From: Synechococcales cyanobacterium GL140_1_metabinner_5_sub
Lineage (GTDB): Bacteria > Cyanobacteriota > Cyanobacteriia > Cyanobacteriales > Chamaesiphonaceae
Reading direction: 5' to 3'
DNA length: 64,000 nt
Assembly (NCBI GenBank): GCA_025359065.1
Contig: JANYHM010000045.1
Coordinates: forward strand, 1-64,000
Position numbers and translations under genes: made by a program. Position 1 is the stretch's first letter, and each line of letters starts with the position of its first letter. The notes under the pieces are model-generated. The model did not search any database. It was given only the letters and a program-made list of their open reading frames with translations, and was not told the DNA's origin. Of this stretch, positions 1-64,000 are shown one piece after another.

Positions 1-55
1 TGAAATGACCCACTGCTGCCAGTGCGTCGGTTAAAATATCTTGAAGGCTATCCAT
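1..55 (-). CDS. Start of a gene running off the left edge (unidentified)
   Basis: An ATG at 55 on the minus strand opens a frame that stays open to the window edge (MDSLQDILTDALAAVG...). A purine-rich AAGAGA lies about 8 bases upstream. Only 18 codons are visible, with an amphipathic helix character, so no family can be assigned. It may be the N-terminus of a membrane protein, but this is a guess. Confidence 0.35.
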   Translation of the reverse strand, partial: MDSLQDILTDALAAVGHF

Positions 56-282
56 TGAACAGTCTCTTTTTTTTGTTTGACTGTATTTTACTCACTGGAT
101 AGCTTTTCTCGCCACTCCTCATAAAACTGTCCGGAGTGTTGAGCTGAAGGCATTGTAGTAAATACAGATGCTGATAAATTTTGGGTGCCGATCGACCAAT
201 ACTTATGGACTCAGAGTTATTTTTGATTCCTTTATCTGCCCCTATTCCCCCAAATTGCATCTCCGTTTGTCAGTGCTTAAGA

Positions 283-636
283 TTATGCCAGCAACAAATT
301 TATATGTCGCCTTACTAGATACTGTTGTTGTTCTGCCGAGAATCGATCAGGACAGATCACAACGCCAGTGCCAATACCATCTACTAGGGCGATGAGGGCA
401 TCTGCTTCAAGAGTTAGATCGAGACCGGCTCGAATCAGATTAGTTGCTTGTAATTCAGCTAAAGTCTGAGAAATAATTTGTCGTAAAAAGGCATAGCGTT
501 TTTGGTGTTTTTGAACTAAATGTTTGCGCCCGATCGAATAGCCCAAAAATGCCACCCAAACTTTCCAGTCGTCTTTGTCTTTCATCTCTAGCGGCAGAGC
601 GGTAAGAATCATGAAAGGCAGGGACGCGGTGCGAAC
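283..636 (-). pseudogene. TetR-family regulator remnant, C-terminal ligand domain only
   Basis: The frame encodes about 110 residues matching the C-terminal dimerisation domain of BetI/TetR-type repressors: LPLE near the start, then VWVAFLG, an LRQII..TLAELQ helix, and a closing EADALIALVDGIG..V..P helix followed by a final helix. The 60-80 residue N-terminal helix-turn-helix is absent; an in-frame stop lies at 637-639 and the DNA beyond it does not encode one in any frame I read. An ATG at 612 could express the fragment, but without DNA binding it cannot repress. A perfect 38-bp palindrome sits just beyond the breakpoint. Confidence 0.6.
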
Positions 637-645
637 TTATTTTCT

Positions 646-683
646 ATGCTTTGCGGAAGATAAGATTATCTTCCGCAAAGCAT
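646..683. repeat. Perfect 38-bp palindrome
   Basis: Arms 646-663 (ATGCTTTGCGGAAGATAA) and 666-683 are exact reverse complements separated by GA. The element lies where the TetR remnant has lost its head and before the PIN toxin gene. There is no run of T after either arm, so a simple terminator is not the best reading. It could be a palindromic mobile repeat, an operator or a cruciform-forming scar. Confidence 0.75.
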
Positions 684-808
684 TGTCCGCTCAGAATTTG
701 TAAGATTGGGTAGTTTTCGTCTGGACTCAGAGTTTTATGAGATCGATCGAGCTTTGCGAAATATGGATTTGATCGATTTTCTGGCAGCATATATGCTATC
801 GTTTTTCT

Positions 809-1228
809 ATGAACAACCGCATTGTCATTGACACCAATGTTTTTATCGGTTCCCTAATCAGTCCAAAAGGTGCAAACAGGGAGATGATTAGGTTGTGCCT
901 ACTCGGCGAATATCAACCGCTAATGGGCAATGCTCTATTTGCGGAATACGAGGCGGTGATGGAGCGTCAGGAAATTATTGATAAATGCCGTCTTGATCGC
1001 GATGAGAGGGAGCATTTACTTAATGCCCTAGTAAGTGCAAGTGAGTGGGTAGAGATATACTATTCTTGGCGACCTAACTTGAGAGATGAAGGAGATAATC
1101 ATGTGGTTGAACTAGCTATAGCAGGAAATGCCAAAATAGTTGTCACTAATAATACTAAAGATTTTCAGCGATCGGAACTAATTTTCCCTGACCTAGAGAT
1201 ATTAACACCAATCCAACTCATCAATTAG
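809..1228 (+). CDS. PIN-domain ribonuclease toxin (type II toxin-antitoxin)
   Basis: A 139-residue PIN nuclease of the 'putative toxin-antitoxin system toxin component' type. The first acidic residue is in IVIDTNVFIGSL near residue 8, a central acidic residue lies in LFAEYEAVM, and the C-terminal pair is in the GDNHVVELAIA..AKIVVTNNTKDF segment typical of this family. Such toxins cut RNA using Mg2+ held by the acidic cluster. It is followed 10 bases later by a ribbon-helix-helix gene, giving a toxin-first operon. All catalytic positions are present, so the protein looks intact. Confidence 0.85.
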   Translation: MNNRIVIDTNVFIGSLISPKGANREMIRLCLLGEYQPLMGNALFAEYEAVMERQEIIDKCRLDRDEREHLLNALVSASEWVEIYYSWRPNLRDEGDNHVVELAIAGNAKIVVTNNTKDFQRSELIFPDLEILTPIQLIN

Positions 1229-1238
1229 GAGCGCAAAC

Positions 1239-1460
1239 ATGTCAACTTTAACTATTCGGATGCCTGATGACAAACATCATCGATTAAGGCAACTCGCAGA
1301 ATCTAAAGGTATTAGTGTCAACAAATTAATCGAAGAACTTTCGACGATCGCATTGACTGAATTCGATACCTATAATAGGTTCAAGCTCAGAGCAGCACAA
1401 GGAGATCGGCAGGAAGGATTAAGATTGTTAGATAAATTAGACAAACTTGACGATGTTTAG
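1239..1460 (+). CDS. Ribbon-helix-helix (CopG/HicB-like) antitoxin
   Basis: 73 residues. The N-terminus (LTIRMPDDKHHRLRQLAESKGISVNKLIEE) is a textbook ribbon-helix-helix: a beta strand with alternating residues followed by two helices. The C-terminal 30 residues are charged and probably wrap the toxin. It starts 10 bases after the PIN gene stop with AGGAG just upstream (about 1227-1231). Expected roles are neutralising the partner PIN protein and autoregulating the operon promoter. Confidence 0.8.
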   Translation: MSTLTIRMPDDKHHRLRQLAESKGISVNKLIEELSTIALTEFDTYNRFKLRAAQGDRQEGLRLLDKLDKLDDV

Positions 1461-1495
1461 CTTAAACTCATTGCTTCAAATGTACATCTCAGATT

Positions 1496-1837
1496 GTGGT
1501 ATCAATCAAGCACTGTATCTATCTCGAACGCTTTAAAGCCGAACTAACCCCAGAGGAACTAAATTTTATGACTTACTTGCAAGATGTAGAATCAGCCTAT
1601 CAAGAATGGGTAAAGGAACGACGGGCTGAAGGAAAGCTCGAAGGTATGCGTGAAGGAAAGCTGCAAATTGCCAATAAAATGGTGCGAGCTAAGTTTGGTG
1701 ATGCAGCGATCGACCCCCCAATAAATGCTCAATTAGCGACTTTAACTGAAACCCAGTTCGACGAATTGACCACAAAAATATTCGAGTGGCAGCAGATCGA
1801 TCGATTAGTAGATTGGCTAAATTCTCTGCCCACATAA
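1496..1837 (+). pseudogene. Tail fragment of an Rpn/DUF4351-like nuclease-family protein
   Basis: The frame begins at a GTG and encodes about 113 residues. The recognisable part (LERFKAELTPEELNFMTYLQDVESAY...EGKLEGMREGKLQIANKMV) resembles the C-terminal tail of cyanobacterial Rpn/PD-(D/E)xK proteins: a charged linker rich in EG-K/R, then a helical region ending QIDRLVDWL. No nuclease motif precedes it and the upstream 35 bases look non-coding, so I read it as a truncated remnant. A free-standing small protein is possible. It ends 10 bases from the convergent SulP gene. Confidence 0.4.
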
Positions 1838-1846
1838 CACTTATCG

Positions 1847-3367
1847 TCAGAAGCATAATCCAATAATCCTGGTTTCTAAAATGATTCCTCGATCGCCTAA
1901 CTCCGTACTTAGCTCTGCCAACATATCGATCGCCGTAATATCATTTTTAGACATTTCCCTAGTTTCCAAAATTAACTGCTGAAGCTTAGGTCGATCGGCA
2001 ACTGCCTCCATCAGACCCTCTCGCAAATCCTCGGCATTAGCAAAGCACAGCGGCGCATCGTAGCAATAAATTAGAGAGTCAGCATCTTGATCGATCACTG
2101 TTATTTGGGGATGCAGCAATCGCCATAGCAGTTCCAATAAAGATAGAACTACTGCAATGATTACCCCAAGCGTGATATCAGTAAACGTTACCCCAACCAA
2201 AGTTACTATCGCCAAACCAAATTCATTTCGCCGGAATTTATATAGTCTAATAAATTCTGGAATATCAATCAATCGGGTAGCCGCAAAAATCAACAAGGCT
2301 CCCAAGGCTGCCTTGGGGAAAACAGCCAGCACTGGACGCAAAAACAACAATTCTAAAATCACTACAGCCAGCGCCACGATCGAATACATCTGAGTTTTGC
2401 CGCCAACCGATTCACCCAAAGCCGTGCGACTAGCACTACTGCTAATCGGAAAACCATGGGCTAAGCCATTGCTCAAATTTGCCACTCCCAAAGCCAATAA
2501 TTCCTGATCTGCTGCCACCGTATAGCCATTGCGGCTGGCAAAAGCCCGCGCCGTCAAAACATTGTCTGAATAGCCCACTAAAACAATTCCTAATGCCGGT
2601 ATTAGTAAAGATTTAACATCTTCGATCGATACCTTTGGTAAACCCAGTTGCGGCAACCCAGCAGGAATTGCCCCAACTACTGCAACTCCAGCCTGCTCTA
2701 AATTCCCCACAGCCACAGCCATCGTAGCCAGCAGCACACCCAACAAGGGAGCCGGAAAACTGGGAGACAGCTTCTGGACAGTAAACAAAAAAATCAACAT
2801 AAATAGACCGATCGCCAAAGTTGGCCAGTGATAAACATTCAGATTCTGCAAGACCTGTGATACCGAACCCCACACAGTTTCTGAAGCAGTATTAATGCCG
2901 GTCAAGTTACTCATCTGTCCACCCATCATCAACAGCGATACCCCCGCCATGTAGCCCACCAAAATTGGCTTAGAAAGCAGGTTAGCCAAAAATCCTAGGC
3001 GCAGACCATAGCCAATCAAACAAATGATGCCCACCAAAAAAGCCAGCAGCGCCGCCAAATCGATGGCGTTACTACTACTTTTAGTCAAAGCCGCAAGTGC
3101 TGTTGCTGTTAATAAAGAAATGCCAGATTCTGAGCCGATCGAGAGCTGTGGCGAAGAACCCAGTACGGCATAGACTATAAAGGGCAAAATTATCGCCCAT
3201 AGCCCTGTGGCCGGGGGCAAGCCAGCTAGCTCAGCATGAGCTAAACATTGGGGAGTTAAATAGGCAGCAACGGTGATGCCAGCTAACAGATCACCGCGCC
3301 ACCAGGCTCGATCATAGGCCAGAATTTTTTGTAGTCCTAAAAATTTGGGGAAGAGATAGTTTGGCAA
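1847..3367 (-). CDS. SulP-family anion transporter with shortened STAS domain
   Basis: 506 residues. The N-terminus (W-R-GDLLAGITVAAYLTPQCLAHAELAGLPP) and the GSESGISLL and SSSASRTALGESVGGKTQ segments are SulP signatures. About ten membrane spans fill residues 20-420 and a cytoplasmic STAS domain starts near 425 (CFANAEDLREGL, then DITAIDMLAEL). The substrate could be sulfate or bicarbonate; it does not look like BicA. The STAS domain stops soon after the GIILE strand, about 50 residues short of usual, with a nuclease-family fragment abutting it. The TTG start at 3367 is chosen because an in-frame TGA lies five codons upstream and no ATG fits. Confidence 0.8.
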   Translation of the reverse strand: MPNYLFPKFLGLQKILAYDRAWWRGDLLAGITVAAYLTPQCLAHAELAGLPPATGLWAIILPFIVYAVLGSSPQLSIGSESGISLLTATALAALTKSSSNAIDLAALLAFLVGIICLIGYGLRLGFLANLLSKPILVGYMAGVSLLMMGGQMSNLTGINTASETVWGSVSQVLQNLNVYHWPTLAIGLFMLIFLFTVQKLSPSFPAPLLGVLLATMAVAVGNLEQAGVAVVGAIPAGLPQLGLPKVSIEDVKSLLIPALGIVLVGYSDNVLTARAFASRNGYTVAADQELLALGVANLSNGLAHGFPISSSASRTALGESVGGKTQMYSIVALAVVILELLFLRPVLAVFPKAALGALLIFAATRLIDIPEFIRLYKFRRNEFGLAIVTLVGVTFTDITLGVIIAVVLSLLELLWRLLHPQITVIDQDADSLIYCYDAPLCFANAEDLREGLMEAVADRPKLQQLILETREMSKNDITAIDMLAELSTELGDRGIILETRIIGLCF

Positions 3368-3423
3368 GGTAGAATAAGTTGGTCAGAGATATTCTGATAG
3401 TAGCCTTACTTTTCCTTTTCCCG

Positions 3424-4101
3424 ATGCCTCTCAAAGCAGTTCTCCTCGATTTTAACGGTACGATCATTAACGATGAGCCGATTCATCGGCAGTTGATGGA
3501 CGAGCTACTGCTAGCTGAAAACCTGCGACCAGCCTCCAAAAGTTATCGCCAAATCTGTTTAGGCAAGAGCGATCGAGCTTGTTTGTTGGAGCTATTGGCC
3601 GAGCAGGGACGGTCGATCGATGATATCCAGTTGCAAAAGCTCCTAGTTAAAAAAACTGCGGCTTATCAACAGCGCCTAGGATCGATCACTGAGCTGCCAA
3701 TTTATGCTGATTTAGTTAATTTCTTAGACGAAGCTCAATCTGCTGGCTTGCAGCTAGCGATTGTTACTGGAGCAATGCGATCAGAGGTTGATGCGGTGTT
3801 GCGCCAGAGCGGCCTAACAGAAAGATTTACCACCATCATCGCCTGCGAAGATGTTACCTCTGGCAAGCCCTCACCTGCTGGATACCTGCTGGCAGCCGAT
3901 CGGTTGCAGGTGCAACCCCAAGAATGTCTGGCGATCGAAGATACTTTCCCTGGTTTACAGGCCGCCAAAGCCGCTAATATTCCGGTGGTGGGCATTGCTC
4001 ACACCTATCCATTTCACATGATGCAGCGTTTATCTAATTGGGCGGTGGATTGCTTTGCCGACTTAGAGCTACAGCGGATTCAATATACTTACGGAGAGTG
4101 A
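3424..4101 (+). CDS. HAD-superfamily hydrolase (beta-phosphoglucomutase-like)
   Basis: 225 residues from the ATG at 3424; the longer frame from 3379 adds an implausible hydrophobic leader. Motif I reads LLDFNGTIINDE: the nucleophile D9 is present, but the usual second Asp (DxD) is Asn11. Motif II is IVTGA, the Lys motif is SGKPSP, and motif IV is AIEDT, followed by LQAAKAANIPVVG. The helical cap lies between residues 15 and 85. These enzymes remove phosphate from sugar phosphates or small metabolites; the Asn substitution may reduce or alter phosphatase activity. It ends 3 bases before chrA and is probably co-transcribed with it. Confidence 0.8.
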   Translation: MPLKAVLLDFNGTIINDEPIHRQLMDELLLAENLRPASKSYRQICLGKSDRACLLELLAEQGRSIDDIQLQKLLVKKTAAYQQRLGSITELPIYADLVNFLDEAQSAGLQLAIVTGAMRSEVDAVLRQSGLTERFTTIIACEDVTSGKPSPAGYLLAADRLQVQPQECLAIEDTFPGLQAAKAANIPVVGIAHTYPFHMMQRLSNWAVDCFADLELQRIQYTYGE

Positions 4102-4104
4102 ACC

Positions 4105-5247
4105 ATGTCCCAGCTTAGAGAATTAGCCACGGTGTTTCTTAAGCTGGGGGCAACGGCCTTTGGTGGCCCGGCAGCACATGTGGCAGCCATTCAAACCGAG
4201 GTGGTTGATCGCAAGCAGTGGATTTCTAGAGAACGCCTGTTAGAGCTATTTGCCACCACTAATCTCATCCCCGGACCAAACTCTACGGAGTTGGTGATGC
4301 AAATTGGTTATGAGCGGGCGGGCTGGCTAGGATTAGTGGTAGCGGGAAGCAGTTTTATTTTGCCTGCGATGCTGATGGTATGGGGGCTGGCTTGGGGGTA
4401 TCAGCAGTTTCAATTTTTGCCCCAAGTGAAATACATCTTTGCGGGTTTGCAGCCTGTGGTGGCTGGGTTAGTGGCGCAGGCGCTGTGGAAGTTGAGTAAG
4501 TCAGCGTTAAAAATTTCTCCAGCCTGGACGCTCGCTTCTGTGGCACCCACGTTTATTGGGCTAATGACGATCGGAGCCTGCATCTTACAAGTCAATGAGG
4601 TGCTCTGGCTGATTTTAATGGGGGTGGGGATGATGCTGTGGCAAAATTGGCGCTCTGGGAATATTTCTGGCAAGGGCAGCCAAAATTTATCGGTGGCGCT
4701 TTTGGCTGGTTTACCGACTGCTGGTAAAGCGGTGTCGGCTGGTTGGGTGTTTGGGATATTTTTTAAGATTGGGCTAGTGATGTATGGGGGTGGTTATGTG
4801 CTAATTGCTTTTTTGCAGCAGGAGCTGGTTGATCGGCAGCATTTGTTAAGTAGTCAGCAGTTGTTAGATGCAGTATCGATCGGCCAAATTACTCCTGGGC
4901 CATTGTTTACGACGGCGACTTTTATTGGGTATTTACTGGCTGGTCATGGGGGGGCGATCGCCGGGACGGTGGGGATTTTTCTGCCCGGATTTTTGCTGGT
5001 GGCGCTGTTACGACCCTGGTTAGATAAGGTGCAAGATTCTCCTTGGATCAAGGGTTTTTTGGCGGGGATTAATCCGGCAGCTTGGGGCTTGATGGCTTTT
5101 GTGGTGGTGCAGTTGATTTTGGGTTTGGGCAGTTGGCCAGTGAGGGGGATGGCGATCGGCAGTTTGCTGCTTTTACTAAAATGGCCAAATATTTCTTTGT
5201 GGCTAATGCTGGGTGGGGCGATCGGTGGTTGGGCTTTTAAGCTGTGA
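4105..5247 (+). CDS. chrA: Chromate transporter ChrA, long two-domain form
   Basis: 380 residues, the usual size of bidomain ChrA. Two homologous CHR halves are visible: residues about 7-165, beginning LKLGATAFGGPAAHVA with FATTNLIPGPNSTE, and about 210-375, with MYGGGYVLIAFLQQELVDR and [20 protein letters not shown]. Each half has around six hydrophobic spans. ChrA exports chromate from the cytoplasm and may act on sulfate-like anions. It starts 3 bases after the HAD gene. A decayed partial copy of its second half lies at 12920-13126. Confidence 0.92.
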   Translation: MSQLRELATVFLKLGATAFGGPAAHVAAIQTEVVDRKQWISRERLLELFATTNLIPGPNSTELVMQIGYERAGWLGLVVAGSSFILPAMLMVWGLAWGYQQFQFLPQVKYIFAGLQPVVAGLVAQALWKLSKSALKISPAWTLASVAPTFIGLMTIGACILQVNEVLWLILMGVGMMLWQNWRSGNISGKGSQNLSVALLAGLPTAGKAVSAGWVFGIFFKIGLVMYGGGYVLIAFLQQELVDRQHLLSSQQLLDAVSIGQITPGPLFTTATFIGYLLAGHGGAIAGTVGIFLPGFLLVALLRPWLDKVQDSPWIKGFLAGINPAAWGLMAFVVVQLILGLGSWPVRGMAIGSLLLLLKWPNISLWLMLGGAIGGWAFKL

Positions 5248-5549
5248 GTTTTAACTAGGTCTGTCTGTTTTATCTATGATGTTTTCCTGAAAAGGTCAAG
5301 ATATCTAGTAATAGACAGCTTAGGCGAGTGTTATGGTGGGATTGTTGACTCGACCTGAACCATCTTCAATGAGAGCATTCAACTATTAGACCTGTCGGTT
5401 TTTAACTGAAGAAACAGCCGAAATGCTTACTAGGCAAAGCTTTTAACACCACTTGCTTGATACTTACAAGCCTTACTGGAAAATACTTTCAAGGCTTTTT
5501 CAGTTTTATTTACAGACAGGTCTATTTAATAGTTTACCAAAATCAAATC
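5248..5549 (+). other. Intergenic stretch before the second toxin-antitoxin pair
   Basis: About 300 bases with no credible gene. It contains only short open frames, such as a 17-codon frame starting near 5334, and A/T-rich sequence close to the antitoxin start where its promoter is expected. A long in-frame extension of the antitoxin (from 5457) is rejected because it lacks family resemblance. I see no clear terminator for chrA. Confidence 0.4.
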
Positions 5550-5852
5550 ATGGAAAAAATTACTATTTCTGATGTTCTAACCTTGGAACAAGCTTCGGCT
5601 TACTTACAATTACCGACTGAAACAGTTCTCACTCAGGCATTAAAAGGCAACATTCCGGGTCGAAAAATCGAAACCGACTGGCGCTTTCTAAAGTCAGCTA
5701 TCGATGATTGGCTGAGTTCAAAAAGCAGTCGCTTCACTTTGCTGGAGCAGGCAGGCATTTTCGCTGATGATGATTCACTCGATCATTTGCGCTCAGCGAT
5801 TTATGAAGCTAGAGAACGCCCCGAAATTGCTCCTGAGTCGAGAGAGTGCTAA
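5550..5852 (+). CDS. Excisionase-type HTH antitoxin
   Basis: 100 residues from the ATG at 5550. The N-terminal 60 residues (LTLEQASAYLQLPTETVLTQALKG, then IPGRKIETDWRFLKSAIDDWL) form a MerR/excisionase-like winged helix-turn-helix, and the acidic C-terminus (ADDDSLDHLRSAIYEAR) probably binds the toxin. Its TAA stop overlaps the ATG of the following PIN gene (TAATG at 5850-5854), so translation is coupled. The pattern matches cyanobacterial antitoxins paired with VapC-like toxins. Confidence 0.78.
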   Translation: MEKITISDVLTLEQASAYLQLPTETVLTQALKGNIPGRKIETDWRFLKSAIDDWLSSKSSRFTLLEQAGIFADDDSLDHLRSAIYEARERPEIAPESREC

Positions 5853-6274
5853 TGTACTTATTGGATACCGATACCTTAACGCATTTGTATACTGGCAACG
5901 CCAACGTTGTCAATCGATTGAAATCCCTAAGAGATACAGAGGTGGGGATTACAATCATCACCAAAGCTGAGGTATTACGCGGACGGATTGATTACCTCAT
6001 CAAGGCCGATGATGGTGAAAAATTACTTAAAGCGCAAGAGCTTTTTTTACGGACAGAAGCACGGTTAAACGAACTACTGATTATACCAATCAATCGTGCT
6101 TCATCGCTAGAATTTTCCCGATTACAGGATGTATCTAAATTTCGTAAAATTGGCAGAGCTGACTTGTTAATTGCTAGTATTGTTCTCACTCATCAAGCGG
6201 TTTTAGTCACAAGAAATTTACGCCATTTTCAACAAATTCCTGGTATCAAACTAGAAAACTGGGTAGATCGATAA
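5852..6274 (+). CDS. vapC: VapC-like PIN ribonuclease toxin
   Basis: 140 residues from the ATG at 5852, which overlaps the antitoxin stop; a GTG at 5846 is less likely. PIN motifs are complete: YLLDTDTLTHLYTG at the N-terminus, ITKAEVLRG near residue 45, and IGRADLLIASIVLTHQAVLVTRNLRHF near 105-130 supplying the later acidic residues. VapC toxins cleave RNA, often tRNA or rRNA, when freed from their antitoxin. The partner here is the HTH protein immediately upstream. Confidence 0.85.
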   Translation: MYLLDTDTLTHLYTGNANVVNRLKSLRDTEVGITIITKAEVLRGRIDYLIKADDGEKLLKAQELFLRTEARLNELLIIPINRASSLEFSRLQDVSKFRKIGRADLLIASIVLTHQAVLVTRNLRHFQQIPGIKLENWVDR

Positions 6275-6307
6275 TCATTCGAACAGAAGTCAGGCTTCTG
6301 TCGGCTT

Positions 6308-6610
6308 CTATCCTATAGCCGATAGTCGAGCTAATAAGCTTTGTTCCTCTTCATTCAGCAACCGTTTTGAAATCGTAGAAGTCAGAATCCACAAAAAAGG
6401 GCGCTCCCCACTTTTATAAAGTTCAAACAAGTTGTTTTGGCAGATGAGGACTTCTTTGGCTGTCACCGGTTCTCGAAAGGTTTCAAAAACGGCTGGGGTC
6501 ATCGCACAGCGCGCCATTAGCCCAAGATCATCCAATGTGGGCTGTGTTTTGCCATGGGGCTTGAAGAATATTCCGGCCACACCTTCTTCCACCATTGCTC
6601 CTTCCTCCAA
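6308..6610 (-). CDS. Small conserved cyanobacterial protein, possibly truncated
   Basis: 100 residues. The core FFKPHGKTQPTLDDLGLMARCAMTPAVFETF followed by RPFLWILTSTISKRLL resembles a longer unnamed cyanobacterial family (from memory, about 250-300 residues), in which the KPHGKT..TLDDLGLMGR segment is followed by an LW(I/L) strand. Here the frame stops soon after that strand, so this may be a 3'-truncated remnant. Function is unknown. It runs convergent to the VapC gene with 33 bases between them. Confidence 0.4.
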   Translation of the reverse strand: MEEGAMVEEGVAGIFFKPHGKTQPTLDDLGLMARCAMTPAVFETFREPVTAKEVLICQNNLFELYKSGERPFLWILTSTISKRLLNEEEQSLLARLSAIG

Positions 6611-6725
6611 GACTGGTCAATCTTACCAATAGATCCTACGCCATTGGAAGTCGATCGATCGAAGGCTGTTTTATGACTCCATTGCTCTAGTGAGCTAACA
6701 TGATTATGTCTCTAAGGTTGATCTA

Positions 6726-7175
6726 ATGCAGTTCAACTATGTCCTTAGATCGTTCAAATCCATGCCCTTTTCTACCCCATGCTCTCGAAACAGAGCTTTG
6801 TATGCCGTTTTAATCCTTGTAGTCATCGCGATCGGTCTGGCCTCTCGACAGTACTCACACCTGCTGCCGCCGCAACTTCGTAAATATCCGGGTGATGCGC
6901 TGTGGGCACTGATGGTATTCTTGATGTTCGGTTTCGCCAGACCTAGATGGTCTATCTTTCGCACAGCAGCAGCGGCACTAGCCACCTCGTACCTTGTCGA
7001 ATTTAGTCAGCTTTACCAAGCTCCTTGGCTCAACGTCATTCGTCAAACCACCTTAGGTCATCTTGTACTAGGTTCAGGCTTTCATGCTGAAGACTTGCTG
7101 GCTTACGCCTTGGGCGTAATTGTCGGCTTACTGGGTGAGTTAATATACTTTCTTGGCCGTGTTAACTACAGTTGA
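6726..7175 (+). CDS. DUF2809-type small membrane protein
   Basis: Up to 149 residues. Four hydrophobic spans are interrupted by conserved polar motifs: LRKYPGDALWALMVFL, SYLVEFSQLYQAPWLNVIRQTTLGHLVLG, and FHAEDLLAYALGV. This pattern matches the DUF2809 family of uncharacterised inner-membrane proteins. The start is uncertain: an ATG at 6762 (MPFSTPCS) gives a shorter N-terminus and is about as likely as 6726. No operon partner is evident. Confidence 0.65.
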   Translation: MQFNYVLRSFKSMPFSTPCSRNRALYAVLILVVIAIGLASRQYSHLLPPQLRKYPGDALWALMVFLMFGFARPRWSIFRTAAAALATSYLVEFSQLYQAPWLNVIRQTTLGHLVLGSGFHAEDLLAYALGVIVGLLGELIYFLGRVNYS

Positions 7176-7226
7176 CTAATGAATCTGGTAAGCGGTCTAC
7201 AGCCATAACAGCTACGAGTTATTAAC

Positions 7227-8666
7227 TTACCGATAGCTACAAACAGTTTTTAGCATTTTTCGAGTTGCTGGAGACAGCGGACGATGAGTTTGCTGATCTG
7301 GGAAAGTCGTCCAGGTTTGCTGAGAACAATGTGCCGCACTGCCCATTCGCTGATTGCCCAGATAGTAGACAAACCCAACCTGATCTGAATTATTAGTAGT
7401 AATCGAGCATAAATCCAAATTCACCGCCTGACCAGTGACTGCTTCTCCAGCATGGTAGTTACAGGATGGTTTAATATTACTTTTGGAATTAGCCGAATTA
7501 TCGGGTGACACTTTGACAGATTCACTTGCACTGGAAGCAATTGGTGAGGGGGGCATCTGGATGGTTGGACTGGTTACAATCGTTCCCAGATCTAAATTAT
7601 TACTTGAACTAACCGAAGATGATGGACTTACAACTGCTACCTTAGATTCTTGGGGACGCAACACCACTGTTACTAACAAGATGACAAATGCTGTTGCAGC
7701 ACCAATACCAATGATCAACAGCAATTTTTTAGGTATGGCTGGCGATGGTTTTGGAAGCTGATTGGTGATAGAGAGATTTGCTACTTCAGTTGCAGACATA
7801 GTGGGTGTCATTAGAGTCTGAGTAGGCGCAGATTGAGTTTTGCTTTGTAGAACAGCCAAGAATTCTCTTGCTGTTTGATATCGATCGCGCGGATTAAAAG
7901 CGATCGCCTTATTTAAAATATCTACCAATTCTGGGCTAATTGCCGGAGCCGCTGCCTGCCAGATTAATTCACTGGTGTGGAGATCATTCTCAAACTCCTG
8001 CGGGCGTTTTCCAGTTAGTAGATAAATTGCTGTCATACCGAGGCTGTATAAATCGCTGCTGAATACTGGCCTGCCCACCGACTGTTCACTAGGCATATAT
8101 CCTGGTGTGCCAATCACGATTGAAGTAGAACGACCGGGAGCGGTTGCACCTACCGCCATCGTTTCGCGCACTGCCCCAAAATCAATCAATACCGGCTGCG
8201 GGCTTGGCGATCGACGCACAATGATATTGTCTGGCTTCACATCCCGATGAATAATTCCTTGGGAATGAACATAATCAAAAACTGGCAGCAACGATATCAA
8301 AAGCTGTCCCACTTCCACCTCGTTTAATCTGCCCTGTTGCGCGACCAGGCCACTCAGCGTTACACCATCAACCCATTCTTGTACTAGATAAAACTGTTGA
8401 TCTGCTGAACTGTAAAAGTAGGCGTAGAGCTGAGGAATTTGGCTATGACCATTGCCTAACGATTCTAAAATAGCCGCTTCTCGTTGAAAGCGTTCCTGTA
8501 CCAACTGATTGACTTGTAAATTTGTTTGAATTGGTCGCAGTCGTTTCACCACACAAAGTCGCCGTGATGGCATGTGCGTATCTTCGGCCAAAAAGGTGTC
8601 TCCAAAACCGCCACTACCTAATGTGCGAATAATTTGATATCGATCATTGAGTAACTGAGTGGTCAT
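7227..8666 (-). CDS. Eukaryotic-type Ser/Thr protein kinase with membrane anchor
   Basis: 479 residues from the ATG at 8666 (MTTQLLNDRY), preferred over the upstream start at 8699 because the kinase fold begins immediately. The ATP loop GSGGFGDT is at 17-24, the catalytic Lys at K41, HRDVKPDN at 140-147 and DFG at 162-164, so the kinase should be active. One membrane span (LLLIIGIGAATAFVILLVTVVL) lies around 315-340. A Ser/Pro-rich linker leads to a C-terminal region of about 90 residues with four Cys that probably senses something outside the cytoplasm. It belongs to the Spk-like cyanobacterial kinases; targets are unknown. Confidence 0.9.
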   Translation of the reverse strand: MTTQLLNDRYQIIRTLGSGGFGDTFLAEDTHMPSRRLCVVKRLRPIQTNLQVNQLVQERFQREAAILESLGNGHSQIPQLYAYFYSSADQQFYLVQEWVDGVTLSGLVAQQGRLNEVEVGQLLISLLPVFDYVHSQGIIHRDVKPDNIIVRRSPSPQPVLIDFGAVRETMAVGATAPGRSTSIVIGTPGYMPSEQSVGRPVFSSDLYSLGMTAIYLLTGKRPQEFENDLHTSELIWQAAAPAISPELVDILNKAIAFNPRDRYQTAREFLAVLQSKTQSAPTQTLMTPTMSATEVANLSITNQLPKPSPAIPKKLLLIIGIGAATAFVILLVTVVLRPQESKVAVVSPSSSVSSSNNLDLGTIVTSPTIQMPPSPIASSASESVKVSPDNSANSKSNIKPSCNYHAGEAVTGQAVNLDLCSITTNNSDQVGFVYYLGNQRMGSAAHCSQQTWTTFPDQQTHRPLSPATRKMLKTVCSYR

Positions 8667-8869
8667 AAGCCTAGAGGTTTGTTTCTTGAATTTTATCATT
8701 TTGCTGTCAAGACTGTTCGGCCATCTGTATTACTGACCGATCGAGAGTTTTAGCAAGATTTCTTCTGTAGCATTAAAGTAATTAACCTAAAGCTTGCGGA
8801 AATCCACCTATTGATGCCGTAGCAAAGAAATCAGTGATCTTTTTTTCTCTACAACCCTAAGTTACTTCC

Positions 8870-9808
8870 ATGATCGCCCCGGAAATTGTCATCTTTTCGG
8901 CTCAGGGCCGAGCTAGTTTATCTGCATTGCAACAACAAGCCATTGAGTCCATTGCTCCAGTCACCTATATTTCCAACTTATCTCCGTTGCCTGATGATCA
9001 GTTGGTTAAGCTATGTTATTCAGCCAACTATATTGGTTTGACCCGTCGTACCTGTACGGATTTTCATCATGAAATTATTTCTAGGCTGCCAAATTTAAAA
9101 GGACTATCGGTTTATGCCACAGGTATAGAATGGATTGATTTAGTCGCACTCCAAGCCCAGAATATTTCCCTGAAGTTTTTGCCAGATTATTCAGGTACTA
9201 GTGTGGCCGAACATGCGATCGGCTTGCTTTTGACCCTTTCCCGGCGAATTCATCTAAGCGATCGCAAAGCCGCAGCAGAGCTGCCGCCAACTGTATCGCT
9301 GCGCGGCTGGGAGTTGAATGGTAAAAAAATTGGGATTGTGGGTTTGGGTCGAATTGGTAGTCGAATTGCCCATCTGGCAAAAGCTTTTGGGATGGAGGTA
9401 TGTTACTACGATCCAAATATTGAGGCCGAATTTCGGGCTGTTTCTTTTGCTGAGTTAATTCAGCAGTCAGATATTGTGATGTTGGCGGCAAGCTTGAACC
9501 GCGAAAACCCGCTGATTGTGACATCAGAAGTTTTGCGAGCAATGAAGCCGGGAGTATATGTGATCAACCCTGCTCGTCCAGCGCTGGTCGATAATGCCGG
9601 AATGCTCGATGCCATTCGATCGGGTCGGGTAGCTGGCTATGGAGTGGATGATACGCCGTTTTCATTAGATGAATTGCATAGCGTGGAGCCAGGACGGATT
9701 CTTCAGACAGGTCATACCGCTTGGTATTCTGATGAAGCGATGGAACGGGGAACGCAAATGTGGATTGATAATTTAGTCGCACTCGCTCGCTGTCCAGCCA
9801 TAATTTGA
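8870..9808 (+). CDS. D-isomer-specific 2-hydroxyacid dehydrogenase family protein
   Basis: 312 residues. The NAD-binding fold has GIVGLGRIGSRIAHLAKAFGMEVCYYDP near residues 152-180. The active-site Arg lies in INPARPALVDNAGML, and the catalytic His is likely in LQTGHTAWYSDEA. The strand GYGVDDTPFS replaces the common GaglDVfe. The usual catalytic Glu is not clear, so activity on 2-hydroxyacids is probable but the substrate is unknown. It is preceded by an A/T-rich promoter region divergent from the kinase gene. Confidence 0.8.
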   Translation: MIAPEIVIFSAQGRASLSALQQQAIESIAPVTYISNLSPLPDDQLVKLCYSANYIGLTRRTCTDFHHEIISRLPNLKGLSVYATGIEWIDLVALQAQNISLKFLPDYSGTSVAEHAIGLLLTLSRRIHLSDRKAAAELPPTVSLRGWELNGKKIGIVGLGRIGSRIAHLAKAFGMEVCYYDPNIEAEFRAVSFAELIQQSDIVMLAASLNRENPLIVTSEVLRAMKPGVYVINPARPALVDNAGMLDAIRSGRVAGYGVDDTPFSLDELHSVEPGRILQTGHTAWYSDEAMERGTQMWIDNLVALARCPAII

Positions 9809-9862
9809 TAAATTGCCCAAGTTCAGCGCTGTTTGACGATTTTAATTACTTAAAATAGACCC

Positions 9863-10537
9863 ATGAATACCCCCGTTTTGACGAGACTCTATCAGCTACA
9901 GCGATACCTACTTATTGCTACGACTATTTTTCCGGCTTTAGCGGTGTTGCTAATGATTGTGCTGCGGTGGCCGAGCTATTGGAAATGGATTGCCACGGAA
10001 GATACGCCGATGACAACGTTGCAGGTGGCAATAATGTACACGATCGCTCTGTTTTGTTGGTCAATCGCAAGTTTGTATCATCTGCGGTTTAATGCTGCCA
10101 AAAGCCTGCGTTGGTTGGTGTTGGGCGGTGCTTTTTTCTGGTTGGCACTGGACGATCGATTTGCAATCCACGAGCGGATTCGGGACAAGATTCTGGCTCC
10201 AATGCATGTTTCGATTCCGTTTCTGCCGATCGCTGCTGGTGACGTTGTTTTGTTGGTGTATATGGCAGTTGGACTGCTGACCTTAAAATGGCTCTGGCCT
10301 ATTTTCCAGGAAAACAAGGCAATTAAAAGGCGGTTTTTGGCCGGTGTTGCTGTAGCTGCATTGACGGTAACGGTGGATGCCTATGACATTCATCGACTGG
10401 ATATCAATGCCGAACGATTGGAACAAACCGTGGAAGAAGTATTTGAATTGATTGCTCAAATTCTGTTTTTGCAGGGGGCAATTCTAGCACTATTTAAGGC
10501 GATTGCTGATGGCGTTAAAGCTAGTGATCCTGCGTGA
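9863..10537 (+). CDS. Unidentified polytopic membrane protein
   Basis: 224 residues with about six hydrophobic spans (for example LLIATTIFPALAVLLMIVL and IPIAAGDVVLLVYMAVGLL-like segments). A conserved-looking acidic and His motif, FWLALDDRFAIHERIRD, sits between spans 3 and 4, and a second, DAYDIHRLDI, lies near the C-terminus. The DDR..HE arrangement hints at metal or substrate binding, but I do not recognise the family. It follows the dehydrogenase gene by 54 bases in the same orientation. Confidence 0.55.
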   Translation: MNTPVLTRLYQLQRYLLIATTIFPALAVLLMIVLRWPSYWKWIATEDTPMTTLQVAIMYTIALFCWSIASLYHLRFNAAKSLRWLVLGGAFFWLALDDRFAIHERIRDKILAPMHVSIPFLPIAAGDVVLLVYMAVGLLTLKWLWPIFQENKAIKRRFLAGVAVAALTVTVDAYDIHRLDINAERLEQTVEEVFELIAQILFLQGAILALFKAIADGVKASDPA

Positions 10538-10565
10538 CCGGTAGCATCTTATCGGTGCAGTTTGT

Positions 10566-10666
10566 CATATAGCAAATTCACTTCGAGTGAAGTACATCTA
10601 ATAGGGCTGAAAGTAGCTTCAGATAAAGATTTTTGTGTACTTCGCTCAAGATAAAACCGCTATATG
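10566..10666. repeat. Imperfect inverted repeat element, MITE-like
   Basis: Ends 10566-10597 and 10635-10666 are inverted copies matching at about 23 of 32 positions; both outer tips read CATATAGC and both inner ends carry GAAGTACA. The roughly 100-bp unit contains no gene and would fold as a long hairpin. This resembles small non-autonomous palindromic repeats found between cyanobacterial genes. No target duplication is clear. Confidence 0.5.
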
Positions 10667-10748
10667 AATTGAGACAATCTAAAAATGTTAATGACTGGGG
10701 TATTGCAATCAGTTTGATTAATTGCCCTAAGACAACCACAATTTTTTG

Positions 10749-10770
10749 ATAAAGTCGTTATAAAGTCGTT
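10749..10770. repeat. Two tandem copies of an 11-mer
   Basis: ATAAAGTCGTT occurs twice back to back (10749-10759 and 10760-10770), downstream of the methyltransferase gene. It could be slippage or a protein-binding site. Confidence 0.6.
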
Positions 10771-10789
10771 CAACCAACTTTTGTCACTT

Positions 10790-10803
10790 TGCCATTAATG
10801 GCA
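10790..10803. repeat. 14-bp palindrome beside the methyltransferase stop
   Basis: TGCCATTAATGGCA is a perfect dyad ending 2 bases before the end of the minus-strand methyltransferase gene at 10806. It could be part of a weak hairpin, but no T run follows it on the minus strand. Confidence 0.5.
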
Positions 10804-10805
10804 TT

Positions 10806-11777
10806 TCAATTACGATGTAAAGGTTGTAACGGAAGTTGGAAAATCTCGCTCATTTCAAAAAGTGACTCCTGAACCGCAAAGGTTTTATCAGCATAGCGAC
10901 TAATAGCCTGTGCAACATACCGGGCTAACTCGACAGGAACCGCATTCCCAATCATTTGCTCAAGATTAGTCTTAGTTCCTTGAAAATCAAAGATCTCTGG
11001 GAAAGTTTGCAGATAGCTGCGTTCGATCGTTGTTAAAGGTCGGACATTACCTAGGTCAATCCCTTCAGGATCACAGACGCTTAATTGATAACTACGAGGA
11101 ATAGGTCTATTTACCCCTCGAATCGTTGGACTGGGTTCATCGATCGAAAAAATCCCTCGCCGGTTGTAATTGCGTGGATGGCGATAATAAAAATCTAGGT
11201 TCAGTTTATCTCCTAAATAATCCCTGACAGTCATTGGATGGGGAGCCAATCTATCTTTTAAAAAACCATTGAGTTGATGATGTCGATCGCTAAAATGACC
11301 AATCAAAAAGAAGCGATTTCTAGCCTGCGGCACGCCACAGTAAGACGCATTCAAAATAACCGCAGAAAGACCATAGCCTCTTTGCTCAAACTGCCGAGCA
11401 ACAGATTGCATAATAGGACTCTTCTTAGCCTGCTCCACATTTTCCATCACAAACCACTCTGGACGAACCGCACAGACAATGTTGGCGAAGTGGTTAGTCA
11501 TTTCTGCTCGTCCTAGAGAGACATCTCGTTTGCCAGCACTAGAAAAATCCTGACAAGGTGGGCCACCGACAATTATTTCGGGCTGATATTGACCAATAGA
11601 CTGAATGGCGGCCTGTTCATCTTTGAGATCTATTGTAATAATAGGATGAGAAAAATTCATGCTGTACACAGCGATCGCTTGCTCCCAATTGTCATACGCA
11701 GCAACAACATCAAAACCAGCGAGTTGAAATCCCAAGGACATACCACCACAGCCTGCAAATAGATCAACGCATCTCAT
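10806..11777 (-). CDS. DNA (cytosine-5) methyltransferase of a type II R-M system
   Basis: 323 residues. Motif I DLFAGCGGMSLGF is at 5-17, motif IV GGPPCQDFSSAG carries catalytic C75, motif VI is MENVEQ (111-116), and motif VIII is QARNRFFLIG. The variable target-recognition region covers about 180-265, and motifs IX-X (PTIRGVNRP, then QMIGNAVPVELA) close the fold. It overlaps the upstream nuclease gene by 4 bases (ATGA), so the two are translationally coupled. It should protect host DNA at the nuclease site, probably GRCGYC if the partner keeps HindVP/AcyI specificity. Confidence 0.92.
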   Translation of the reverse strand: MRCVDLFAGCGGMSLGFQLAGFDVVAAYDNWEQAIAVYSMNFSHPIITIDLKDEQAAIQSIGQYQPEIIVGGPPCQDFSSAGKRDVSLGRAEMTNHFANIVCAVRPEWFVMENVEQAKKSPIMQSVARQFEQRGYGLSAVILNASYCGVPQARNRFFLIGHFSDRHHQLNGFLKDRLAPHPMTVRDYLGDKLNLDFYYRHPRNYNRRGIFSIDEPSPTIRGVNRPIPRSYQLSVCDPEGIDLGNVRPLTTIERSYLQTFPEIFDFQGTKTNLEQMIGNAVPVELARYVAQAISRYADKTFAVQESLFEMSEIFQLPLQPLHRN

Positions 11778-12835
11778 GATTGGAAAAGCTCCGGAGAATT
11801 AAAAACAATGGCATCGAAACGACGCTCCGGACTCAATAGGTTTTGCCCGCCATTGAGAATGATGTTTTGGATTTCATCCTTTTTGACAATGGGCTTGATC
11901 AGTCGAGGACATGACATAAAACGGTTAGTGATGGCACCGGAGACGGCAAACGCCTTATCGTTCTTAGTGTTGAAGGACATCTCATCAATAATTCGATGAT
12001 GATCGAATCGACCATCGATAGCGATATCTATAAGCATTTTGTACAGCCATAAAGCACTTCTGGTCTGTCTTGTGATCTTGACCATTTCGTTGTTTTGTTC
12101 AATGATTGCTGTAATAAAGTATAAGAATCCAGCATTGCTCCAGTAGAAGACATCTAGACAGTCATCAGCCAGTTGAGGTGACTTACCCATAGTTTTCCAA
12201 ATAGGTTGAAGCAGAAATGACCTCTGACAAGATTCTAAATAAATAGCAACTTTTTTAAGCGTTTGAACAATTTGGGGAGTCCAAGGTAAGACTTGTTGGG
12301 GGTTTGTCCAATCACTAATAGCAGGAGGTTCGCCCAGCAAAGTCTTCAGATCTTCACCTAAACACTGTGCAATAGAGCAAGCTAGATAAACGATAGTATC
12401 TGGCCTAACAACAATCTCACAGCCAAACCCTTCTTCTTGTAAATTGTAGGTCGTGTTGTCTGGTAGTGCCGTTAGCTTCACTTCTAAGGCGGTTACGCAT
12501 TGTCCAGAAAGAATATTTTGAATTACTAAGTCAGTGCGTGGCAAAGAACCAATAATGTATCTCTGATAAGGTGAGTGGGCTGCTTCAAAAGCAAAAAATG
12601 TCTCTGCACCTAACGGATCGATATCCCACGCTTCAGCAAAGTTAATATCGGTACATTGCAGATAGCCTTGATTAACAGATAGGTAGTTTGCCTTAATGCT
12701 TTTAGAGTGTAGATAACAGCAAAGTGCCGCAGGAAATGATGAGTTAAATTGATTTTTCCCCCATGCATTTTTCTGAGAAAAGTCTCTATTAGATTGTTTT
12801 AATCCAAATAGTTGGGGAGTTAGCTCATCAGACAT
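11774..12835 (-). CDS. HindVP-family type II restriction endonuclease
   Basis: 353 residues from the ATG at 12835 (MSDELTPQLFG). The segment RDFSQKNAWGKNQFNSSFPAAL followed by RTDLVIQN...TALEVKLTALPDNTTY matches the HindVP family; the D...ExK pattern (TDLVIQN, then LEVKL) is the expected PD-(D/E)xK catalytic core. Known members cut GRCGYC. The 50-residue upstream extension to 12985 is rejected because it runs into a decayed chrA copy on the other strand. Its stop overlaps the methyltransferase start by 4 bases. Confidence 0.8.
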   Translation of the reverse strand: MSDELTPQLFGLKQSNRDFSQKNAWGKNQFNSSFPAALCCYLHSKSIKANYLSVNQGYLQCTDINFAEAWDIDPLGAETFFAFEAAHSPYQRYIIGSLPRTDLVIQNILSGQCVTALEVKLTALPDNTTYNLQEEGFGCEIVVRPDTIVYLACSIAQCLGEDLKTLLGEPPAISDWTNPQQVLPWTPQIVQTLKKVAIYLESCQRSFLLQPIWKTMGKSPQLADDCLDVFYWSNAGFLYFITAIIEQNNEMVKITRQTRSALWLYKMLIDIAIDGRFDHHRIIDEMSFNTKNDKAFAVSGAITNRFMSCPRLIKPIVKKDEIQNIILNGGQNLLSPERRFDAIVFNSPELFQS

Positions 12836-12919
12836 TGTTAGAAAAGATCGTGTTGCTATGTAGGTAAATGCAAAAGGATGCCTACCAAGTATAAACCATT
12901 GAGATGTCAATATAAATTT

Positions 12920-13126
12920 GGTAATGTCCAGGGCGGCTGTATGCTGATTGCTTTTTTTCAGCAGGAGCTGGTTGATCGGCAGCATTTATTGACTATTATA
13001 GCAGTTGTTAGATGCTATATTGATCGGGCAAGTTACTCCTGAGCCATTGTTTACTACAGCGACTTTTATTGGGTATTTACTGGCTGGTCATGGGGGGCGA
13101 TCGCTGGCTGGATTTCTAAACTATAG
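12920..13126 (+). pseudogene. chrA: Decayed 3' part of a second chrA gene
   Basis: The sequence aligns at roughly 75-80% with the second half of the intact chrA, from about 4777 to 4960. It then jumps to 5215 and continues to the chrA stop (ending AIAGWISKL versus AIGGWAFKL). The jump falls on GGGGCGATCG, which occurs in intact chrA at 4951-4960 and 5215-5224, exactly 264 bases apart. One single-base insertion and the loss of one G break the frame. The 5' half is missing; the restriction gene promoter region begins where homology stops. Confidence 0.85.
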
Positions 13127-13205
13127 GTTTTACGATTTAGAAAAGCGTAGTGACTTACGAACCGTAAAAATGCCCTAAGCCAGCTGTCTTGTTTTGGCAA
13201 TCAAA

Positions 13206-13949
13206 CTATAATAAATCTGCTAAATGAACATCTTTTTCGAGCAAACAAGCATGTCCGCTGCTGGGTAATAAGGTAGTTTTGGATTTGGGTAACAGACGCT
13301 GGAGAATTTTCACTTCTAATAGTGAAGGCAACAGCCGATCGAGTTCCCCAGCAATCAGCAACACCGGGATATCAATAATATCGGGGACAATCAAATGCAC
13401 CTGAAATCTTCGTAGCAAGTTCAATCGCCAAGCAGCAGCCTGGGGGTTAACTGAAAGCATAGCATCTACCAAACTCTGACGCTCAGTGGCTGCTACTCGA
13501 TCGGCTGCAACCAAAAAATTCACCAAAATTTTGGCCGAGGTAGGATACAGCTCATCTGGTAATAACCCTGAAAGCGCACTGCTCCAAGCTAACCAGGGTA
13601 ATCGCATAAACGAAGAAGCCGGGTTAATTAGCACCAGTTTGGCCACGTTTTCTGCAGATTTCCCTGCCACCTGCATTGCCAAACAAGCACCAAAAGACTC
13701 GCCGCAAAGATATAGTTCTTGTCCTACAGCTAACTCTTGATCAATCAAAGCTAGCGATCGATTGACTAAACCCTCCCAGTCAGTGCGATCATTGCCATCG
13801 ATCGTCATGCAGCGAATATCAAATTTCAGCGCCAAGCCGTCAATTTGCTTGTGTAATAGCTTGCCAGTTCCGTCCATTCCCGGAAAAAAGATAAATAGTG
13901 GTAAGTTGGGCTGGGCGGGACGTGGCTGCCAAAAACTGAGGGGGGACAT
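13206..13949 (-). CDS. Alpha/beta hydrolase (esterase/acyltransferase type)
   Basis: 247 residues. An oxyanion-loop segment FFPGMDGTGKL is near 21-31, the nucleophile elbow GESFGA has Ser85, the acid is in LLIAGELDRLLP, and the base is His in SSGHACLLE. The fold is a compact hydrolase resembling the N-terminal half of plant phytyl-ester synthase/ELT proteins. It lies 3 bases downstream of an acyltransferase gene that resembles the other half, so the pair may act together on lipid acyl groups, possibly recycling phytol or fatty acids. The substrate is inferred from this arrangement only. Confidence 0.75.
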   Translation of the reverse strand: MSPLSFWQPRPAQPNLPLFIFFPGMDGTGKLLHKQIDGLALKFDIRCMTIDGNDRTDWEGLVNRSLALIDQELAVGQELYLCGESFGACLAMQVAGKSAENVAKLVLINPASSFMRLPWLAWSSALSGLLPDELYPTSAKILVNFLVAADRVAATERQSLVDAMLSVNPQAAAWRLNLLRRFQVHLIVPDIIDIPVLLIAGELDRLLPSLLEVKILQRLLPKSKTTLLPSSGHACLLEKDVHLADLL

Positions 13950-13952
13950 AGG

Positions 13953-14681
13953 TTAAGCTAGCAGTTCAGAGACTTGTGCTGATAAGGTTGCGGTTAGATC
14001 TCTTACCACTTTACTGGCTTGACGACCATAATAATGCTGACGATATGGTTCGATTTTTAATGGTTGCCCAATGCGAATCGTGACTTCTTGGTATAGCACT
14101 GCCGGATGCCAACCACCTTGTTTAAACAGTGGCTCTAAAGGATCTATTTGGTGTAATAGACTAAGAGGGACTGCTGGCCACTGTTTTTCAGAATGAGAAG
14201 AGATAGCCACCGGCAAAATTTGCAAATTTGGGGCTTGAGCCTGTAAGGCTAGGTGGGCAAAACCCCGATAGAAAGTATGCAGACCAGTAGGAGCAGGGGT
14301 ATCGATCATGGGCGCTGCACCTTCGGGAAAAATACCGATGGTTTTGCCTCGATCGAGTAAGTCAGTAGAATGCTGAAGCAATTCTGGATACCAGTCATTA
14401 TTGTTGAGCGGAAAGCCTCCACAGGTCTGTAAAACTTCTCGTAGGACGGGGACGTTGCCCATGTAGCGATGGCAGACGAAGTTGATGGGGGTATTTAAAA
14501 AACTGGTGAGCAAGAAGGGATCTAGGAAGCTGCGATGGTTGCAGACTATTAGCAACGGACCATGTTGGGGAAGGCGTTCGGGGTTTTGCACTGATACGCT
14601 CATGCCCAACCAACCCAAGATATCTTGGGCAATAGCGGTGGCGTAGCTATCGAAGGGAGCGATCGATTCGAGTAAGTTCAT
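13953..14681 (-). CDS. PlsC-like lysophospholipid/glycerolipid acyltransferase
   Basis: About 242 residues from the ATG at 14681 (MNLLESIAPFD); an ATG at 14738 would add 19 residues. The catalytic HX4D box is NHRSFLD (H49, D54), the second block is GNVPVLREVLQTCGGFPLN, and the third is GIFPEGAAP. These motifs define the family that transfers acyl groups to glycerolipid hydroxyls at the membrane. It is followed 3 bases later by an alpha/beta hydrolase, giving a two-gene operon whose order is the reverse of the fused plant phytyl-ester synthases. Confidence 0.82.
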   Translation of the reverse strand: MNLLESIAPFDSYATAIAQDILGWLGMSVSVQNPERLPQHGPLLIVCNHRSFLDPFLLTSFLNTPINFVCHRYMGNVPVLREVLQTCGGFPLNNNDWYPELLQHSTDLLDRGKTIGIFPEGAAPMIDTPAPTGLHTFYRGFAHLALQAQAPNLQILPVAISSHSEKQWPAVPLSLLHQIDPLEPLFKQGGWHPAVLYQEVTIRIGQPLKIEPYRQHYYGRQASKVVRDLTATLSAQVSELLA

Positions 14682-14762
14682 GAAGCTACCGGAAGAGCAG
14701 TGCGGGTGAGCAAGCTGATGAAGGATGTAGAGATTCATATCAGGCTGAACTCTGAGCGGCCT

Positions 14763-14785
14763 AAAGAAAATTTAATATTTTCTTT
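14763..14785. promoter_or_regulatory. Dyad in the divergent promoter region
   Basis: AAAGAAAAT (14763-14771) and ATTTTCTTT (14777-14785) form a perfect 9-bp inverted repeat around TTAAT, between the divergent acyltransferase and U32 genes. It could be an operator or a weak hairpin in a leader. An A/T-rich TATATT follows at about 14791. Confidence 0.4.
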
Positions 14786-14877
14786 GCACTTTATATTCTA
14801 GCTTGGTTTTTTGGGGCAGTGTATCATGGCTGAAAATAGCCGTCCCATTCTGTCCTCTCACCCAATCGCCAGTTCTC

Positions 14878-17319
14878 ATGACATCATCACCCGGCCACAA
14901 ACCCGAGCTACTAGCCCCCGCAGGCGATTGGGACTGCGTTAAAGCCGCCGTCGAAAACGGTGCCGATGCTATCTACTTTGGCCTCGATCGATTCAACGCC
15001 CGCATGAGAGCCGAAAACTTCAGCACTGCCGACCTGCCAGAACTGATGGCTTTTCTGCATCAGCGCGGCGTAAAAGGCTACCTCACCCTCAACACCCTCA
15101 TTTTTCCTAGCGAACTCCCCGCCGTCGAAGCCTACCTCAAAACCGCCATTCGTGCTGGAGTTGATGCGGCGATCATCCAAGATGTGGGCATCTGTCGCGC
15201 CATTCGTCATATCTCCCCCGATTGGCCAATCCACGCCTCCACTCAAATGACCATCACCAGCGCCGCTGGCGTAAAATTTGCCCAAGACCTGGGCTGTGAT
15301 CTAGTTGTACTAGCCAGAGAATGCTCGATCAAAGAAATTACCAAAATTCAACAGCAGCTTAGCCCCACCAAACTTCCGCTAGAAATCTTCGTTCACGGTG
15401 CCCTCTGTGTGGCCTACTCTGGCCAATGTCTAACCAGTGAATCATTAGGCGGTCGATCGGCCAATCGCGGTGAATGCGCCCAAGCTTGTCGGTTGCCTTA
15501 TGAATTAGTTGCTAATGGCTACAAAGTAGATTTAGGTGATCAGCAATATCTACTCAGCCCTCAAGACTTAGCCGGGTTAGAACTATTACCCCAAATCGTC
15601 GAAGCTGGCATTAGCTGCCTTAAAATTGAAGGCAGACTCAAGACCCCAGAATACGTGGCCAGTGTCACCAAAATTTACCGACAGGCGATCGACTCTTTGG
15701 ACTATCAATCGATCGATCCTCACCACGACAGATATCAGTTGGAAATGGCTTTTTCTCGTGGTCTATCTACTGGCTGGCTGGCTGGCATAGACAATCAAAT
15801 GCTGGTACATGGCGAATTCAGCAGCAAACAAGGAGTCTTGGTCGGCGAAGTAGTAAGAGTAGGAATGCGATCGATCATTATTCAGTTTCAAGCTCCCATT
15901 AAACCCGGTGATGGTTTAGCAATCGGCAATCAGGGGATAGGTGGCCGCGTCTATACTTTTGATAGCGATGACGACTTTGCCGAAGTGAGTTTTAACTGGG
16001 AACAAGTAGATTTGCGCGCGATCGAAGTCGGCAATAAAATCTGGAAAACCAGCGACCCAGAGCTAGAAAAGCAAGTGCGCCAGACCTATAATACCGAAAA
16101 AATCGGTGCTACTCAGCCGCTGGATATTGTAGTTACAGGAGAAATCGATAGGGCGTTAGAATTAGTAGCCACCGACCAACAGGGGCACGAGGTACATGTG
16201 GCATCAGAGATGGTGCTATCGATCGCCCAAAACAAACCGCTAACCGCCGCTAAATTACAAGAACAGCTCGGCAGACTAGGAAACACCCCGTTCCACCTAG
16301 GCGAATTGACTTGCTCAGTAGCAGATCAGGCCATGTTACCAGTGAGTGAGCTAAATCGTTTACGGCGCGAGGTTGTCACTCAAATGCTAGAATTACGCAC
16401 CGCCCCCAGAATCTGGCAACTGCATGAAGATCGATCGTTCACTGATCTGTTGCCCAAAACAACAACAATCATGTCGCTGCCCCAGATTAATGTGTTAGTC
16501 AGATCCTTGGAGCAATTAGAAGCTGCTGTTAATGCCGCTGTCCCGCAGATATACTGCGAGTTTAGCAATCCTCAAGACTATCGATCGGCGGCATCCCTCG
16601 CAGGCCAAGCCCAACTGTTCGCCGTACCCCCTAGAATTACTAAAAGCAATGAGCAATGGACTCTCAAGCAATTGGATGCCTGCAATCCTGCTGGCTATTT
16701 AGTGCGTAACTACGATCAATTAGGATTGTTTGCAGGCAAACGCTGCATCGGTGATTTCTCGTTAAACATTGCCAACGCCATCACTGCTGATTACTTTCAA
16801 CAATTTGGACTAGAGAGAGTCACAGCCTCTTATGATTTAAATATTTCTCAGCTTACTGACCTCATAGAAAGCTATTCACCCCATTTATTAGAAGTCACTA
16901 TTCATCAGCACATGCCGATGTTTCACATGGAACATTGTGTTTTCTGTGCTTTTTTATCTACTGGCAAAGACTATAAAGATTGTGGTCGTCCTTGTGATAC
17001 TCAGCAAGTTGAGCTAGTGGACAGAGTCGGCACTGCCCACATCTTACAAGCCGATATTGGCTGTCGAAATACTCTTTACAATGGTGTAGCACAAACGGGC
17101 GCTGAGTATTTAGTAGAACTATTAGATCTGGGCATTCGCAATTTTCGCCTAGAGTTTCTATGGGAAGATGGTCAGAAGGTGGAGGAGATAATCGATCAAT
17201 ATCGTCGGTTGCTGACCGGAGAAATATCTGGTGTTCATCTCTGGCAAAAATTACAGTTACGCAATCAGCTTGGAGTAACCAGAGGTACTTTATCAGCTCA
17301 GACGGCCTCCGTCAGATAG
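14878..17319 (+). CDS. U32-family protein (RlhA/YdcP-like) with DUF3656
   Basis: About 813 residues from the ATG at 14878 (MTSSPGHKPELLAPAGDW). The N-terminal TIM-barrel-like U32 domain shows ELLAPAGDWDCVKAAVENGADAIYFGL, the core signature IFVHGALCVAYSGQCLTS, and the Cys cluster GECAQACRLPY for an iron-sulfur site. DUF3656 and a second Cys-rich region (HCVFCAFLSTG..YKDCGRPCD) follow toward the C-terminus. Family members (RlhA, TrhP) hydroxylate cytidine in 23S rRNA or uridine in tRNA rather than cutting peptides. An RNA hydroxylation role is therefore likely; the exact target is not shown. Confidence 0.85.
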   Translation: MTSSPGHKPELLAPAGDWDCVKAAVENGADAIYFGLDRFNARMRAENFSTADLPELMAFLHQRGVKGYLTLNTLIFPSELPAVEAYLKTAIRAGVDAAIIQDVGICRAIRHISPDWPIHASTQMTITSAAGVKFAQDLGCDLVVLARECSIKEITKIQQQLSPTKLPLEIFVHGALCVAYSGQCLTSESLGGRSANRGECAQACRLPYELVANGYKVDLGDQQYLLSPQDLAGLELLPQIVEAGISCLKIEGRLKTPEYVASVTKIYRQAIDSLDYQSIDPHHDRYQLEMAFSRGLSTGWLAGIDNQMLVHGEFSSKQGVLVGEVVRVGMRSIIIQFQAPIKPGDGLAIGNQGIGGRVYTFDSDDDFAEVSFNWEQVDLRAIEVGNKIWKTSDPELEKQVRQTYNTEKIGATQPLDIVVTGEIDRALELVATDQQGHEVHVASEMVLSIAQNKPLTAAKLQEQLGRLGNTPFHLGELTCSVADQAMLPVSELNRLRREVVTQMLELRTAPRIWQLHEDRSFTDLLPKTTTIMSLPQINVLVRSLEQLEAAVNAAVPQIYCEFSNPQDYRSAASLAGQAQLFAVPPRITKSNEQWTLKQLDACNPAGYLVRNYDQLGLFAGKRCIGDFSLNIANAITADYFQQFGLERVTASYDLNISQLTDLIESYSPHLLEVTIHQHMPMFHMEHCVFCAFLSTGKDYKDCGRPCDTQQVELVDRVGTAHILQADIGCRNTLYNGVAQTGAEYLVELLDLGIRNFRLEFLWEDGQKVEEIIDQYRRLLTGEISGVHLWQKLQLRNQLGVTRGTLSAQTASVR

Positions 17320-17404
17320 CTACAAAAATCTATGTTTAAATCGACGAAAAAGCTGCAAATTTCAGTTAAAATATTGAAGGAATCCAAAAATTGAGGAACG
17401 CCTC

Positions 17405-17488
17405 ATGATAATTAGGCAATCCCGCTATAGTAAAGAAGAAATTGCTAGCTGTGGAGGTAGTCGTATTACAATCCGGGCTTTGAAATAG
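17405..17488 (+). pseudogene. Relic of a small cyanobacterial RYSKEE-type protein
   Basis: A 27-codon frame opens MIIRQSRYSKEEIASCGG and soon stops. The RYSKEE(F/I)A..G start resembles a family of small cyanobacterial proteins (about 60-80 residues) of unknown function, some encoded next to PIN or aspartyl-protease genes. Here only the first third survives and there is no partner. It lies between the U32 and amine-oxidase genes. Confidence 0.4.
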
Positions 17489-17508
17489 ATTTGAGAAAAA
17501 GATAGATT

Positions 17509-19080
17509 ATGGCTAGAACTAATTTAATTCAGGTTTTACAACGGGCTTATCGCATTGCCAGCTTTGCAGCACAGCAAAAAATCTCTGCGGCCACCGCCAG
17601 CGAAATATTATCAACCCGCATTAGCCGCCGTCGTCTTCTTCAAGTATCCCTCGCCACCGTCAGTGGCGCTGCTGCTTTGGCCTTAAACAAACAGCTTCAT
17701 CAACCAGCCAACGCTGCCAACAAATCCCCCGTCTTAATTGTCGGCGCAGGTATCGCCGGATTAACCGCAGCCTACTATTTAGTAAAAGCAGGCATCCCAG
17801 TACGCATTATCGAAGCCAGTAAACGCACCGGCGGCAGAATGCTCAGCCAGCAAAATGCCCTAGGAACTGCAACCACCATGGAATTAGGTGGTGAATTTAT
17901 CGATTCTGGGCATACCAATATTCGCAAACTAGCCAAAAATCTCGGTTTAATCGAAGTCGATTTGGTAGAAGTTGATCTTCAACTCACCCCCGATGTATGG
18001 TTCTTCAACAACCGCCTGATCCAAGAACAAGAATTAATCACCCCCTTTATTCCCCTTGCCAAACAAATGGATCGAGATGCGCAAGCGATCGGCAAAGTTA
18101 ACTACAAATCGAAAAATCCCCGCGCTATCCAACTTGATCGGCTATCTATCTCAGCTTACCTCCTGCAATATTGCCCCGACCCATTGCTGCGAAAGTTCAT
18201 AGAAATCGCTTACCTCAATGAATTTGGCTTAGAAGTGGATCAACAATCAGCAATTAATTTGTTGACGCTCATCGGTAAAACAGCCAACAAAATAGAAATC
18301 TTTGGCGAAAGCGATCAGCGCTATCATATTCGCGGCGGCAACCAACAAATTACCAATAAGTTAGCAGAAAAGCTGAACGATCAAATAGAAACTAACACAG
18401 CTCTAGAATCTATTCGCACTACAGCTAATGGCCGCTATCAAGTAAGTCTGCGCCAGAATGGAGTTAGTAAAGTTGCTACCTTCGATCGGGTAATCTTAGC
18501 CATGCCCTTTAGCATCTTGCGCAAAATCGACTTAGGCGTAAAGCTACCAGTAGTCAAACAAACCGCCATCCAAGAACTAGGCTATGGCACCAGCAGCAAA
18601 ACAATGCTCAGCTATAGCGATCGGCTATGGCGCAGCAAGTATCGCTCCAACGGTCAATCTTTTAGCGACTTAACCACCAGTGAAACCTGGGAAACTAGTC
18701 GCTATACTCCTGGCAAAGCGGGAATTATCACCAATTTCAGCGGTGGCAAACTAGGATTGCAAATCTCTGGCTCCAAACCGCCAGAGATCGCCAAACAATT
18801 AGCGCAAGATTTTGACCGAATTTATCCCGGCGTAGGCCAGTTTACCACTGGCAAAGCAGCAATCTCGGACTGGCTAGATTCACCCTATATTCGTGGATCA
18901 TATGCTTCTTACTTAGTGGGACAATGGACAAAGTTTGGAGGAGCAGAAGGCGAAAGAGTCGATAACTTATTCTTTATTGGCGAACATTGCTCGATCGATG
19001 CCCAAGGATATATGGAAGGCGGTTGCGCCACTGGTGTAGCAGCAGCCACACAGATTATTAAAGAATTAGCACGTCGATAG
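17509..19080 (+). CDS. FAD-dependent amine oxidase with twin-arginine signal
   Basis: 523 residues. A twin-arginine-like export signal (SRRRLLQVSLA at 39-49, then an Ala-rich hydrophobic stretch) precedes the FAD-binding GAGIAGLTAAYYL (79-91), followed by EASKRTGGRM and a C-terminal FIGEHCSIDAQGYMEGG that closes the flavin site. This is the flavin amine-oxidase fold (L-amino-acid or polyamine oxidase type). It would act in the periplasm or thylakoid lumen and produce H2O2. Similar cyanobacterial L-amino-acid oxidases prefer basic amino acids, but the substrate here is not shown by sequence. Confidence 0.85.
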   Translation: MARTNLIQVLQRAYRIASFAAQQKISAATASEILSTRISRRRLLQVSLATVSGAAALALNKQLHQPANAANKSPVLIVGAGIAGLTAAYYLVKAGIPVRIIEASKRTGGRMLSQQNALGTATTMELGGEFIDSGHTNIRKLAKNLGLIEVDLVEVDLQLTPDVWFFNNRLIQEQELITPFIPLAKQMDRDAQAIGKVNYKSKNPRAIQLDRLSISAYLLQYCPDPLLRKFIEIAYLNEFGLEVDQQSAINLLTLIGKTANKIEIFGESDQRYHIRGGNQQITNKLAEKLNDQIETNTALESIRTTANGRYQVSLRQNGVSKVATFDRVILAMPFSILRKIDLGVKLPVVKQTAIQELGYGTSSKTMLSYSDRLWRSKYRSNGQSFSDLTTSETWETSRYTPGKAGIITNFSGGKLGLQISGSKPPEIAKQLAQDFDRIYPGVGQFTTGKAAISDWLDSPYIRGSYASYLVGQWTKFGGAEGERVDNLFFIGEHCSIDAQGYMEGGCATGVAAATQIIKELARR

Positions 19081-19185
19081 AGTCTCTGAAGTAATAGATT
19101 TGACATGCCAGCAATCTGTTTGAGAAAAAAGATATCCTTACAACCCTAAATAAAGTTAGAATATCAGGCTTAGCCCAGGAATTAT

Positions 19186-20292
19186 ATGCAGTTCATCGAT
19201 CGAGCAGAAGTAGAAATAGAAGCCGGAAACGGTGGCGATGGCATGGTCTCATTTCGCCGCGAAAAATTTGTGCCTGCCGGTGGCCCTTCTGGTGGCAACG
19301 GCGGCCATGGTGGTTCGGTGTTTTTCCGGGCAGTAGAAGATCTGCAAACCCTGCTGGACTTTAAGTATCGGCGACGTTTTAAGGCCACGGATGGCAAAAA
19401 AGGTGGCATAAAAAGCTGTACGGGGGAATCTGGGAAAGATTTGATCATCGATGTGCCTTGCGGCACGGTTTTGTATGATCTAGAAACTGAAGAAATGCTG
19501 GTGGATCTCACCGAGAAGGGCGCGCAGTACTGCGTAGCCAGAGGTGGCAAGGGTGGTTTAGGCAATGAGTGTTTTTTAACAAATAGTAATCGTGCGCCAG
19601 AACGAGCGATGCCCGGAAAGCCGGGAGCTGTTCGATCGATCGCCCTCGAACTAAAACTGTTGGCTGAAGTAGGGCTGATTGGGATGCCCAATGCCGGTAA
19701 GTCTACGCTGATTTCGGCGGTGTCTTCGGCGCGACCTAAGGTGGCCGATTATCCGTTTACTACTTTGGTGCCCAATTTAGGAGTGGTGCGCAAGCCCAGC
19801 GGTGATGGTACTTTGTTTGCCGATATTCCGGGTCTGATTGAGGGGGCGGCGGATGGTGCTGGTTTAGGTCATGAGTTTTTGCGGCATATCGAGCGGACAA
19901 AAGTGTTGGTGCATTTGGTAGATGCGACTGGAGAAGACCCGATCGGGGCTTATTTGACTATTCGCAGTGAGCTGATGGCTTACGATGAATCGTTGGGTGC
20001 TAAGCCGCAGATTTTGGTGATCAATAAAGCTGATGCTATGGATGATGAGGATTTGGAGTTGTTGCGGGAGGAGTTGGCGATTACGGCAGATCAAGAAGTC
20101 ATGTTGATTTCGGCGGCGACGCGGCTAAATCTGGATTTGTTGTTGAGTTTGGTGTGGGCGCAGTTAGATGAAATTGCCAATCAAGAAGAGCCTTGGGAGG
20201 TTGCACCCTATAAGTTACGTCGGCGGGTGGAGCGGAAGACGGTGGTGGATGAAGAAGATCAAGAGGCTGAGTTTATTTACGAACGTGGTTGA
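19186..20292 (+). CDS. obgE: Obg/CgtA GTPase
   Basis: 368 residues, slightly longer than usual. The glycine-rich Obg domain spans 1-158 (AGNGGDGMVSFRREKFVPAGGPSGGNGG), then the G domain with G1 GMPNAGKST, G3 DIPGLIEGAADGAGLG, G4 NKAD and G5 SAA. Obg binds the 50S ribosomal subunit and couples GTP level to ribosome maturation and growth. The acidic C-terminal tail (KTVVDEEDQEAEF) is species-variable. It is convergent with lpxB, 16 bases apart. Confidence 0.97.
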   Translation: MQFIDRAEVEIEAGNGGDGMVSFRREKFVPAGGPSGGNGGHGGSVFFRAVEDLQTLLDFKYRRRFKATDGKKGGIKSCTGESGKDLIIDVPCGTVLYDLETEEMLVDLTEKGAQYCVARGGKGGLGNECFLTNSNRAPERAMPGKPGAVRSIALELKLLAEVGLIGMPNAGKSTLISAVSSARPKVADYPFTTLVPNLGVVRKPSGDGTLFADIPGLIEGAADGAGLGHEFLRHIERTKVLVHLVDATGEDPIGAYLTIRSELMAYDESLGAKPQILVINKADAMDDEDLELLREELAITADQEVMLISAATRLNLDLLLSLVWAQLDEIANQEEPWEVAPYKLRRRVERKTVVDEEDQEAEFIYERG

Positions 20293-20308
20293 GATCGTCG
20301 TTGGGCAG

Positions 20309-21475
20309 CTAAGAATCTTTGGCCGAAAGTAAAATTTCATTTGCTACTCGATCGCACACCCCAGATGGCCCAAAAGCAGCTCGCATCTCAGCATAATCAG
20401 CCAGCATTTTATTCCGTCGATCGGCATTTTGCAACAGTGCTAAAGACTCTTCCACAATGCGATCAGCATTAGCCTCTTCTTGAATTAACTCAGCCACAAT
20501 CGGCTTCATTTCGGCCAAATTAACCGGCGAAATAAATGGAAAAGTCACCCGTAAAATATTCCGAGCAATCCAAGCAGTGACTTTATTGAACTTGTAAATT
20601 ACCATGTGGGGCACACCCAGCAAGCCTAACTCTAAACTGACCGTGCCAGATTTAGCGATCGCCAAATCTGCTGCGGCCAACACCGCATCTGGTTGATCGG
20701 CTACTAATGTAGCCATTAACTGATAACTATTAATCGCCGTTTGAATTGACTCCCGATACTCACTTCGAGATAGTGGTACCCAAAATCTGACATTCGGTAA
20801 AATAATTTGCAATCGCTGTGCTGCCTCAAAAATTGCAGGCATCAAATAAGTTAACTCTTGCCAACGAGAAGCTGGAATAAGGGCGATCGCTATTTCATCA
20901 TCAGCAATGCCCAACGCCGCTCTAGCATCGGCACGAGTGGGACAAGTAGCCATCCGATCAATCAAGGGATGACCAACAAATTGCACATTTGCACCCTTAT
21001 TTGCATAAAAAGCTGCTTCCGCTGGAAACACCGCAAATAGTTTGTCAGTGAAATTTACGATCTTTTTAGTATCATTATTACTGGCAGCATAAACCCATTG
21101 CTGAGGAGCAATATAGTAAAACAGGGGAATGTTAGGAAAGATCTTTTTAATTAACTTGCCCATTCCCATATTTGGGGTCATATAGTCAATTAATATTACT
21201 ATATCGGGAGGGTTTGCTTCTAAATATTGCTTAGCTACCTTCTGACTTTTCAGCATAGGTATTACATAAGCTAAAGCCTCCACTATTCCCACCGAACCAA
21301 TGCCATTGGTATCAAACAAAATTTTGGCACCTGCCGCCGCCATTTTGCCTCCACCCAGAGCAACAATTTCAATCTCGATGCCCAGTCTTTTGGCAGCTTG
21401 ATACAGAGCTGTGACTAGTAAAGAACCCTGTAAATCACCAGAGACTTCCCCGGTGCTAATAAAAATTCTTTTCAT
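20309..21475 (-). CDS. lpxB: Lipid-A-disaccharide synthase
   Basis: 388 residues. The N-terminus MKRIFISTGEVSGDLQGSLL and ALGGGKMAAAGAKILFD, then DYMTPNMGMGKL and YYIAPQQWVYAA, are LpxB signatures; the donor-binding segment AKSGTVSLELGLLGVPHMVIYK lies near 280-300. The enzyme joins UDP-2,3-diacylglucosamine and lipid X in the lipid A pathway at the inner membrane. Its ATG overlaps the lpxA stop by 4 bases, so the two are translationally coupled in an fabZ-lpxA-lpxB set. Confidence 0.95.
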   Translation of the reverse strand: MKRIFISTGEVSGDLQGSLLVTALYQAAKRLGIEIEIVALGGGKMAAAGAKILFDTNGIGSVGIVEALAYVIPMLKSQKVAKQYLEANPPDIVILIDYMTPNMGMGKLIKKIFPNIPLFYYIAPQQWVYAASNNDTKKIVNFTDKLFAVFPAEAAFYANKGANVQFVGHPLIDRMATCPTRADARAALGIADDEIAIALIPASRWQELTYLMPAIFEAAQRLQIILPNVRFWVPLSRSEYRESIQTAINSYQLMATLVADQPDAVLAAADLAIAKSGTVSLELGLLGVPHMVIYKFNKVTAWIARNILRVTFPFISPVNLAEMKPIVAELIQEEANADRIVEESLALLQNADRRNKMLADYAEMRAAFGPSGVCDRVANEILLSAKDS

Positions 21476-22314
21476 GATTCAGTGTCTCGCCGTTCACGTA
21501 GACGACCAGGAATAGGGCCTCGACGAGGTGATTGGTTAGAAGCCTGTAAAAACTTGAGCAGATGCTCTACTTGAGCAGATTTTTCTGCTTTCCCAATCAA
21601 ATCCAACGCTTCTTGAAAAGTGTGATCTGAGTTATAAAGAATTCGATAGGCTTCTTTGAGAGCAGCAATCTCGCTACTGCTAAAGTTCGATCGCTTCATT
21701 CCTACCAAATTTAAAGACCTCACTCTGGCCGGGTTGCCTTCCACGATGGTAAAAGGTGGCACATCGCGCTGAATCCTGGTCATGCCGCCGATCATTGCCA
21801 GCTTACCAATGCGGACAAATTGATGAATGCCCAGCACCCCACTGATTACCGCCCCAGACTCAATGTACACATCACCAGCCAGGGAGGTGGCATTGGCAAT
21901 TTTTACATCATCTTCGATAAAACAGTCGTGAGCGATATGCACATACGCCATCAGCAAATTGTTATCGCCAATCACGGTAAATCCACCATCGCCAGTAGCC
22001 CGGTTGATGGTGACATACTCCCGGATGCGATTGTAATTGCCAATTTTTAGGCCGGTTTCGCCGCCTGCATATTTTAAATCTTGAGTTTCTAAACCGATCG
22101 CTGCCCCCGGAAAAATTTGATTGCCGATCCCAATTTCGGTAGGGCCTTCAATCACAACGTGGGCACCTACAGAGGTACCAGCACCGATTTTTACCCGATC
22201 GCCAATTACGGCAAAGGGACCTATCTTGACACTAGGGTCTAGCTCGGCTCCCGGATCGATGACCGCCGTGGGGTGAATTAGCCTCGTCAAATTCGCCGCT
22301 CCAACCATTTGCAT
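21472..22314 (-). CDS. lpxA: Acyl-ACP:UDP-GlcNAc O-acyltransferase
   Basis: About 280 residues; an ATG at 22308 would drop the first two. The left-handed beta-helix of hexapeptide repeats begins LIHPTAVIDPGAELDPSVKIGPFAVIGD. The catalytic His is in AYVHIAHDC, and GNPARVRSLNLVGMKR leads into the helical C-terminus. It catalyses the first step of lipid A synthesis. The gene is placed after fabZ with a 152-bp spacer carrying three degenerate 16-bp repeats, and overlaps lpxB. Confidence 0.95.
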   Translation of the reverse strand: MQMVGAANLTRLIHPTAVIDPGAELDPSVKIGPFAVIGDRVKIGAGTSVGAHVVIEGPTEIGIGNQIFPGAAIGLETQDLKYAGGETGLKIGNYNRIREYVTINRATGDGGFTVIGDNNLLMAYVHIAHDCFIEDDVKIANATSLAGDVYIESGAVISGVLGIHQFVRIGKLAMIGGMTRIQRDVPPFTIVEGNPARVRSLNLVGMKRSNFSSSEIAALKEAYRILYNSDHTFQEALDLIGKAEKSAQVEHLLKFLQASNQSPRRGPIPGRLRERRDTES

Positions 22315-22410
22315 TACTTTTGACCCAACTTTGATAGCTTACTTTGACTAACACGGCTGCTTTTGTCTAGGGCGAATGAACAACTTTTACCAGATGACCC
22401 AGTTTCTATA

Positions 22411-22458
22411 AGTATTGTTCACCGAGTGTTTCGTTCAGTAAATGTTTTGTTCACTGGG
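22411..22458. repeat. Three degenerate 16-bp tandem repeats between fabZ and lpxA
   Basis: Units AGTATTGTTCACCGAG, TGTTTCGTTCAGTAAA and TGTTTTGTTCACTGGG run head to tail, sharing a T-GTTCA core. They sit 9 bases after the fabZ stop and about 100 bases before lpxA. They may be binding sites for a regulator of lpxA or decayed slippage repeats. Confidence 0.45.
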
Positions 22459-22466
22459 TATCGGCT

Positions 22467-23000
22467 TCAGACATCCACCAAGGTAAACATTAATTCACCA
22501 TCGACGGCAAGCTGACCGTCTACTTCCGCTCGTGCCTTCATTTTAGCAAAGCGTCCGCGTTTGAAAGACAGTAATTCGACGGTCATGACCAATTGATCAC
22601 CCGGAACCACTTGGCGGCGAAAACGTACCCCATCGATGCCAGTAAAGACAAATAAGCCGCTAGTATATTCGGGAAGCTGTACACAAACGATGCCACCAAC
22701 TTGTGCCATGGCCTCAACAATGAGTACTCCCGGCATTAAAGGATAGCCAGGAAAATGACCTTGGAAAAATTCTTCGTTATAGCTGACATTCTTGATGCCA
22801 ACTGCTTTCTGGCAGGGTACGAAGTCGATAATGCGGTCTACTAGGGCAAAGGGGTAGCGGTGGGGCAAGAGTTCCGCGATCTCTTGCACGTTGAAGGTCG
22901 TTTTAATAGGAGGGGCGTTGGAGGTAACAGCACTCACTTGTTCAGAGATTGATTCAGAGATCTTCTCGGTAGATAGCTCGGTATGGACGCTCAAGGTCAC
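22467..23000 (-). CDS. fabZ: (3R)-hydroxyacyl-ACP dehydratase
   Basis: 177 residues, with an N-terminal extension of about 35 over the usual length. The hot-dog core starts [17 protein letters not shown], and the active-site helix [25 protein letters not shown] holds the catalytic His and Glu. FabZ dehydrates hydroxyacyl-ACP in fatty-acid elongation and shares its substrate pool with LpxA. It heads the fabZ-lpxA-lpxB group; lpxC, often its neighbour, is not seen here. Confidence 0.95.
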
Positions 23001-23095
23001 GGTTTAACAAAGTTAACATCAACATAAAAGCATATCAGAATCTCTGCTCGCTGCGATTGATTGGTCTGAAGTAGCCCCCACCCTACTTCCCCAGA

Positions 23096-24196
23096 TTAGC
23101 TTTCCCCAGTGGATGCGGCCAGCTCAGCCAATCGCTCCTGCTGATCTTGAGAGATACAGCTTTGAATTACTTCATCCATTTCGCCTTCTAGGACGCTGCT
23201 GAGGTTAAAGTTGCGACCCAAGCGGTGATCGGTGGCACGGCTGTCTTTGTAATTGTAGGTGCGGATCTTCTCTGATCGAGAACCTGTACCCACCTGACTG
23301 CGGCGCATTGTAGTCACCTCGGCCTGTTGCTCTTGCAGCTTGATGTCATAGAGCTTTGCCCGCAAAATTTGCATGGCGCGCTCTTTGTTTTGCCGCTGCG
23401 ATCGCTCTTCGGTACAGAAGATCCGAATGCCGGTGGGTTTGTGGAACAGATCAGCAGCGGTTTCTACCTTGTTCACGTTTTGACCACCAGCACCACCCGA
23501 TCGAGCCGTACTCATTTCGATGTCTTTGGGGTCGATGTAGATTTCTACTTCGTCTACTTCAGGCATAATCGCCACAGTGGCCGTGGAAGTGTGGACTCGT
23601 CCGCCCGATTCTGTTGCGGGCACTCGTTGTACCCGATGGACACCAGCCTCGAACTTCAGTTCGCTATAAACCATCTCACCCTGAATTTCTAAGACAACTT
23701 CTTTGAAGCCGCCCATTTCTGCCAGGGATTCACTGACTAAAGCCACTTTCCAGCGCTTGGTTTCGGCATAACGCGAATACATCCGCAGCAGATCTCCCGC
23801 CCAGATGCTGGCTTCGTCGCCGCCGGTGCCTGCCCGAATTTCTAACATGATGTTCTTTTCATCATTGGGGTCTTTGGGCAGCAGTAAGACTTTTAACTGA
23901 CGTTCTAAGTCGGCAATGCGTTCTTCTAGCTCGGTGGCCTCCATCGCCGCTAGTTCCTGCATTTCTAAGTCGGCACCAGAATCTTTGACGATTTGGCGGG
24001 CTTCGGTGTAGTCTTCGCTGGCTTTTTTCCAGTTTTCGTAGGTGTTGACGACGGTTTCTAAATCCGACCGGGCTTTGGCTACCCGCTGTAATTCTGGCGG
24101 ATCCTTTGATATGTCAGGGTCGGCGAGTTTGCGGGTCAGCTCATTGAAAGTTTGTTCGACAGAGTTAAGTTTGTCGATGAGATATGATTCAGCCAT
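23096..24196 (-). CDS. prfA: Peptide chain release factor 1
   Basis: 366 residues. The stop-codon recognition tripeptide PAT is at 193-195 ([14 protein letters not shown]), marking RF1 (UAA/UAG) rather than RF2. The peptidyl-hydrolysis motif GGQ is at 237-239 in [15 protein letters not shown], and the N-terminal coiled domain occupies about 1-105. All functional residues are present. It is upstream of fabZ in the same orientation with a 95-bp gap. Confidence 0.97.
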
Positions 24197-24468
24197 GGTG
24201 CGAATATTTTAACTAGGATGGTTTGGATATATTTAGACAGAGCAAAGGTTTAGCGCTGACCGGCTATAGCTCCCGATCTCCTTCGGAGCAAGCGAAGCGA
24301 TCGACATCTGATACAGCTAAATTCCAACTAGTTAAGAGCAGCATTGCCACCTTCCGAAGTATTACTCGACGTTTTTGTCAGGAAAATTCATGAACAAAAT
24401 CCACGACATATTTTTTAGTATATGTTATGAATTCCCACTATTGCTAAGAGCAATATTAGAAGCTCAGT

Positions 24469-25263
24469 TTAACCTTCGTTTTCGGAGGGCTGAGAGTTAG
24501 CAAAACTCGGGGAGAGATAGGCAACCAATAGACCAATGCCAAAACCAGCAACATTTCTGACCAGTGGCAACCATTCTTGGGTGCGAGTGATCACGGGAGC
24601 TATGCCGAAGGCAATAAACAAAATGCCCCAGAGCGGTGAAAAAATCAGTGCCCACTGCCAAGCAAAAGTTTGACCCTCTTTGCGGGGCTGAGCAGCTACT
24701 CCACAAATTACTCCACCTAAAATGGAACTGATCAAAGTCAGTAGCCACTGTTCTTGTGGTAAACCAGGCACCACTGTACAGCCACCCTTGAGTAAACAAG
24801 ATTTAACAGTATCCAAAGAATCTAAAATAGCGCCGTCTTCGCCATGTTCACGCACATAGTAAAGATTGCCAAAACGAGTCTGCAACTCAATCCAAAAAGT
24901 CCGAGGCATCATGTGGTAGGCTTCGTCTCCCACATTGAAATTCAAAATATTGCCACCACGCGAATCGGAAACCAACAAAACGCTCTTGTCATCCAAGCCC
25001 CAATACTTTTTCACAGCTCGACCGGGAGTGCGATCGAACTGAGTCAACACCCGCAATTTCCAGCCAGTTTCCGCCTCAAAAGCAGCGATATCTTTGGCCA
25101 AACGCTCTTCTTGAAACGGTGTCAAAGCCTTAGCCAAGTCAATAATCGGCGTTTGTTCTTTGGGCAACAGGTCAGGGTTATCGTAGGCGTAAGCCGGAGC
25201 AACAAATAGTAGCAGGCTAAAAACAACTGCGATTACCGAGGAAAATAGGCGACGTATGGTCAT
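24469..25263 (-). CDS. psb32: TPM-domain thylakoid protein (Psb32-like)
   Basis: 264 residues. An N-terminal signal peptide (LFSSVIAVVFSLLLFVAPAYA, cleavage near residue 26) precedes a TPM domain with IDLAKALTPFQEERLAKDIAAFEAETGWKLRVLTQ. Two to three membrane spans follow near 175-255. Cyanobacterial Psb32 and plant TLP18.3 homologues have this order and assist photosystem II repair from the lumen side. The gene stands alone between prfA and the GNAT gene. Confidence 0.8.
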   Translation of the reverse strand: MTIRRLFSSVIAVVFSLLLFVAPAYAYDNPDLLPKEQTPIIDLAKALTPFQEERLAKDIAAFEAETGWKLRVLTQFDRTPGRAVKKYWGLDDKSVLLVSDSRGGNILNFNVGDEAYHMMPRTFWIELQTRFGNLYYVREHGEDGAILDSLDTVKSCLLKGGCTVVPGLPQEQWLLTLISSILGGVICGVAAQPRKEGQTFAWQWALIFSPLWGILFIAFGIAPVITRTQEWLPLVRNVAGFGIGLLVAYLSPSFANSQPSENEG

Positions 25264-25362
25264 TTCAGGGGATTTTTAAAAAAGATTAAAGCTGTGCCCA
25301 GATCTCCAATATGAGAAAACTGCTGCAACTACTCAGAATGTGTTTACATTTCTTTACTGTAT

Positions 25363-25391
25363 CAAAAAGCCACCCATTATGGCAGGTGGCT
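25363..25391 (-). terminator. Rho-independent terminator of the GNAT gene
   Basis: On the minus strand AGCCACC (25391-25385) and GGTGGCT (25374-25368) form a 7-bp GC-rich stem with a 10-base loop, followed directly by TTTTTGAT. It lies about 22 bases beyond the stop of the minus-strand acetyltransferase gene. Confidence 0.75.
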
Positions 25392-25413
25392 AAGAAAATA
25401 TCTTACAGCAAGA

Positions 25414-26541
25414 TTATTTGAAAGGTCGGTCTTGACGATCGTCATTTACCGGCGGATCATTGGACTCCCAACGGCTAGGAATCGGACTGCGAGAAGGCTG
25501 GAGACCCGATAGCACATCCGAGAGCTGTAAGCCTTCGAGAGAAATATGTTTGGCTTCCCGTACCTTGTGCCACACCGATCGAGACATTAATAAGCTGTGC
25601 TTAGTGCGTTGGGCACCAATGCGTTGCAGGTATTCTTCCCGCTCTGGCTGGTAATCTGCCGAGACCATTTGTAGGGGTAAATGAGAATTCCGGCGTTGGC
25701 AAGAGCCGGCTATCTGTGCCAATAGCTCTGGATATAGCCAGGTGTAGGCTGGATGCACCGTTAGATCACACTGGTGGCTGCTGGCAGATTCTAGGCGGTA
25801 AAAGCCGATCGCCGCCTTGCGCTGACTCTCAAACACGTAATGACTCTCATATTGAGCCGGGTTCATCTGAGCCGCCAATCTTTCTAGGGTCTTCTGAAAC
25901 AATCCAGTTCTAAAATCATGCACTTGCCGATCGAACACCTGTCTTAGCAAAGGCGGCATCGATACTGTGTCTAGTTGGTATAAGAGCTGGGCATCATTAT
26001 TTCTTACGGGCAGCAGATTTGGTAAATCTGGTGATCTTTCACTCAGCTCCCGCAAAATTTCGGTAGAAATTTCCCAGTATGTGAGCTGTGCCAATGGCTG
26101 AAAACCGTTTTGTCGATACATGGCCAAGGCTACTTTATCTTCGATTTCGATTTCTGATACCCAGTTGCTGGCTTCCACGATTTTCTCGAAGCAGTGGCGC
26201 AGCAGTTGAGAACCGCAGTCTAAAGCAGAAGAAGCTTGGGGATAGAGCAAAGCCCATACTACCTGCCAAGTGGTGTGCGATCGATTGAAAGGCTTGACCT
26301 GAATGGCACCCAGAATTTGTTTCTCGCTTTCTAACACTAACAGGCAATGCTGCTGATGATTTCCGGCCAGTTGACCGAACAGCCCATTAGTTCCGGGCCA
26401 CTGTTCGGCCTGCCGGATTGACTGCTCAAACTGCTGCAAGCAGATGGCTGTGCTAGAGTTTTCCATGGCCAGCTTTAGCTCTGGCAGATCACGACGCTGC
26501 AGAGCGCGGACAGAAATTTTAGGTTTCTCAGCAGTAGACAT
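25414..26541 (-). CDS. GNAT-family N-acetyltransferase, two-domain
   Basis: 375 residues. The first half shows a GNAT pattern: VRALQRRDLPELKLAM, a central strand QILGAIQVKPF, and EIEDKVALAMYRQNGFQPLAQLTYWEI near 125-155 for the acetyl-CoA motif and the terminal helix-strand. A second, more divergent GNAT-like half starts near 180 (LLPVRNNDAQLLYQLD) with AIGFYRLES and a closing LQRIGAQRTKHSLLMSRS. The acceptor is unknown. The last 30 residues are polar and probably disordered. A clear terminator follows. Confidence 0.65.
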   Translation of the reverse strand: MSTAEKPKISVRALQRRDLPELKLAMENSSTAICLQQFEQSIRQAEQWPGTNGLFGQLAGNHQQHCLLVLESEKQILGAIQVKPFNRSHTTWQVVWALLYPQASSALDCGSQLLRHCFEKIVEASNWVSEIEIEDKVALAMYRQNGFQPLAQLTYWEISTEILRELSERSPDLPNLLPVRNNDAQLLYQLDTVSMPPLLRQVFDRQVHDFRTGLFQKTLERLAAQMNPAQYESHYVFESQRKAAIGFYRLESASSHQCDLTVHPAYTWLYPELLAQIAGSCQRRNSHLPLQMVSADYQPEREEYLQRIGAQRTKHSLLMSRSVWHKVREAKHISLEGLQLSDVLSGLQPSRSPIPSRWESNDPPVNDDRQDRPFK

Positions 26542-26737
26542 AATATTTTAGGTTCCAGTCGATCGACTAGGTTTTGAACTCATCGGTTCTGAAATCAATT
26601 GTAAGCCCAGATCGATGAAAATCGGGAAATTCCTCAATTAACATGCTCATCTAAATATTCACAGACACGGCATGGACGTATGATATGGATCTGGTGTTAG
26701 ATCTGAACTGATGCGGCTAAATGGCCGATAACCTTAT

Positions 26738-27112
26738 ATGAATAAGTCTTCTAAGTTACTTCACAGGCTATCTGGTGGTCTGATGGCTAGCCTGCTGACC
26801 AGCGCAACGGCACTGGAGGTCGTCGCTCAACCAAAACCATTGCCGCCGGCTGCACCGCCAGCAGCTAATTCCCCGAGCTATTCTTTTTTTCAGGGGCTGA
26901 CTTTTTCGCCGTTTCCGGGCACTATCCCTCGACCAGTGGTGAATGGTGATGTCAATGCCGCACTGCCCTTCCCGTTGGTACAAGTTCCCACCCCCGGGCT
27001 AATCGCGGCCAAGAAGCCTGGTACATCATCAGTGGTTAAAAAGAAAAACAAACTAGCTCCAGACGCTGAACGGCCGGTAAGACGACGGCGGAAAATCATC
27101 CCGAATAAATAA
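26738..27112 (+). CDS. Exported proline-rich, basic-tailed small protein
   Basis: 124 residues. A signal peptide (LSGGLMASLLTSATALEVVAQ) is followed by a Pro/Ala-rich low-complexity part (KPLPPAAPPAANSP), a phenylalanine-rich SYSFFQGLTFSPFPG segment and a lysine/arginine-rich tail (VKKKNKL, RPVRRRRK). No family is recognised. Export and a cell-wall or nucleic-acid-binding role are guesses from composition. A possible -10 box TATGAT lies near 26679. Confidence 0.5.
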   Translation: MNKSSKLLHRLSGGLMASLLTSATALEVVAQPKPLPPAAPPAANSPSYSFFQGLTFSPFPGTIPRPVVNGDVNAALPFPLVQVPTPGLIAAKKPGTSSVVKKKNKLAPDAERPVRRRRKIIPNK

Positions 27113-27136
27113 TCGAATCAATGCCGTAAGTCATCT

Positions 27137-27331
27137 CTAATCGCCTCGAAGAGTTTTGCTAAAGTTCTTCCGGAAGTTTTTGTTGGCTACAAATAATACT
27201 GGCCAAAGAACAGCAAAGCCAATTCTGGTACCAATGCTCCGACTAAAATGTGTGCGGTTAAAGCCTTTCCAAAAAGTCCAGGCACCGCCCAGATAAACAA
27301 CTGTTAAACCAATATATAGGAAAGTAAGCAT
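27137..27331 (-). CDS. Small two-span membrane protein
   Basis: 64 residues with spans LTFLYIGLTVVYLGGAWTFW and IGFAVLWPVLFVA, and a basic C-terminus (NKNFRKNFSKTLRGD). The composition and hydrophobic pattern look real and resemble small conserved cyanobacterial membrane proteins, but I cannot name the family. It is convergent with the exported protein gene, 24 bases apart. Confidence 0.45.
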   Translation of the reverse strand: MLTFLYIGLTVVYLGGAWTFWKGFNRTHFSRSIGTRIGFAVLWPVLFVANKNFRKNFSKTLRGD

Positions 27332-27570
27332 CGAAAATATTGCTCCAAGTTTGCAAGAAAGCCAGCGTGATACGGGTCATCTACATATTAGTGTAATCAA
27401 GCCGTAGTCAAGTCAACAAGTACCGTTCTTGATGTACAATTGCAACCGAAAAGTTATTTTAGGGCTTTCTGATTGGTAGATTGACGATCACCAGTCCCTT
27501 TTGTGTAAATTTTTATATTATTTGCACTGATTCCCAATCTAAGCTATATCCCATGAGTTTGACTTCAGCT

Positions 27571-27586
27571 AGGAGCCAATGTTTTG
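27571..27586 (+). promoter_or_regulatory. Ribosome-binding site deciding a TTG start
   Basis: AGGAG at 27571-27575 is spaced 8 bases from TTG at 27584. The nearby ATG at 27579 reads only two codons before TGA, and there is no other in-frame ATG close by, so the TTG is the likely start of the penicillin-binding protein. Confidence 0.6.
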
Positions 27587-30151
27587 AACATATTCACCAG
27601 ATTAAAACAGCTTTCATTTAAATCCTCTAAATCTGGCAAGAATTCTGGCTCCAAAGCGCCATTACCACCAGATTCTCCTTTTGATTTTGACCCCGATATT
27701 ACCAGTGCCGGTGGGCTGCCCCCCGATCCTACAGCTAGCACTGGAGTTCCAGAGCCGAGTGAAACAGTTAGCCCCGAACCGGTGTTGCAGAAGAAAAAAA
27801 GGAATAAAGTGGTTGGTGCAGCAATGGCCACAGGAGCTACTGTTACCGGTTTTGGTCGAGCGGTGGTCAGTCCTTTTCGGGGTGCAAAGCCGTTACAGAA
27901 GCGTCCACTGTTTTGGGCCGGATTAACCACTGGGATGGCAGCGATCGGTCTGGGTGTTTTATGGGTAATGGTCGATCAAAGTGTTGCAAAGTATTCACCG
28001 ACTGATCCCCTCAGTTTTGCGAGGGAAGGCACTTTAACTATCAAGGGTGCCGATGGTACCAACCTGTTGCAGCTTGGCTCAGATACCAGCGAAACTCTCA
28101 AGCTTTGGCAGATACCTGATCGGGTGAAAAAAGCTTTTATTGCGATCGAAGACCGCCGTTTTTACGAGCATGATGGCGTAGATTACAAGGGCGTAGTGCG
28201 GGCAGTTTGGACGAATATTAGTACTCGGGGATTAGCTGAAGGTGCAAGTAGTATTACTCAGCAGGTAGCCAGAATGGTCTATCTGGACAATGATAAAAAC
28301 TTTACCCGTAAACTAAAAGAAGTGCGCTTGGCGCAAAAGATTGAAAAAGAAATTGGCAAAGACCAAATTCTAGAACGCTATTTGAACTTAGTGTATTTGG
28401 GCGAAGGCACCTATGGGGTAGCTGATGCAGCCTGGGTATATTTTGGCAAAACCGTTGATCAGCTTAATCTACAAGAAACTGCCACGATCGCCGCTCTTCC
28501 TCCTGCTCCAAACAAGTATTCACCATTCAAGAGTCCCAAGTTTGCTAGAGACCGGCGGAATTTAGTGCTTAGTCGGATGCAGGAAGCCGATTTCATTACC
28601 ATGGCAGAAATGAAGGATGCCCAGGCTGCTCCACTAACATTAAGTCGCAAAGAACACAAGCAAAAATTCCAGCAGGGTCGCTACTTCACCAAGTATGTAG
28701 AACAAGAACTAGAAAGCGGCAAGTATCTTTCTAAGAAAGAATTGCAGCAGGGCGGTTTGACCATTGAAACCACTCTGGTTCCTAAATGGCAAGAAATGGC
28801 CGAAGAAGTCGTGCAGTCCACAGTACGCAACAACTCTCGCTCCTTTAGTCAGGCCGCACTGGTTTCCCTCGATCCCCGCAGTGGTGCGATTCGAGCAATG
28901 GTCGGCGGAAAAGACTTTGAGAAGAATCAGTTTAACCGGGTGGTACAAGCCAAACGGCAGCCCGGTTCGACCTTTAAGCCAATTTTGTATACTACGGCGA
29001 TCGCTGGTGGCATTAGCCCCGACAAGATTTATGTAGATGCTCCTTTTCAGGTAGATAACTACAAGCCAAAGAACGCTGGTAAAGGTCATAAGGGCAGCAT
29101 TAGTATGCGGGGAGCGCTGACCAACTCCATCAACATTGTGGCGATCAAAATCTTAATCGATACTGGTTTCCAGCCGGTGATGGATTTGGCGCACAAAATG
29201 GGAATTGAGTCTGAACTCAAACCTTATTACTCTCTGGCTTTGGGTGGCTTGGAAGTGAATATGCTAGAGATGGCTAATGCCTATAGCACCTTTGCTACTG
29301 GCGGAATGCACGACAAAGTTCATAGCATTCAACGCATTATCGATCGCAAAGGCAATGTGCTGTACGAAAACAAGCTCAATCCCCAGCGGATTTTGGAAAC
29401 TAATAACGTGGCGATCGCTGTTTCACTGATGCGCGGGGTCGTCAACGAAGGTACTGGACAGAACGCTCAACTGCCCGGTCGTCCAGTAGCTGGTAAGACA
29501 GGTACTACCGATAAAGAAAGAGATTTATGGTTTATTGGCTATATTCCCCAGGCTGTTACGGCAGTTTGGTTAGGTAACGACAACAATGCTCCTACTGGCA
29601 ATGCCAGTACTACTGCTGCTTATGCCTGGGGGCAGTTCATGTCCCAAGTAGTCAAAGATATGCCGGTGCAGCAGTTTCCAGTACCCAACTATGCTAAGCA
29701 GAAGGCTGAAATTAAGCTGGATCCAGTTCGTCCCGGCGTTATGAAAACTTTGGCAGTTCCGAAGGATGAAGAAAAGGAAGGAAAAGACGGGGGCGGCGGC
29801 AGATCGAATTCTGATGACCGTCCAAGCCGTTCATCTCGTCGATCGGAACCCGAAGAACCTCGTCGTAGTCGTCAACCGGAGCCTGAAGCTGCTCCAGAAC
29901 CCCGCCGCCGTGCCCGCCGGGAATCTAGCGTCAATGATGAAGCGCCACGTCGTGCTCGTCAATCGGAAGGCGGCGGCGAATCGTCTCCACGTCGTGTGCG
30001 CCAGTCAGAAGGCGGCGGCGAATCGTCTCCTCGTCGTGTGCGCCAGTCAGAAGGCGGTGGCGAATCGTCTCCGCGTCGTGCTCGTCAATCGGAAGGCGGC
30101 GGCGAATCATCTCCTCGTCGCACTCGTCGCCAATCGCAATCTGATCAATAA
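27584..30151 (+). CDS. Class A penicillin-binding protein (PBP1A type)
   Basis: 855 residues. A Pro-rich cytoplasmic part (1-110) precedes one membrane span ([17 protein letters not shown]). The glycosyltransferase domain GT51 carries [12 protein letters not shown] and [13 protein letters not shown]. The transpeptidase carries PGSTFKP (SxxK), TNSINIVA (SxN) and [16 protein letters not shown]. Both polymerisation and crosslinking activities should be present. The C-terminal 120 residues are Arg/Ser/Glu-rich, ending in four exact-length 14-residue repeats ([13 protein letters not shown]). The start is a TTG supported by a strong AGGAG. Confidence 0.92.
29948..30115 (+). repeat. Four tandem 42-bp repeats in the PBP tail
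   Basis: Four in-frame copies of a 42-bp unit encode RR(A/V)[11 protein letters not shown]. Copies differ mainly at third positions and at the Ala/Val codon. A partial fifth (RRTRRQS) follows. The unit length keeps the frame, so copy number could vary without disrupting the enzyme. Confidence 0.9.
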
Positions 30152-30230
30152 GTTCAGATTGCTAGGCACAGATTGTCCCGATGCTGGTAGATTTGGTAGA
30201 GTCATAACCCAAATTCATCGAGCTTTACTC

Positions 30231-33200
30231 ATGCCCCGTCGTACCGACTTACAGAAGATTTTGATACTTGGCTCTGGCCCGATCGTGATCGGCCAGGGCT
30301 GTGAATTTGACTACTCTGGCACCCAAGCCTGTAAAGCGCTGCGGGAAGAAGGGTATGAGGTGGTGTTGGTGAATTCCAACCCGGCCACGATTATGACCGA
30401 CCCGGAGACTGCTGATCGCACCTATATTGAGCCGCTAATTCCTGAGATTGTGGAAAAAGTGATTGCTCAGGAGCGTCCCGATGCTCTGCTGCCGACTATG
30501 GGTGGCCAGACAGCGTTAAATTTGGCGGTGGCACTGGCTAAAAGCGGGGTACTAGAAAAATATAATGTAGAGCTGATCGGCGCGAAGTTACCGGCGATCG
30601 AGATGGCTGAAGATCGACTGTTATTTAAGGAAGCGATGGCGCGGATTGGAGTGCCAGTGTGTCCTTCGGGCATTGCTAGTACTTTAGCAGAAGCCCAGGT
30701 GGTAGCTGCCGAAATTGGCAGTTATCCATTAATTACCCGGCCAGCTTTTACCATGGGTGGTACAGGTGGCGGAATTGCCTACAACCAAGAAGAGTTTGAG
30801 ATCTTGGCACAGGTGGGCATTGATGCTTCGCCGATGGATCAAATTTTGATTGAGAAATCGCTGCTGGGCTGGAAGGAATACGAATTAGAAGTGATGAGAG
30901 ATCTGGCCGACAACGTGGTGATTATTTGTTCGATCGAGAACTTTGATCCCATGGGTGTGCATACTGGCGACTCGATTACAGTTGCTCCGGCGCAGACTTT
31001 GACTGATAAAGAATATCAAAGATTACGAGATGCTTCGTTAAAGATTATTCGGGAGATTGGGGTAGAGACGGGTGGCTCCAATATTCAGTTTGCGGTGAAC
31101 CCGGTGAACGGTGAATATATTGTGATTGAGATGAATCCTCGGGTGAGTCGGAGTTCGGCTTTGGCCTCTAAGGCTACCGGGTTTCCGATCGCTAAGCTGG
31201 CCGCTAAGTTAGCGGTGGGCTATACCTTAGATGAGTTGCCTAACGATATTACTAAGCAAACTCCGGCTTCGTTTGAACCAACGATCGACTATGTAGTTAC
31301 TAAAATTCCGCGCTTTGCTTTTGAGAAATTCCCCGGCTCTAGTTCTACTTTAACTACTCAAATGAAATCGGTGGGTGAAGCCATGGCGATCGGGCGGACT
31401 TTTCAGGAGTCTTTCCAGAAAGCTTTGCGGTCATTAGAAATTGGTCGGTTTGGTTGGGGTGCCGATCGGGCAGACGTGTTGCCGACTTTGGAGCAAGTCA
31501 AGACTTTGCTGCGCACGCCTAGCCCCGATCGGGTGTTTAGCTTGCGGGATGCGATGTTGTTGGGTTTGACTGTTGATGAGATTTATGATCTGACAGGGAT
31601 TGATCCTTGGTTCTTGGATAAACTGGCTGATTTGTTGATCACAGAGCAGTCACTACAAAATTTACAGGATTTAGATCATGATCGGCTCTGGGATATTAAG
31701 CGTCAAGGGTTCAGTGATCGGCAGATTGCTTACTGCACCAAGACTACTGAAGATGAGGTGCGAACTTATCGAAAATCTTTGGGTGTAGTGCCTGCTTATA
31801 AGCTAGTAGATACCTGTGCAGCAGAGTTTGCAGCAGAAACACCCTATTACTATTCTACTTATGAAGAAGAATCGGAAGTGATTCCTTCTACTAGACGGAA
31901 AGTAGCGATTCTGGGCGGTGGCCCGAACCGGATTGGTCAGGGGATTGAGTTTGATTACTGCTGTTGTCATGCCTCTTATGCTCTGCGGGCGCAGGGCTTT
32001 GAGACAATTATGGTGAATTCTAACCCCGAGACGGTTTCCACGGATTATGACACTAGTGATCGGCTGTATTTTGAGCCTTTAACCAAAGAAGATGTTCTTA
32101 ATATCCTAGAAGCTGAGCAGCCTGAGGGCGTAATCGTGCAGTTTGGTGGTCAAACGCCATTGAAATTAGCGGTGCCAATTCAGAGCTATCTGGAACAGCA
32201 TCCGGCTCTAACTACTAAGATCTGGGGAACTACACCAGAATCGATCGATCTAGCAGAAGACCGGGAGAAATTCGAGAAAATCTTGCGGCAGCTAGATATC
32301 AAGCAACCAGAAAACGGCATTGCCCGGAGCTTTGAAGAGGCGGTGATTGTTGCTAATCGGATTGGTTATCCAGTAGTGGTGCGGCCTTCTTATGTGTTGG
32401 GTGGACGGGCAATGGAAATTGTTTATTCTGATGCTGAGCTAGAGCGCTACATGGTTTACGCTGTGCAGGTAGAGCCAGATCACCCAATTTTGATTGATCA
32501 GTTTTTAGAGAACGCGATCGAAGTAGATGTAGATGCGATTGCCGATCGGACTGGCATGGTGGTGATTGGTGGCATTATGGAACACATCGAACAGGCGGGA
32601 ATTCACTCAGGGGACTCGGCTTGCTCTTTGCCTTATATTTCTTTGAGCGATGCTACTGTAGCTACAATTCGCACTTGGACAACCCAGTTGGCGCAGTCCT
32701 TAAAAGTATTGGGGCTAATGAATATTCAGTTTGCGGTGCAGGGAGAGCAGGTCTATATTATCGAGGCCAATCCTCGGGCTTCCCGGACGGTGCCATTTGT
32801 AGCGAAAGCTACCGGAATTCCGTTGGCGGGCTATGCAGCGCGATTAATGTCTGGGGAAACTTTGGCGGAGTTGAACTATACTACCGAGGTAATTCCAAAG
32901 CACATGGCGGTGAAGGAAGCGGTGTTGCCCTTCGAGAAATTTGCAGGTACCGATACCATTTTGGGGCCAGAGATGCGATCAACTGGGGAGGTGATGGGTA
33001 TTGATGTGGACTTTGGGCGGGCTTATGCCAAGGCCGAGCTAGGTGCTAGTCAGCAGTTGCCTGCTACGGGTAAGGTGTTTATTTCTACCAATGATCGAGA
33101 TAAGCAGGCCGTGGTGCCAATCGCTAGAAGCTTCATTGAGCTGGGTTTTACGATTGTAGCTACGGCGGGAACTCACCAAGTGCTGCAATCTCATGGCTTA

Positions 33201-33470
33201 GAAATTGAGTCGGTGCTAAAACTGCATGAGGGGCGACCCAACGTGGTGGATGTGATTAAGAATAAGCAGATTCAGTTAATTATTAATACCCCTTCTGGGG
33301 AAGAGGCACAGGCCGATGGGCGGTTAATTCGGCGCACGGCGTTGACTTATAAGGTGCCAATTGTCACCACGATTGCTGGAGCCAAAGCAACCGCAGCAGC
33401 AATCGGCTCTTTGCAGCGTGAGCCTCTAACCGTGAAGGCAATCCAAGACTATAATCAAGGTATGCGTTAA
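30231..33470 (+). CDS. carB: Carbamoyl-phosphate synthase large subunit
   Basis: 1079 residues from the ATG at 30231 ([30 protein letters not shown]). Both ATP-grasp halves are present: the first with [19 protein letters not shown] and [17 protein letters not shown], the second with [20 protein letters not shown] and [18 protein letters not shown]-terminal MGS-like allosteric domain starts near 945 ([12 protein letters not shown]). It makes carbamoyl phosphate for arginine and pyrimidines. The frame stays open upstream through the PBP tail only because the repeats lack stops. It follows the PBP gene by 79 bases. Confidence 0.97.
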
Positions 33471-33502
33471 CATAATTAGTACACATTATCTTTTTGTGAT
33501 CT

Positions 33503-34210
33503 ATGGTTTCCCAAATTCCTCAAGTCATCTACCCCGATAGCGACGGTCAGCCGATGTCAGATAATACTTTGCAGTTTAGCTGGATTGTCAAAATCAAAGA
33601 GAATCTAGAGATTTTGTTCGCCGAAAATCCGGATGTGTTTGTGGCTGGTGATTTACTCTGGTATCCAGTAGAGGGCAACAACAAAATTTGTCGCGCCCCA
33701 GATACGATGGTGGCTTTTGGCCGACCCAAAGGATATCGCGGCTCTTATCTACAGTGGAAAGAAGAAAATATTGATCCTCAGGTGGTATTTGAGATTTTGT
33801 CGCCCGGAAATCGACTAGCTGAAATGGCGGCTAAGTTTGACTTCTATAATAATTACGGGGTGGAAGAATACTATATCTACGACCCAGATCGGGTGGATTT
33901 TACTGGCTGGCTCAGACAGAGTGGCGCTTTACAAGGAATTGGCAATATTGATGGTTGGGTTAGCCCCAGACTAGGAGTGAGATTTGAACTAGGCGATGAG
34001 CTAGAAATTCATATCCCCGGCAATGGTATGTTTTTATCGGTGCTGGAAATTAATCAACAGAAAAAGCAGGCCCAGCTTGAAGCACAACAGGCCAAGTTAG
34101 CTGTCCAACAAGCAAAAATGGAAACTCAGCAAGAACGCGATCGAGCTGATGCAGCAGAGCAGGAAAACGCCGCGCTGAGGGCAAAGCTACAAGAATTAGG
34201 ATTGCTTTAA
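33503..34210 (+). CDS. Uma2-family endonuclease-like protein (DUF820)
   Basis: 235 residues. The Uma2 core is seen in VAGDLLWYPVEG...CRAPDTMVAFGRPKG, then PQVVFEILSPGNRLAEMAAKFDFYNNYGVEEYYIYDPD, carrying the acidic residues and the E-x-L/V pattern of this PD-(D/E)xK fold. A coiled-coil tail (QQKKQAQLEAQQAKLAVQQ...) follows from 185. This family is greatly expanded in cyanobacteria and its biological role is unsettled. It overlaps the convergent deacetylase gene end by 4 bases. Confidence 0.85.
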   Translation: MVSQIPQVIYPDSDGQPMSDNTLQFSWIVKIKENLEILFAENPDVFVAGDLLWYPVEGNNKICRAPDTMVAFGRPKGYRGSYLQWKEENIDPQVVFEILSPGNRLAEMAAKFDFYNNYGVEEYYIYDPDRVDFTGWLRQSGALQGIGNIDGWVSPRLGVRFELGDELEIHIPGNGMFLSVLEINQQKKQAQLEAQQAKLAVQQAKMETQQERDRADAAEQENAALRAKLQELGLL

Positions 34211-35118
34211 ACAAGGCAGCGGTCAATCGTTGCCACTACCGATTTTCCTAAAGAAGCAAAATCGTAGCCGCCTTCTAGACCAAAAACAATTTTGCGGGTG
34301 ATGGGCAAACAATAATCAGTAAAGACCCCAAAGTCGGCTGGTTGCAGCAAAATACTAGAGAGTGGATCATCTTGATTGGCATCATATCCAGCGCTGATGA
34401 TCAATAAATCGGGCTGAAAGCTGCTTAAAAATGGCACGACTTTGGTAGCAAATAGCGGCTGATATTGTTCGATCGAACTCCCTGCCATCATGGGCAAATT
34501 CAAAATATTACGATGAACGCCCGTTTCGCTGGCTCGGCCAGTCCCTGGGTAGTGAGGAAATTCATGGAGTGAGCAATAGGCCAAGTTAGGATTGCTTTCT
34601 ACTACTGCTTGGGTGCCGTTACCATGATGCACATCCCAGTCTAAAATAGCCACGCGCTGGGCACCATGGGCTAGGGCATAAATGGCGGCGATCGCTGCAT
34701 TGCTAAAAATACAAAAACCCATCCCTCTTTTGGGTTCAGCATGATGTCCCGGTGGTCTGGCCAAAACGAAAGTTGGTTGGCCGTTCATAGCCAGTTCTGC
34801 CCCATCAATCCAGGCGTTGACGGCGAGGAGGGCAACATCATAGGTGTCGGCAGAAACAATGGTATCGGCATCGATCGCTCCACCGCCTAACTGACTGATT
34901 TGCTGGACTGCCTGAATGTATTTGGTGGGGTGGATTTTTTCTAGCCAAGGCAAGGGCGATCGATCATTAACTGGGGTGGGCGATCGCCAGTCTAGCTGGT
35001 TTGCCCAGGGTGCTTGCTGCAATGCTAACTTAATGGCTGTTAGTCTCTCGGGCTTTTCGGGATGAAAAGCACCGGTTTGGTGGAGCAAAAAATCATCGGT
35101 ATAAATGATGGGAAACAT
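34207..35118 (-). CDS. Histone-deacetylase-superfamily amidohydrolase
   Basis: 303 residues from the ATG at 35118; a TTG at 35127 adds three. Zinc and active-site motifs are intact: RPPGHHAEP with the His pair, AILDWDVHHGNGTQ giving metal ligands, LLIISAGYDANQDDPL, and FGLEGGYDF with the catalytic Tyr region. In bacteria these enzymes deacetylate polyamines, acetoin-related compounds or other amides. The substrate here is unknown. Confidence 0.9.
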   Translation of the reverse strand: MFPIIYTDDFLLHQTGAFHPEKPERLTAIKLALQQAPWANQLDWRSPTPVNDRSPLPWLEKIHPTKYIQAVQQISQLGGGAIDADTIVSADTYDVALLAVNAWIDGAELAMNGQPTFVLARPPGHHAEPKRGMGFCIFSNAAIAAIYALAHGAQRVAILDWDVHHGNGTQAVVESNPNLAYCSLHEFPHYPGTGRASETGVHRNILNLPMMAGSSIEQYQPLFATKVVPFLSSFQPDLLIISAGYDANQDDPLSSILLQPADFGVFTDYCLPITRKIVFGLEGGYDFASLGKSVVATIDRCLV

Positions 35119-35214
35119 AGCGCTCAAGGTAGCTGTTATTTTATCAATAGTCTGGATAGATTCATGATATCAAACAGCCATGGTGCAGAAGGATTTGATA
35201 TTCCTCTCCATAAT

Positions 35215-35517
35215 TTAGTCCTGTGCTCTACCAAGCCCCGCAGTTAAGTCACTCTCTTTTTTGTTAGGGTAAAACTGTTTTTTTTCAGTTAGTTCATAAA
35301 AAAGAGTTCCATGGATACCGCTGATTTCTGGTTTGTTCAGTCGATTCTTCCACATTCGATCGAGAATCTGTTTTATCTCTTCGTTGTCTCTAATATCTTC
35401 GATGAACTGAATGTCTTGGCCTGACTCTGGAAAAATTCTGAGAAATTCTTCTTCGGTTGTAGCATAAACATCGTAAGCACAGTTAGTAGCGCCATCAATC
35501 ACTTGAATGTTTTTCAT
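35215..35517 (-). CDS. Small conserved protein preceded by a palindrome
   Basis: 100 residues starting MKNIQVIDGATNCAYDVYATTEEEFLRIFPE. The first 35 residues and the GIHGTLFYELTEKK...YPNKKES segment look like a conserved soluble family I have seen unnamed in cyanobacteria and others. No catalytic motif is evident. A perfect 12+12 palindrome lies 28 bases upstream of the ATG and may be its operator. Function is unknown. Confidence 0.55.
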   Translation of the reverse strand: MKNIQVIDGATNCAYDVYATTEEEFLRIFPESGQDIQFIEDIRDNEEIKQILDRMWKNRLNKPEISGIHGTLFYELTEKKQFYPNKKESDLTAGLGRAQD

Positions 35518-35544
35518 TATCGATTTCCTTTCCTATAACAGACT

Positions 35545-35570
35545 GTTTAAGTAGGCGTGCCTACTTAAAC
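35545..35570. promoter_or_regulatory. Perfect palindrome, candidate operator
   Basis: GTTTAAGTAGGC (35545-35556) and GCCTACTTAAAC (35559-35570) flank GT. It is centred about 40 bases upstream of the minus-strand small gene and on the other side faces the DUF2887 remnant. The length and A/T-rich outer ends fit a dimeric repressor site; a hairpin scar is the alternative. Confidence 0.5.
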
Positions 35571-35626
35571 TCAAGATAAGTTTAGTCTAGAGCTTTAGGT
35601 TAATCTGTCTTACATTTAATTGATCA

Positions 35627-36160
35627 TTGGCAATCATCATTTACCCCAATCGAGCCACGGAACAAGACGAAACCAACGTTCCGCCAGAACTCTTTGCCAG
35701 TGGCCGCTTTTTGCCTATCTACCTCGACGAGCTGAGCGATGCTGCTGATCGCCCTGTAGGGTTGGAACTCATGCTTCTCACCATTTTTCAGGAGGACAAT
35801 CGAGCCATCCAAAGTGCCCAAGAATTGATCAATCAAAACCGCAGCGAGGCAGATGGAAGTGCCATAATGTCTTTAGTGACCGAAATTATGGTCTACCGCT
35901 TTGCCCAACTTAGCCGAGAGGAGATAGAATTCATGCTGGATATTACATTGCAAGAAACTCGTGTCTACCGCGAGGCTAAAGCCGAAGGCTCCCAAGGAAT
36001 ATTGCTGGAACAGTTAGAATATGTGTTGCACAACAAGCTTTCTACTGAAATTCGATCACATATCCAGAGCCTCAGTCTTGATCAACTTTCTGCACTGGCG
36101 AAGGCTTTGCTGACTTTTCAGAGCCTGAGTGATTTGGAACAGTGGTTAGCACAGCAGTGA
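35627..36160 (+). pseudogene. DUF2887 (Rpn-like) gene lacking its 5' half
   Basis: The 177-residue frame corresponds to the C-terminal two-thirds of DUF2887 proteins: IIIYPNRATEQDE, RFLPIYLDELSD, GLELMLLTIFQ, VTEIMVYRFAQLSREEIEFML, then the TRVYREAKAEGSQGILLEQ tail. The N-terminal PD-(D/E)xK portion (about 120 residues, including the FRIDGVFLP and EVQFQ-like region) is missing. The only possible start is a TTG inside a conserved strand. It is therefore most likely a 5'-deleted remnant next to a palindrome. Confidence 0.65.
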
Positions 36161-36534
36161 GTTTGGGGCAAAGCAGTTCTAGGTAGGGTGGTTGGAATCG
36201 TTCATGAAGCATCTGCGTAGCAGATTCACGGAGTTGCAGAAACGTTGTTAGTCTAGTGTGGACAATCGCGCAACTTTATGGTTGGTGATTCTGCTGCGTA
36301 GTTGCTGGGTGAATGGCGGGAGATAACGGTTATACGATTTTGATGGACATTGGTCTAAGGGCTGTTGGGGTTTGTAAAGGAGGGTGTGAGGTGACGGGGC
36401 AACGATGAGGATGGCGATGCTGTTGGGCAGATGCTTAGCTAAGGATGTGCGGGCTTCTAGATGAAGGTTCATGGAGGTGCTTAGGTATTAATATTAGTCT
36501 GCGTTAAACCTATTTTTGTGAGAGCGTAGTTGCT
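36161..36534. other. Intergenic stretch after the DUF2887 remnant
   Basis: About 370 bases. A minus-strand frame at 36248-36472 (74 codons, starting MNLHLEARTSLAKHLPN) is open but matches nothing I recognise. It may be a gene fragment, given its protein-like opening. No terminator for the large minus-strand ATPase gene is obvious at its 3' end near 36535. Confidence 0.35.
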
Positions 36535-39500
36535 TTACTGTCTCTCTGCTGACTTGAGCCAATCATTGACAGAATCAATCCCCAACGACAATAGCAAATC
36601 TTGCACTAACACTACACGATTAAGCATTAAACCGTGATCAGATTCTTCTCGTTCCTCTGCTTCAGCAAAAAGCTGGGTCAGTAGCTTGGCAAGCTGATCT
36701 TGATAGTCATGGTAGTATTGATTGGTACGACTAACATAAGCTAGGTAAACTTCGGTTTTAGTTAGAGCCGTCTCTGGATCTTGCTGTGAGATAGCATTAA
36801 GCCATTTGCCAAATTCAAATAAGTGGTGACTGTTATCTCCATTATTGCTTTCATATACATCAAAGCAAAGTTGAAGCAGATTTACTGGAAGGAAGATTGG
36901 TTGTGTATTTTCTCGAAAGATATTTACTGTGTTTTTAGCGACAGAAATTGCATGGGAGCGGCCTGCTGTTAGTCCTGCCTCAATACCTATAAGGCATTGA
37001 TCGCGATGCTGTCTAATATTAACAGTATTAGTCCAGACAAGCGATGCTCCATGCCATGCTTCAGTGGTATTTAGCCTTTTCAATTTGTCAAGAAAGTCAG
37101 CAAGGTTGATATGCCCAGCCAAGGCAGATAATGCTGAAATGCGTCCCCAAATTTCCATGTCTTTTTCGCTGCCAGTATGATAAATACGGTCAAGTAAGGG
37201 GGCAACCCTTTTGAAATGATCACGATAGGCATAATACAAACAACCTTCAGCGAACTGCCAAAGCTTTGTTGCGTCCTTCATGGCAAGGTAAAATAAGTCC
37301 CAGCCCAGCTCTGGATTACGACTTTGGAGGTAGGGCAAGCGTTGCACAATTAGGGCACGGATTGCAGGAGATTCATTACTAGCAAATCGACGTAGCGTGG
37401 GTGCTAATAATTCTGGTGATGCCACACCATTTTCTTGGAGATTATTAACCAAGTTCATTAGAGCCATAGCAATCTTTCCACTGGTCATATTAATGCCATT
37501 AGTAAGAATTTCGTTTGAGTTGCTTCGAATGGTGCTTTCTTCTTTGAGATTTCCAAAACCTATTGTCAAAAACACTAATCGAGAAGCATTATACTCATCT
37601 CGAATAACATGCGAACATGCTCTTAGGGCTTCAGCCGCAGAACGATTCAGGTACCAATAAACTGAATGCCTCTCCAATTCCTCAAGGATTTGATTTGACA
37701 AAGTAGAAGCATCAGGCTCTTCAACTGGTGTCAATACGCTATTGTTGCGATAGCGACATTCTAAATGTTCAGCAATGCCTTCCATGATGTTGTCACGAAA
37801 ACTAGCTACAATGCTTACCCAATGTACAACCAGAAGTCCCAAAAATCGAGATGGATGACGAGACGCAGCTTCACGTAGCTGCTGGCCGACTTCTTGTCCT
37901 CCTCCAATCAAGGAGTTGCTGAGATCTCGGTCGTATCCAGAGTAATGCTCTAGTAAACATATTATGCCAGCATCACTGATACTTAGGAATTTTTCAAATG
38001 AAAATGGGGCATCGACTCTGCCACTAGAGGAATAGATAGATGGCTCTCGAATGAATTTACCATGTATTGCCTCGAAGGAAGCTAGCGTTGATTGGAATTC
38101 TATTGAGCGCAGATGACATGGAATAGCGGATATGTATTCAACTTGGCTTCTCAATAAATAAGACCTTTCCTCCTCATCTCTTGCATCTTCCTTCCTAATG
38201 GTTTCTATTTCTGCTGTTACGATGTCTTGGGTATGACTATCTAAATGTATGAATGCAGCATTAATTAATTCGCCCAATTCATGACGGAATTGGGATCTCA
38301 ATAGATTTTTGCCGCACAACAAACGACCAATTAAATCAATATTAGGCTGTGGAAAGCTTGTGAAAGCAAGGACGACAAAGTAGTACAAAGCACTTTCATG
38401 ACTAAGGCACAGACTTTCTCGGCTCCTTAACCACCAATCGGAGTTCACTTTGGCATGGTAGAGAATAGCTGCTTCGATCGCATCAAATAGAATTCGCAGG
38501 CAATCCACAAATCTAAACTCATCCTGAGAATGCTTATCTTTATATGAGGTGTCAGACAGGAACCACTCATGATAGCTATAGTGACTTGACTTGATTCGAC
38601 TCCACTGCTCAATCGTTTCAACGGCCAAATCGAGTAAGGCTGTAGACTGAACCATTCGCTCCCTCAGAAAATTCTCCCTCTTACTTCCGAATTTATGATC
38701 TGCACAACGTATTTTTTCCTCAAAATTAAAAGATATTACTTCATTTTCACCAATATCACCAGCGACATAGTGCCAAAGCAATCCATCATCAACAACGCCA
38801 GCAGTCACACAATCTGCAATAGCATATCCCAAGGAATTATGCTCTGGAATTGACATGCCAATTAGCCTCTCTAGTAAGGGCGTAACCAGTCGTAGGTTTT
38901 CTGTCTTGAAGTCAGATACGAAACAGGCCAATCGGTTAGCAATTTTATCTGTATCCAGCCAGTCCATTTCTAGGGTTTCCATCCAGAATGCCAATACCCC
39001 AGCAGCATCTTCGTTTTTCCATTGCTCTACTCGATGAATATGGATCATCACCCCTTCAGCATCTTGCATTCCCTTTAGGGTGGGCACTAGATAAGTGAGC
39101 CAGAAGCAATGCCACTCAACCAATGATGCTTGAGTATAAATCACCTCAAATACCTCACGATGTTTTCCTCGCAAGTCTTTTATCATTGGCCAGTCATCAT
39201 TATGAGGTCTTTGCTGAGCAAATAATTCGGCAATCAGGCGGCGGATGTGAAAGGCGGCTTTGCCTGTCAAGACTGCTCGAATTTGCTTTCTGAATTCACG
39301 ACGCTCTCCTGTTGATAGCTGTGCAACGAAGCTGCGAATACTCGGACGAACAAAGGGTACAGGTGGCAAGTTTTGGATGAAATCATTAAGTGAGACTCCC
39401 TTTCGTATAGCACTGCTTATCACCAGCACATCCAGCAAGGTTTGATGGCCAAATGTTAACTTCCCATCATGGGTATCTTGGACTACATTGAGACTGCAAA

Positions 39501-41079
39501 GCTTTTTTAGTATTTCTTGTGAAGCGAAAAAGCGCTGATGTGGAATGGATAGGCTTCTTAGCTTCAGCATTTCGCTAGCCATAGCTTCAATCGCTAGCAT
39601 TGCTGTGTCTCCCAGCGTAGGATCAGCCTTCACAATAGTGTCGAGATAACGTTGAGCTAGTGCTTGGCCAGTCACCACATTGAAGCTACCTTCACGCTGG
39701 GCTAATTCGACAAACAAGGCTAATTCGCGAGGAGTTCGGATCAATTCACGTGTGATGGTATCAATAGTGATGGAATTGATTTCGAGCTTAGTAAGTAGTG
39801 GTTTGATTTCGGATTCCCAGTCTAGTTGTGGACATTGGAGTTCACAATCCCAGTTTCGAGAAGCAATTTGTCGATCATATTTGCGATCGAAGTCACGACA
39901 GGCTGTCACAACAGTAATCTTGGGAATCATTAGCAACCGGTCAACTTGCGCTAGGAAGTACTTCAAAATACTGTGCTCACGGGCGATGGACAAGACATCT
40001 AGTGAATCAATGATCACGACCACATGTGTATCCTCCGCCAATCGAGCAGCCTGCTCTACCCACTTCTCTGACAGACCTTGCGCTTGACGTTCCTGCGCTG
40101 TTTCCATGTCAGCGAATTCACGCGACTGAATAAAAAGTGCTACTAGATCTGTTTGGGATTGCATACGCTGTTCCAGTGCTTCTTGCAAGCTCAGCATCAT
40201 ACAGGTTTTCCCAGAACCCGCCCCTCCCGTAAGTAGGATGCTGCGTTTCTCAGCATCGATAGCATCTAAGAGTTCGTTGACAACTAAGATTGGAATGCAA
40301 TGTCCAGCAATATTCCGCTGCCATGATCTACCAATAGCTGAAGTACTGGCAAATGATGTTCGCACCTGTGCAACATCTATTGGTGGAATCAGCATTGCTC
40401 CTGCGCGATGGAGAATGTTTTTGAGGTCATCCTTAGTAAAACGGTGCTTGGTAAAGGTGGATAGGTTGTCGCTATCCATACGCCCACCCAGTTTATCCAA
40501 ACGAGTCCAGAGTGCATCGAAGGCTGCACTTGAATTGCTTGTAATTTGGCGTAATCGTTCACGTAGCAAGGATTCCATACGGTCAAAATCTTCAGTTGTT
40601 GAGAAGACGATGTTGCATAGAAATTCATAAGTTGAAAGATTCGGAGCTTGAACAGTGATAATATTACTCAATTCGGTATCGGTTTTTATGTGCTCCTGAG
40701 TCAAATTCGCATGATATTCAGCCTTGTTGCTATAAGCCACGCTGTATTCACGTAGCTTTGCGAGTTTACCAAACTCACTCCGCGAATAGAAGCGAATTTG
40801 TACATGTTGATGGTTTGATAATGTCTGTACAGCTTTGTCTAACTCATCAGCAAGATCAGCTATTGACCATGCACGGAAATCAGCTTGGTTCTTTTTGCAC
40901 TGACAACAAATGAGAGAACCATCAATTCTGCCAATCACAATATCATCTACTGAATAAGTAGATGAGTCAACTTCAAGACAGTGAAATTCAGGATCGGTTA
41001 GAACAGTCAATGCCCAGTCAAAGGCAACATAAGTTTGATAGTTATCTCCACGATTGGAACGTATTCCTGCAATACTCAT
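36535..41079 (-). CDS. Cap4-like nuclease fused to STAND/NACHT ATPase, putative defence protein
   Basis: 1514 residues. Residues 1-150 form a probable PD-(D/E)xK nuclease of the Cap4/DUF4297 type: GDNYQTYVAFDWAL, E36 in LEVDSS, D45-D46 in SVDDIVIG, and Q60/K62 in CQCKK. An ATPase follows: Walker A GGAGSGKT (285-292), Walker B VVVIIDSLD (353-361) and VTACRDFD (391-398), then a winged-helix region with RTPRELALFVEL. Residues about 560-1514 are long, helical and unrecognised, in the place where Avs proteins carry the target sensor. The order nuclease-STAND-sensor matches Avs antiviral proteins, but family membership is unproven. It is monocistronic. Confidence 0.75.
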   Translation of the reverse strand: MSIAGIRSNRGDNYQTYVAFDWALTVLTDPEFHCLEVDSSTYSVDDIVIGRIDGSLICCQCKKNQADFRAWSIADLADELDKAVQTLSNHQHVQIRFYSRSEFGKLAKLREYSVAYSNKAEYHANLTQEHIKTDTELSNIITVQAPNLSTYEFLCNIVFSTTEDFDRMESLLRERLRQITSNSSAAFDALWTRLDKLGGRMDSDNLSTFTKHRFTKDDLKNILHRAGAMLIPPIDVAQVRTSFASTSAIGRSWQRNIAGHCIPILVVNELLDAIDAEKRSILLTGGAGSGKTCMMLSLQEALEQRMQSQTDLVALFIQSREFADMETAQERQAQGLSEKWVEQAARLAEDTHVVVIIDSLDVLSIAREHSILKYFLAQVDRLLMIPKITVVTACRDFDRKYDRQIASRNWDCELQCPQLDWESEIKPLLTKLEINSITIDTITRELIRTPRELALFVELAQREGSFNVVTGQALAQRYLDTIVKADPTLGDTAMLAIEAMASEMLKLRSLSIPHQRFFASQEILKKLCSLNVVQDTHDGKLTFGHQTLLDVLVISSAIRKGVSLNDFIQNLPPVPFVRPSIRSFVAQLSTGERREFRKQIRAVLTGKAAFHIRRLIAELFAQQRPHNDDWPMIKDLRGKHREVFEVIYTQASLVEWHCFWLTYLVPTLKGMQDAEGVMIHIHRVEQWKNEDAAGVLAFWMETLEMDWLDTDKIANRLACFVSDFKTENLRLVTPLLERLIGMSIPEHNSLGYAIADCVTAGVVDDGLLWHYVAGDIGENEVISFNFEEKIRCADHKFGSKRENFLRERMVQSTALLDLAVETIEQWSRIKSSHYSYHEWFLSDTSYKDKHSQDEFRFVDCLRILFDAIEAAILYHAKVNSDWWLRSRESLCLSHESALYYFVVLAFTSFPQPNIDLIGRLLCGKNLLRSQFRHELGELINAAFIHLDSHTQDIVTAEIETIRKEDARDEEERSYLLRSQVEYISAIPCHLRSIEFQSTLASFEAIHGKFIREPSIYSSSGRVDAPFSFEKFLSISDAGIICLLEHYSGYDRDLSNSLIGGGQEVGQQLREAASRHPSRFLGLLVVHWVSIVASFRDNIMEGIAEHLECRYRNNSVLTPVEEPDASTLSNQILEELERHSVYWYLNRSAAEALRACSHVIRDEYNASRLVFLTIGFGNLKEESTIRSNSNEILTNGINMTSGKIAMALMNLVNNLQENGVASPELLAPTLRRFASNESPAIRALIVQRLPYLQSRNPELGWDLFYLAMKDATKLWQFAEGCLYYAYRDHFKRVAPLLDRIYHTGSEKDMEIWGRISALSALAGHINLADFLDKLKRLNTTEAWHGASLVWTNTVNIRQHRDQCLIGIEAGLTAGRSHAISVAKNTVNIFRENTQPIFLPVNLLQLCFDVYESNNGDNSHHLFEFGKWLNAISQQDPETALTKTEVYLAYVSRTNQYYHDYQDQLAKLLTQLFAEAEEREESDHGLMLNRVVLVQDLLLSLGIDSVNDWLKSAERQ

Positions 41080-41196
41080 TTAGTCGCTTTCCGTAGTTTT
41101 GTTACTCACACTCAATATTCAAGGCTTTTGTCAGAAGGTGCAGAGGATATCGTTCACCATGACAGAATAAGGTTCTAAGCTCCAATTTTGGAAAAC

Positions 41197-42024
41197 TTAA
41201 ACATCCTCACCCAACGCTCTCAACCTATCCAACAAAGCCACCCGATCGGCCTCTAATTGCTCCTGCCTAATCCTTGCTTGCTGCAACTGTGCCTGAGCAA
41301 CCTTTTCCCGCTCTTGAGCAGCTCGTACTTGTTCTTGGGCAACTTGCTCTCGCTCCTGAGCGAGCCGTGCTTGCTGACGTACAGCTTGCAACTGCTCCTG
41401 CATAATCTGTACTTGTTCCTCCGATCGCAGATATCGCTCCCCCTGCTCATCAAACCAAGATAATACCTCCTGCCCCACCACTCCAGACATCTCTTGACAG
41501 CGACCAATTCCCAAACCCACCTCCGGCATCCACAGGGGTTCTCCAGCTTGACGTTGGTACTTGCCATTTACTAACTTGTAAACCTCCAAAGGGTCATGGC
41601 CATCCCGTCGCCAGTACTGGCGGTTATAAACCACATAGTACAGCACACCCATCTGGGCATAGAGAGTCGTTTTTGCATCATACTCGCCGCCCGGAGTCCA
41701 AGACACAATCTCTAGAGCCAAGGTAGGCATTATCCACTGCTCTTCCCAGAGCACATAGCTGCGCCGCGACTCATTGTTTTTGCGCCGCTCTACGCCCAGA
41801 GATAAGAAACCATCAGGGACTACCGGGATGCTAGGACGGTCAACATTATGGTAGATTCCCATGTCTACACCAAAAAACCAATCTATATGATCAGCCCAGA
41901 GGAACCTCAATAGGAACAGCAGAACATTGGGCACCAAATTTTGATCTTCATTGTCCACAGGGCTATCGTCGGAGTCTGGCAACTCTAAGCTAGAAGGCAA
42001 GTATTTGAGGTCTACATTAATCAT
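41197..42024 (-). CDS. Uma2-family endonuclease-like protein with coiled-coil tail
   Basis: About 275 residues from the ATG at 42024 (MINVDLKYLPSSLELPDSDD). The Uma2 core shows FFGVDMGIYH, then PVVPDGFLSLGVERRK and MPTLALEIVSWTPGGEYDAKTTLYAQMGVLYYVVYNRQYW. The last 80 residues are a heptad-like Gln/Glu/Arg coiled coil (EQVQIMQEQLQAVRQQ...). The product may dimerise through this tail. It is not closely similar to the other Uma2 protein at 33503. A longer start at 42081 is possible. Confidence 0.8.
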   Translation of the reverse strand: MINVDLKYLPSSLELPDSDDSPVDNEDQNLVPNVLLFLLRFLWADHIDWFFGVDMGIYHNVDRPSIPVVPDGFLSLGVERRKNNESRRSYVLWEEQWIMPTLALEIVSWTPGGEYDAKTTLYAQMGVLYYVVYNRQYWRRDGHDPLEVYKLVNGKYQRQAGEPLWMPEVGLGIGRCQEMSGVVGQEVLSWFDEQGERYLRSEEQVQIMQEQLQAVRQQARLAQEREQVAQEQVRAAQEREKVAQAQLQQARIRQEQLEADRVALLDRLRALGEDV

Positions 42025-42186
42025 GGCTACCACTGGTAGGCTGACGACCACCATTCTGGCACAATTCTTTTGTACTGGCAACTAGCTCTAAATGTTAAAT
42101 TCTGCTTCTGTCAATGAAGCGTTACGGTTGCTTGCAAAAATTGCAAAATCCGTTCCAGCGTAACAATCTTTTTGCTGTGACCTGAT

Positions 42187-42221
42187 CAATCTGCTGCTCA
42201 GCCAAAGGGTGAGGCAGATTG
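42187..42221. terminator. Hairpin downstream of the MATE gene
   Basis: CAATCTGC (42187-42194) and GCAGATTG (42214-42221) pair, with CTCA/TGAG extending the stem inside a TG bulge. It starts 6 bases past the MATE stop. There is no run of T after the stem on the minus strand, so termination strength is uncertain. Confidence 0.45.
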
Positions 42222-42227
42222 TTTACG

Positions 42228-43571
42228 TTAAGAAAAGCTAAACTTACTAATTAATTGCCGAAACCGCCAATAGTAAGTTATTGCTGCCACCTGTACCCCC
42301 AAACATTGCCCAATCCATAAACCCACAGCCCCCCATTGCCAATAAAACCCCAAACAATAAGCCAGCCCTAACCCCACACACCAAAAAGCGACAAACCCCA
42401 GCAGTACTGGTGCGCGCACATCCTGCAAACCCCGTAAAGCGCCCACCACAGTTACTTGGATACCATCACCAATCTGCATCACCCCAGCTACCCGCAAAAA
42501 TTGGATAGCTAAATCAATTGTTTCCTGGTTTTGGGGCGCAGCCATATCTAAATATAAACCAATGACCGATCGAGGAAAAAACAGCATCACCAAAGCTGTC
42601 ATCGACATATATAAAATACTCAAACATAGCGATATTTTGCTCGATCGCCTTATCCCCAGCCAATCCTTGCGCCCCAAATACTGTCCCACCCGCACCGTAG
42701 CCGCCATCGAGATCCCTAACGGCACCATAAAAGTAATTACCGTAGTTTGAAACACAATTTGGTTGGCTGCTAAAGCCGCCGACCCAAAAGATCCGATCAA
42801 ATACGTCACGATCGTAAACAGGCTAACCTCCAGAGCAAAACCTACTGCCAGTGGCCAACCCAGGTGCAGAATCCGGCGGAGAACCGATAAATTCAAAGGC
42901 ATCCACCAGCTAACAAAGCCCTGACCAGGTAAATGTTGCATTAAATGAACAACTAAAATAATCAGCATCAGCCATTGACTAATAACACTAGAAATCGCTA
43001 ATCCAGCTAAATTTAGAGCCGGAAGGCCGAAGTGGCCAAAGCCCAAAGCGTAGTTCCCCAAACAATTAACGACCGTGCCAACAACAATAGCAATTGTGAC
43101 AACTTGGGGAGCTGAAACGATCGTCACCACACTTTTGAGCATAGCAAAAGTCAAAGCAGGAAAGAATCCCACAGCCATAATGTGTAGGTAAGTACGGGCT
43201 GCTGCTACTACTTCAGGCTGCTGGCCAACCATGAAGTTTGGTAAAAACCAAACCAATAAAGTTCCTCCGATCGACACCAACCCCGCTATCCACCACCCCT
43301 GATGAATAAGCGACTTACGGAGGTCGAAATCTCCAGCTCCCTGAGCAGCGGCCAACAATGGTGTAATACCTAAAACCAAACCCGAAGAAACAATTAGTAC
43401 CATCATCAATAGCGATGATGCTAAGCCACCACCGGCCAAAACCGTTGGCCCCAACCAGCCCATCATCAGGGTATCCACAAAACCCGTACCCGATTGAGCC
43501 AACTGGGCACCAGCCAAAGGAATTGCTAATTTAATAAACTCCCTGGCTTCTGCCTTGAGAGTAATAGTCAT
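42228..43571 (-). CDS. MATE-family multidrug/metabolite exporter
   Basis: About 447 residues from the ATG at 43571; a GTG at 43580 adds three. Two six-helix halves are seen, the first opening LAIPLAGAQLAQSGTGFVDTLMMGWLGPTVLAGGGLASSL and the second HLGWPLAVGFALEVSLFTIVTYLIGSFGSAALAANQIVFQ, with QYLGRKDW in the linker. The family exports cationic compounds using Na+ or H+ gradients. The substrate cannot be read from sequence. Confidence 0.9.
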   Translation of the reverse strand: MTITLKAEAREFIKLAIPLAGAQLAQSGTGFVDTLMMGWLGPTVLAGGGLASSLLMMVLIVSSGLVLGITPLLAAAQGAGDFDLRKSLIHQGWWIAGLVSIGGTLLVWFLPNFMVGQQPEVVAAARTYLHIMAVGFFPALTFAMLKSVVTIVSAPQVVTIAIVVGTVVNCLGNYALGFGHFGLPALNLAGLAISSVISQWLMLIILVVHLMQHLPGQGFVSWWMPLNLSVLRRILHLGWPLAVGFALEVSLFTIVTYLIGSFGSAALAANQIVFQTTVITFMVPLGISMAATVRVGQYLGRKDWLGIRRSSKISLCLSILYMSMTALVMLFFPRSVIGLYLDMAAPQNQETIDLAIQFLRVAGVMQIGDGIQVTVVGALRGLQDVRAPVLLGFVAFWCVGLGLAYCLGFYWQWGAVGLWIGQCLGVQVAAITYYWRFRQLISKFSFS

Positions 43572-43668
43572 GAAATTCACCGAGACAACTATAGTTCTGA
43601 TGATTCATAAACGAGCTATGACTTCTCTAAAAAGATCACAGCCCGTCCCAATCATAAATAATCACGGT

Positions 43669-45150
43669 TTAGACCGCTAATGCCGCCTGCAAGCGAGGCA
43701 GAGCCAAATTACGTTGATGCAACAAAATCAGCGACTGAATCAGATCTGGGCCATTAACTTCACCGGTCAAAGCAGCCCGCAAGCTCCGCATCACCACGCC
43801 TTTTTTCACCCCGCGTTCTTTAGTGACCCGATCAAGCAAACCTTTTGCCCCATCTTCATCAATCTCCGACATCTCTGCTAGCGCTGTTTGCAAGCTAGTC
43901 AAAATATCTTTGACCCCATCTTGACCCAATTGAGCAGTGGCTTCTTCGCCCAAAGTTGGATTGGCAGTAAAAAAGGTGCGACTAATTTCTACGCCGCCTT
44001 GGGTGGTTAAGCCAGTCCGTTCTTCAAAGCCTCCTTTGAGGGTTTCTAAGCTGGGACCAATTAAGGTAGCTAAACGCAATAACCAAGATCGATCGGCATC
44101 TACTTTATAACCGGCAGCTTCCCAGAAAGGAATTAGCTCTGGTAACAGCTCCTCTGGAGTCATTTTGTGTAGATACTGACTGTTTACCCAGTTCAGCTTG
44201 TCCCAGTCAAACTTGGCACCGGCCTTGTTCACTCGATCGAAACTAAACTGCGCAGCAGCTTCATCTAAGCTAAAAATCTCTTGAGCATCAGGAGCCGACC
44301 AGCCCAACAAAGTCATGTAGTTGGTCAAAGCCCCAGCCACATAGCCCATGTCTTTAAAATCCCAGATCGAAGTCACGCCATCTCGTTTGGAGAGCTTTTT
44401 ACCAGCAGGACTCAAAATCAGCGGCGTATGAGAAAATTCCGGAATAGTTACCCCTAAACCTTCATAGAGCAAGATCTGCTTAGCAGTATTAGCAATATGA
44501 TCTTCACCGCGAATTACTTGGGTGATTTTCATATCAATGTCGTCAATGACCACTGCTAGGTTGTACAACGGTTGGCCAACACTGTTTTGACCGGCACCAT
44601 CTTGAGCGGCACGGGCAATTACCATATCACCACCGAGGTCGCTGCCTTGCCAGGAAACTTTACCGCGCACGGCATCGATCCAGCTAATTTCGCGCTGGTC
44701 GTCGATCTTGAAGCGGATTACTGGCTGACGACCGGCAGCAACGAATTCGGCTTCTTGCTCGGGGGTTAGGTTTCGATGGCGGTTATCGTAGCGGGGGGCA
44801 GCACCACGGGCTTCTTGGGTGGCGCGCAGTTCGTCTAGTTCGACGCTGCTGGTGTAGCAGCGGTAGGCCAGTTTGTTGTCTAACAGCTTTTGAATGCCTT
44901 GGCGATAGAGTTCTAGCCGATCAGATTGGGCAAAGGGGCCTTCATCCCAGTTTAAGCCTAGCCATTTGAGTCCATCAAGAATATTTTGGGTGTATTCGGC
45001 TTTCGATCGCTCAACGTCAGTATCTTCGATGCGCAGAATAAACTGACCACCGTGGCGGTGGGCGTAGAGCCAGTTGAATACTGCTGTGCGAGCGGTGCCG
45101 ATGTGGAGGTTGCCGGTGGGGCTAGGAGCGATGCGAACTCTGACTGTCAC
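43669..45150 (-). CDS. gltX: Glutamyl-tRNA synthetase
   Basis: 493 residues. Class I signatures: [13 protein letters not shown] (HIGH at 16-19) and KKLSKRDG (KMSKS). The zinc-like insertion [12 protein letters not shown] is degenerate. It charges tRNA-Glu, also feeding tetrapyrrole (chlorophyll, haem) synthesis through glutamyl-tRNA. The C-terminal anticodon-binding domain (about 330-493) is complete. Upstream on the same strand lie an EamA remnant and miaA. Confidence 0.97.
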
Positions 45151-45224
45151 GGTGAGGTTTTGAATTAGTACAGGTTCCCATTGTAGACCTTTACGCCCAG
45201 TCCTGATTTAAATATCGATGCTTT

Positions 45225-45432
45225 TTATCTGATAGAAGTGCGCTTGCCCAAAGCAACACAGCAAATTACCCCGATCGAAAAACCAACGGTCTCGATCGAT
45301 ATTTTTTCGCCCAATAAGACTGCCGAAGCTGTAATAGTCAAAAAAGTTTGAAAAAGCTGTAGTTGTCCAACGTGGGCGATGCCGAAGGTTTTAGAAAACA
45401 AGGGCTTCTTGGGTAGCCTAGCAGCAAATAAC
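45225..45432 (-). pseudogene. C-terminal remnant of an EamA/DMT-family transporter
   Basis: In one minus-strand frame ending at TAA 45225-45227 the codons read FGIAHVGQLQLFQTFLTI, then TASAVLLGEKISIETVGF and SIGVICCVALGKRTSIR. This matches the end of 10-helix EamA exporters (A-VGQ-QLLQPF, S-LLLGE, then a last span and GRR). Only about 55 recognisable residues remain and no start codon fits, so it is a truncated relic squeezed against the miaA 3' end. Confidence 0.65.
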
Positions 45433-46329
45433 TCAGCCCGTTGTTCGGCAAAGCAGATCGATCGCCTGCTCCACCAAATTAGGAGCTTCGCTATTTAGCC
45501 AAATAATCTCAGGAATCCCCCGAAACCAGGTGCGCTGACGTTTCGCAAACTGGCGGGTATGAAGAATAGTTAGCTCAATTGCCTCTGCTAAACTAATTTT
45601 TCCTTGCAGATATTGGCGCATTTCGGCGTAGCCCAAAGTATCTAAATTAGGCAAATCCCAACCATATTTAGCAATTAAACCTCGCACTTCTTGCTCCCAG
45701 CCCAGCTCAATCATTTGTTTGGCTCGCTGCTGAATGCGCTGTTCTAAACTAGGGCAATCTAGACCAATTTGAATGATTCGATAGTTAGGTGGTGATTCGC
45801 CCTGCTGACTGGTGATTGATCGGCCAGTCACATAAAAAACCTCTAGCGCTCGCAGCGTGCGATTGCGATCATTGCCGTGAATCTTGGTATCTGGATCAAC
45901 TTGGCGCAGCATGGCATAGAGAATGGCTTGATCGATCGCCTCTAACTGCTGACGTAACAGAGGCTGCGGTGCCACCCGAGGAATCTTCATTCCCCGCACG
46001 ATCGACTTGATGTATAAACCAGTTCCACCCACCAACAGGGGGGAAACACCTTTTCGATGAAGAGACCGGATTAAATTTTGCACATTGGTCTGATACTCTG
46101 CTACAGTAAGCATATCAGATGGTTCATGTGTATTAACAAAGTAATGCGGTACTACACTCTGCTCGGCTGCCGTGGGTTTGGCCGTGGCCACATCCATCTC
46201 TCGATATACCTGGCGAGAGTCGGCGCTCAAGATCACACTGTTTAAATGCTGTGCCAGCTTAATTGCTAGCCCAGTTTTACCAGTCGCGGTAGCACCGCAG
46301 ATCACAATCAGAGCAGGAGCGGAAAGCAA
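45433..46329 (-). CDS. miaA: tRNA dimethylallyltransferase
   Basis: 298 residues. The P-loop GATATGKTGLAIKLA is near 12-26, followed by ILSADSRQVYREMDVATAKPT, LLVGGTGLYIKSIVRG and TRQFAKRQRTWFRG near the C-terminus. It adds the isopentenyl group to A37 of tRNAs reading UNN codons. It is divergent from gyrB across 142 bases. Confidence 0.96.
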   Translation of the reverse strand: MLSAPALIVICGATATGKTGLAIKLAQHLNSVILSADSRQVYREMDVATAKPTAAEQSVVPHYFVNTHEPSDMLTVAEYQTNVQNLIRSLHRKGVSPLLVGGTGLYIKSIVRGMKIPRVAPQPLLRQQLEAIDQAILYAMLRQVDPDTKIHGNDRNRTLRALEVFYVTGRSITSQQGESPPNYRIIQIGLDCPSLEQRIQQRAKQMIELGWEQEVRGLIAKYGWDLPNLDTLGYAEMRQYLQGKISLAEAIELTILHTRQFAKRQRTWFRGIPEIIWLNSEAPNLVEQAIDLLCRTTG

Positions 46330-46396
46330 AATCTAGATTCCTATATAGATTTGAAAATATTCTCTAAGCAGTCTAAATGCGTCTGTGACCCTTCTA

Positions 46397-46405
46397 TGAT
46401 ATAAT
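46397..46405 (+). promoter_or_regulatory. gyrB: Extended -10 promoter of gyrB
   Basis: TGATATAAT at 46397-46405 is an extended -10 (TGnTATAAT), placing a transcript start near 46412, about 60 bases before the gyrB ATG. No convincing -35 box lies at 17 bases. A GGAGAG ribosome-binding site is at 46458-46463. Confidence 0.5.
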
Positions 46406-46471
46406 TTTGGTGAGATATTACCTTTTGCTGATTTAGCACGGCTGAAAGTTCATTATTGGAGAGTTAGTCTC

Positions 46472-48427
46472 ATGTCCGAAGATTTTGATGTACAAAGTGG
46501 CGAATACGGAAGTAGCCAAATTAGGGTTCTAGAAGGACTCGAAGCGGTGCGTGTGCGACCAGGGATGTACATTGGTAACACCACATCATTGGGTCTGCAC
46601 CACTTAGTATACGAGGTTGTGGACAACTCGATCGATGAAGCCCTAGCGGGATATTGCAAAAATATTGAAGCTTCGATCAATGCCGACGGTTCCATCACCG
46701 TAGTAGACGATGGACGCGGTATTCCCACCGAGACTCATCCTCAAACCGGGAAGTCTACCCTAGAGACAGTTCTGACTGTGTTACACGCTGGGGGTAAGTT
46801 TGGTGACGGTGGCTACTCAGTATCTGGTGGTTTGCACGGGGTGGGGGTTTCGGTAGTAAACGCCCTTTCTGCAGATTTAGAGGTGAAAGTTTGGCGCGAG
46901 CAAAACATGTACACCCAGAAGTTTTCTAAAGGAATCCCCGTGGGTGGATTGCTAACGGTACCGACCGAGAAAGCCGATCGCACGGGTACTTCGGTAACTT
47001 TTATGCCCGATACCAGCATTTTTACCCATGGTATTGAGTTCGACTACGATATTTTGGCCATTCGCTTTCGGGAGCTGGCCTATTTGAATGCCGGAATCAA
47101 GATTTCTTTTGCCGATCTACGTACTGGCGAAGGATTTACGCCTCGTGAGGAAATTTATCTATATGAAGGTGGCATCAAAGAATATATTAGCCACATCAAT
47201 GAAGACAAGCAGGCTCTACACGAAGAAATTATTTATGTGCAGGGTGTTAAAAACAATGTGCAGGTAGAAGTGGCGCTACAGTGGTGTTCCGATGCTTATA
47301 CCGATAACTTGCTGGGCTTTGCCAACAATATTAAGACTAAGGAGGGCGGTACTCACTTAGAGGGTCTGAAGGCCGTATTGACTCGGACAATTAATTCGAT
47401 CGGGCGCAAGCGCAAGAAGCTCAAAGAGGGTGATTCCAATTTGGGTGGAGAAAATATTCGGGAAGGTTTGACGGCGATCGTGTCGGTGAAGGTGCCGAAT
47501 CCAGAGTTTGAAGGTCAGACTAAGACTAAGCTGGGCAACTCCGAAGTGCGCGGCATTGTGGAGACGATCGTTTCCGAAACTCTCACGGAGTTTTTGGAGT
47601 TCCGCCCCCACATTGCTGATGCCATTTTAGAGAAGGCGCTGCAAGCGTTCAATGCGGCAGAAGCTGCCCGCAGAGCGCGAGATTTAGTCCGTCGTAAGTC
47701 GGTTTTGGAATCTTCGCCCCTACCAGGTAAGTTGGCCGACTGTAGTTCCAAAGACCCCAGTGAATCAGAGATCTTCATCGTGGAAGGCGATTCTGCGGGT
47801 GGCTCAGCCAAGCAAGGGCGCGATCGAAGGACTCAAGCAATTTTGCCACTGCGGGGTAAAATCTTAAACATCGAAAAAACCGATGATGCCAGGATCTACA
47901 AAAACAACGAAGTTCAATCTTTGATTGCTGCTTTAGGACTCGGAGTAAAAGGCGAAGAATTCAACGTTGCCAACCTGCGGTACCACCGGGTATGCCTGAT
48001 GACCGATGCAGACGTAGATGGTGCCCACATTCGTACCTTGCTGTTAACTTTCTTCTATCGCTATCAAAGAGATTTGATCGATCAAGGATTCGTCTATATT
48101 GCTTGTCCACCGCTGTATAAGCTCGAACGAGGTAAAAACCACTTCTATTGCTACAGCGATCGAGAGCTACAAGCTCAGATTGCTACATTCCCCGCTAACG
48201 CTAACTACACTATTCAGCGTTTTAAAGGATTGGGAGAAATGATGCCCCAACAGCTTTGGGATACCACCATGAACCCCGAGACTCGATCGATGAAACGGAT
48301 CGAAATTCAAGATGCCGCAGAAGCCGATCGGATCTTTACTATTCTCATGGGCGATCGAGTAGCTCCCCGCCGGGAATTCATCGAAACCTATGGCTCCAAA
48401 CTCGATATGTCTGAGTTAGATATCTAA
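46472..48427 (+). CDS. gyrB: DNA gyrase subunit B
   Basis: 651 residues, usual for cyanobacteria. The GHKL ATPase shows [34 protein letters not shown] and [15 protein letters not shown]. The TOPRIM domain shows [37 protein letters not shown], and the tail ends with [19 protein letters not shown]. It pairs with GyrA to supercoil DNA. cysW begins on the next base after its stop. Confidence 0.98.
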
Positions 48428-49252
48428 ATGCAGCGCAACTCTCGCTATCAAGGCTGGATTATTGGGATCGCCATTGGCTACTTAGCCCTAATTATTCTGA
48501 TTCCAGCCAGCAACGTGGTAATTCAGGCTCTCAGTGGCGGTTTGGGGGGCTTAGCCACAGCCTATAGTAACCAAGAGTTTTTACATGCTCTGGGTTTGAC
48601 TCTGGCGATCGCCCTATTGGTATTACCCATAAACATCGTTTTTGGCCTTTCAGCGGCCTGGGTAATTGCCCGCCACCGATTTCCGGGGCGGACATTTTTA
48701 ATTACATTACTAGATCTACCATTTTCGATTTCACCAGTAGTAGTGGGACTGATGATGATCTTGCTCTATGGCAATCGCGGCTGGTTGGGGGGATTCTTTC
48801 AGGCGATCGGTATTCAGATTATCTTTGCTTGGCCTGGAATAATTTTGGCCACTGCTTTTACAACGCTCCCCTTTATCGCCAAAGAAGTAATTCCAGTCCT
48901 AGAAGAAATCGGCACCGAGCAGGAAGAAGCCGCTCGGACTTTGGGAGCTAACGAATGGCAAATATTTTGGCGAGTGACCCTGCCCAATCTGCGTTGGGGT
49001 CTACTCTATGGCATTATTCTTACCAACGCTAGAGCTTTGGGAGAATTTGGAGCGGTATCGGTGGTTTCGGGTAACATTGCTCGTAAAACCCAAACTTTGT
49101 CGTTGTATGTAGAAGATGCCTATAAGCAATATCAAACCCAATCAGCCTTTGCGGCGGCGTTGCTGTTAGCCTTGTTGGGCTTATTGACTTTGGTGGTGCA
49201 AGAATGGGTTACACAGCACAATAATCGCACCACCGAAAAAAACGCGGAATAG
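48428..49252 (+). CDS. cysW: Sulfate ABC transporter permease CysW
   Basis: 274 residues. Six hydrophobic spans and the permease loop EEIGTEQEEAARTLGANEWQIFWRVTLPNLRWGLLYG (EAA motif) identify it; NARALGEFGAVSVVSGNIARKTQTLSLYVED is typical of CysW. It forms the membrane channel with CysT for sulfate/thiosulfate uptake. No cysA, cysT or sbpA is nearby; the gene abuts gyrB with zero spacing, so it is probably read through from the gyrB promoter. Confidence 0.9.
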   Translation: MQRNSRYQGWIIGIAIGYLALIILIPASNVVIQALSGGLGGLATAYSNQEFLHALGLTLAIALLVLPINIVFGLSAAWVIARHRFPGRTFLITLLDLPFSISPVVVGLMMILLYGNRGWLGGFFQAIGIQIIFAWPGIILATAFTTLPFIAKEVIPVLEEIGTEQEEAARTLGANEWQIFWRVTLPNLRWGLLYGIILTNARALGEFGAVSVVSGNIARKTQTLSLYVEDAYKQYQTQSAFAAALLLALLGLLTLVVQEWVTQHNNRTTEKNAE

Positions 49253-49299
49253 ACAAACGGTTGATTTTATTAATATGCTACTTTGTATATGAAATATTC

Positions 49300-50010
49300 C
49301 TAAGCCAATGCCATACCAACAGGCTTAGTAGAAACACTATAAACCGTCATCAAAGACTGAATTAAACCAGTGGCAGCTTTACCGTATTCTTCTACATCAT
49401 CTAATAACTCCACTGCTTCACTGAGGAGCTCTTCTACTTCCTGAATTTTTGGATACTTATTAATAAATTCAATTAGCAAAGCATCTAATAAATGTTGATT
49501 AATTTTGCGAGAATCTAAAAACTCTTCGGGGTGTAAAATCATGTGTAGCATAGTCTTGACCCGCAGGGGGTTAGAATAGCTCATTACTTTTTGACGTAGC
49601 TCAAAGGCATCAAATTCGATCGCTGTTGATTTCACTTCAGGCACAGGTTCTGATGGTTGGGTTGCTCGCAGTTGTTGAGCACCTAGATCATTGGAATACA
49701 ACCGATGAAAATCAGGATAAATTTGGCCTAACGCACTGTAAATAATTTTAGCAATACCCACATATTCTTGGGGCTTATTTACACTTTTCAAGAGAGTAAA
49801 CAGCTTTTCTTTAAGCTGTTCATGGGTATCGATTTCTTTAACTACATACTCAGCAAAATGATAGCAATTAATCGAGTCTAAAAAATCCTTGTTGCGTTCC
49901 CAGCGACCAGTACATAGGCAGTAAAGCATCTTTTTGATTTTTAATGAATCATCATGATGCTCTAGATAGGCTACTATTTGATCGAATATATCCCGATTAA
50001 TGATGTTCAT
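49300..50010 (-). CDS. Unidentified helical soluble protein
   Basis: 236 residues. It is rich in helix-forming residues and looks like two similar halves: FDQIVAYLEHHDDSLKIKKMLYCLCTGRWERNKDFLDSINCYHF at the start and LRQKVMSYSNPLRVKTMLHMILHPEEFLDSRKINQHLL later, each followed by a helical segment. This internal duplication is visible by eye (xIVxYxxxxLxIKxML). I do not recognise a named family; no membrane span or catalytic motif is present. Confidence 0.6.
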   Translation of the reverse strand: MNIINRDIFDQIVAYLEHHDDSLKIKKMLYCLCTGRWERNKDFLDSINCYHFAEYVVKEIDTHEQLKEKLFTLLKSVNKPQEYVGIAKIIYSALGQIYPDFHRLYSNDLGAQQLRATQPSEPVPEVKSTAIEFDAFELRQKVMSYSNPLRVKTMLHMILHPEEFLDSRKINQHLLDALLIEFINKYPKIQEVEELLSEAVELLDDVEEYGKAATGLIQSLMTVYSVSTKPVGMALA

Positions 50011-50080
50011 ACGAGCTGGGTATTGGCAGAAAAATTAATAGCAGAATGTGAAGATGAAACGCAATTTAAGATTTGGCACC

Positions 50081-52819
50081 TTAAGATTTAGAACCAGCCG
50101 GAAAGATATTTTGCAGAGCTTGGTTAAGAGTCTCGGCCATACTAATCCGATCGCGGTAGACCACAATTACTCGTCCTAAGGTAGGTAGAGAGTTTTGTTG
50201 GGCTTCCAGGTATAGAGGTTCCACGTATAGCAGCGAACTTTCAATGGGAATCACCAGCAGATTGCCTTTAACAGCGCTCATGCCCTGGCGGTTCCATAGC
50301 CCAATTTGCTGCGATATCGCTGGATCTTGGTCGATTAGCGATTCGATCTGTTCGGTGCCATAGACTAGCTGCTGCTTCGGAAATTGGTAAAGCAATAGCT
50401 TTCCATATTGTTCCCCGTCTGATCGCGCAGCTAACCAGGCAATTAAATTAGTTCGTTGGTTGGGAGTAAATGGTGAAAGTAACAAAAACTCTTCATCAGA
50501 AGCCGTGGGCAGCTTGGTAATTACATAGTATGGCTGAACGGCCTGAGATTTACCTCCGTAAATTTCCTGGGGTATTTGCCAAAGGTCTTCACGATTATAA
50601 AAAACCTGCGGATCCTGCATGTGGTAAGTACGTAGTCGATCGGACTGAATCTGGAACAGATCGGTAGGATAACGGAGATGTTCACGCAGACTGGGGGGCA
50701 TATTTTTTAGGGGCTGCCACATTTCTGGAAGAATTTTGCGCCAGGTTTGTAAAATAGGATCTTGCTGGTCACTAACGTAAAAGTGGGTGCTGCCATCGTA
50801 GGCATCGATCGATATTTTTACTGAATTACGAATGTAGTTGAATTGTCCCCTGCCCGGATCTGAATATGGATAGCGACTACTATAAGTGTAGCCATCTAGA
50901 ATCCAATACAGGCGATTAGCCGCAGCTTGGGGCGATTTGGCAATTGCTAGATAAGGATCTTGGTCCAGAAGCAGCCAAGGCGTTAGCTTTTGTACTCGAT
51001 CGACAATAGATCTATGCAATAAAAGCTGGGTTTGGGTGGTAAAGTTTTTGGTGAACAATACCTCCCAGTCTTGAAGGTAACGCGCTCCAATCCAACGTCG
51101 CCACCAGCTATCCATGGTGATTCCGCCTTGGCCGCTGTAGAAATTGTAAGTATTATCACTGCCTCGGGGATAGTCTAGTTCTGGCACTGCCGAAGGCGCA
51201 AAAGTGTAGTTATCGGTAATTTCACCATAGTAAATTCGCGGCTCGGCCACCGAAATTGCTGGTGCAGGTACTGGCAGTTTACTGTTGCCAATGTCTTTGA
51301 CTAAATAATCTGGCAGTCCACCAGGAGCGGCACGGTTGACAGGGCTGACGGTAAAACCATAGCCGTGAGTGTAGACCAAGTGGCGGTTGATCCAGGTTTG
51401 GGCTTTTTCAGTCAGATTTTGACTATCGATTTCTCGGGCAGAAAGGATAACTTGCTGTAAGTCTTTGTTAATGGGATAGCGATCGATGTCAGCATTGGCA
51501 AATTTATAGTAGGGGCGAATTTGCTGGAGCTGTCGGTTGCTCTGGAGCAAGGGGCGAGCATCCCATAATCGAATATTTTTGATGGTGGCTTGGTTGTTAG
51601 CAATATCTTGGGCAGTGAGGTTGCCGCTAGGATCGAAGGTTTGGATATCAATTTGATCCAAGGCAAAGGCTTGACGAGTAAAGGCGATGTTGCGCTGAAT
51701 GTATGGTTTTTCGATCGCTAGTTCGTTTGGTGAAACCATCCCCCGCTGAATCAACAGCGGCAGACTAAGTGCCAAAGATCCAATACCCAGCAAAGGTAGC
51801 CAAAACCGCCGAGGGATTCTCCAAAAACCGGCTAGTTTCGCTGTTAATCGCCAGATGCCCAATGCCCAGAGCCAGCAACTAATGCCAATGATGCAGTTGA
51901 CCGTCAGGAACAAGTTATAAATTGGCAAATATCCCCATAAATCGGCATAGCCCGCTCCATACACTACACCCCGCTGAGAATACAGCAGTTGATAGCGGGC
52001 TAAAGAAAAATGCTGGGCGATCGACCAAGCCACAGCACCAGCCAAAAAAGCTAAGTGACGATGTTGATGCAACGGCAGTTTACCAATCCAACCATCGCTG
52101 ATGTGGGGACGAAGATAGATGAGAGCGGTGGTGGCTAAGGCAGCCAAGGAAAGACTCAGGGCAAATTGATCGGTTAATTCTTGCAGCGGAAGCTGAAAAA
52201 TATAAAAGCCAATATCTCGATCGAATACTGGTTCCCGTCGCTGAAAAGGAGTGGCTGCGAAAGCAGGTAAAACCTGCTGCCAATGGTTTGCCCAAAAATA
52301 GCCCCAACCCATGCTAGTTGTTACAATTAAGGGCGCAATGACTGGTATTGGGCGAAGAATGGTGGCGATCGAGCAGCTAATTATCAAAGCTAGCCAGAGA
52401 ACTTTGGGGATTGGCCAGGTTGCCCAGAGAGGATAAAGAGTGGCTGTAGCTGTTAAAGTGCCGGTGGCGATCAATAAAATCAGTAAGATCACTAACCGCG
52501 AGGGTGGTGGCTGTTTATCGGCCAAAGGTGATGCTGTCAGTGGAACTCTCGGGGAAAGTGTCAGGTTTTCTAATTGCCAGCGTTTGCTATAGATGTAATT
52601 AGCTACCAACCAGAGACCAGACAAACTGCTGCCCAAAATTGCCAACCAAGTTTTAGCTTGAATCTGACGCTGCCAGTTTTGTAGATATCCAACCGAGCTA
52701 AACCACCATTGATCAATTTGTAGGATGGAGATCGATCGATCAAGTACTCCCAATCCAATTAGGAGCAAGATAATCCAAATTAGCCAAGTTTTAACGCTGT
52801 TTTTTTCCGGCTGCTTCAT
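50081..52819 (-). CDS. UPF0182 membrane protein
   Basis: 912 residues. Around seven spans occupy residues 10-330 (TWLIWIILLLIGLGVLD and others), with FQRREPVFDRDIGFYIFQLPL between them. A large extracytoplasmic part follows with the family markers PYIQRNIAFTRQAF, WDARPLLQSNRQLQQIRPYY and YTHGYGFTVSPVN. The function of UPF0182 proteins is unknown. Its start overlaps the end of moaE by 4 bases. Confidence 0.92.
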   Translation of the reverse strand: MKQPEKNSVKTWLIWIILLLIGLGVLDRSISILQIDQWWFSSVGYLQNWQRQIQAKTWLAILGSSLSGLWLVANYIYSKRWQLENLTLSPRVPLTASPLADKQPPPSRLVILLILLIATGTLTATATLYPLWATWPIPKVLWLALIISCSIATILRPIPVIAPLIVTTSMGWGYFWANHWQQVLPAFAATPFQRREPVFDRDIGFYIFQLPLQELTDQFALSLSLAALATTALIYLRPHISDGWIGKLPLHQHRHLAFLAGAVAWSIAQHFSLARYQLLYSQRGVVYGAGYADLWGYLPIYNLFLTVNCIIGISCWLWALGIWRLTAKLAGFWRIPRRFWLPLLGIGSLALSLPLLIQRGMVSPNELAIEKPYIQRNIAFTRQAFALDQIDIQTFDPSGNLTAQDIANNQATIKNIRLWDARPLLQSNRQLQQIRPYYKFANADIDRYPINKDLQQVILSAREIDSQNLTEKAQTWINRHLVYTHGYGFTVSPVNRAAPGGLPDYLVKDIGNSKLPVPAPAISVAEPRIYYGEITDNYTFAPSAVPELDYPRGSDNTYNFYSGQGGITMDSWWRRWIGARYLQDWEVLFTKNFTTQTQLLLHRSIVDRVQKLTPWLLLDQDPYLAIAKSPQAAANRLYWILDGYTYSSRYPYSDPGRGQFNYIRNSVKISIDAYDGSTHFYVSDQQDPILQTWRKILPEMWQPLKNMPPSLREHLRYPTDLFQIQSDRLRTYHMQDPQVFYNREDLWQIPQEIYGGKSQAVQPYYVITKLPTASDEEFLLLSPFTPNQRTNLIAWLAARSDGEQYGKLLLYQFPKQQLVYGTEQIESLIDQDPAISQQIGLWNRQGMSAVKGNLLVIPIESSLLYVEPLYLEAQQNSLPTLGRVIVVYRDRISMAETLNQALQNIFPAGSKS

Positions 52820-53262
52820 GGCTGATGCTGTTCTTCACAGGCTCCGATGCTTACCCAGCTACTGCTGCCATCGCTCCAATGTTCTTTTTTCCAAATGGGG
52901 GCTTGGTGTTTGAGGGTATCGATCGCGTATTGGCAAGCGGCAAAGGCTTCGCCTCGGTGGGGTGCCCCTACGGCAATAAGAACGCTGATTTCGCCGACGC
53001 GCAGTTTACCGACTCGATGATGAATGACGGTGCGGGTGACGATCGGCCATTTTTGGCCAACTTCGTTGGCAATTTGTGCAAAGACCCTCAAAGCCATTGG
53101 TTCATAGGCTTGATATTCTAGGTACTCTACTGGCCGCCCCTCGGTTTGGTTGCGCACCATGCCGCTCATGACGACCACTGCTCCGTTGGCACCGTTATCG
53201 GCGAGTTCGTAGACTTCTTGAAGTTCGATCGGGGCAAAGCAAATTTTGAAGTCGGTGGTCAT
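52816..53262 (-). CDS. moaE: Molybdopterin synthase catalytic subunit
   Basis: 148 residues. VVVMSGMVRNQTEGRPVEYLEYQAYEPMA, then HHRVGKLRVGEISVLIAVGAPHRGEAF and KHQAPIWKKEHW with the catalytic Lys are MoaE signatures. With MoaD it inserts sulfur into precursor Z to make molybdopterin, needed for example by nitrate reductase. moaD is not adjacent. It overlaps the UPF0182 gene by 4 bases and may be coupled to it. Confidence 0.95.
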   Translation of the reverse strand: MTTDFKICFAPIELQEVYELADNGANGAVVVMSGMVRNQTEGRPVEYLEYQAYEPMALRVFAQIANEVGQKWPIVTRTVIHHRVGKLRVGEISVLIAVGAPHRGEAFAACQYAIDTLKHQAPIWKKEHWSDGSSSWVSIGACEEQHQP

Positions 53263-53317
53263 GGGCAGATCCTTTGGCGATTTTCAGATCTTAATAGTTA
53301 TTGTGCTTAATATCGGT

Positions 53318-54664
53318 TCACTTTAAATGTTGTAAACAAAGCTGCCTAAAGTCATCACCCCGTTCTTCAAAGCTGCGATATTGATCGAAGCTGGCACAGG
53401 CCGGAGACAGCAACACCACCTTAGCGCCATGTTGCTGCGCTAACTCAGCTGATCGAGACACTGCCCTAGCCATGGTTTCCACAATCTCAAATTGATCAAA
53501 TCCTACTGCCTTTAATTGTTCAGCAAACTGCTCCGCCGCCACCCCAATTAACAGCACTGCTGCCGCTTTTTGTTTAATGATCTTCATCCAGCCTTGATTA
53601 TCACCTTCTTTGGGATCCCCACCAGCAATCAAAATTGCCGGTGCTTCTACTGCATTTAAGCCCACTTCTGCCGCATCATAATTGGTGGCTTTACTGTCAT
53701 TAATGTATTTCACACCCTGATGAGTGCAGATATATTCTAGCCGGTGGCTTACTCCCGAAAAACTGCTTACCGCTCGTTGAATCGCCTCAGCTTCGACTCC
53801 CGCCAATCTGGCAGCAGCCACTGCCATCAACAGGTTTTGGCGGTTGTGATCTCCGGGCATCTGCAAGTCTTTGAGGGGCATAATTTGCTCCCCTTGCCAC
53901 ACCACCCAGCCATCAGCAATCCAAGTGCCCCATTGAGGGTTGGCAGGTAATCGATCGACTCCTGCTACGCTAGTCCAATGTGCCTGTGGCCAATCTTTCA
54001 CCCTGCTAACTAAGTAAGGATCATCACCGTTTAGAATTTGGACTTCAGAGTTTTTTAACAGCTTAGATTTGATCTCATAGTAATTTTCTAAGGTTTTGTG
54101 ACGAGCCAAATGGTCGGCAGTAAAAGTCGTGAAAACTCCAATCCGGGGGTTTAAGGTACTAATCGACTCTATTTGATAACTGCTGATTTCACCAATAATC
54201 CACTGAGGCTTTTCAGGCCGTAAGGCAATTTCGCAGGCGGCCAGACCAATGTTGCCACAGGCCGGAGCATCGAGTCCGGCAGCCTGAAAGATCGCGGCAG
54301 TGATCGATGTAACGGTAGTCTTACCGTTGGTGCCAGTGATGCCTATCCAAGGAATATCTTTTAGCTCTCGCCAAGCCAGCTCCAATTCACCGATCGTCTC
54401 GATGCCCATTTCTCGCGCTTTGACCAAGGCAGAAAGATCCCAAGGTACTCCGGGGCTGACTACTACTAGCTGGGTGTCGGGGCTGGGCTGAAAGCTGTCG
54501 CCAAGTTTGACGGTAATGTTCAGATCAGCGATTTGTTCTTTGAGCTTAAGCAGGTTCTCGCTTTGCCCTCGATCGCTGATAGTGACGGCATAGCCCTGCT
54601 TTTGTAAAATTTTGGCACCAGCAATGCCCGATCGACCCAGACCAATAATTGTAGAAGCTAGCAT
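53318..54664 (-). CDS. murD: UDP-N-acetylmuramoyl-L-alanine:D-glutamate ligase
   Basis: About 448 residues from the ATG at 54664 (MLASTIIGLGRSG); a GTG at 54673 adds three. The ATP loop WIGITGTNGKTTVTSI, then FTTFTADHLARHKTLENYYEIKSKLL, SHRLEYICTHQGVKYINDSKATN and LSPACASFDQYRSFEERGDDFRQL at the end are MurD motifs. It adds D-glutamate to the muramyl peptide in the cytoplasm. It follows moaE in orientation but is separated by 55 bases. Confidence 0.97.
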   Translation of the reverse strand: MLASTIIGLGRSGIAGAKILQKQGYAVTISDRGQSENLLKLKEQIADLNITVKLGDSFQPSPDTQLVVVSPGVPWDLSALVKAREMGIETIGELELAWRELKDIPWIGITGTNGKTTVTSITAAIFQAAGLDAPACGNIGLAACEIALRPEKPQWIIGEISSYQIESISTLNPRIGVFTTFTADHLARHKTLENYYEIKSKLLKNSEVQILNGDDPYLVSRVKDWPQAHWTSVAGVDRLPANPQWGTWIADGWVVWQGEQIMPLKDLQMPGDHNRQNLLMAVAAARLAGVEAEAIQRAVSSFSGVSHRLEYICTHQGVKYINDSKATNYDAAEVGLNAVEAPAILIAGGDPKEGDNQGWMKIIKQKAAAVLLIGVAAEQFAEQLKAVGFDQFEIVETMARAVSRSAELAQQHGAKVVLLSPACASFDQYRSFEERGDDFRQLCLQHLK

Positions 54665-54783
54665 ATGCACCACTCGAAAAATATCACAATTATCATAGCC
54701 GACGATTCGCCTTCGGCAATGAGTAAATAACTTAAGCTAGTAATACCTAAAGTTAGAAAGCCAAACTGCGAGGATTTTGAAAA

Positions 54784-55566
54784 ATGTCTTTTTATCGAGG
54801 TCAAACAGCCCTCATTACCGGTGCTTCCGGCGGCTTAGGAGCCACCTTCGCCCAAGAACTGGCAGCCAGAGGCGCAAATACCATTTTGGTAGCCCGATCG
54901 GCTGACAAACTGCAAGCTCTAGCCAGCGAATTGACTGCCAAATATCAGCAGCGCAATGATGTCATCGCCCTAGACCTAGCTCCTTCTGGAGCAGCATCTA
55001 TCTTGGCAACAAAAGTAGCCGATTTAGGATTACAAGTAGACTTGTTGATCAACAATGCGGGATTTGCCACCTATGGCAACTTTGAAACCATCAATCTCCA
55101 GCGAGATCGAGACCAAATATTGCTCAACATTGCCACCTTGGTAGATCTCTGCCATATTTTTATTCCTCAAATGCTAGAACGCAAATCTGGCAGCATTATC
55201 AACCTTTCCTCGGTAGTAGGCTTTCAGCCGGTGCCATACATGACAGTTTATGCTGCTAGCAAAGCCTTTGTTCTGTCCTTTAGTGAAGGTCTTTGGGCAG
55301 AATATGGCGATCGAGGAATTCGAGTGCTGGCTCTTTGTCCTGGTGCCACCGCCACCTCTTTTCATGAAGCAGCCGGTCAACCAGTGCCCGATCGAATCTC
55401 CACTCCCGAAGAAGTAGTCAAAGCGGGCTTAAAGGCTTTAGAACGCCAGCAAAGCTATGTGATTCCAGGCTGGATGAATTTCTTTTTGTCTGGAATTGTG
55501 CCCCGCTTGCTGCCCCGTCAGATGACTACCCTGGTAGCCAAAAAGATGATGAAGCCTAAAAAATAG
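54784..55566 (+). CDS. Short-chain dehydrogenase/reductase
   Basis: 260 residues. The NAD(P) loop TGASGGLGATFAQELA is near 12-27, LLINNAGFATYG the NNAG motif, and the catalytic Ser and YxxxK are in INLSSVVGFQPVPYMTVYAASKAF. Active-site residues are all present. The C-terminal hydrophobic patch (FLSGIVPRLLPRQM) resembles the ketoacyl/sterol-type SDR family that associates with membranes. The substrate is unknown. It is divergent from murD. Confidence 0.88.
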   Translation: MSFYRGQTALITGASGGLGATFAQELAARGANTILVARSADKLQALASELTAKYQQRNDVIALDLAPSGAASILATKVADLGLQVDLLINNAGFATYGNFETINLQRDRDQILLNIATLVDLCHIFIPQMLERKSGSIINLSSVVGFQPVPYMTVYAASKAFVLSFSEGLWAEYGDRGIRVLALCPGATATSFHEAAGQPVPDRISTPEEVVKAGLKALERQQSYVIPGWMNFFLSGIVPRLLPRQMTTLVAKKMMKPKK

Positions 55567-55611
55567 CCCAGAATTTAATGAAAGCAATATCCTGAGCTAA
55601 ACTTTAATCAC

Positions 55612-55944
55612 TTAATGCTGATACTCTAATTCTCGGGCTGACCCATCCTCCACAACGTTAATTGTTGCTCCTAAAGGCGGCTCAGGTAGACCTTCAATTT
55701 CTAGACGGATGCAAGGGATCCGATCGGCAATCACAGCACTTGCCATGAAACCAGTATGTATTTCCAAATAGGCATTCATTGGAGCTTCAAAAACCAAATG
55801 TTGTCCAGGAAAAGCGACTCGCTCAAAATACCAATTATCTATATTGGTAATTCTGGCAATTTGCACTTTACTACTGGCATTGATATAGCAACAGCAGATC
55901 GGATCAGAGCGATCGGTGGGGATAGGATCAAGTATTTGTGACAT
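55612..55944 (-). CDS. DUF1830 cyanobacterial protein
   Basis: 110 residues from the ATG at 55944 (MSQILDPIPTDRSDP). The strand-rich domain CCYINASSKVQIARITNIDNWYFERVAFPGQHLVFEAP with LEIHTG is the DUF1830 signature, found almost only in cyanobacteria. Function is unknown. The gene is single and convergent with the SDR gene, 45 bases apart. Confidence 0.85.
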   Translation of the reverse strand: MSQILDPIPTDRSDPICCCYINASSKVQIARITNIDNWYFERVAFPGQHLVFEAPMNAYLEIHTGFMASAVIADRIPCIRLEIEGLPEPPLGATINVVEDGSARELEYQH

Positions 55945-55971
55945 GGGAAATATTTGGGTGGAAGGCAACAC

Positions 55972-56289
55972 CCACTACGAGAGTCAACTCTAATAACGTA
56001 ACATTCACTGATCCCCGTTTGCTGTAGCTTCTAATACGTTCGACAAATTGTTTTTGTTCATAAAAAACAATTAATCAATTAAACTCTTTGTCAGACAGGT
56101 ATTCTAGCGATTTCTCATGATTGCCAAAGTATTAAAAAACACTTGAGTTCTTGCCACTCTGCTTAGTCTGAATTATTAATTTTAGAAAAGAATTGATACT
56201 TGTTGAAGCAGACTTAATTTACTGAGATCAACCTCTGGACGGTTTGGTTTGCGGTATCATACAGGCTCGGCAATATTCGGCAATCACCT
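55972..56289. other. Promoter region of aroC with an A/T-rich hairpin
   Basis: About 320 non-coding bases. AATTGTTTTT (56046-56055) and AAAAACAATT (56063-56072) make a perfect 10-bp inverted repeat that could end stray transcription. Near aroC, TATCAT at about 56255 is a possible -10 box. The longest frame starts near 56118 and has nine codons. Confidence 0.45.
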
Positions 56290-57384
56290 ATGGGCAACAG
56301 TTTCGGCAAACTATTCAAAATTTCCACCTTTGGTGAATCCCATGGCGGCGGCGTGGGTGTGACGATCGACGGTTGCCCACCCCTATTAGAAATCAGCGCT
56401 GAGGAAATTCAGTTTGAGCTAGATCGCCGTCGCCCTGGCCAAAGTAAGATCACCACCCCTCGCAAGGAGAGCGACACCTGTGAGATTCTTTCGGGTATCT
56501 TTGAGGGCAAGACCACCGGCACTCCGATCGGCATCTTAGTACGTAATAAAGACGCACGTTCCCAAGATTATGATGAGATGGCTGGGAAGTATCGTCCTTC
56601 CCATGCTGATGCTACTTACGATGCCAAATATGGTATTCGCAACTGGCAAGGAGGAGGTCGTTCTTCGGCCAGGGAAACTATTGGTCGGGTAGCTGCCGGG
56701 GCGATCGCCAAGAAAATTCTTAAGCAGTCGGCGGGGGTAGAAATTATTGGCTATGTGAAGCGAATTCAAGATTTGGAAGCAGCGATCAATACCGCCACTG
56801 TGACTATGGAACAGGTGGAAAGCAACATTGTGCGCTGTCCTGATCCAGCTTGGGCAGAGAAGATGATCGCGCGCATTGAAGAGATCGGGCGGGCTGGAGA
56901 TTCGATCGGCGGAGTAGTGGAGTGTGTGGTACGAGGAATGCCCAAAGGTTTGGGAGAGCCAGTGTTCGATCGATTAGAAGCCGATATTGCCAAAGGGGTC
57001 ATGTCATTGCCTGCCACCAAAGGCTTTGAGATTGGTTCAGGTTTTGCTGGAACACTGATGACTGGCAGTCAGCACAATGATGAGTTTTGTTTGGACGAGC
57101 AGGGTAATTTAAGGACTGTAACCAACCGATCGGGCGGCACCCAGGGGGGCATTAGTAACGGTGAGCACATTATTATTCGGGTGGCCTTTAAACCTACTGC
57201 TACTATCCGCAAGGAGCAGCGTACTGTAAGTGCGGCTGGTGAAGAAACTACTTTAGCGGGCAAAGGTCGCCATGATCCCTGTGTGCTGCCCCGCGCAGTG
57301 CCGATGGTGGAAGCCATGGTAGCTTTGGTACTCTGTGACCATTTGATGCGTCAAAACGCCCAGTGTAACTTGCCGAATATGTGA
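56290..57384 (+). CDS. aroC: Chorismate synthase
   Basis: 364 residues. The family signatures [17 protein letters not shown], then [52 protein letters not shown] and [18 protein letters not shown] are all present, including the FMN-contact Ser/Arg loop. It catalyses the last step of the shikimate pathway. Two other shikimate genes (DAHP synthase and aroK) follow within 7 kb. Confidence 0.97.
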
Positions 57385-57463
57385 TTGTTTGTTCAATAGA
57401 AAAGAACGTAGACAACGAACTCAAATCGGCTAATATCGTAAAGTTGACCTCTGCCATGCTGCT

Positions 57464-58429
57464 ATGAAACTCGCCTTCATCATCGACCCGATCGCCAAAC
57501 TCGACCCCACCCACGACAGCAGCGTGGCCATGATGGAAGCCGCCGGAATCCTTGGGCATCAAGTTTATATCACCACCGCCGAACAACTTGCCGTCATCGA
57601 CGGTCGCGCCGCCGCCTTCCTGCAAACCATCCAAATCGAACCAGTCAAACTGGTCGAACAACGCTGGATTGCGATCGAGCAGTGGTATCAAGTCGGTCAA
57701 CCAGAACTGATCTTTCTGGACGAAATGCAGGCGGTCTTCATGCGTACCGATCCGCCGGTAGATGTGCCATATCTATACATTACCTATATCCTGGACTATG
57801 TAGACCCGCAAAAAACCCTGGTAGTCAACAACCCCAATGGACTGCGCGCCGCCAACGAAAAAATGTTTGCCATGCAGTTCCAAGAATGGATGACCGACAC
57901 AATCGTCACCCGGGACAAAAAAGTAATCAGAGAATTCGTCGAAAAACACCAGGCCGCCGTCATGAAACCTCTGGGGGGCAAAGCAGGTGAAGGCATCTTG
58001 TTCCTGCAACCAGAAGACCGCAACATCAACTCCTTAGTAGAAATCAGCACCCAATGGGGCAAGTATCCCATGATGATCCAAAAATTCTTACCCGCTGCTA
58101 AAGACGGCGACAAGCGGATCATTGTTTTGGATGGTCAACCCTTGGGCGCGATCGATCGCATTCCGACCGGCAAAGAATTCCGAGGTAACATGGCCGTAGG
58201 TGGCCGAGTCGCCGCTGCGAAAATTACTGATCGGGAGCTAGAAATGTGTGCAGACATGGCTCCCAAGCTTAAACAATATGGCTTATACTTCGTGGGCATC
58301 GATGTGATCGGCGGCTACCTCACCGAAGTCAATGTCACCAGCCCTACCGGAATTAGGGAAATCGATCGGCTTAATAACATCTCCTTAGGAAAACAAGTCA
58401 TCGAATGGGTCGCTGCAAAACAAGCTTAA
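57464..58429 (+). CDS. gshB: Glutathione synthetase
   Basis: 321 residues. The prokaryotic GshB start MKLAFIIDPIAKLDPTHDSSVAMMEAA and the ATP-grasp part with NNPNGLRAANEKMFAMQF, KPLGGKAGEGILFL, RVAAAKITDRELEMC and DVIGGYLTEVNVTSPTGIREI are intact. It adds glycine to gamma-glutamylcysteine. It stands between aroC and the DAHP synthase leader, 80 bases after aroC. Confidence 0.96.
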   Translation: MKLAFIIDPIAKLDPTHDSSVAMMEAAGILGHQVYITTAEQLAVIDGRAAAFLQTIQIEPVKLVEQRWIAIEQWYQVGQPELIFLDEMQAVFMRTDPPVDVPYLYITYILDYVDPQKTLVVNNPNGLRAANEKMFAMQFQEWMTDTIVTRDKKVIREFVEKHQAAVMKPLGGKAGEGILFLQPEDRNINSLVEISTQWGKYPMMIQKFLPAAKDGDKRIIVLDGQPLGAIDRIPTGKEFRGNMAVGGRVAAAKITDRELEMCADMAPKLKQYGLYFVGIDVIGGYLTEVNVTSPTGIREIDRLNNISLGKQVIEWVAAKQA

Positions 58430-58488
58430 GCAAGCTATGATAAAACTTCAAATACCTGCGCCGACGGTTCGCAGAGTAGAAAAAATTC

Positions 58489-58617
58489 ATGAAACCCCAT
58501 CATTCTCTGTATTTAATCTTCAATAACTTAGCGAAAACGACTGCTTGCTGCGAGTTGCAAGCAAACTGGTGGCGATTTAAAACCAGCTACTGTTGGCGAC
58601 CATATTACCAAGCCTAA
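58489..58617 (+). promoter_or_regulatory. Aromatic-rich leader peptide upstream of DAHP synthase
   Basis: A 42-codon frame begins MKPHHSLYLIFNN and ends with a dense aromatic block: NWWRF at codons 26-30, SYCWR at 33-37 and PYY at 38-40. It holds three Trp, four Tyr and two Phe, with two adjacent Trp codons at 58567-58572. It stops 61 bases before the DAHP synthase ATG. Clustered codons for the pathway's end products ahead of its first enzyme are the mark of ribosome-mediated attenuation. I see no classical terminator hairpin with a T-run downstream, so control could be by Rho, anti-sense pairing or translational coupling. Confidence 0.6.
58542..58563 (+). promoter_or_regulatory. Hairpin within the leader
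   Basis: TGCTTGC (58542-58548) pairs with GCAAGCA (58557-58563), covering codons 18-25 just before the Trp pair. A second short pairing, CTGGT (58566-58570) with ACCAG (58582-58586), overlaps the first Trp codons. A ribosome stalled at the Trp codons would open both. Confidence 0.45.
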
Positions 58618-58678
58618 AAATATTTCTAGCCCCTAAAAAACTATCAATTTTCAATTCTCCACTATCAATTAAATAATC

Positions 58679-59722
58679 ATGGAAGATAAAATTTCTGACG
58701 CTTGCATCGACAAGTCCCAAGTGCTTATGCCTCCCACTGCCCTTAAGGCTGAGTTACCCCTAACTCCAGAATTAGAGCAACAGGTTCTTAAGCATCGGTC
58801 AGACATCAAAAACATTCTGGATTTCCGCGACAGCCGCAAGTTTGTTGTCCTCGGCCCTTGCTCAATTCATGATGTCTCTGCGGCTATGGAGTACGCTCAT
58901 AGGCTCAAAGAATTATCAGACAGAGTTTCCGACAAGCTTTTACTCATCATGCGGGTCTACTTTGAAAAACCCCGCACCACCGTTGGCTGGAAAGGTTTGA
59001 TCAACGACCCAGACCTGGATGATTCTTTTGACGTAGAAAAAGGATTGCACATTGGTCGTCAGCTCTTACTCGATATTACGAAACTAGGCTTGCCCACTGC
59101 CACAGAAGCATTGGATCCGATCGTCCCTCAATATATTGGTGATTTGATCTCTTGGGCCGCGATCGGCGCGCGCACGACCGAGTCTCAGACTCACCGAGAA
59201 ATGGCCAGTGGTCTTTCGATGCCAGTAGGTTTCAAGAATGGTACTGACGGCAGCATTAAAGTAGCGCTAAATGCCTTACAGTCGGCGATGCAGCCTCACA
59301 ATTTCCTGGGTATCAATCAGGAGGGACAAGTAAGCGTGTTCCAGACTATCGGTAATGCTTATGGCCACGTGATTTTACGCGGTGGCGAAAGTCAGCCTAA
59401 CTATGATTCGGGCAGTGTGGCGGAAGTGGAAGCAGCTTTGAAGAAGGCTGGTCAGCAACCCCGAATTGTAATCGATTGCAGTCACGGCAATTCCAACAAG
59501 GATTACCGTTTACAGCCGATCGTGCTAGAAAATGTGGTGCAGCAAATTGTGAGCGGCAATCACTCGATCGTTGGTCTCATGCTAGAGTCTCATTTGTTTG
59601 AGGGCAGTCAATCGATCCCGGCTGATTTGAGTGAGCTGAAATATGGGGTTTCGGTAACTGATAAGTGTATCAATTGGGATCAGACTACCGAGATTATTAT
59701 GGCGGCCTTCGATCGGCTCTAA
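58679..59722 (+). CDS. 3-deoxy-7-phosphoheptulonate (DAHP) synthase, class I (AroF/G/H type)
   Basis: 347 residues. The class I motifs FVVLGPCSIHDVSAAMEYAHRL, MRVYFEKPRTTVGWKGLINDP, IGARTTESQTHREMASGLSMPVGFKNGTDG and IVIDCSHGNSNKDY are present, including the metal-binding Cys, His, Glu and Asp. It catalyses the first step of the shikimate pathway, usually feedback-inhibited by Phe, Tyr or Trp. It is preceded by an aromatic-rich leader frame, and two copies of ACTATCAATT lie between leader and start. No strong ribosome-binding site is visible. Confidence 0.96.
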   Translation: MEDKISDACIDKSQVLMPPTALKAELPLTPELEQQVLKHRSDIKNILDFRDSRKFVVLGPCSIHDVSAAMEYAHRLKELSDRVSDKLLLIMRVYFEKPRTTVGWKGLINDPDLDDSFDVEKGLHIGRQLLLDITKLGLPTATEALDPIVPQYIGDLISWAAIGARTTESQTHREMASGLSMPVGFKNGTDGSIKVALNALQSAMQPHNFLGINQEGQVSVFQTIGNAYGHVILRGGESQPNYDSGSVAEVEAALKKAGQQPRIVIDCSHGNSNKDYRLQPIVLENVVQQIVSGNHSIVGLMLESHLFEGSQSIPADLSELKYGVSVTDKCINWDQTTEIIMAAFDRL

Positions 59723-59727
59723 ATTTT

Positions 59728-59764
59728 TAAACCATCAGATAAAAATAATTTTTCTGATGGTTTA
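59728..59764. terminator. Hairpin after DAHP synthase
   Basis: TAAACCATCAGA (59728-59739) and TCTGATGGTTTA (59753-59764) pair perfectly, with A/T pairing inside the loop. The stem lies 5 bases after the DAHP synthase stop and 15 bases before the end of a convergent gene. T-runs inside the loop but not after the stem make it an imperfect terminator, plausibly two-way. Confidence 0.6.
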
Positions 59765-59778
59765 GCTTAAGATTGAAT

Positions 59779-60204
59779 TTATAACCACTGTCCACCGCGA
59801 TAGCGACTGTGAGGAAACATTACCCTTAGTAGGCTGTGGGCAGCAAGAAACATCATGAGGCTGGCGATCGCATATTGCAACAGCAGCCACTGAATAGGCA
59901 AAGAGTTGGTATTGATTCCTGGGAGTTGATTAACCTTGAGCAGCAGTGCCAAAATCCCTCCTTCCACCATAGCTCCAGCTAGCTGGAGCAAACCTGGCCA
60001 ATCGCTATCCCAACGCAGCTTTTGAATTTGTTGGGTAACTACATCAGAGATAATGCCGCAGACTCCCATATAAATTAGCAGCACCAAATAAGAAAAACTC
60101 TTGGGCGAAAACAGTCCCAAAGCAAAAGGCAATGAGACGAGTAGCCCCACTGTAGGCAGCAAAAACAAGCGCATTTGCCAACGACCAAAGAGCGTAGGAG
60201 TCAT
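59779..60204 (-). CDS. Four-span membrane protein encoded after ndhH
   Basis: 141 residues with hydrophobic spans LFLLPTVGLLVSLPFALGLF, YLVLLIYMGVCGIISDVV, LAGAMVEGGILALLLKV and LQYAIASLMMFLAAHSLLRVMF. It begins 6 bases after the ndhH stop, so it is almost surely co-transcribed with it. No named family is recognised. Its position suggests a link to the NDH-1 membrane complex or its assembly, which is inference only. Confidence 0.6.
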   Translation of the reverse strand: MTPTLFGRWQMRLFLLPTVGLLVSLPFALGLFSPKSFSYLVLLIYMGVCGIISDVVTQQIQKLRWDSDWPGLLQLAGAMVEGGILALLLKVNQLPGINTNSLPIQWLLLQYAIASLMMFLAAHSLLRVMFPHSRYRGGQWL

Positions 60205-60210
60205 AGTTAT

Positions 60211-61395
60211 TTATCGATCGACTGAACCCATAATGATATCGATGCTGCCTAAAATTGTTACTAAGTCAGCGATTTTTACGCCGGTTAGTAAGTGGGGCAA
60301 AATTTGCAGATTATTGAAATCTGCCGCCCGAATCTTCCAGCGCCAAGGGAAGACATTATCTTCACCCACAATAAAGATTCCCACTTCGCCCTTGCCGCTT
60401 TCCATCCGCACATAGTGTTCGCCTTTAGGGATTTTGAAAGTAGGAGCGATTTTTTTGCTGACGTACTGATAGTCTGGGCCATCCCATTCTGATTTTGGGC
60501 CAGCAGCTAAACGCTTCGCTTCCAAGTTCTCGTAAGGGCCACCGGGTAAACCAGCGATCGCCTGCCGCAAAATTTTCACCGATTCACGCATTTCCTTCAT
60601 CCGCACCACATAGCGGGCAAAGCAGTCACCTCCAGTATCCCAAGCTACATCCCAATCAAAATCGTCGTAGCACTCGTAGCTGTCTACCTTACGCAGATCC
60701 CAATTTACTCCCGAAGCCCGCAGCATTGGTCCAGACAGACCCCAGTTAATGGCTTCTTCGCGCCCGATCGTGCCAATGCCTTCTACCCGTTTACGGAAGA
60801 TCGGGTTGTTGGTAATTAGTTTTTCGTACTCATCAATTTTGGGATCAAAATAATCGCAAAAATCAATGCACTTATCGATCCAGCCGTAGGGCAGATCCAC
60901 AGCCACACCACCAATCCGGAAATAATTGTTGTTGACCATTCGGTAGCCAGTAGCAGCTTCCCATAGGTCATAAATCATCTCCCGTTCCCGAAAAATATAA
61001 AAGAAGGGAGTCTGAGCACCCACATCGGCCATAAACGGGCCAAGCCACAGCAAGTGGTTGGCAATCCGGTTCAGCTCTAGCATGATCACCCGGATATAGC
61101 TGGCGCGCTTGGGCACCGGAATACCAGCGAGTTTTTCGGGGGCGTTGACGGTAATGGCCTCGTTGAACATCCCTGCCGCGTAGTCCCAGCGACTGACATA
61201 GGGCACATACATAATGTTGGTGCGGCTCTCGGCAATTTTTTCCATGCCGCGATGGAGATAGCCGATCACCGGCTCACAATCTACTACGTCTTCACCATCC
61301 AAGGTGACGATGAGCCGCAATACCCCGTGCATCGAGGGGTGGTGCGGACCCATGTTGAGCACCATTGGCTCGACTCTAGTTTCTAGCTTAGTCAT
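60211..61395 (-). CDS. ndhH: NAD(P)H-quinone oxidoreductase subunit H
   Basis: 394 residues. It shows [61 protein letters not shown]-like segments, [18 protein letters not shown] and the closing [18 protein letters not shown]. It is the 49-kDa subunit that carries the quinone-site face in the peripheral arm of the NDH-1 complex, working in respiration and cyclic electron flow in thylakoids. It precedes a small membrane-protein gene. Confidence 0.97.
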
Positions 61396-61480
61396 GGATT
61401 CTGTTTGTGGGAGAGGATCGTTGGGCGATTGCCCTTCGAGCTATTATAAGCCCCATTGTCTTCGGTTGGGTATCTGGGTT

Positions 61481-61594
61481 CTAGAGTTGATTGTATTGGG
61501 CGACCCAATATAATCCACCGATCGCCAACACAGTTTGGCCAGCTAGGTAGTTAGCAAGATTTGGTTCAGGAGCAGCAGATTCAGGAGTGGTCAT
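61481..61594 (-). CDS. Small single-span protein of 37 residues between argB and ndhH
   Basis: The frame reads MTTPESAAPEPNLANYLAG then QTVLAIGGLYWVAQYNQL. It has a polar Pro/Glu-rich head and one hydrophobic segment of about 18 residues near the C-terminus. The size and pattern match the small single-helix subunits of thylakoid complexes, and it lies 23 bases after argB and 85 bases before ndhH on the same strand. I cannot assign it to a known family; NDH-1 or photosystem association is only suggested by position. Confidence 0.5.
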   Translation of the reverse strand: MTTPESAAPEPNLANYLAGQTVLAIGGLYWVAQYNQL

Positions 61595-61617
61595 CGATCG
61601 AAGAAAAAATTAAAGTG

Positions 61618-62532
61618 CTATGACCGATGATGTTCGGAAGGAACAATCATGGTGCCGATTCCATTATCGGTGAAAATTTCTAGCAGCAGAGAATGAGCCA
61701 CCCGACCATCGATAATATGGGCGGCTTTGACTCCTTGAGCCAAACTCCGAATGCAACAGTTTAGCTTCGGAATCATGCCTCCACTAACCACACCATCATT
61801 AACTAACTGGCGAGATTGATTGATATCTAATTGCCGAATCAGACTGGTAGGATCTTTAAAGTCACGCATTAGGCCGGGGGTGTCGGTTAGCAATATCAGC
61901 TTTTCGGCACCCAGGGCAGCAGCAATTTCTCCAGCAACAGTGTCGGCATTGATGTTGTAAGACTGGCCGCTACTGTCAGCAGCAACGCTGGAGATTACTG
62001 GGATATAGCCACCGCCAGCCAATAACTCTAAGACCTTGACGTTTACACCACTGACTTCACCCACAAAACCAATATCAGTGCGGCCTTCGGGTCTGGCCAT
62101 AACTAAGTTGGCATCTTTGCCGCACATCCCGATCGCCGATCCACCAGATTGATTGATCAGCGAAACTATTTCTTTGTTAACTTTGCCCACCAAGACCATT
62201 TCTACTACTTCCATGGTGGCGGCATCGGTAACTCGCAGACCGTCTTTAAACTGAGGCTCGATATTTAACTTATCCAGCCAACTATTGATTTCTGGGCCAC
62301 CGCCATGGACAATAATTGGCCGAATGCCAATGCAGGCCATAAAAATAATGTCTCGAATTACCCGATCTTTCAGCTTGCTGTCTTTCATGGCTGCGCCACC
62401 ATACTTGACAACTACCGTGCGACCGGCAAAACGCTGCATGTAGGGCAGGGCTTCGCTGAGTACCTGCACCCGATCGTGGACGCTGAGAGTAGAGCTGAGC
62501 AGGGCGTTGGCCACAGTAGATTCGTTGGTCAT
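61618..62532 (-). CDS. argB: N-acetylglutamate kinase
   Basis: 304 residues. Motifs [69 protein letters not shown] and [11 protein letters not shown] are present, as are the C-terminal arginine-binding residues ([24 protein letters not shown]). It performs the second step of arginine synthesis and in cyanobacteria is controlled by PII. It lies 27 bases after aroK on the same strand. Confidence 0.97.
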
Positions 62533-62559
62533 GAAAGTTGGCTGGAGGATAAAGGGATG

Positions 62560-63120
62560 CTAGCCAGGAGGCTGAGTAGATTTTAATATTGTTGGGATCA
62601 TTTGTAAGATCTCAGCGGCTACATCTGCCGGTGATCTTTCTTGCTCGATCGAAATTTTTAGATCAGCTTCGCCGTAGCGCGATCGACGACTCTCTAAAAT
62701 TTCGTGCAGTTTAGCTTGGGGGTTAGGGTCTAACAGTAATGGCCGAGTAGTATCGCCTACTAGTCGCTGCCACAGTACATTTTCGGCTACGTCTAGCCAC
62801 ACCACCATGCCCTGGCGCAGAGATCCCCAGTTTTCTTGCTTGATCACTATTCCCCCACCGGTAGAAACTACTAGCTTGGTATAGGCTGAGACTTCGGAGA
62901 GGACTTGAGATTCGATCAATCTAAATTTATCTTCTCCCACTGCTGCAAAGATTTCACTGATCGATTTTTTAGTGAGGCGTTCGATCGAGGTATCGGTATC
63001 TAAAAAACCATAGCCAATCTGCTTGGCCAACACTTGACCAATAGTCGATTTGCCGCAGCCCATCATGCCAATGAGATAAATATTCAGGTTTTGCAGTCCA
63101 GTGTGTGATTGTTTAGTCAT
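62560..63120 (-). CDS. aroK: Shikimate kinase
   Basis: 186 residues. The P-loop IYLIGMMGCGKSTIGQVLAKQ, then YGFLDTDTSIERLTKKSISEIFA for shikimate binding and VVSTGGGIVIKQENW are present, with a lid Arg in GDTTRPLLLD. It phosphorylates shikimate. Its ATG is 3 bases after the upstream membrane-protein gene stop, so the pair forms an operon that continues into argB. Confidence 0.95.
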   Translation of the reverse strand: MTKQSHTGLQNLNIYLIGMMGCGKSTIGQVLAKQIGYGFLDTDTSIERLTKKSISEIFAAVGEDKFRLIESQVLSEVSAYTKLVVSTGGGIVIKQENWGSLRQGMVVWLDVAENVLWQRLVGDTTRPLLLDPNPQAKLHEILESRRSRYGEADLKISIEQERSPADVAAEILQMIPTILKSTQPPG

Positions 63121-63123
63121 AAG

Positions 63124-63708
63124 TTATTCCTCGTCATCAAAGTCAAATCCCCAGTCCTGATTGTCGGGTTTGAGGGTACTTTCTACTTGAGGACGGGCGG
63201 CTGGTTTCGGAGCGTCTTGCGGTGGCGTGATCACGCGATAGTTGGCATCGCGCACTATATCTTGCTCTGGCTTTTCTTTGGGGCGAGAGTAGTTATCAAA
63301 TCGATCGCGGATCTTATCAATTGGTGAACTGGAGGACGAATCTGTTTCTTGATCTTCTTTGTCAAACTGTTGGGATGGCTGATAATTATGGTCTGGTGGC
63401 TCTAATTGTTCTAATGGCTCTTCGAGATCTTGATTTTCTAGCTTTCTGGCGATTTTTGCTTTTTTGGCAATACTGCGCGCTCTACTGGCCACATAACTCC
63501 AGAGAGCAATCCGTAAACCCAGACCAGCAAATAAACCACTACCCACTGCGGCCAAGCCCAAAAATCCTAGAGGAATCGGCACGGTCTGCCAACCCAGAAA
63601 TACTAGACGCAATGCGGGCAACGGATTAGAGAATGCTGTAAAAACCAAGGCGATCGCTAAAAGAATGATCGCCATCAGTCGCACAAGAGAGATGATCATC
63701 AGATTCAA
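63124..63708 (-). CDS. Two-span membrane protein with long disordered tail
   Basis: 194 residues. The N-terminus holds two spans (LMAIILLAIALVFTAFSNP and FLGLAAVGSGLFAGLGLRIALW) in an arrangement like LapA-type proteins. From residue 85 it is acidic and polar with low complexity (LEPPDHNYQPSQQF, DSSSSSPIDK, DWGFDFDDEE). The tail is probably cytoplasmic and may recruit partners. It directly precedes aroK. An internal Met at residue 4 is an alternative start. No named function. Confidence 0.55.
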   Translation of the reverse strand: MNLMIISLVRLMAIILLAIALVFTAFSNPLPALRLVFLGWQTVPIPLGFLGLAAVGSGLFAGLGLRIALWSYVASRARSIAKKAKIARKLENQDLEEPLEQLEPPDHNYQPSQQFDKEDQETDSSSSSPIDKIRDRFDNYSRPKEKPEQDIVRDANYRVITPPQDAPKPAARPQVESTLKPDNQDWGFDFDDEE

Positions 63709-63730
63709 GGGGCGATGGAGCGCCTATAGA

Positions 63731-64000
63731 TTATAAGTCGCGGGGAGTCTCTTTCCAGCGCTTCAACGGTACACAGTCGATACCCACTTGATCGAGGGTG
63801 CGAGCTACCACAAAATCTACCAGGTCTTCGATCGATTGGGGTTTGTGATACCAAGCCGGAATCGCTGGCACAATCCGCGCTCCCGCTTCTGCCAGGGTGG
63901 TGAGGTTTTTAAGGTGAATCAAACTAAAGGGAGTCTCCCGAGGCACGATTACTAGTTTGCGGCCTTCTTTAAGCTGCACGTCAGCGGCACGCTCCAGTAA
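63731..64000 (-). CDS. ubiX: Flavin prenyltransferase UbiX, 5' end outside window
   Basis: The frame is open to the right edge and encodes the C-terminal 89 residues: [63 protein letters not shown]. The PRETP(F/L)S..HL and GA.I.PA.P..Y..P motifs are UbiX hallmarks. UbiX prenylates FMN to make the cofactor of UbiD-type decarboxylases. The gene starts beyond base 64000. Confidence 0.9.

Follow-up and report, generated by a model that had tools for sequence, protein, structure and literature searches.

The window, a 64,000-nt stretch of contig JANYHM010000045.1, carries a gene for a DAHP synthase of the AroFGH type (aroF) that scored 504.6 bits against the TIGR00034 model (cut-off 173.2). Upstream, on the same strand, lie gshB and a gene that we take, from familiarity with its sequence, to be aroC (Table 1). 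A search of the whole genome returned a single PF00793 match, the gene in the window, and no match to PF01474; with one DAHP synthase per genome, this enzyme is a sensible control point. The 249-nt intergenic region between gshB and aroF contains an ORF that translates as MKPHHSLYLIFNNLAKTTACCELQANWWRFKTSYCWRPYYQA, followed by the stop codon. Its nine aromatic codons specify Trp at positions 27, 28 and 36, Tyr at positions 8, 34, 39 and 40, and Phe at positions 11 and 30; seven of them lie within the last 17 codons. The stop codon ends at 58617, leaving a gap of 61 nt to the aroF start. The length of this frame, its aromatic content and its spacing from aroF are as described in a first-pass annotation made from the sequence alone. 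A TATGAT hexamer close to the end of gshB may be the -10 element of a leader promoter, with no good -35 region; it was absent from the promoter-like sites obtained in a promoter scan over 58300–58760. Inspection of the sequence by eye revealed no Shine-Dalgarno sequence of note ahead of the ORF.

Table 1. Features of the aroF region in the window (positions are those of the window)
Feature	Position	Strand	Remarks
aroC (presumed)	56290–57384	+	Upstream of gshB
gshB	57464–58429	+	TIGR01380; upstream of the leader
Possible -10 element TATGAT of a putative leader promoter	58436–58441	+	Unchanged in G386
Inverted repeat CTGCG-9-CGCAG	58456–58474	+	Just before the leader ORF
Leader ORF	58489–58617	+	42 codons; 3 Trp, 4 Tyr, 2 Phe
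Hairpin TGCTTGC / GCAAGCA, 8-nt loop	58541–58564	+	Ends 2–3 nt before the Trp pair
Core W-W-R-F-K-T, DNA motif TGGNNNCGATTTARAAHC	58567–58584	+	Common to the Chamaesiphon leader ORF
Second aromatic cluster Y-C-W-R-P-Y-Y-Q	58588–58611	+	Y-F-W-R-P-Y-Y-Q in G386
DAHP synthase (AroFGH type), presumed target	58679–59722	+	TIGR00034 aroFGH

When the intergenic region was dinucleotide-shuffled 5000 times, an ORF of at least 42 codons arose in 679 cases, whereas none of the shuffled sequences contained an ORF with at least three Trp and at least nine aromatic codons, and seven aromatic codons within the last 17, together with a Trp, appeared only once. The length of the ORF is therefore uninformative, while its composition is informative. 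Among 205 ORFs of 20–80 aa located outside long ORFs on the 94.5-kb contig, three matched this composition, the window ORF included.

The family to which the window belongs was represented by 11 genomes: two of the window's genus, namely the window genome (G000) and that of a sister species (G386), and nine of a second genus taken to be Chamaesiphon. The first-pass annotation had named the loss of the frame from relatives as one observation that would speak against it. The frame was found to be kept, since G386 contains a homologous ORF at the same place that is 88% identical over 42 aa. Seven of the 42 codons differ between the two species; five of these differences alter the amino acid (four within codons 5–12) and two are silent. 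The G386 frame is interrupted by neither stops nor indels; the only indels lie outside it, one a 1-nt deletion before the ORF (58479) and the other a 2-nt deletion after it (58634–58635). Four of the first 16 codons are changed in G386, all of them non-synonymously, so that no coding constraint is visible on the peptide as a whole. The Trp-rich half is better preserved: the 116 nt between 58523 and 58638 show three substitutions, plus the 2-nt deletion beyond the stop. Four-fold sites differ between the two genomes by 0.374 in aroF and 0.326 in gshB. For this stretch, which was picked after viewing the alignment, the binomial probability of three substitutions in 116 positions was 8e-18, 3e-7 or 3e-4 when the background was set at 0.35, 0.18 or 0.12, respectively. 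Third codon positions are kept too, which indicates that the constraint goes beyond the peptide and acts on the nucleic acid.

Over the whole leader intergenic region, the difference per aligned letter was 0.077. This value is not unique, as other intergenic regions of the same pair of genomes, those alignable for most of their extent, gave 0.067 (a 152-nt region), 0.116 (a 70-nt region) and 0.182 over their aligned letters; the 152-nt and 70-nt regions are, however, less preserved over their whole length. When whole-length preservation was compared across 11 syntenic stretches (a background of few regions with crude gene calls), the leader ranked best with 0.912, the next values being 0.871, 0.761 and 0.737. 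Three further stretches with large length differences gave 0.311, 0.041 and 0.004, and four were unalignable for length.

The first-pass annotation had placed a hairpin just before the Trp pair. This hairpin is present, was predicted with a probability of 0.97 in both species, contains no substitution, and was the only one of four helices compared to be predicted in both. For the inverted repeat located just before the ORF, the folding prediction was positive in G386 (0.87) and negative in G000 (0.0); the segment 58451–58480 surrounding it contains no substitution and the 1-nt deletion at 58479. A long-range helix between 58459–58468 and 58589–58598, considered as a possible switch, was predicted in G000 but not in G386 and was dropped. 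Relative to shuffled sequences, folding gave z-scores of -1.1 for the whole leader, -0.4 for the ORF and -0.6 for the conserved part, and the window RNA does not appear to be clearly structured. As already remarked in the first-pass annotation, no standard terminator follows the ORF: no terminator-like site was found on the gene strand in 58300–58760, the sole site there being on the minus strand. A search of 58200–59000 against Rfam returned one chance match only (13.4 bits, minus strand).

The aroF upstream region could be read in seven of the nine Chamaesiphon genomes; the contig of G389 ends within aroF, while G393 is 77% complete and has no DAHP synthase match. All seven contain, before aroF, an 11-codon ORF of sequence M[YH]L[FYS]SWHRF[KR]I, in which a single Trp is preceded by one or two Phe/Tyr and followed by one Phe. 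The start codon, the length of the frame and the stop codon are kept in the seven genomes, the stop lying 214–236 nt upstream of the aroF start, and the Trp-His-Arg-Phe codons are identical to the last base in all of them. Pairwise differences among these leaders were 0.019 in the ORF core, 0.043 in the strand that pairs with it (see below) and 0.43 in the flank; at aroF four-fold sites the figure was 0.476 (six genomes). Inspection by eye located a TATAAT-like box upstream of the ORF in six of the seven, G388 being the exception. A block CTAACCAAAATATT, which is neither a Shine-Dalgarno sequence nor an obvious promoter, directly precedes the ORF (loci L142–L148), with small changes in G388. 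In the window ORF, an in-frame TTG at codon 23 (58555–58557), near which its conserved half starts, would give MQANWWRFKTSYCWRPYYQA, a layout nearer to that of the Chamaesiphon leader, with four residues before the first Trp vs five in Chamaesiphon.

A DNA search with the G388 leader against 291 genomes found matches covering the greater part of its length in the seven Chamaesiphon genomes only; five other genomes, G386 included, gave partial matches of 22–36 nt (E 5e-4 to 0.009). Similarly, a covariance model of the Chamaesiphon leader, run under strict filters against 195 genomes of the order, matched only these seven. When applied to positions 57400–59800 of the window, the model gave two chance matches (E 7 and 7.8), neither of them at the leader, which indicates that the two genera have the core in common but not the RNA architecture. 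The Chamaesiphon leader is present as one copy per genome, except for a second copy in G395, a genome with a reported contamination of 6. This copy (locus L220, G395:C192) sits right at a contig end, so that the gene following it is not visible; the gene upstream of it is presumably laccase-domain-like.

In the Chamaesiphon leader, the codons AGTTGGCATCGATTTA (strand 1) are predicted to pair with a downstream TGATCGATGCTTACT-like strand (strand 2), with a small hairpin between the two. The helices of this 1:2 stem are paired in 100% of the cells of the alignment (99.4% for the whole structure), and the core is locked within a stem of 18 pairs. A two-sided change was observed at one of 23 pairs, a result equalled by 454 of 500 shuffles, and 18 pairs are invariant. 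Pairing P1 is thus almost without covariation in Chamaesiphon, and rests on conservation and complementarity. Fold z-scores of the individual leaders ranged from +0.25 to -3.1. The end of strand 2, GCTTACT, is in addition complementary to a G[AG]GTAAGC-like strand (strand 3) located 76 to 107 nt before aroF, and this was the best duplex in six of the seven genomes. The complementarity of strand 2 exceeded that of shuffled sequences (Fisher P 1e-5 for the seven genomes, with relatedness ignored), and four of the seven were below 0.05 singly; G387 shows a weak 2:3 pairing (p 0.32), while in G388, which is counted in the Fisher figure, the best duplex is another one. The predicted 1:2 and 2:3 pairings are mutually exclusive, as in an attenuator, and 1:2 overlaps the presumed regulatory codons. 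A scan allowing loops of 3–8 nt detected no terminator on the gene strand of the seven leaders. In G395 alone, visual inspection showed a stem whose loop is longer, accompanied by a run of U. Positions 1000–1520 of locus L144, one of the Chamaesiphon leaders, gave no Rfam match up to E 1.

The window sequence NWWRFK and the Chamaesiphon sequence SWHRF[KR] have in common the peptide motif W-x-R-F-[KR] and the DNA motif TGGnnnCGATTTARAA, both of which were chosen after the two leaders had been seen. W-[WH]-R-F-[KR] is found in the nine readable genomes of the family. W-[WH]-R-F within a short ORF at most 500 nt from the DAHP synthase gene occurred in all nine, and in none of 107 loci outside the family, from Nostocales and other cyanobacteria (67 + 40, with some genomes counted twice and only 340 nt available for L158); over 30 rounds of shuffling, the mean was 0.0 for each set. 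This identifies the core as a feature of the family rather than of cyanobacteria. The conservation of the WWRF core, which the first-pass annotation had suggested looking for in other cyanobacteria, therefore holds in the sister species and, as W-H-R-F-[KR], in the seven Chamaesiphon genomes, but does not extend beyond the family. The DNA motif did not arise in 20000 shuffles of the window's intergenic region. The TGGNNNCGATTTARAAHC pattern was found in 10 of the 11 family genomes, at aroF in nine of them and also in G393; read backwards, as a control, it gave 0 to 3 matches per genome. No aroF follows the G393 match, which looks like chance. An extra occurrence lies at the G395 contig end. 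We take the core to be homologous between the two genera, within a different RNA architecture.

Other candidates were less convincing. W-x-R-F in a short ORF was seen at one of the 107 outside loci (L162, W-Q-R-F-R), against 0.83 expected from shuffles, and was attributed to chance; N-F-W-R-F at L150 was not kept in its relative L082. A search with the 42-aa peptide gave matches in 36 of 60 genomes at E up to 1, but beyond its own genome only that in G386 was strong; the next ones, in G039 and G213 (E 8e-4 and 0.004), contain internal stops and come from genomes that gave no match to this DAHP synthase. Aromatic richness of a milder degree is common: some ORF of 5–45 aa combining a Trp with at least 20% aromatic residues was present in 24 of 67 DAHP synthase upstream regions outside the family, though none of these ORFs resembles that of the window. 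No shared leader was found near trpE in 15 upstream regions of the 38 places matching the trpE model, although some contained Trp-containing short ORFs. The AroFGH-type enzyme had no match in 258 of 386 genomes, and the leader survey covers the genomes with a match.

The closest known arrangement is that of the AroR leader (Phe-Tyr-Phe), located before aroF in Corynebacterium glutamicum, where, according to a review, ribosome stalling raises transcription when Phe is limiting (excerpts of PMC11802643); AroR control of DAHP synthase is covered as well in a second article, according to which this species has two DAHP synthases (excerpts of PMC4046766). In both the window and C. glutamicum, an aromatic-codon leader ORF stands directly before the DAHP synthase gene. 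The systems differ in that C. glutamicum is an actinobacterium, and in that Phe-Tyr-Phe, the quoted core of AroR, is absent from the window ORF, Trp-x-Arg-Phe being found instead. In addition, AroR is described as acting by transcription attenuation whereas the window leader has no terminator that we could find, and a single DAHP synthase, rather than two, was found in the window genome. The uORFC-13-1 motif of Acholeplasma is a predicted upstream ORF found exclusively before aroF, with a proposed role in Phe sensing (excerpts of PMC8632094). It resembles the window leader in being a short ORF upstream of a DAHP synthase gene, but is followed by an apparent intrinsic terminator, derives its Phe codons from a U run, and is restricted to Acholeplasma and environmental sequences. 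We know of no peptide motif common to uORFC-13-1 and the window leader.

Leaders of the trpL type, found in Proteobacteria and Actinobacteria, also place Trp codons in a short ORF. The Streptomyces examples trpL1 (MFAHSTRNWWWTAHPAAH) and trpL2 (MMTRTCTQLWRAA) are described in PMC8079986, according to which trpL2 contains a single Trp and lacks a uridine-rich stretch. These two traits are shared by trpL2 and the Chamaesiphon leader; trpL-type leaders, however, control trpE or trpS, not DAHP synthase. Clustered codons for an end product upstream of a gene of its pathway, as in trp-type attenuators, are found in the window and in Chamaesiphon, while an intrinsic terminator between ORF and gene was found neither in the window nor in the seven Chamaesiphon leaders. 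The trpL leader of Escherichia coli has such a terminator. Beyond the one chance match, the two regions searched against Rfam matched no known cis-regulatory RNA such as a T-box, a riboswitch or a trp leader. Leader peptides without obvious terminators have been predicted in Actinobacteria (excerpts of PMC1262725), and the available part of a survey of leader genes in general reports no distance peak in cyanobacteria (PMC4833913). No cyanobacterial leader of this kind appeared in the open-access literature, among the matches listed (subscription papers fall mostly outside it), which agrees with the view in the first-pass annotation that such control is not established in cyanobacteria.

We consider it slightly more probable than an even chance that the 5′ leader of aroF in this family, in Chamaesiphon and in the window's genus alike, is a ribosome-sensing control element. 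The best reading is that of a family-specific, ribosome-sensing leader that would work like AroR of C. glutamicum; the data suggest that the translating ribosome may control entry into aromatic amino-acid synthesis. A ribosome on the short ORF would slow down at the Trp-x-Arg-Phe core during a shortage of charged tRNA-Trp or of another aromatic tRNA; in the window, the Tyr, Trp and Tyr-Tyr codons further along could slow it again. This slowing would change the amount of DAHP synthase made. In Chamaesiphon, a stall at the core would free strand 2 to pair with strand 3. The scheme supposes translation of the ORFs, aromatic supply as the signal and a rise in expression upon starvation, and it likewise supposes a route from the choice of fold to the gene. 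With no intrinsic terminator detected, the leader may act on translation, on RNA decay, or by halting transcription in a non-canonical way. For the window's genus, we claim no more than that an aromatic-rich ORF is conserved and contains the same core, and we name no switch. The first-pass annotation had compared this ORF to a ribosome-stalling attenuator; the conserved frame and core, and the mutually exclusive pairings of Chamaesiphon, favour that comparison, but the window lacks a conserved switchable RNA. Lacking this as well as a terminator, the window leader is one at which ribosome stalling can only be inferred. A broader proposition, which we consider rather doubtful, is that the family controls its single DAHP synthase by a ribosome-read leader without an intrinsic terminator in which the peptide core W-x-R-F-[KR], and not the RNA fold, has been kept; sensing would then fall to the nascent chain or to the codons, each genus having rebuilt its RNA read-out.

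The same sequences could be read in other ways. The conservation of third codon positions in both genera, and the enclosure of the Chamaesiphon core within its 18-pair stem, are what would be expected of a structured cis-regulatory RNA that binds a ligand or a protein, the ORF being incidental and its aromatic codons a by-product. We regard this as unlikely: the Chamaesiphon ORF keeps its start codon, frame length and stop in all seven genomes, the window's genus has retained the W-x-R-F-[KR] frame but not the Chamaesiphon fold, the two regions searched gave no Rfam family beyond a chance match, and the window RNA is not significantly structured. Alternatively, the sensor could be the nascent peptide itself, W-x-R-F-[KR] being an arrest peptide that stalls the ribosome in response to an aromatic metabolite, as TnaC, a ribosome-arrest peptide, does with free tryptophan. 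That the motif, including its non-aromatic Arg, is common to genera with different RNA folds, and in Chamaesiphon lies one codon before an invariant stop, would fit such a role, but in the window the core is followed by 11 more codons with no stop nearby, and the invariance of His-Arg in Chamaesiphon is explained by base pairing as well; an arrest peptide thus seems improbable.

Equally improbable, in our view, is a conserved promoter or operator region in which the inverted repeats would be transcription factor sites and the ORF an accident. The two inverted repeats of Table 1 are indeed among the most conserved parts of the window leader, and the -10-like element is also conserved, but this explanation does not account for the W-x-R-F-[KR] frame at the same place in Chamaesiphon, nor for the absence of an ORF of such composition from 5000 shuffles. 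A frame left open by chance in an intergenic region of ordinary conservation, with letters that happen to suit the neighbouring gene, would agree with the frequency of 42-codon ORFs in shuffles, with the Trp-bearing, aromatic-rich ORFs at 24 of 67 outside loci and with the lack of conservation outside the family; we nonetheless hold it to be very improbable, given how rare the aromatic composition is, and given that G386 has a homologue and Chamaesiphon a leader ORF built on the same core.

To our knowledge, little is known of how flux into the shikimate pathway is set in cyanobacteria, organisms in which aromatic products are a target of engineering. If the preferred reading of a ribosome-sensing leader is correct, this would be the first translated leader reading aromatic supply in cyanobacteria (in the open-access literature, among the matches listed), and ribosome-mediated control of DAHP synthase would have arisen in a further phylum. 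Searches demanding a terminator would miss leaders of this type. The Chamaesiphon leader is compact, with 11 codons, and is carried by G388, whose genome is nearly closed (three contigs); the idea may therefore be directly testable.

The surroundings of aroF show further variation. The AT-rich segment just before aroF (58639–58676) is part of a dispersed repeat, of which other genomes of the family contain many copies and the window genome a further one at C77:22589–22620. Three gaps between syntenic genes (59723–59778, 61514–61617 and 53260–53317) differ by 1 to 5 kb between G000 and G386, which suggests insertions or deletions in the vicinity of aroF.
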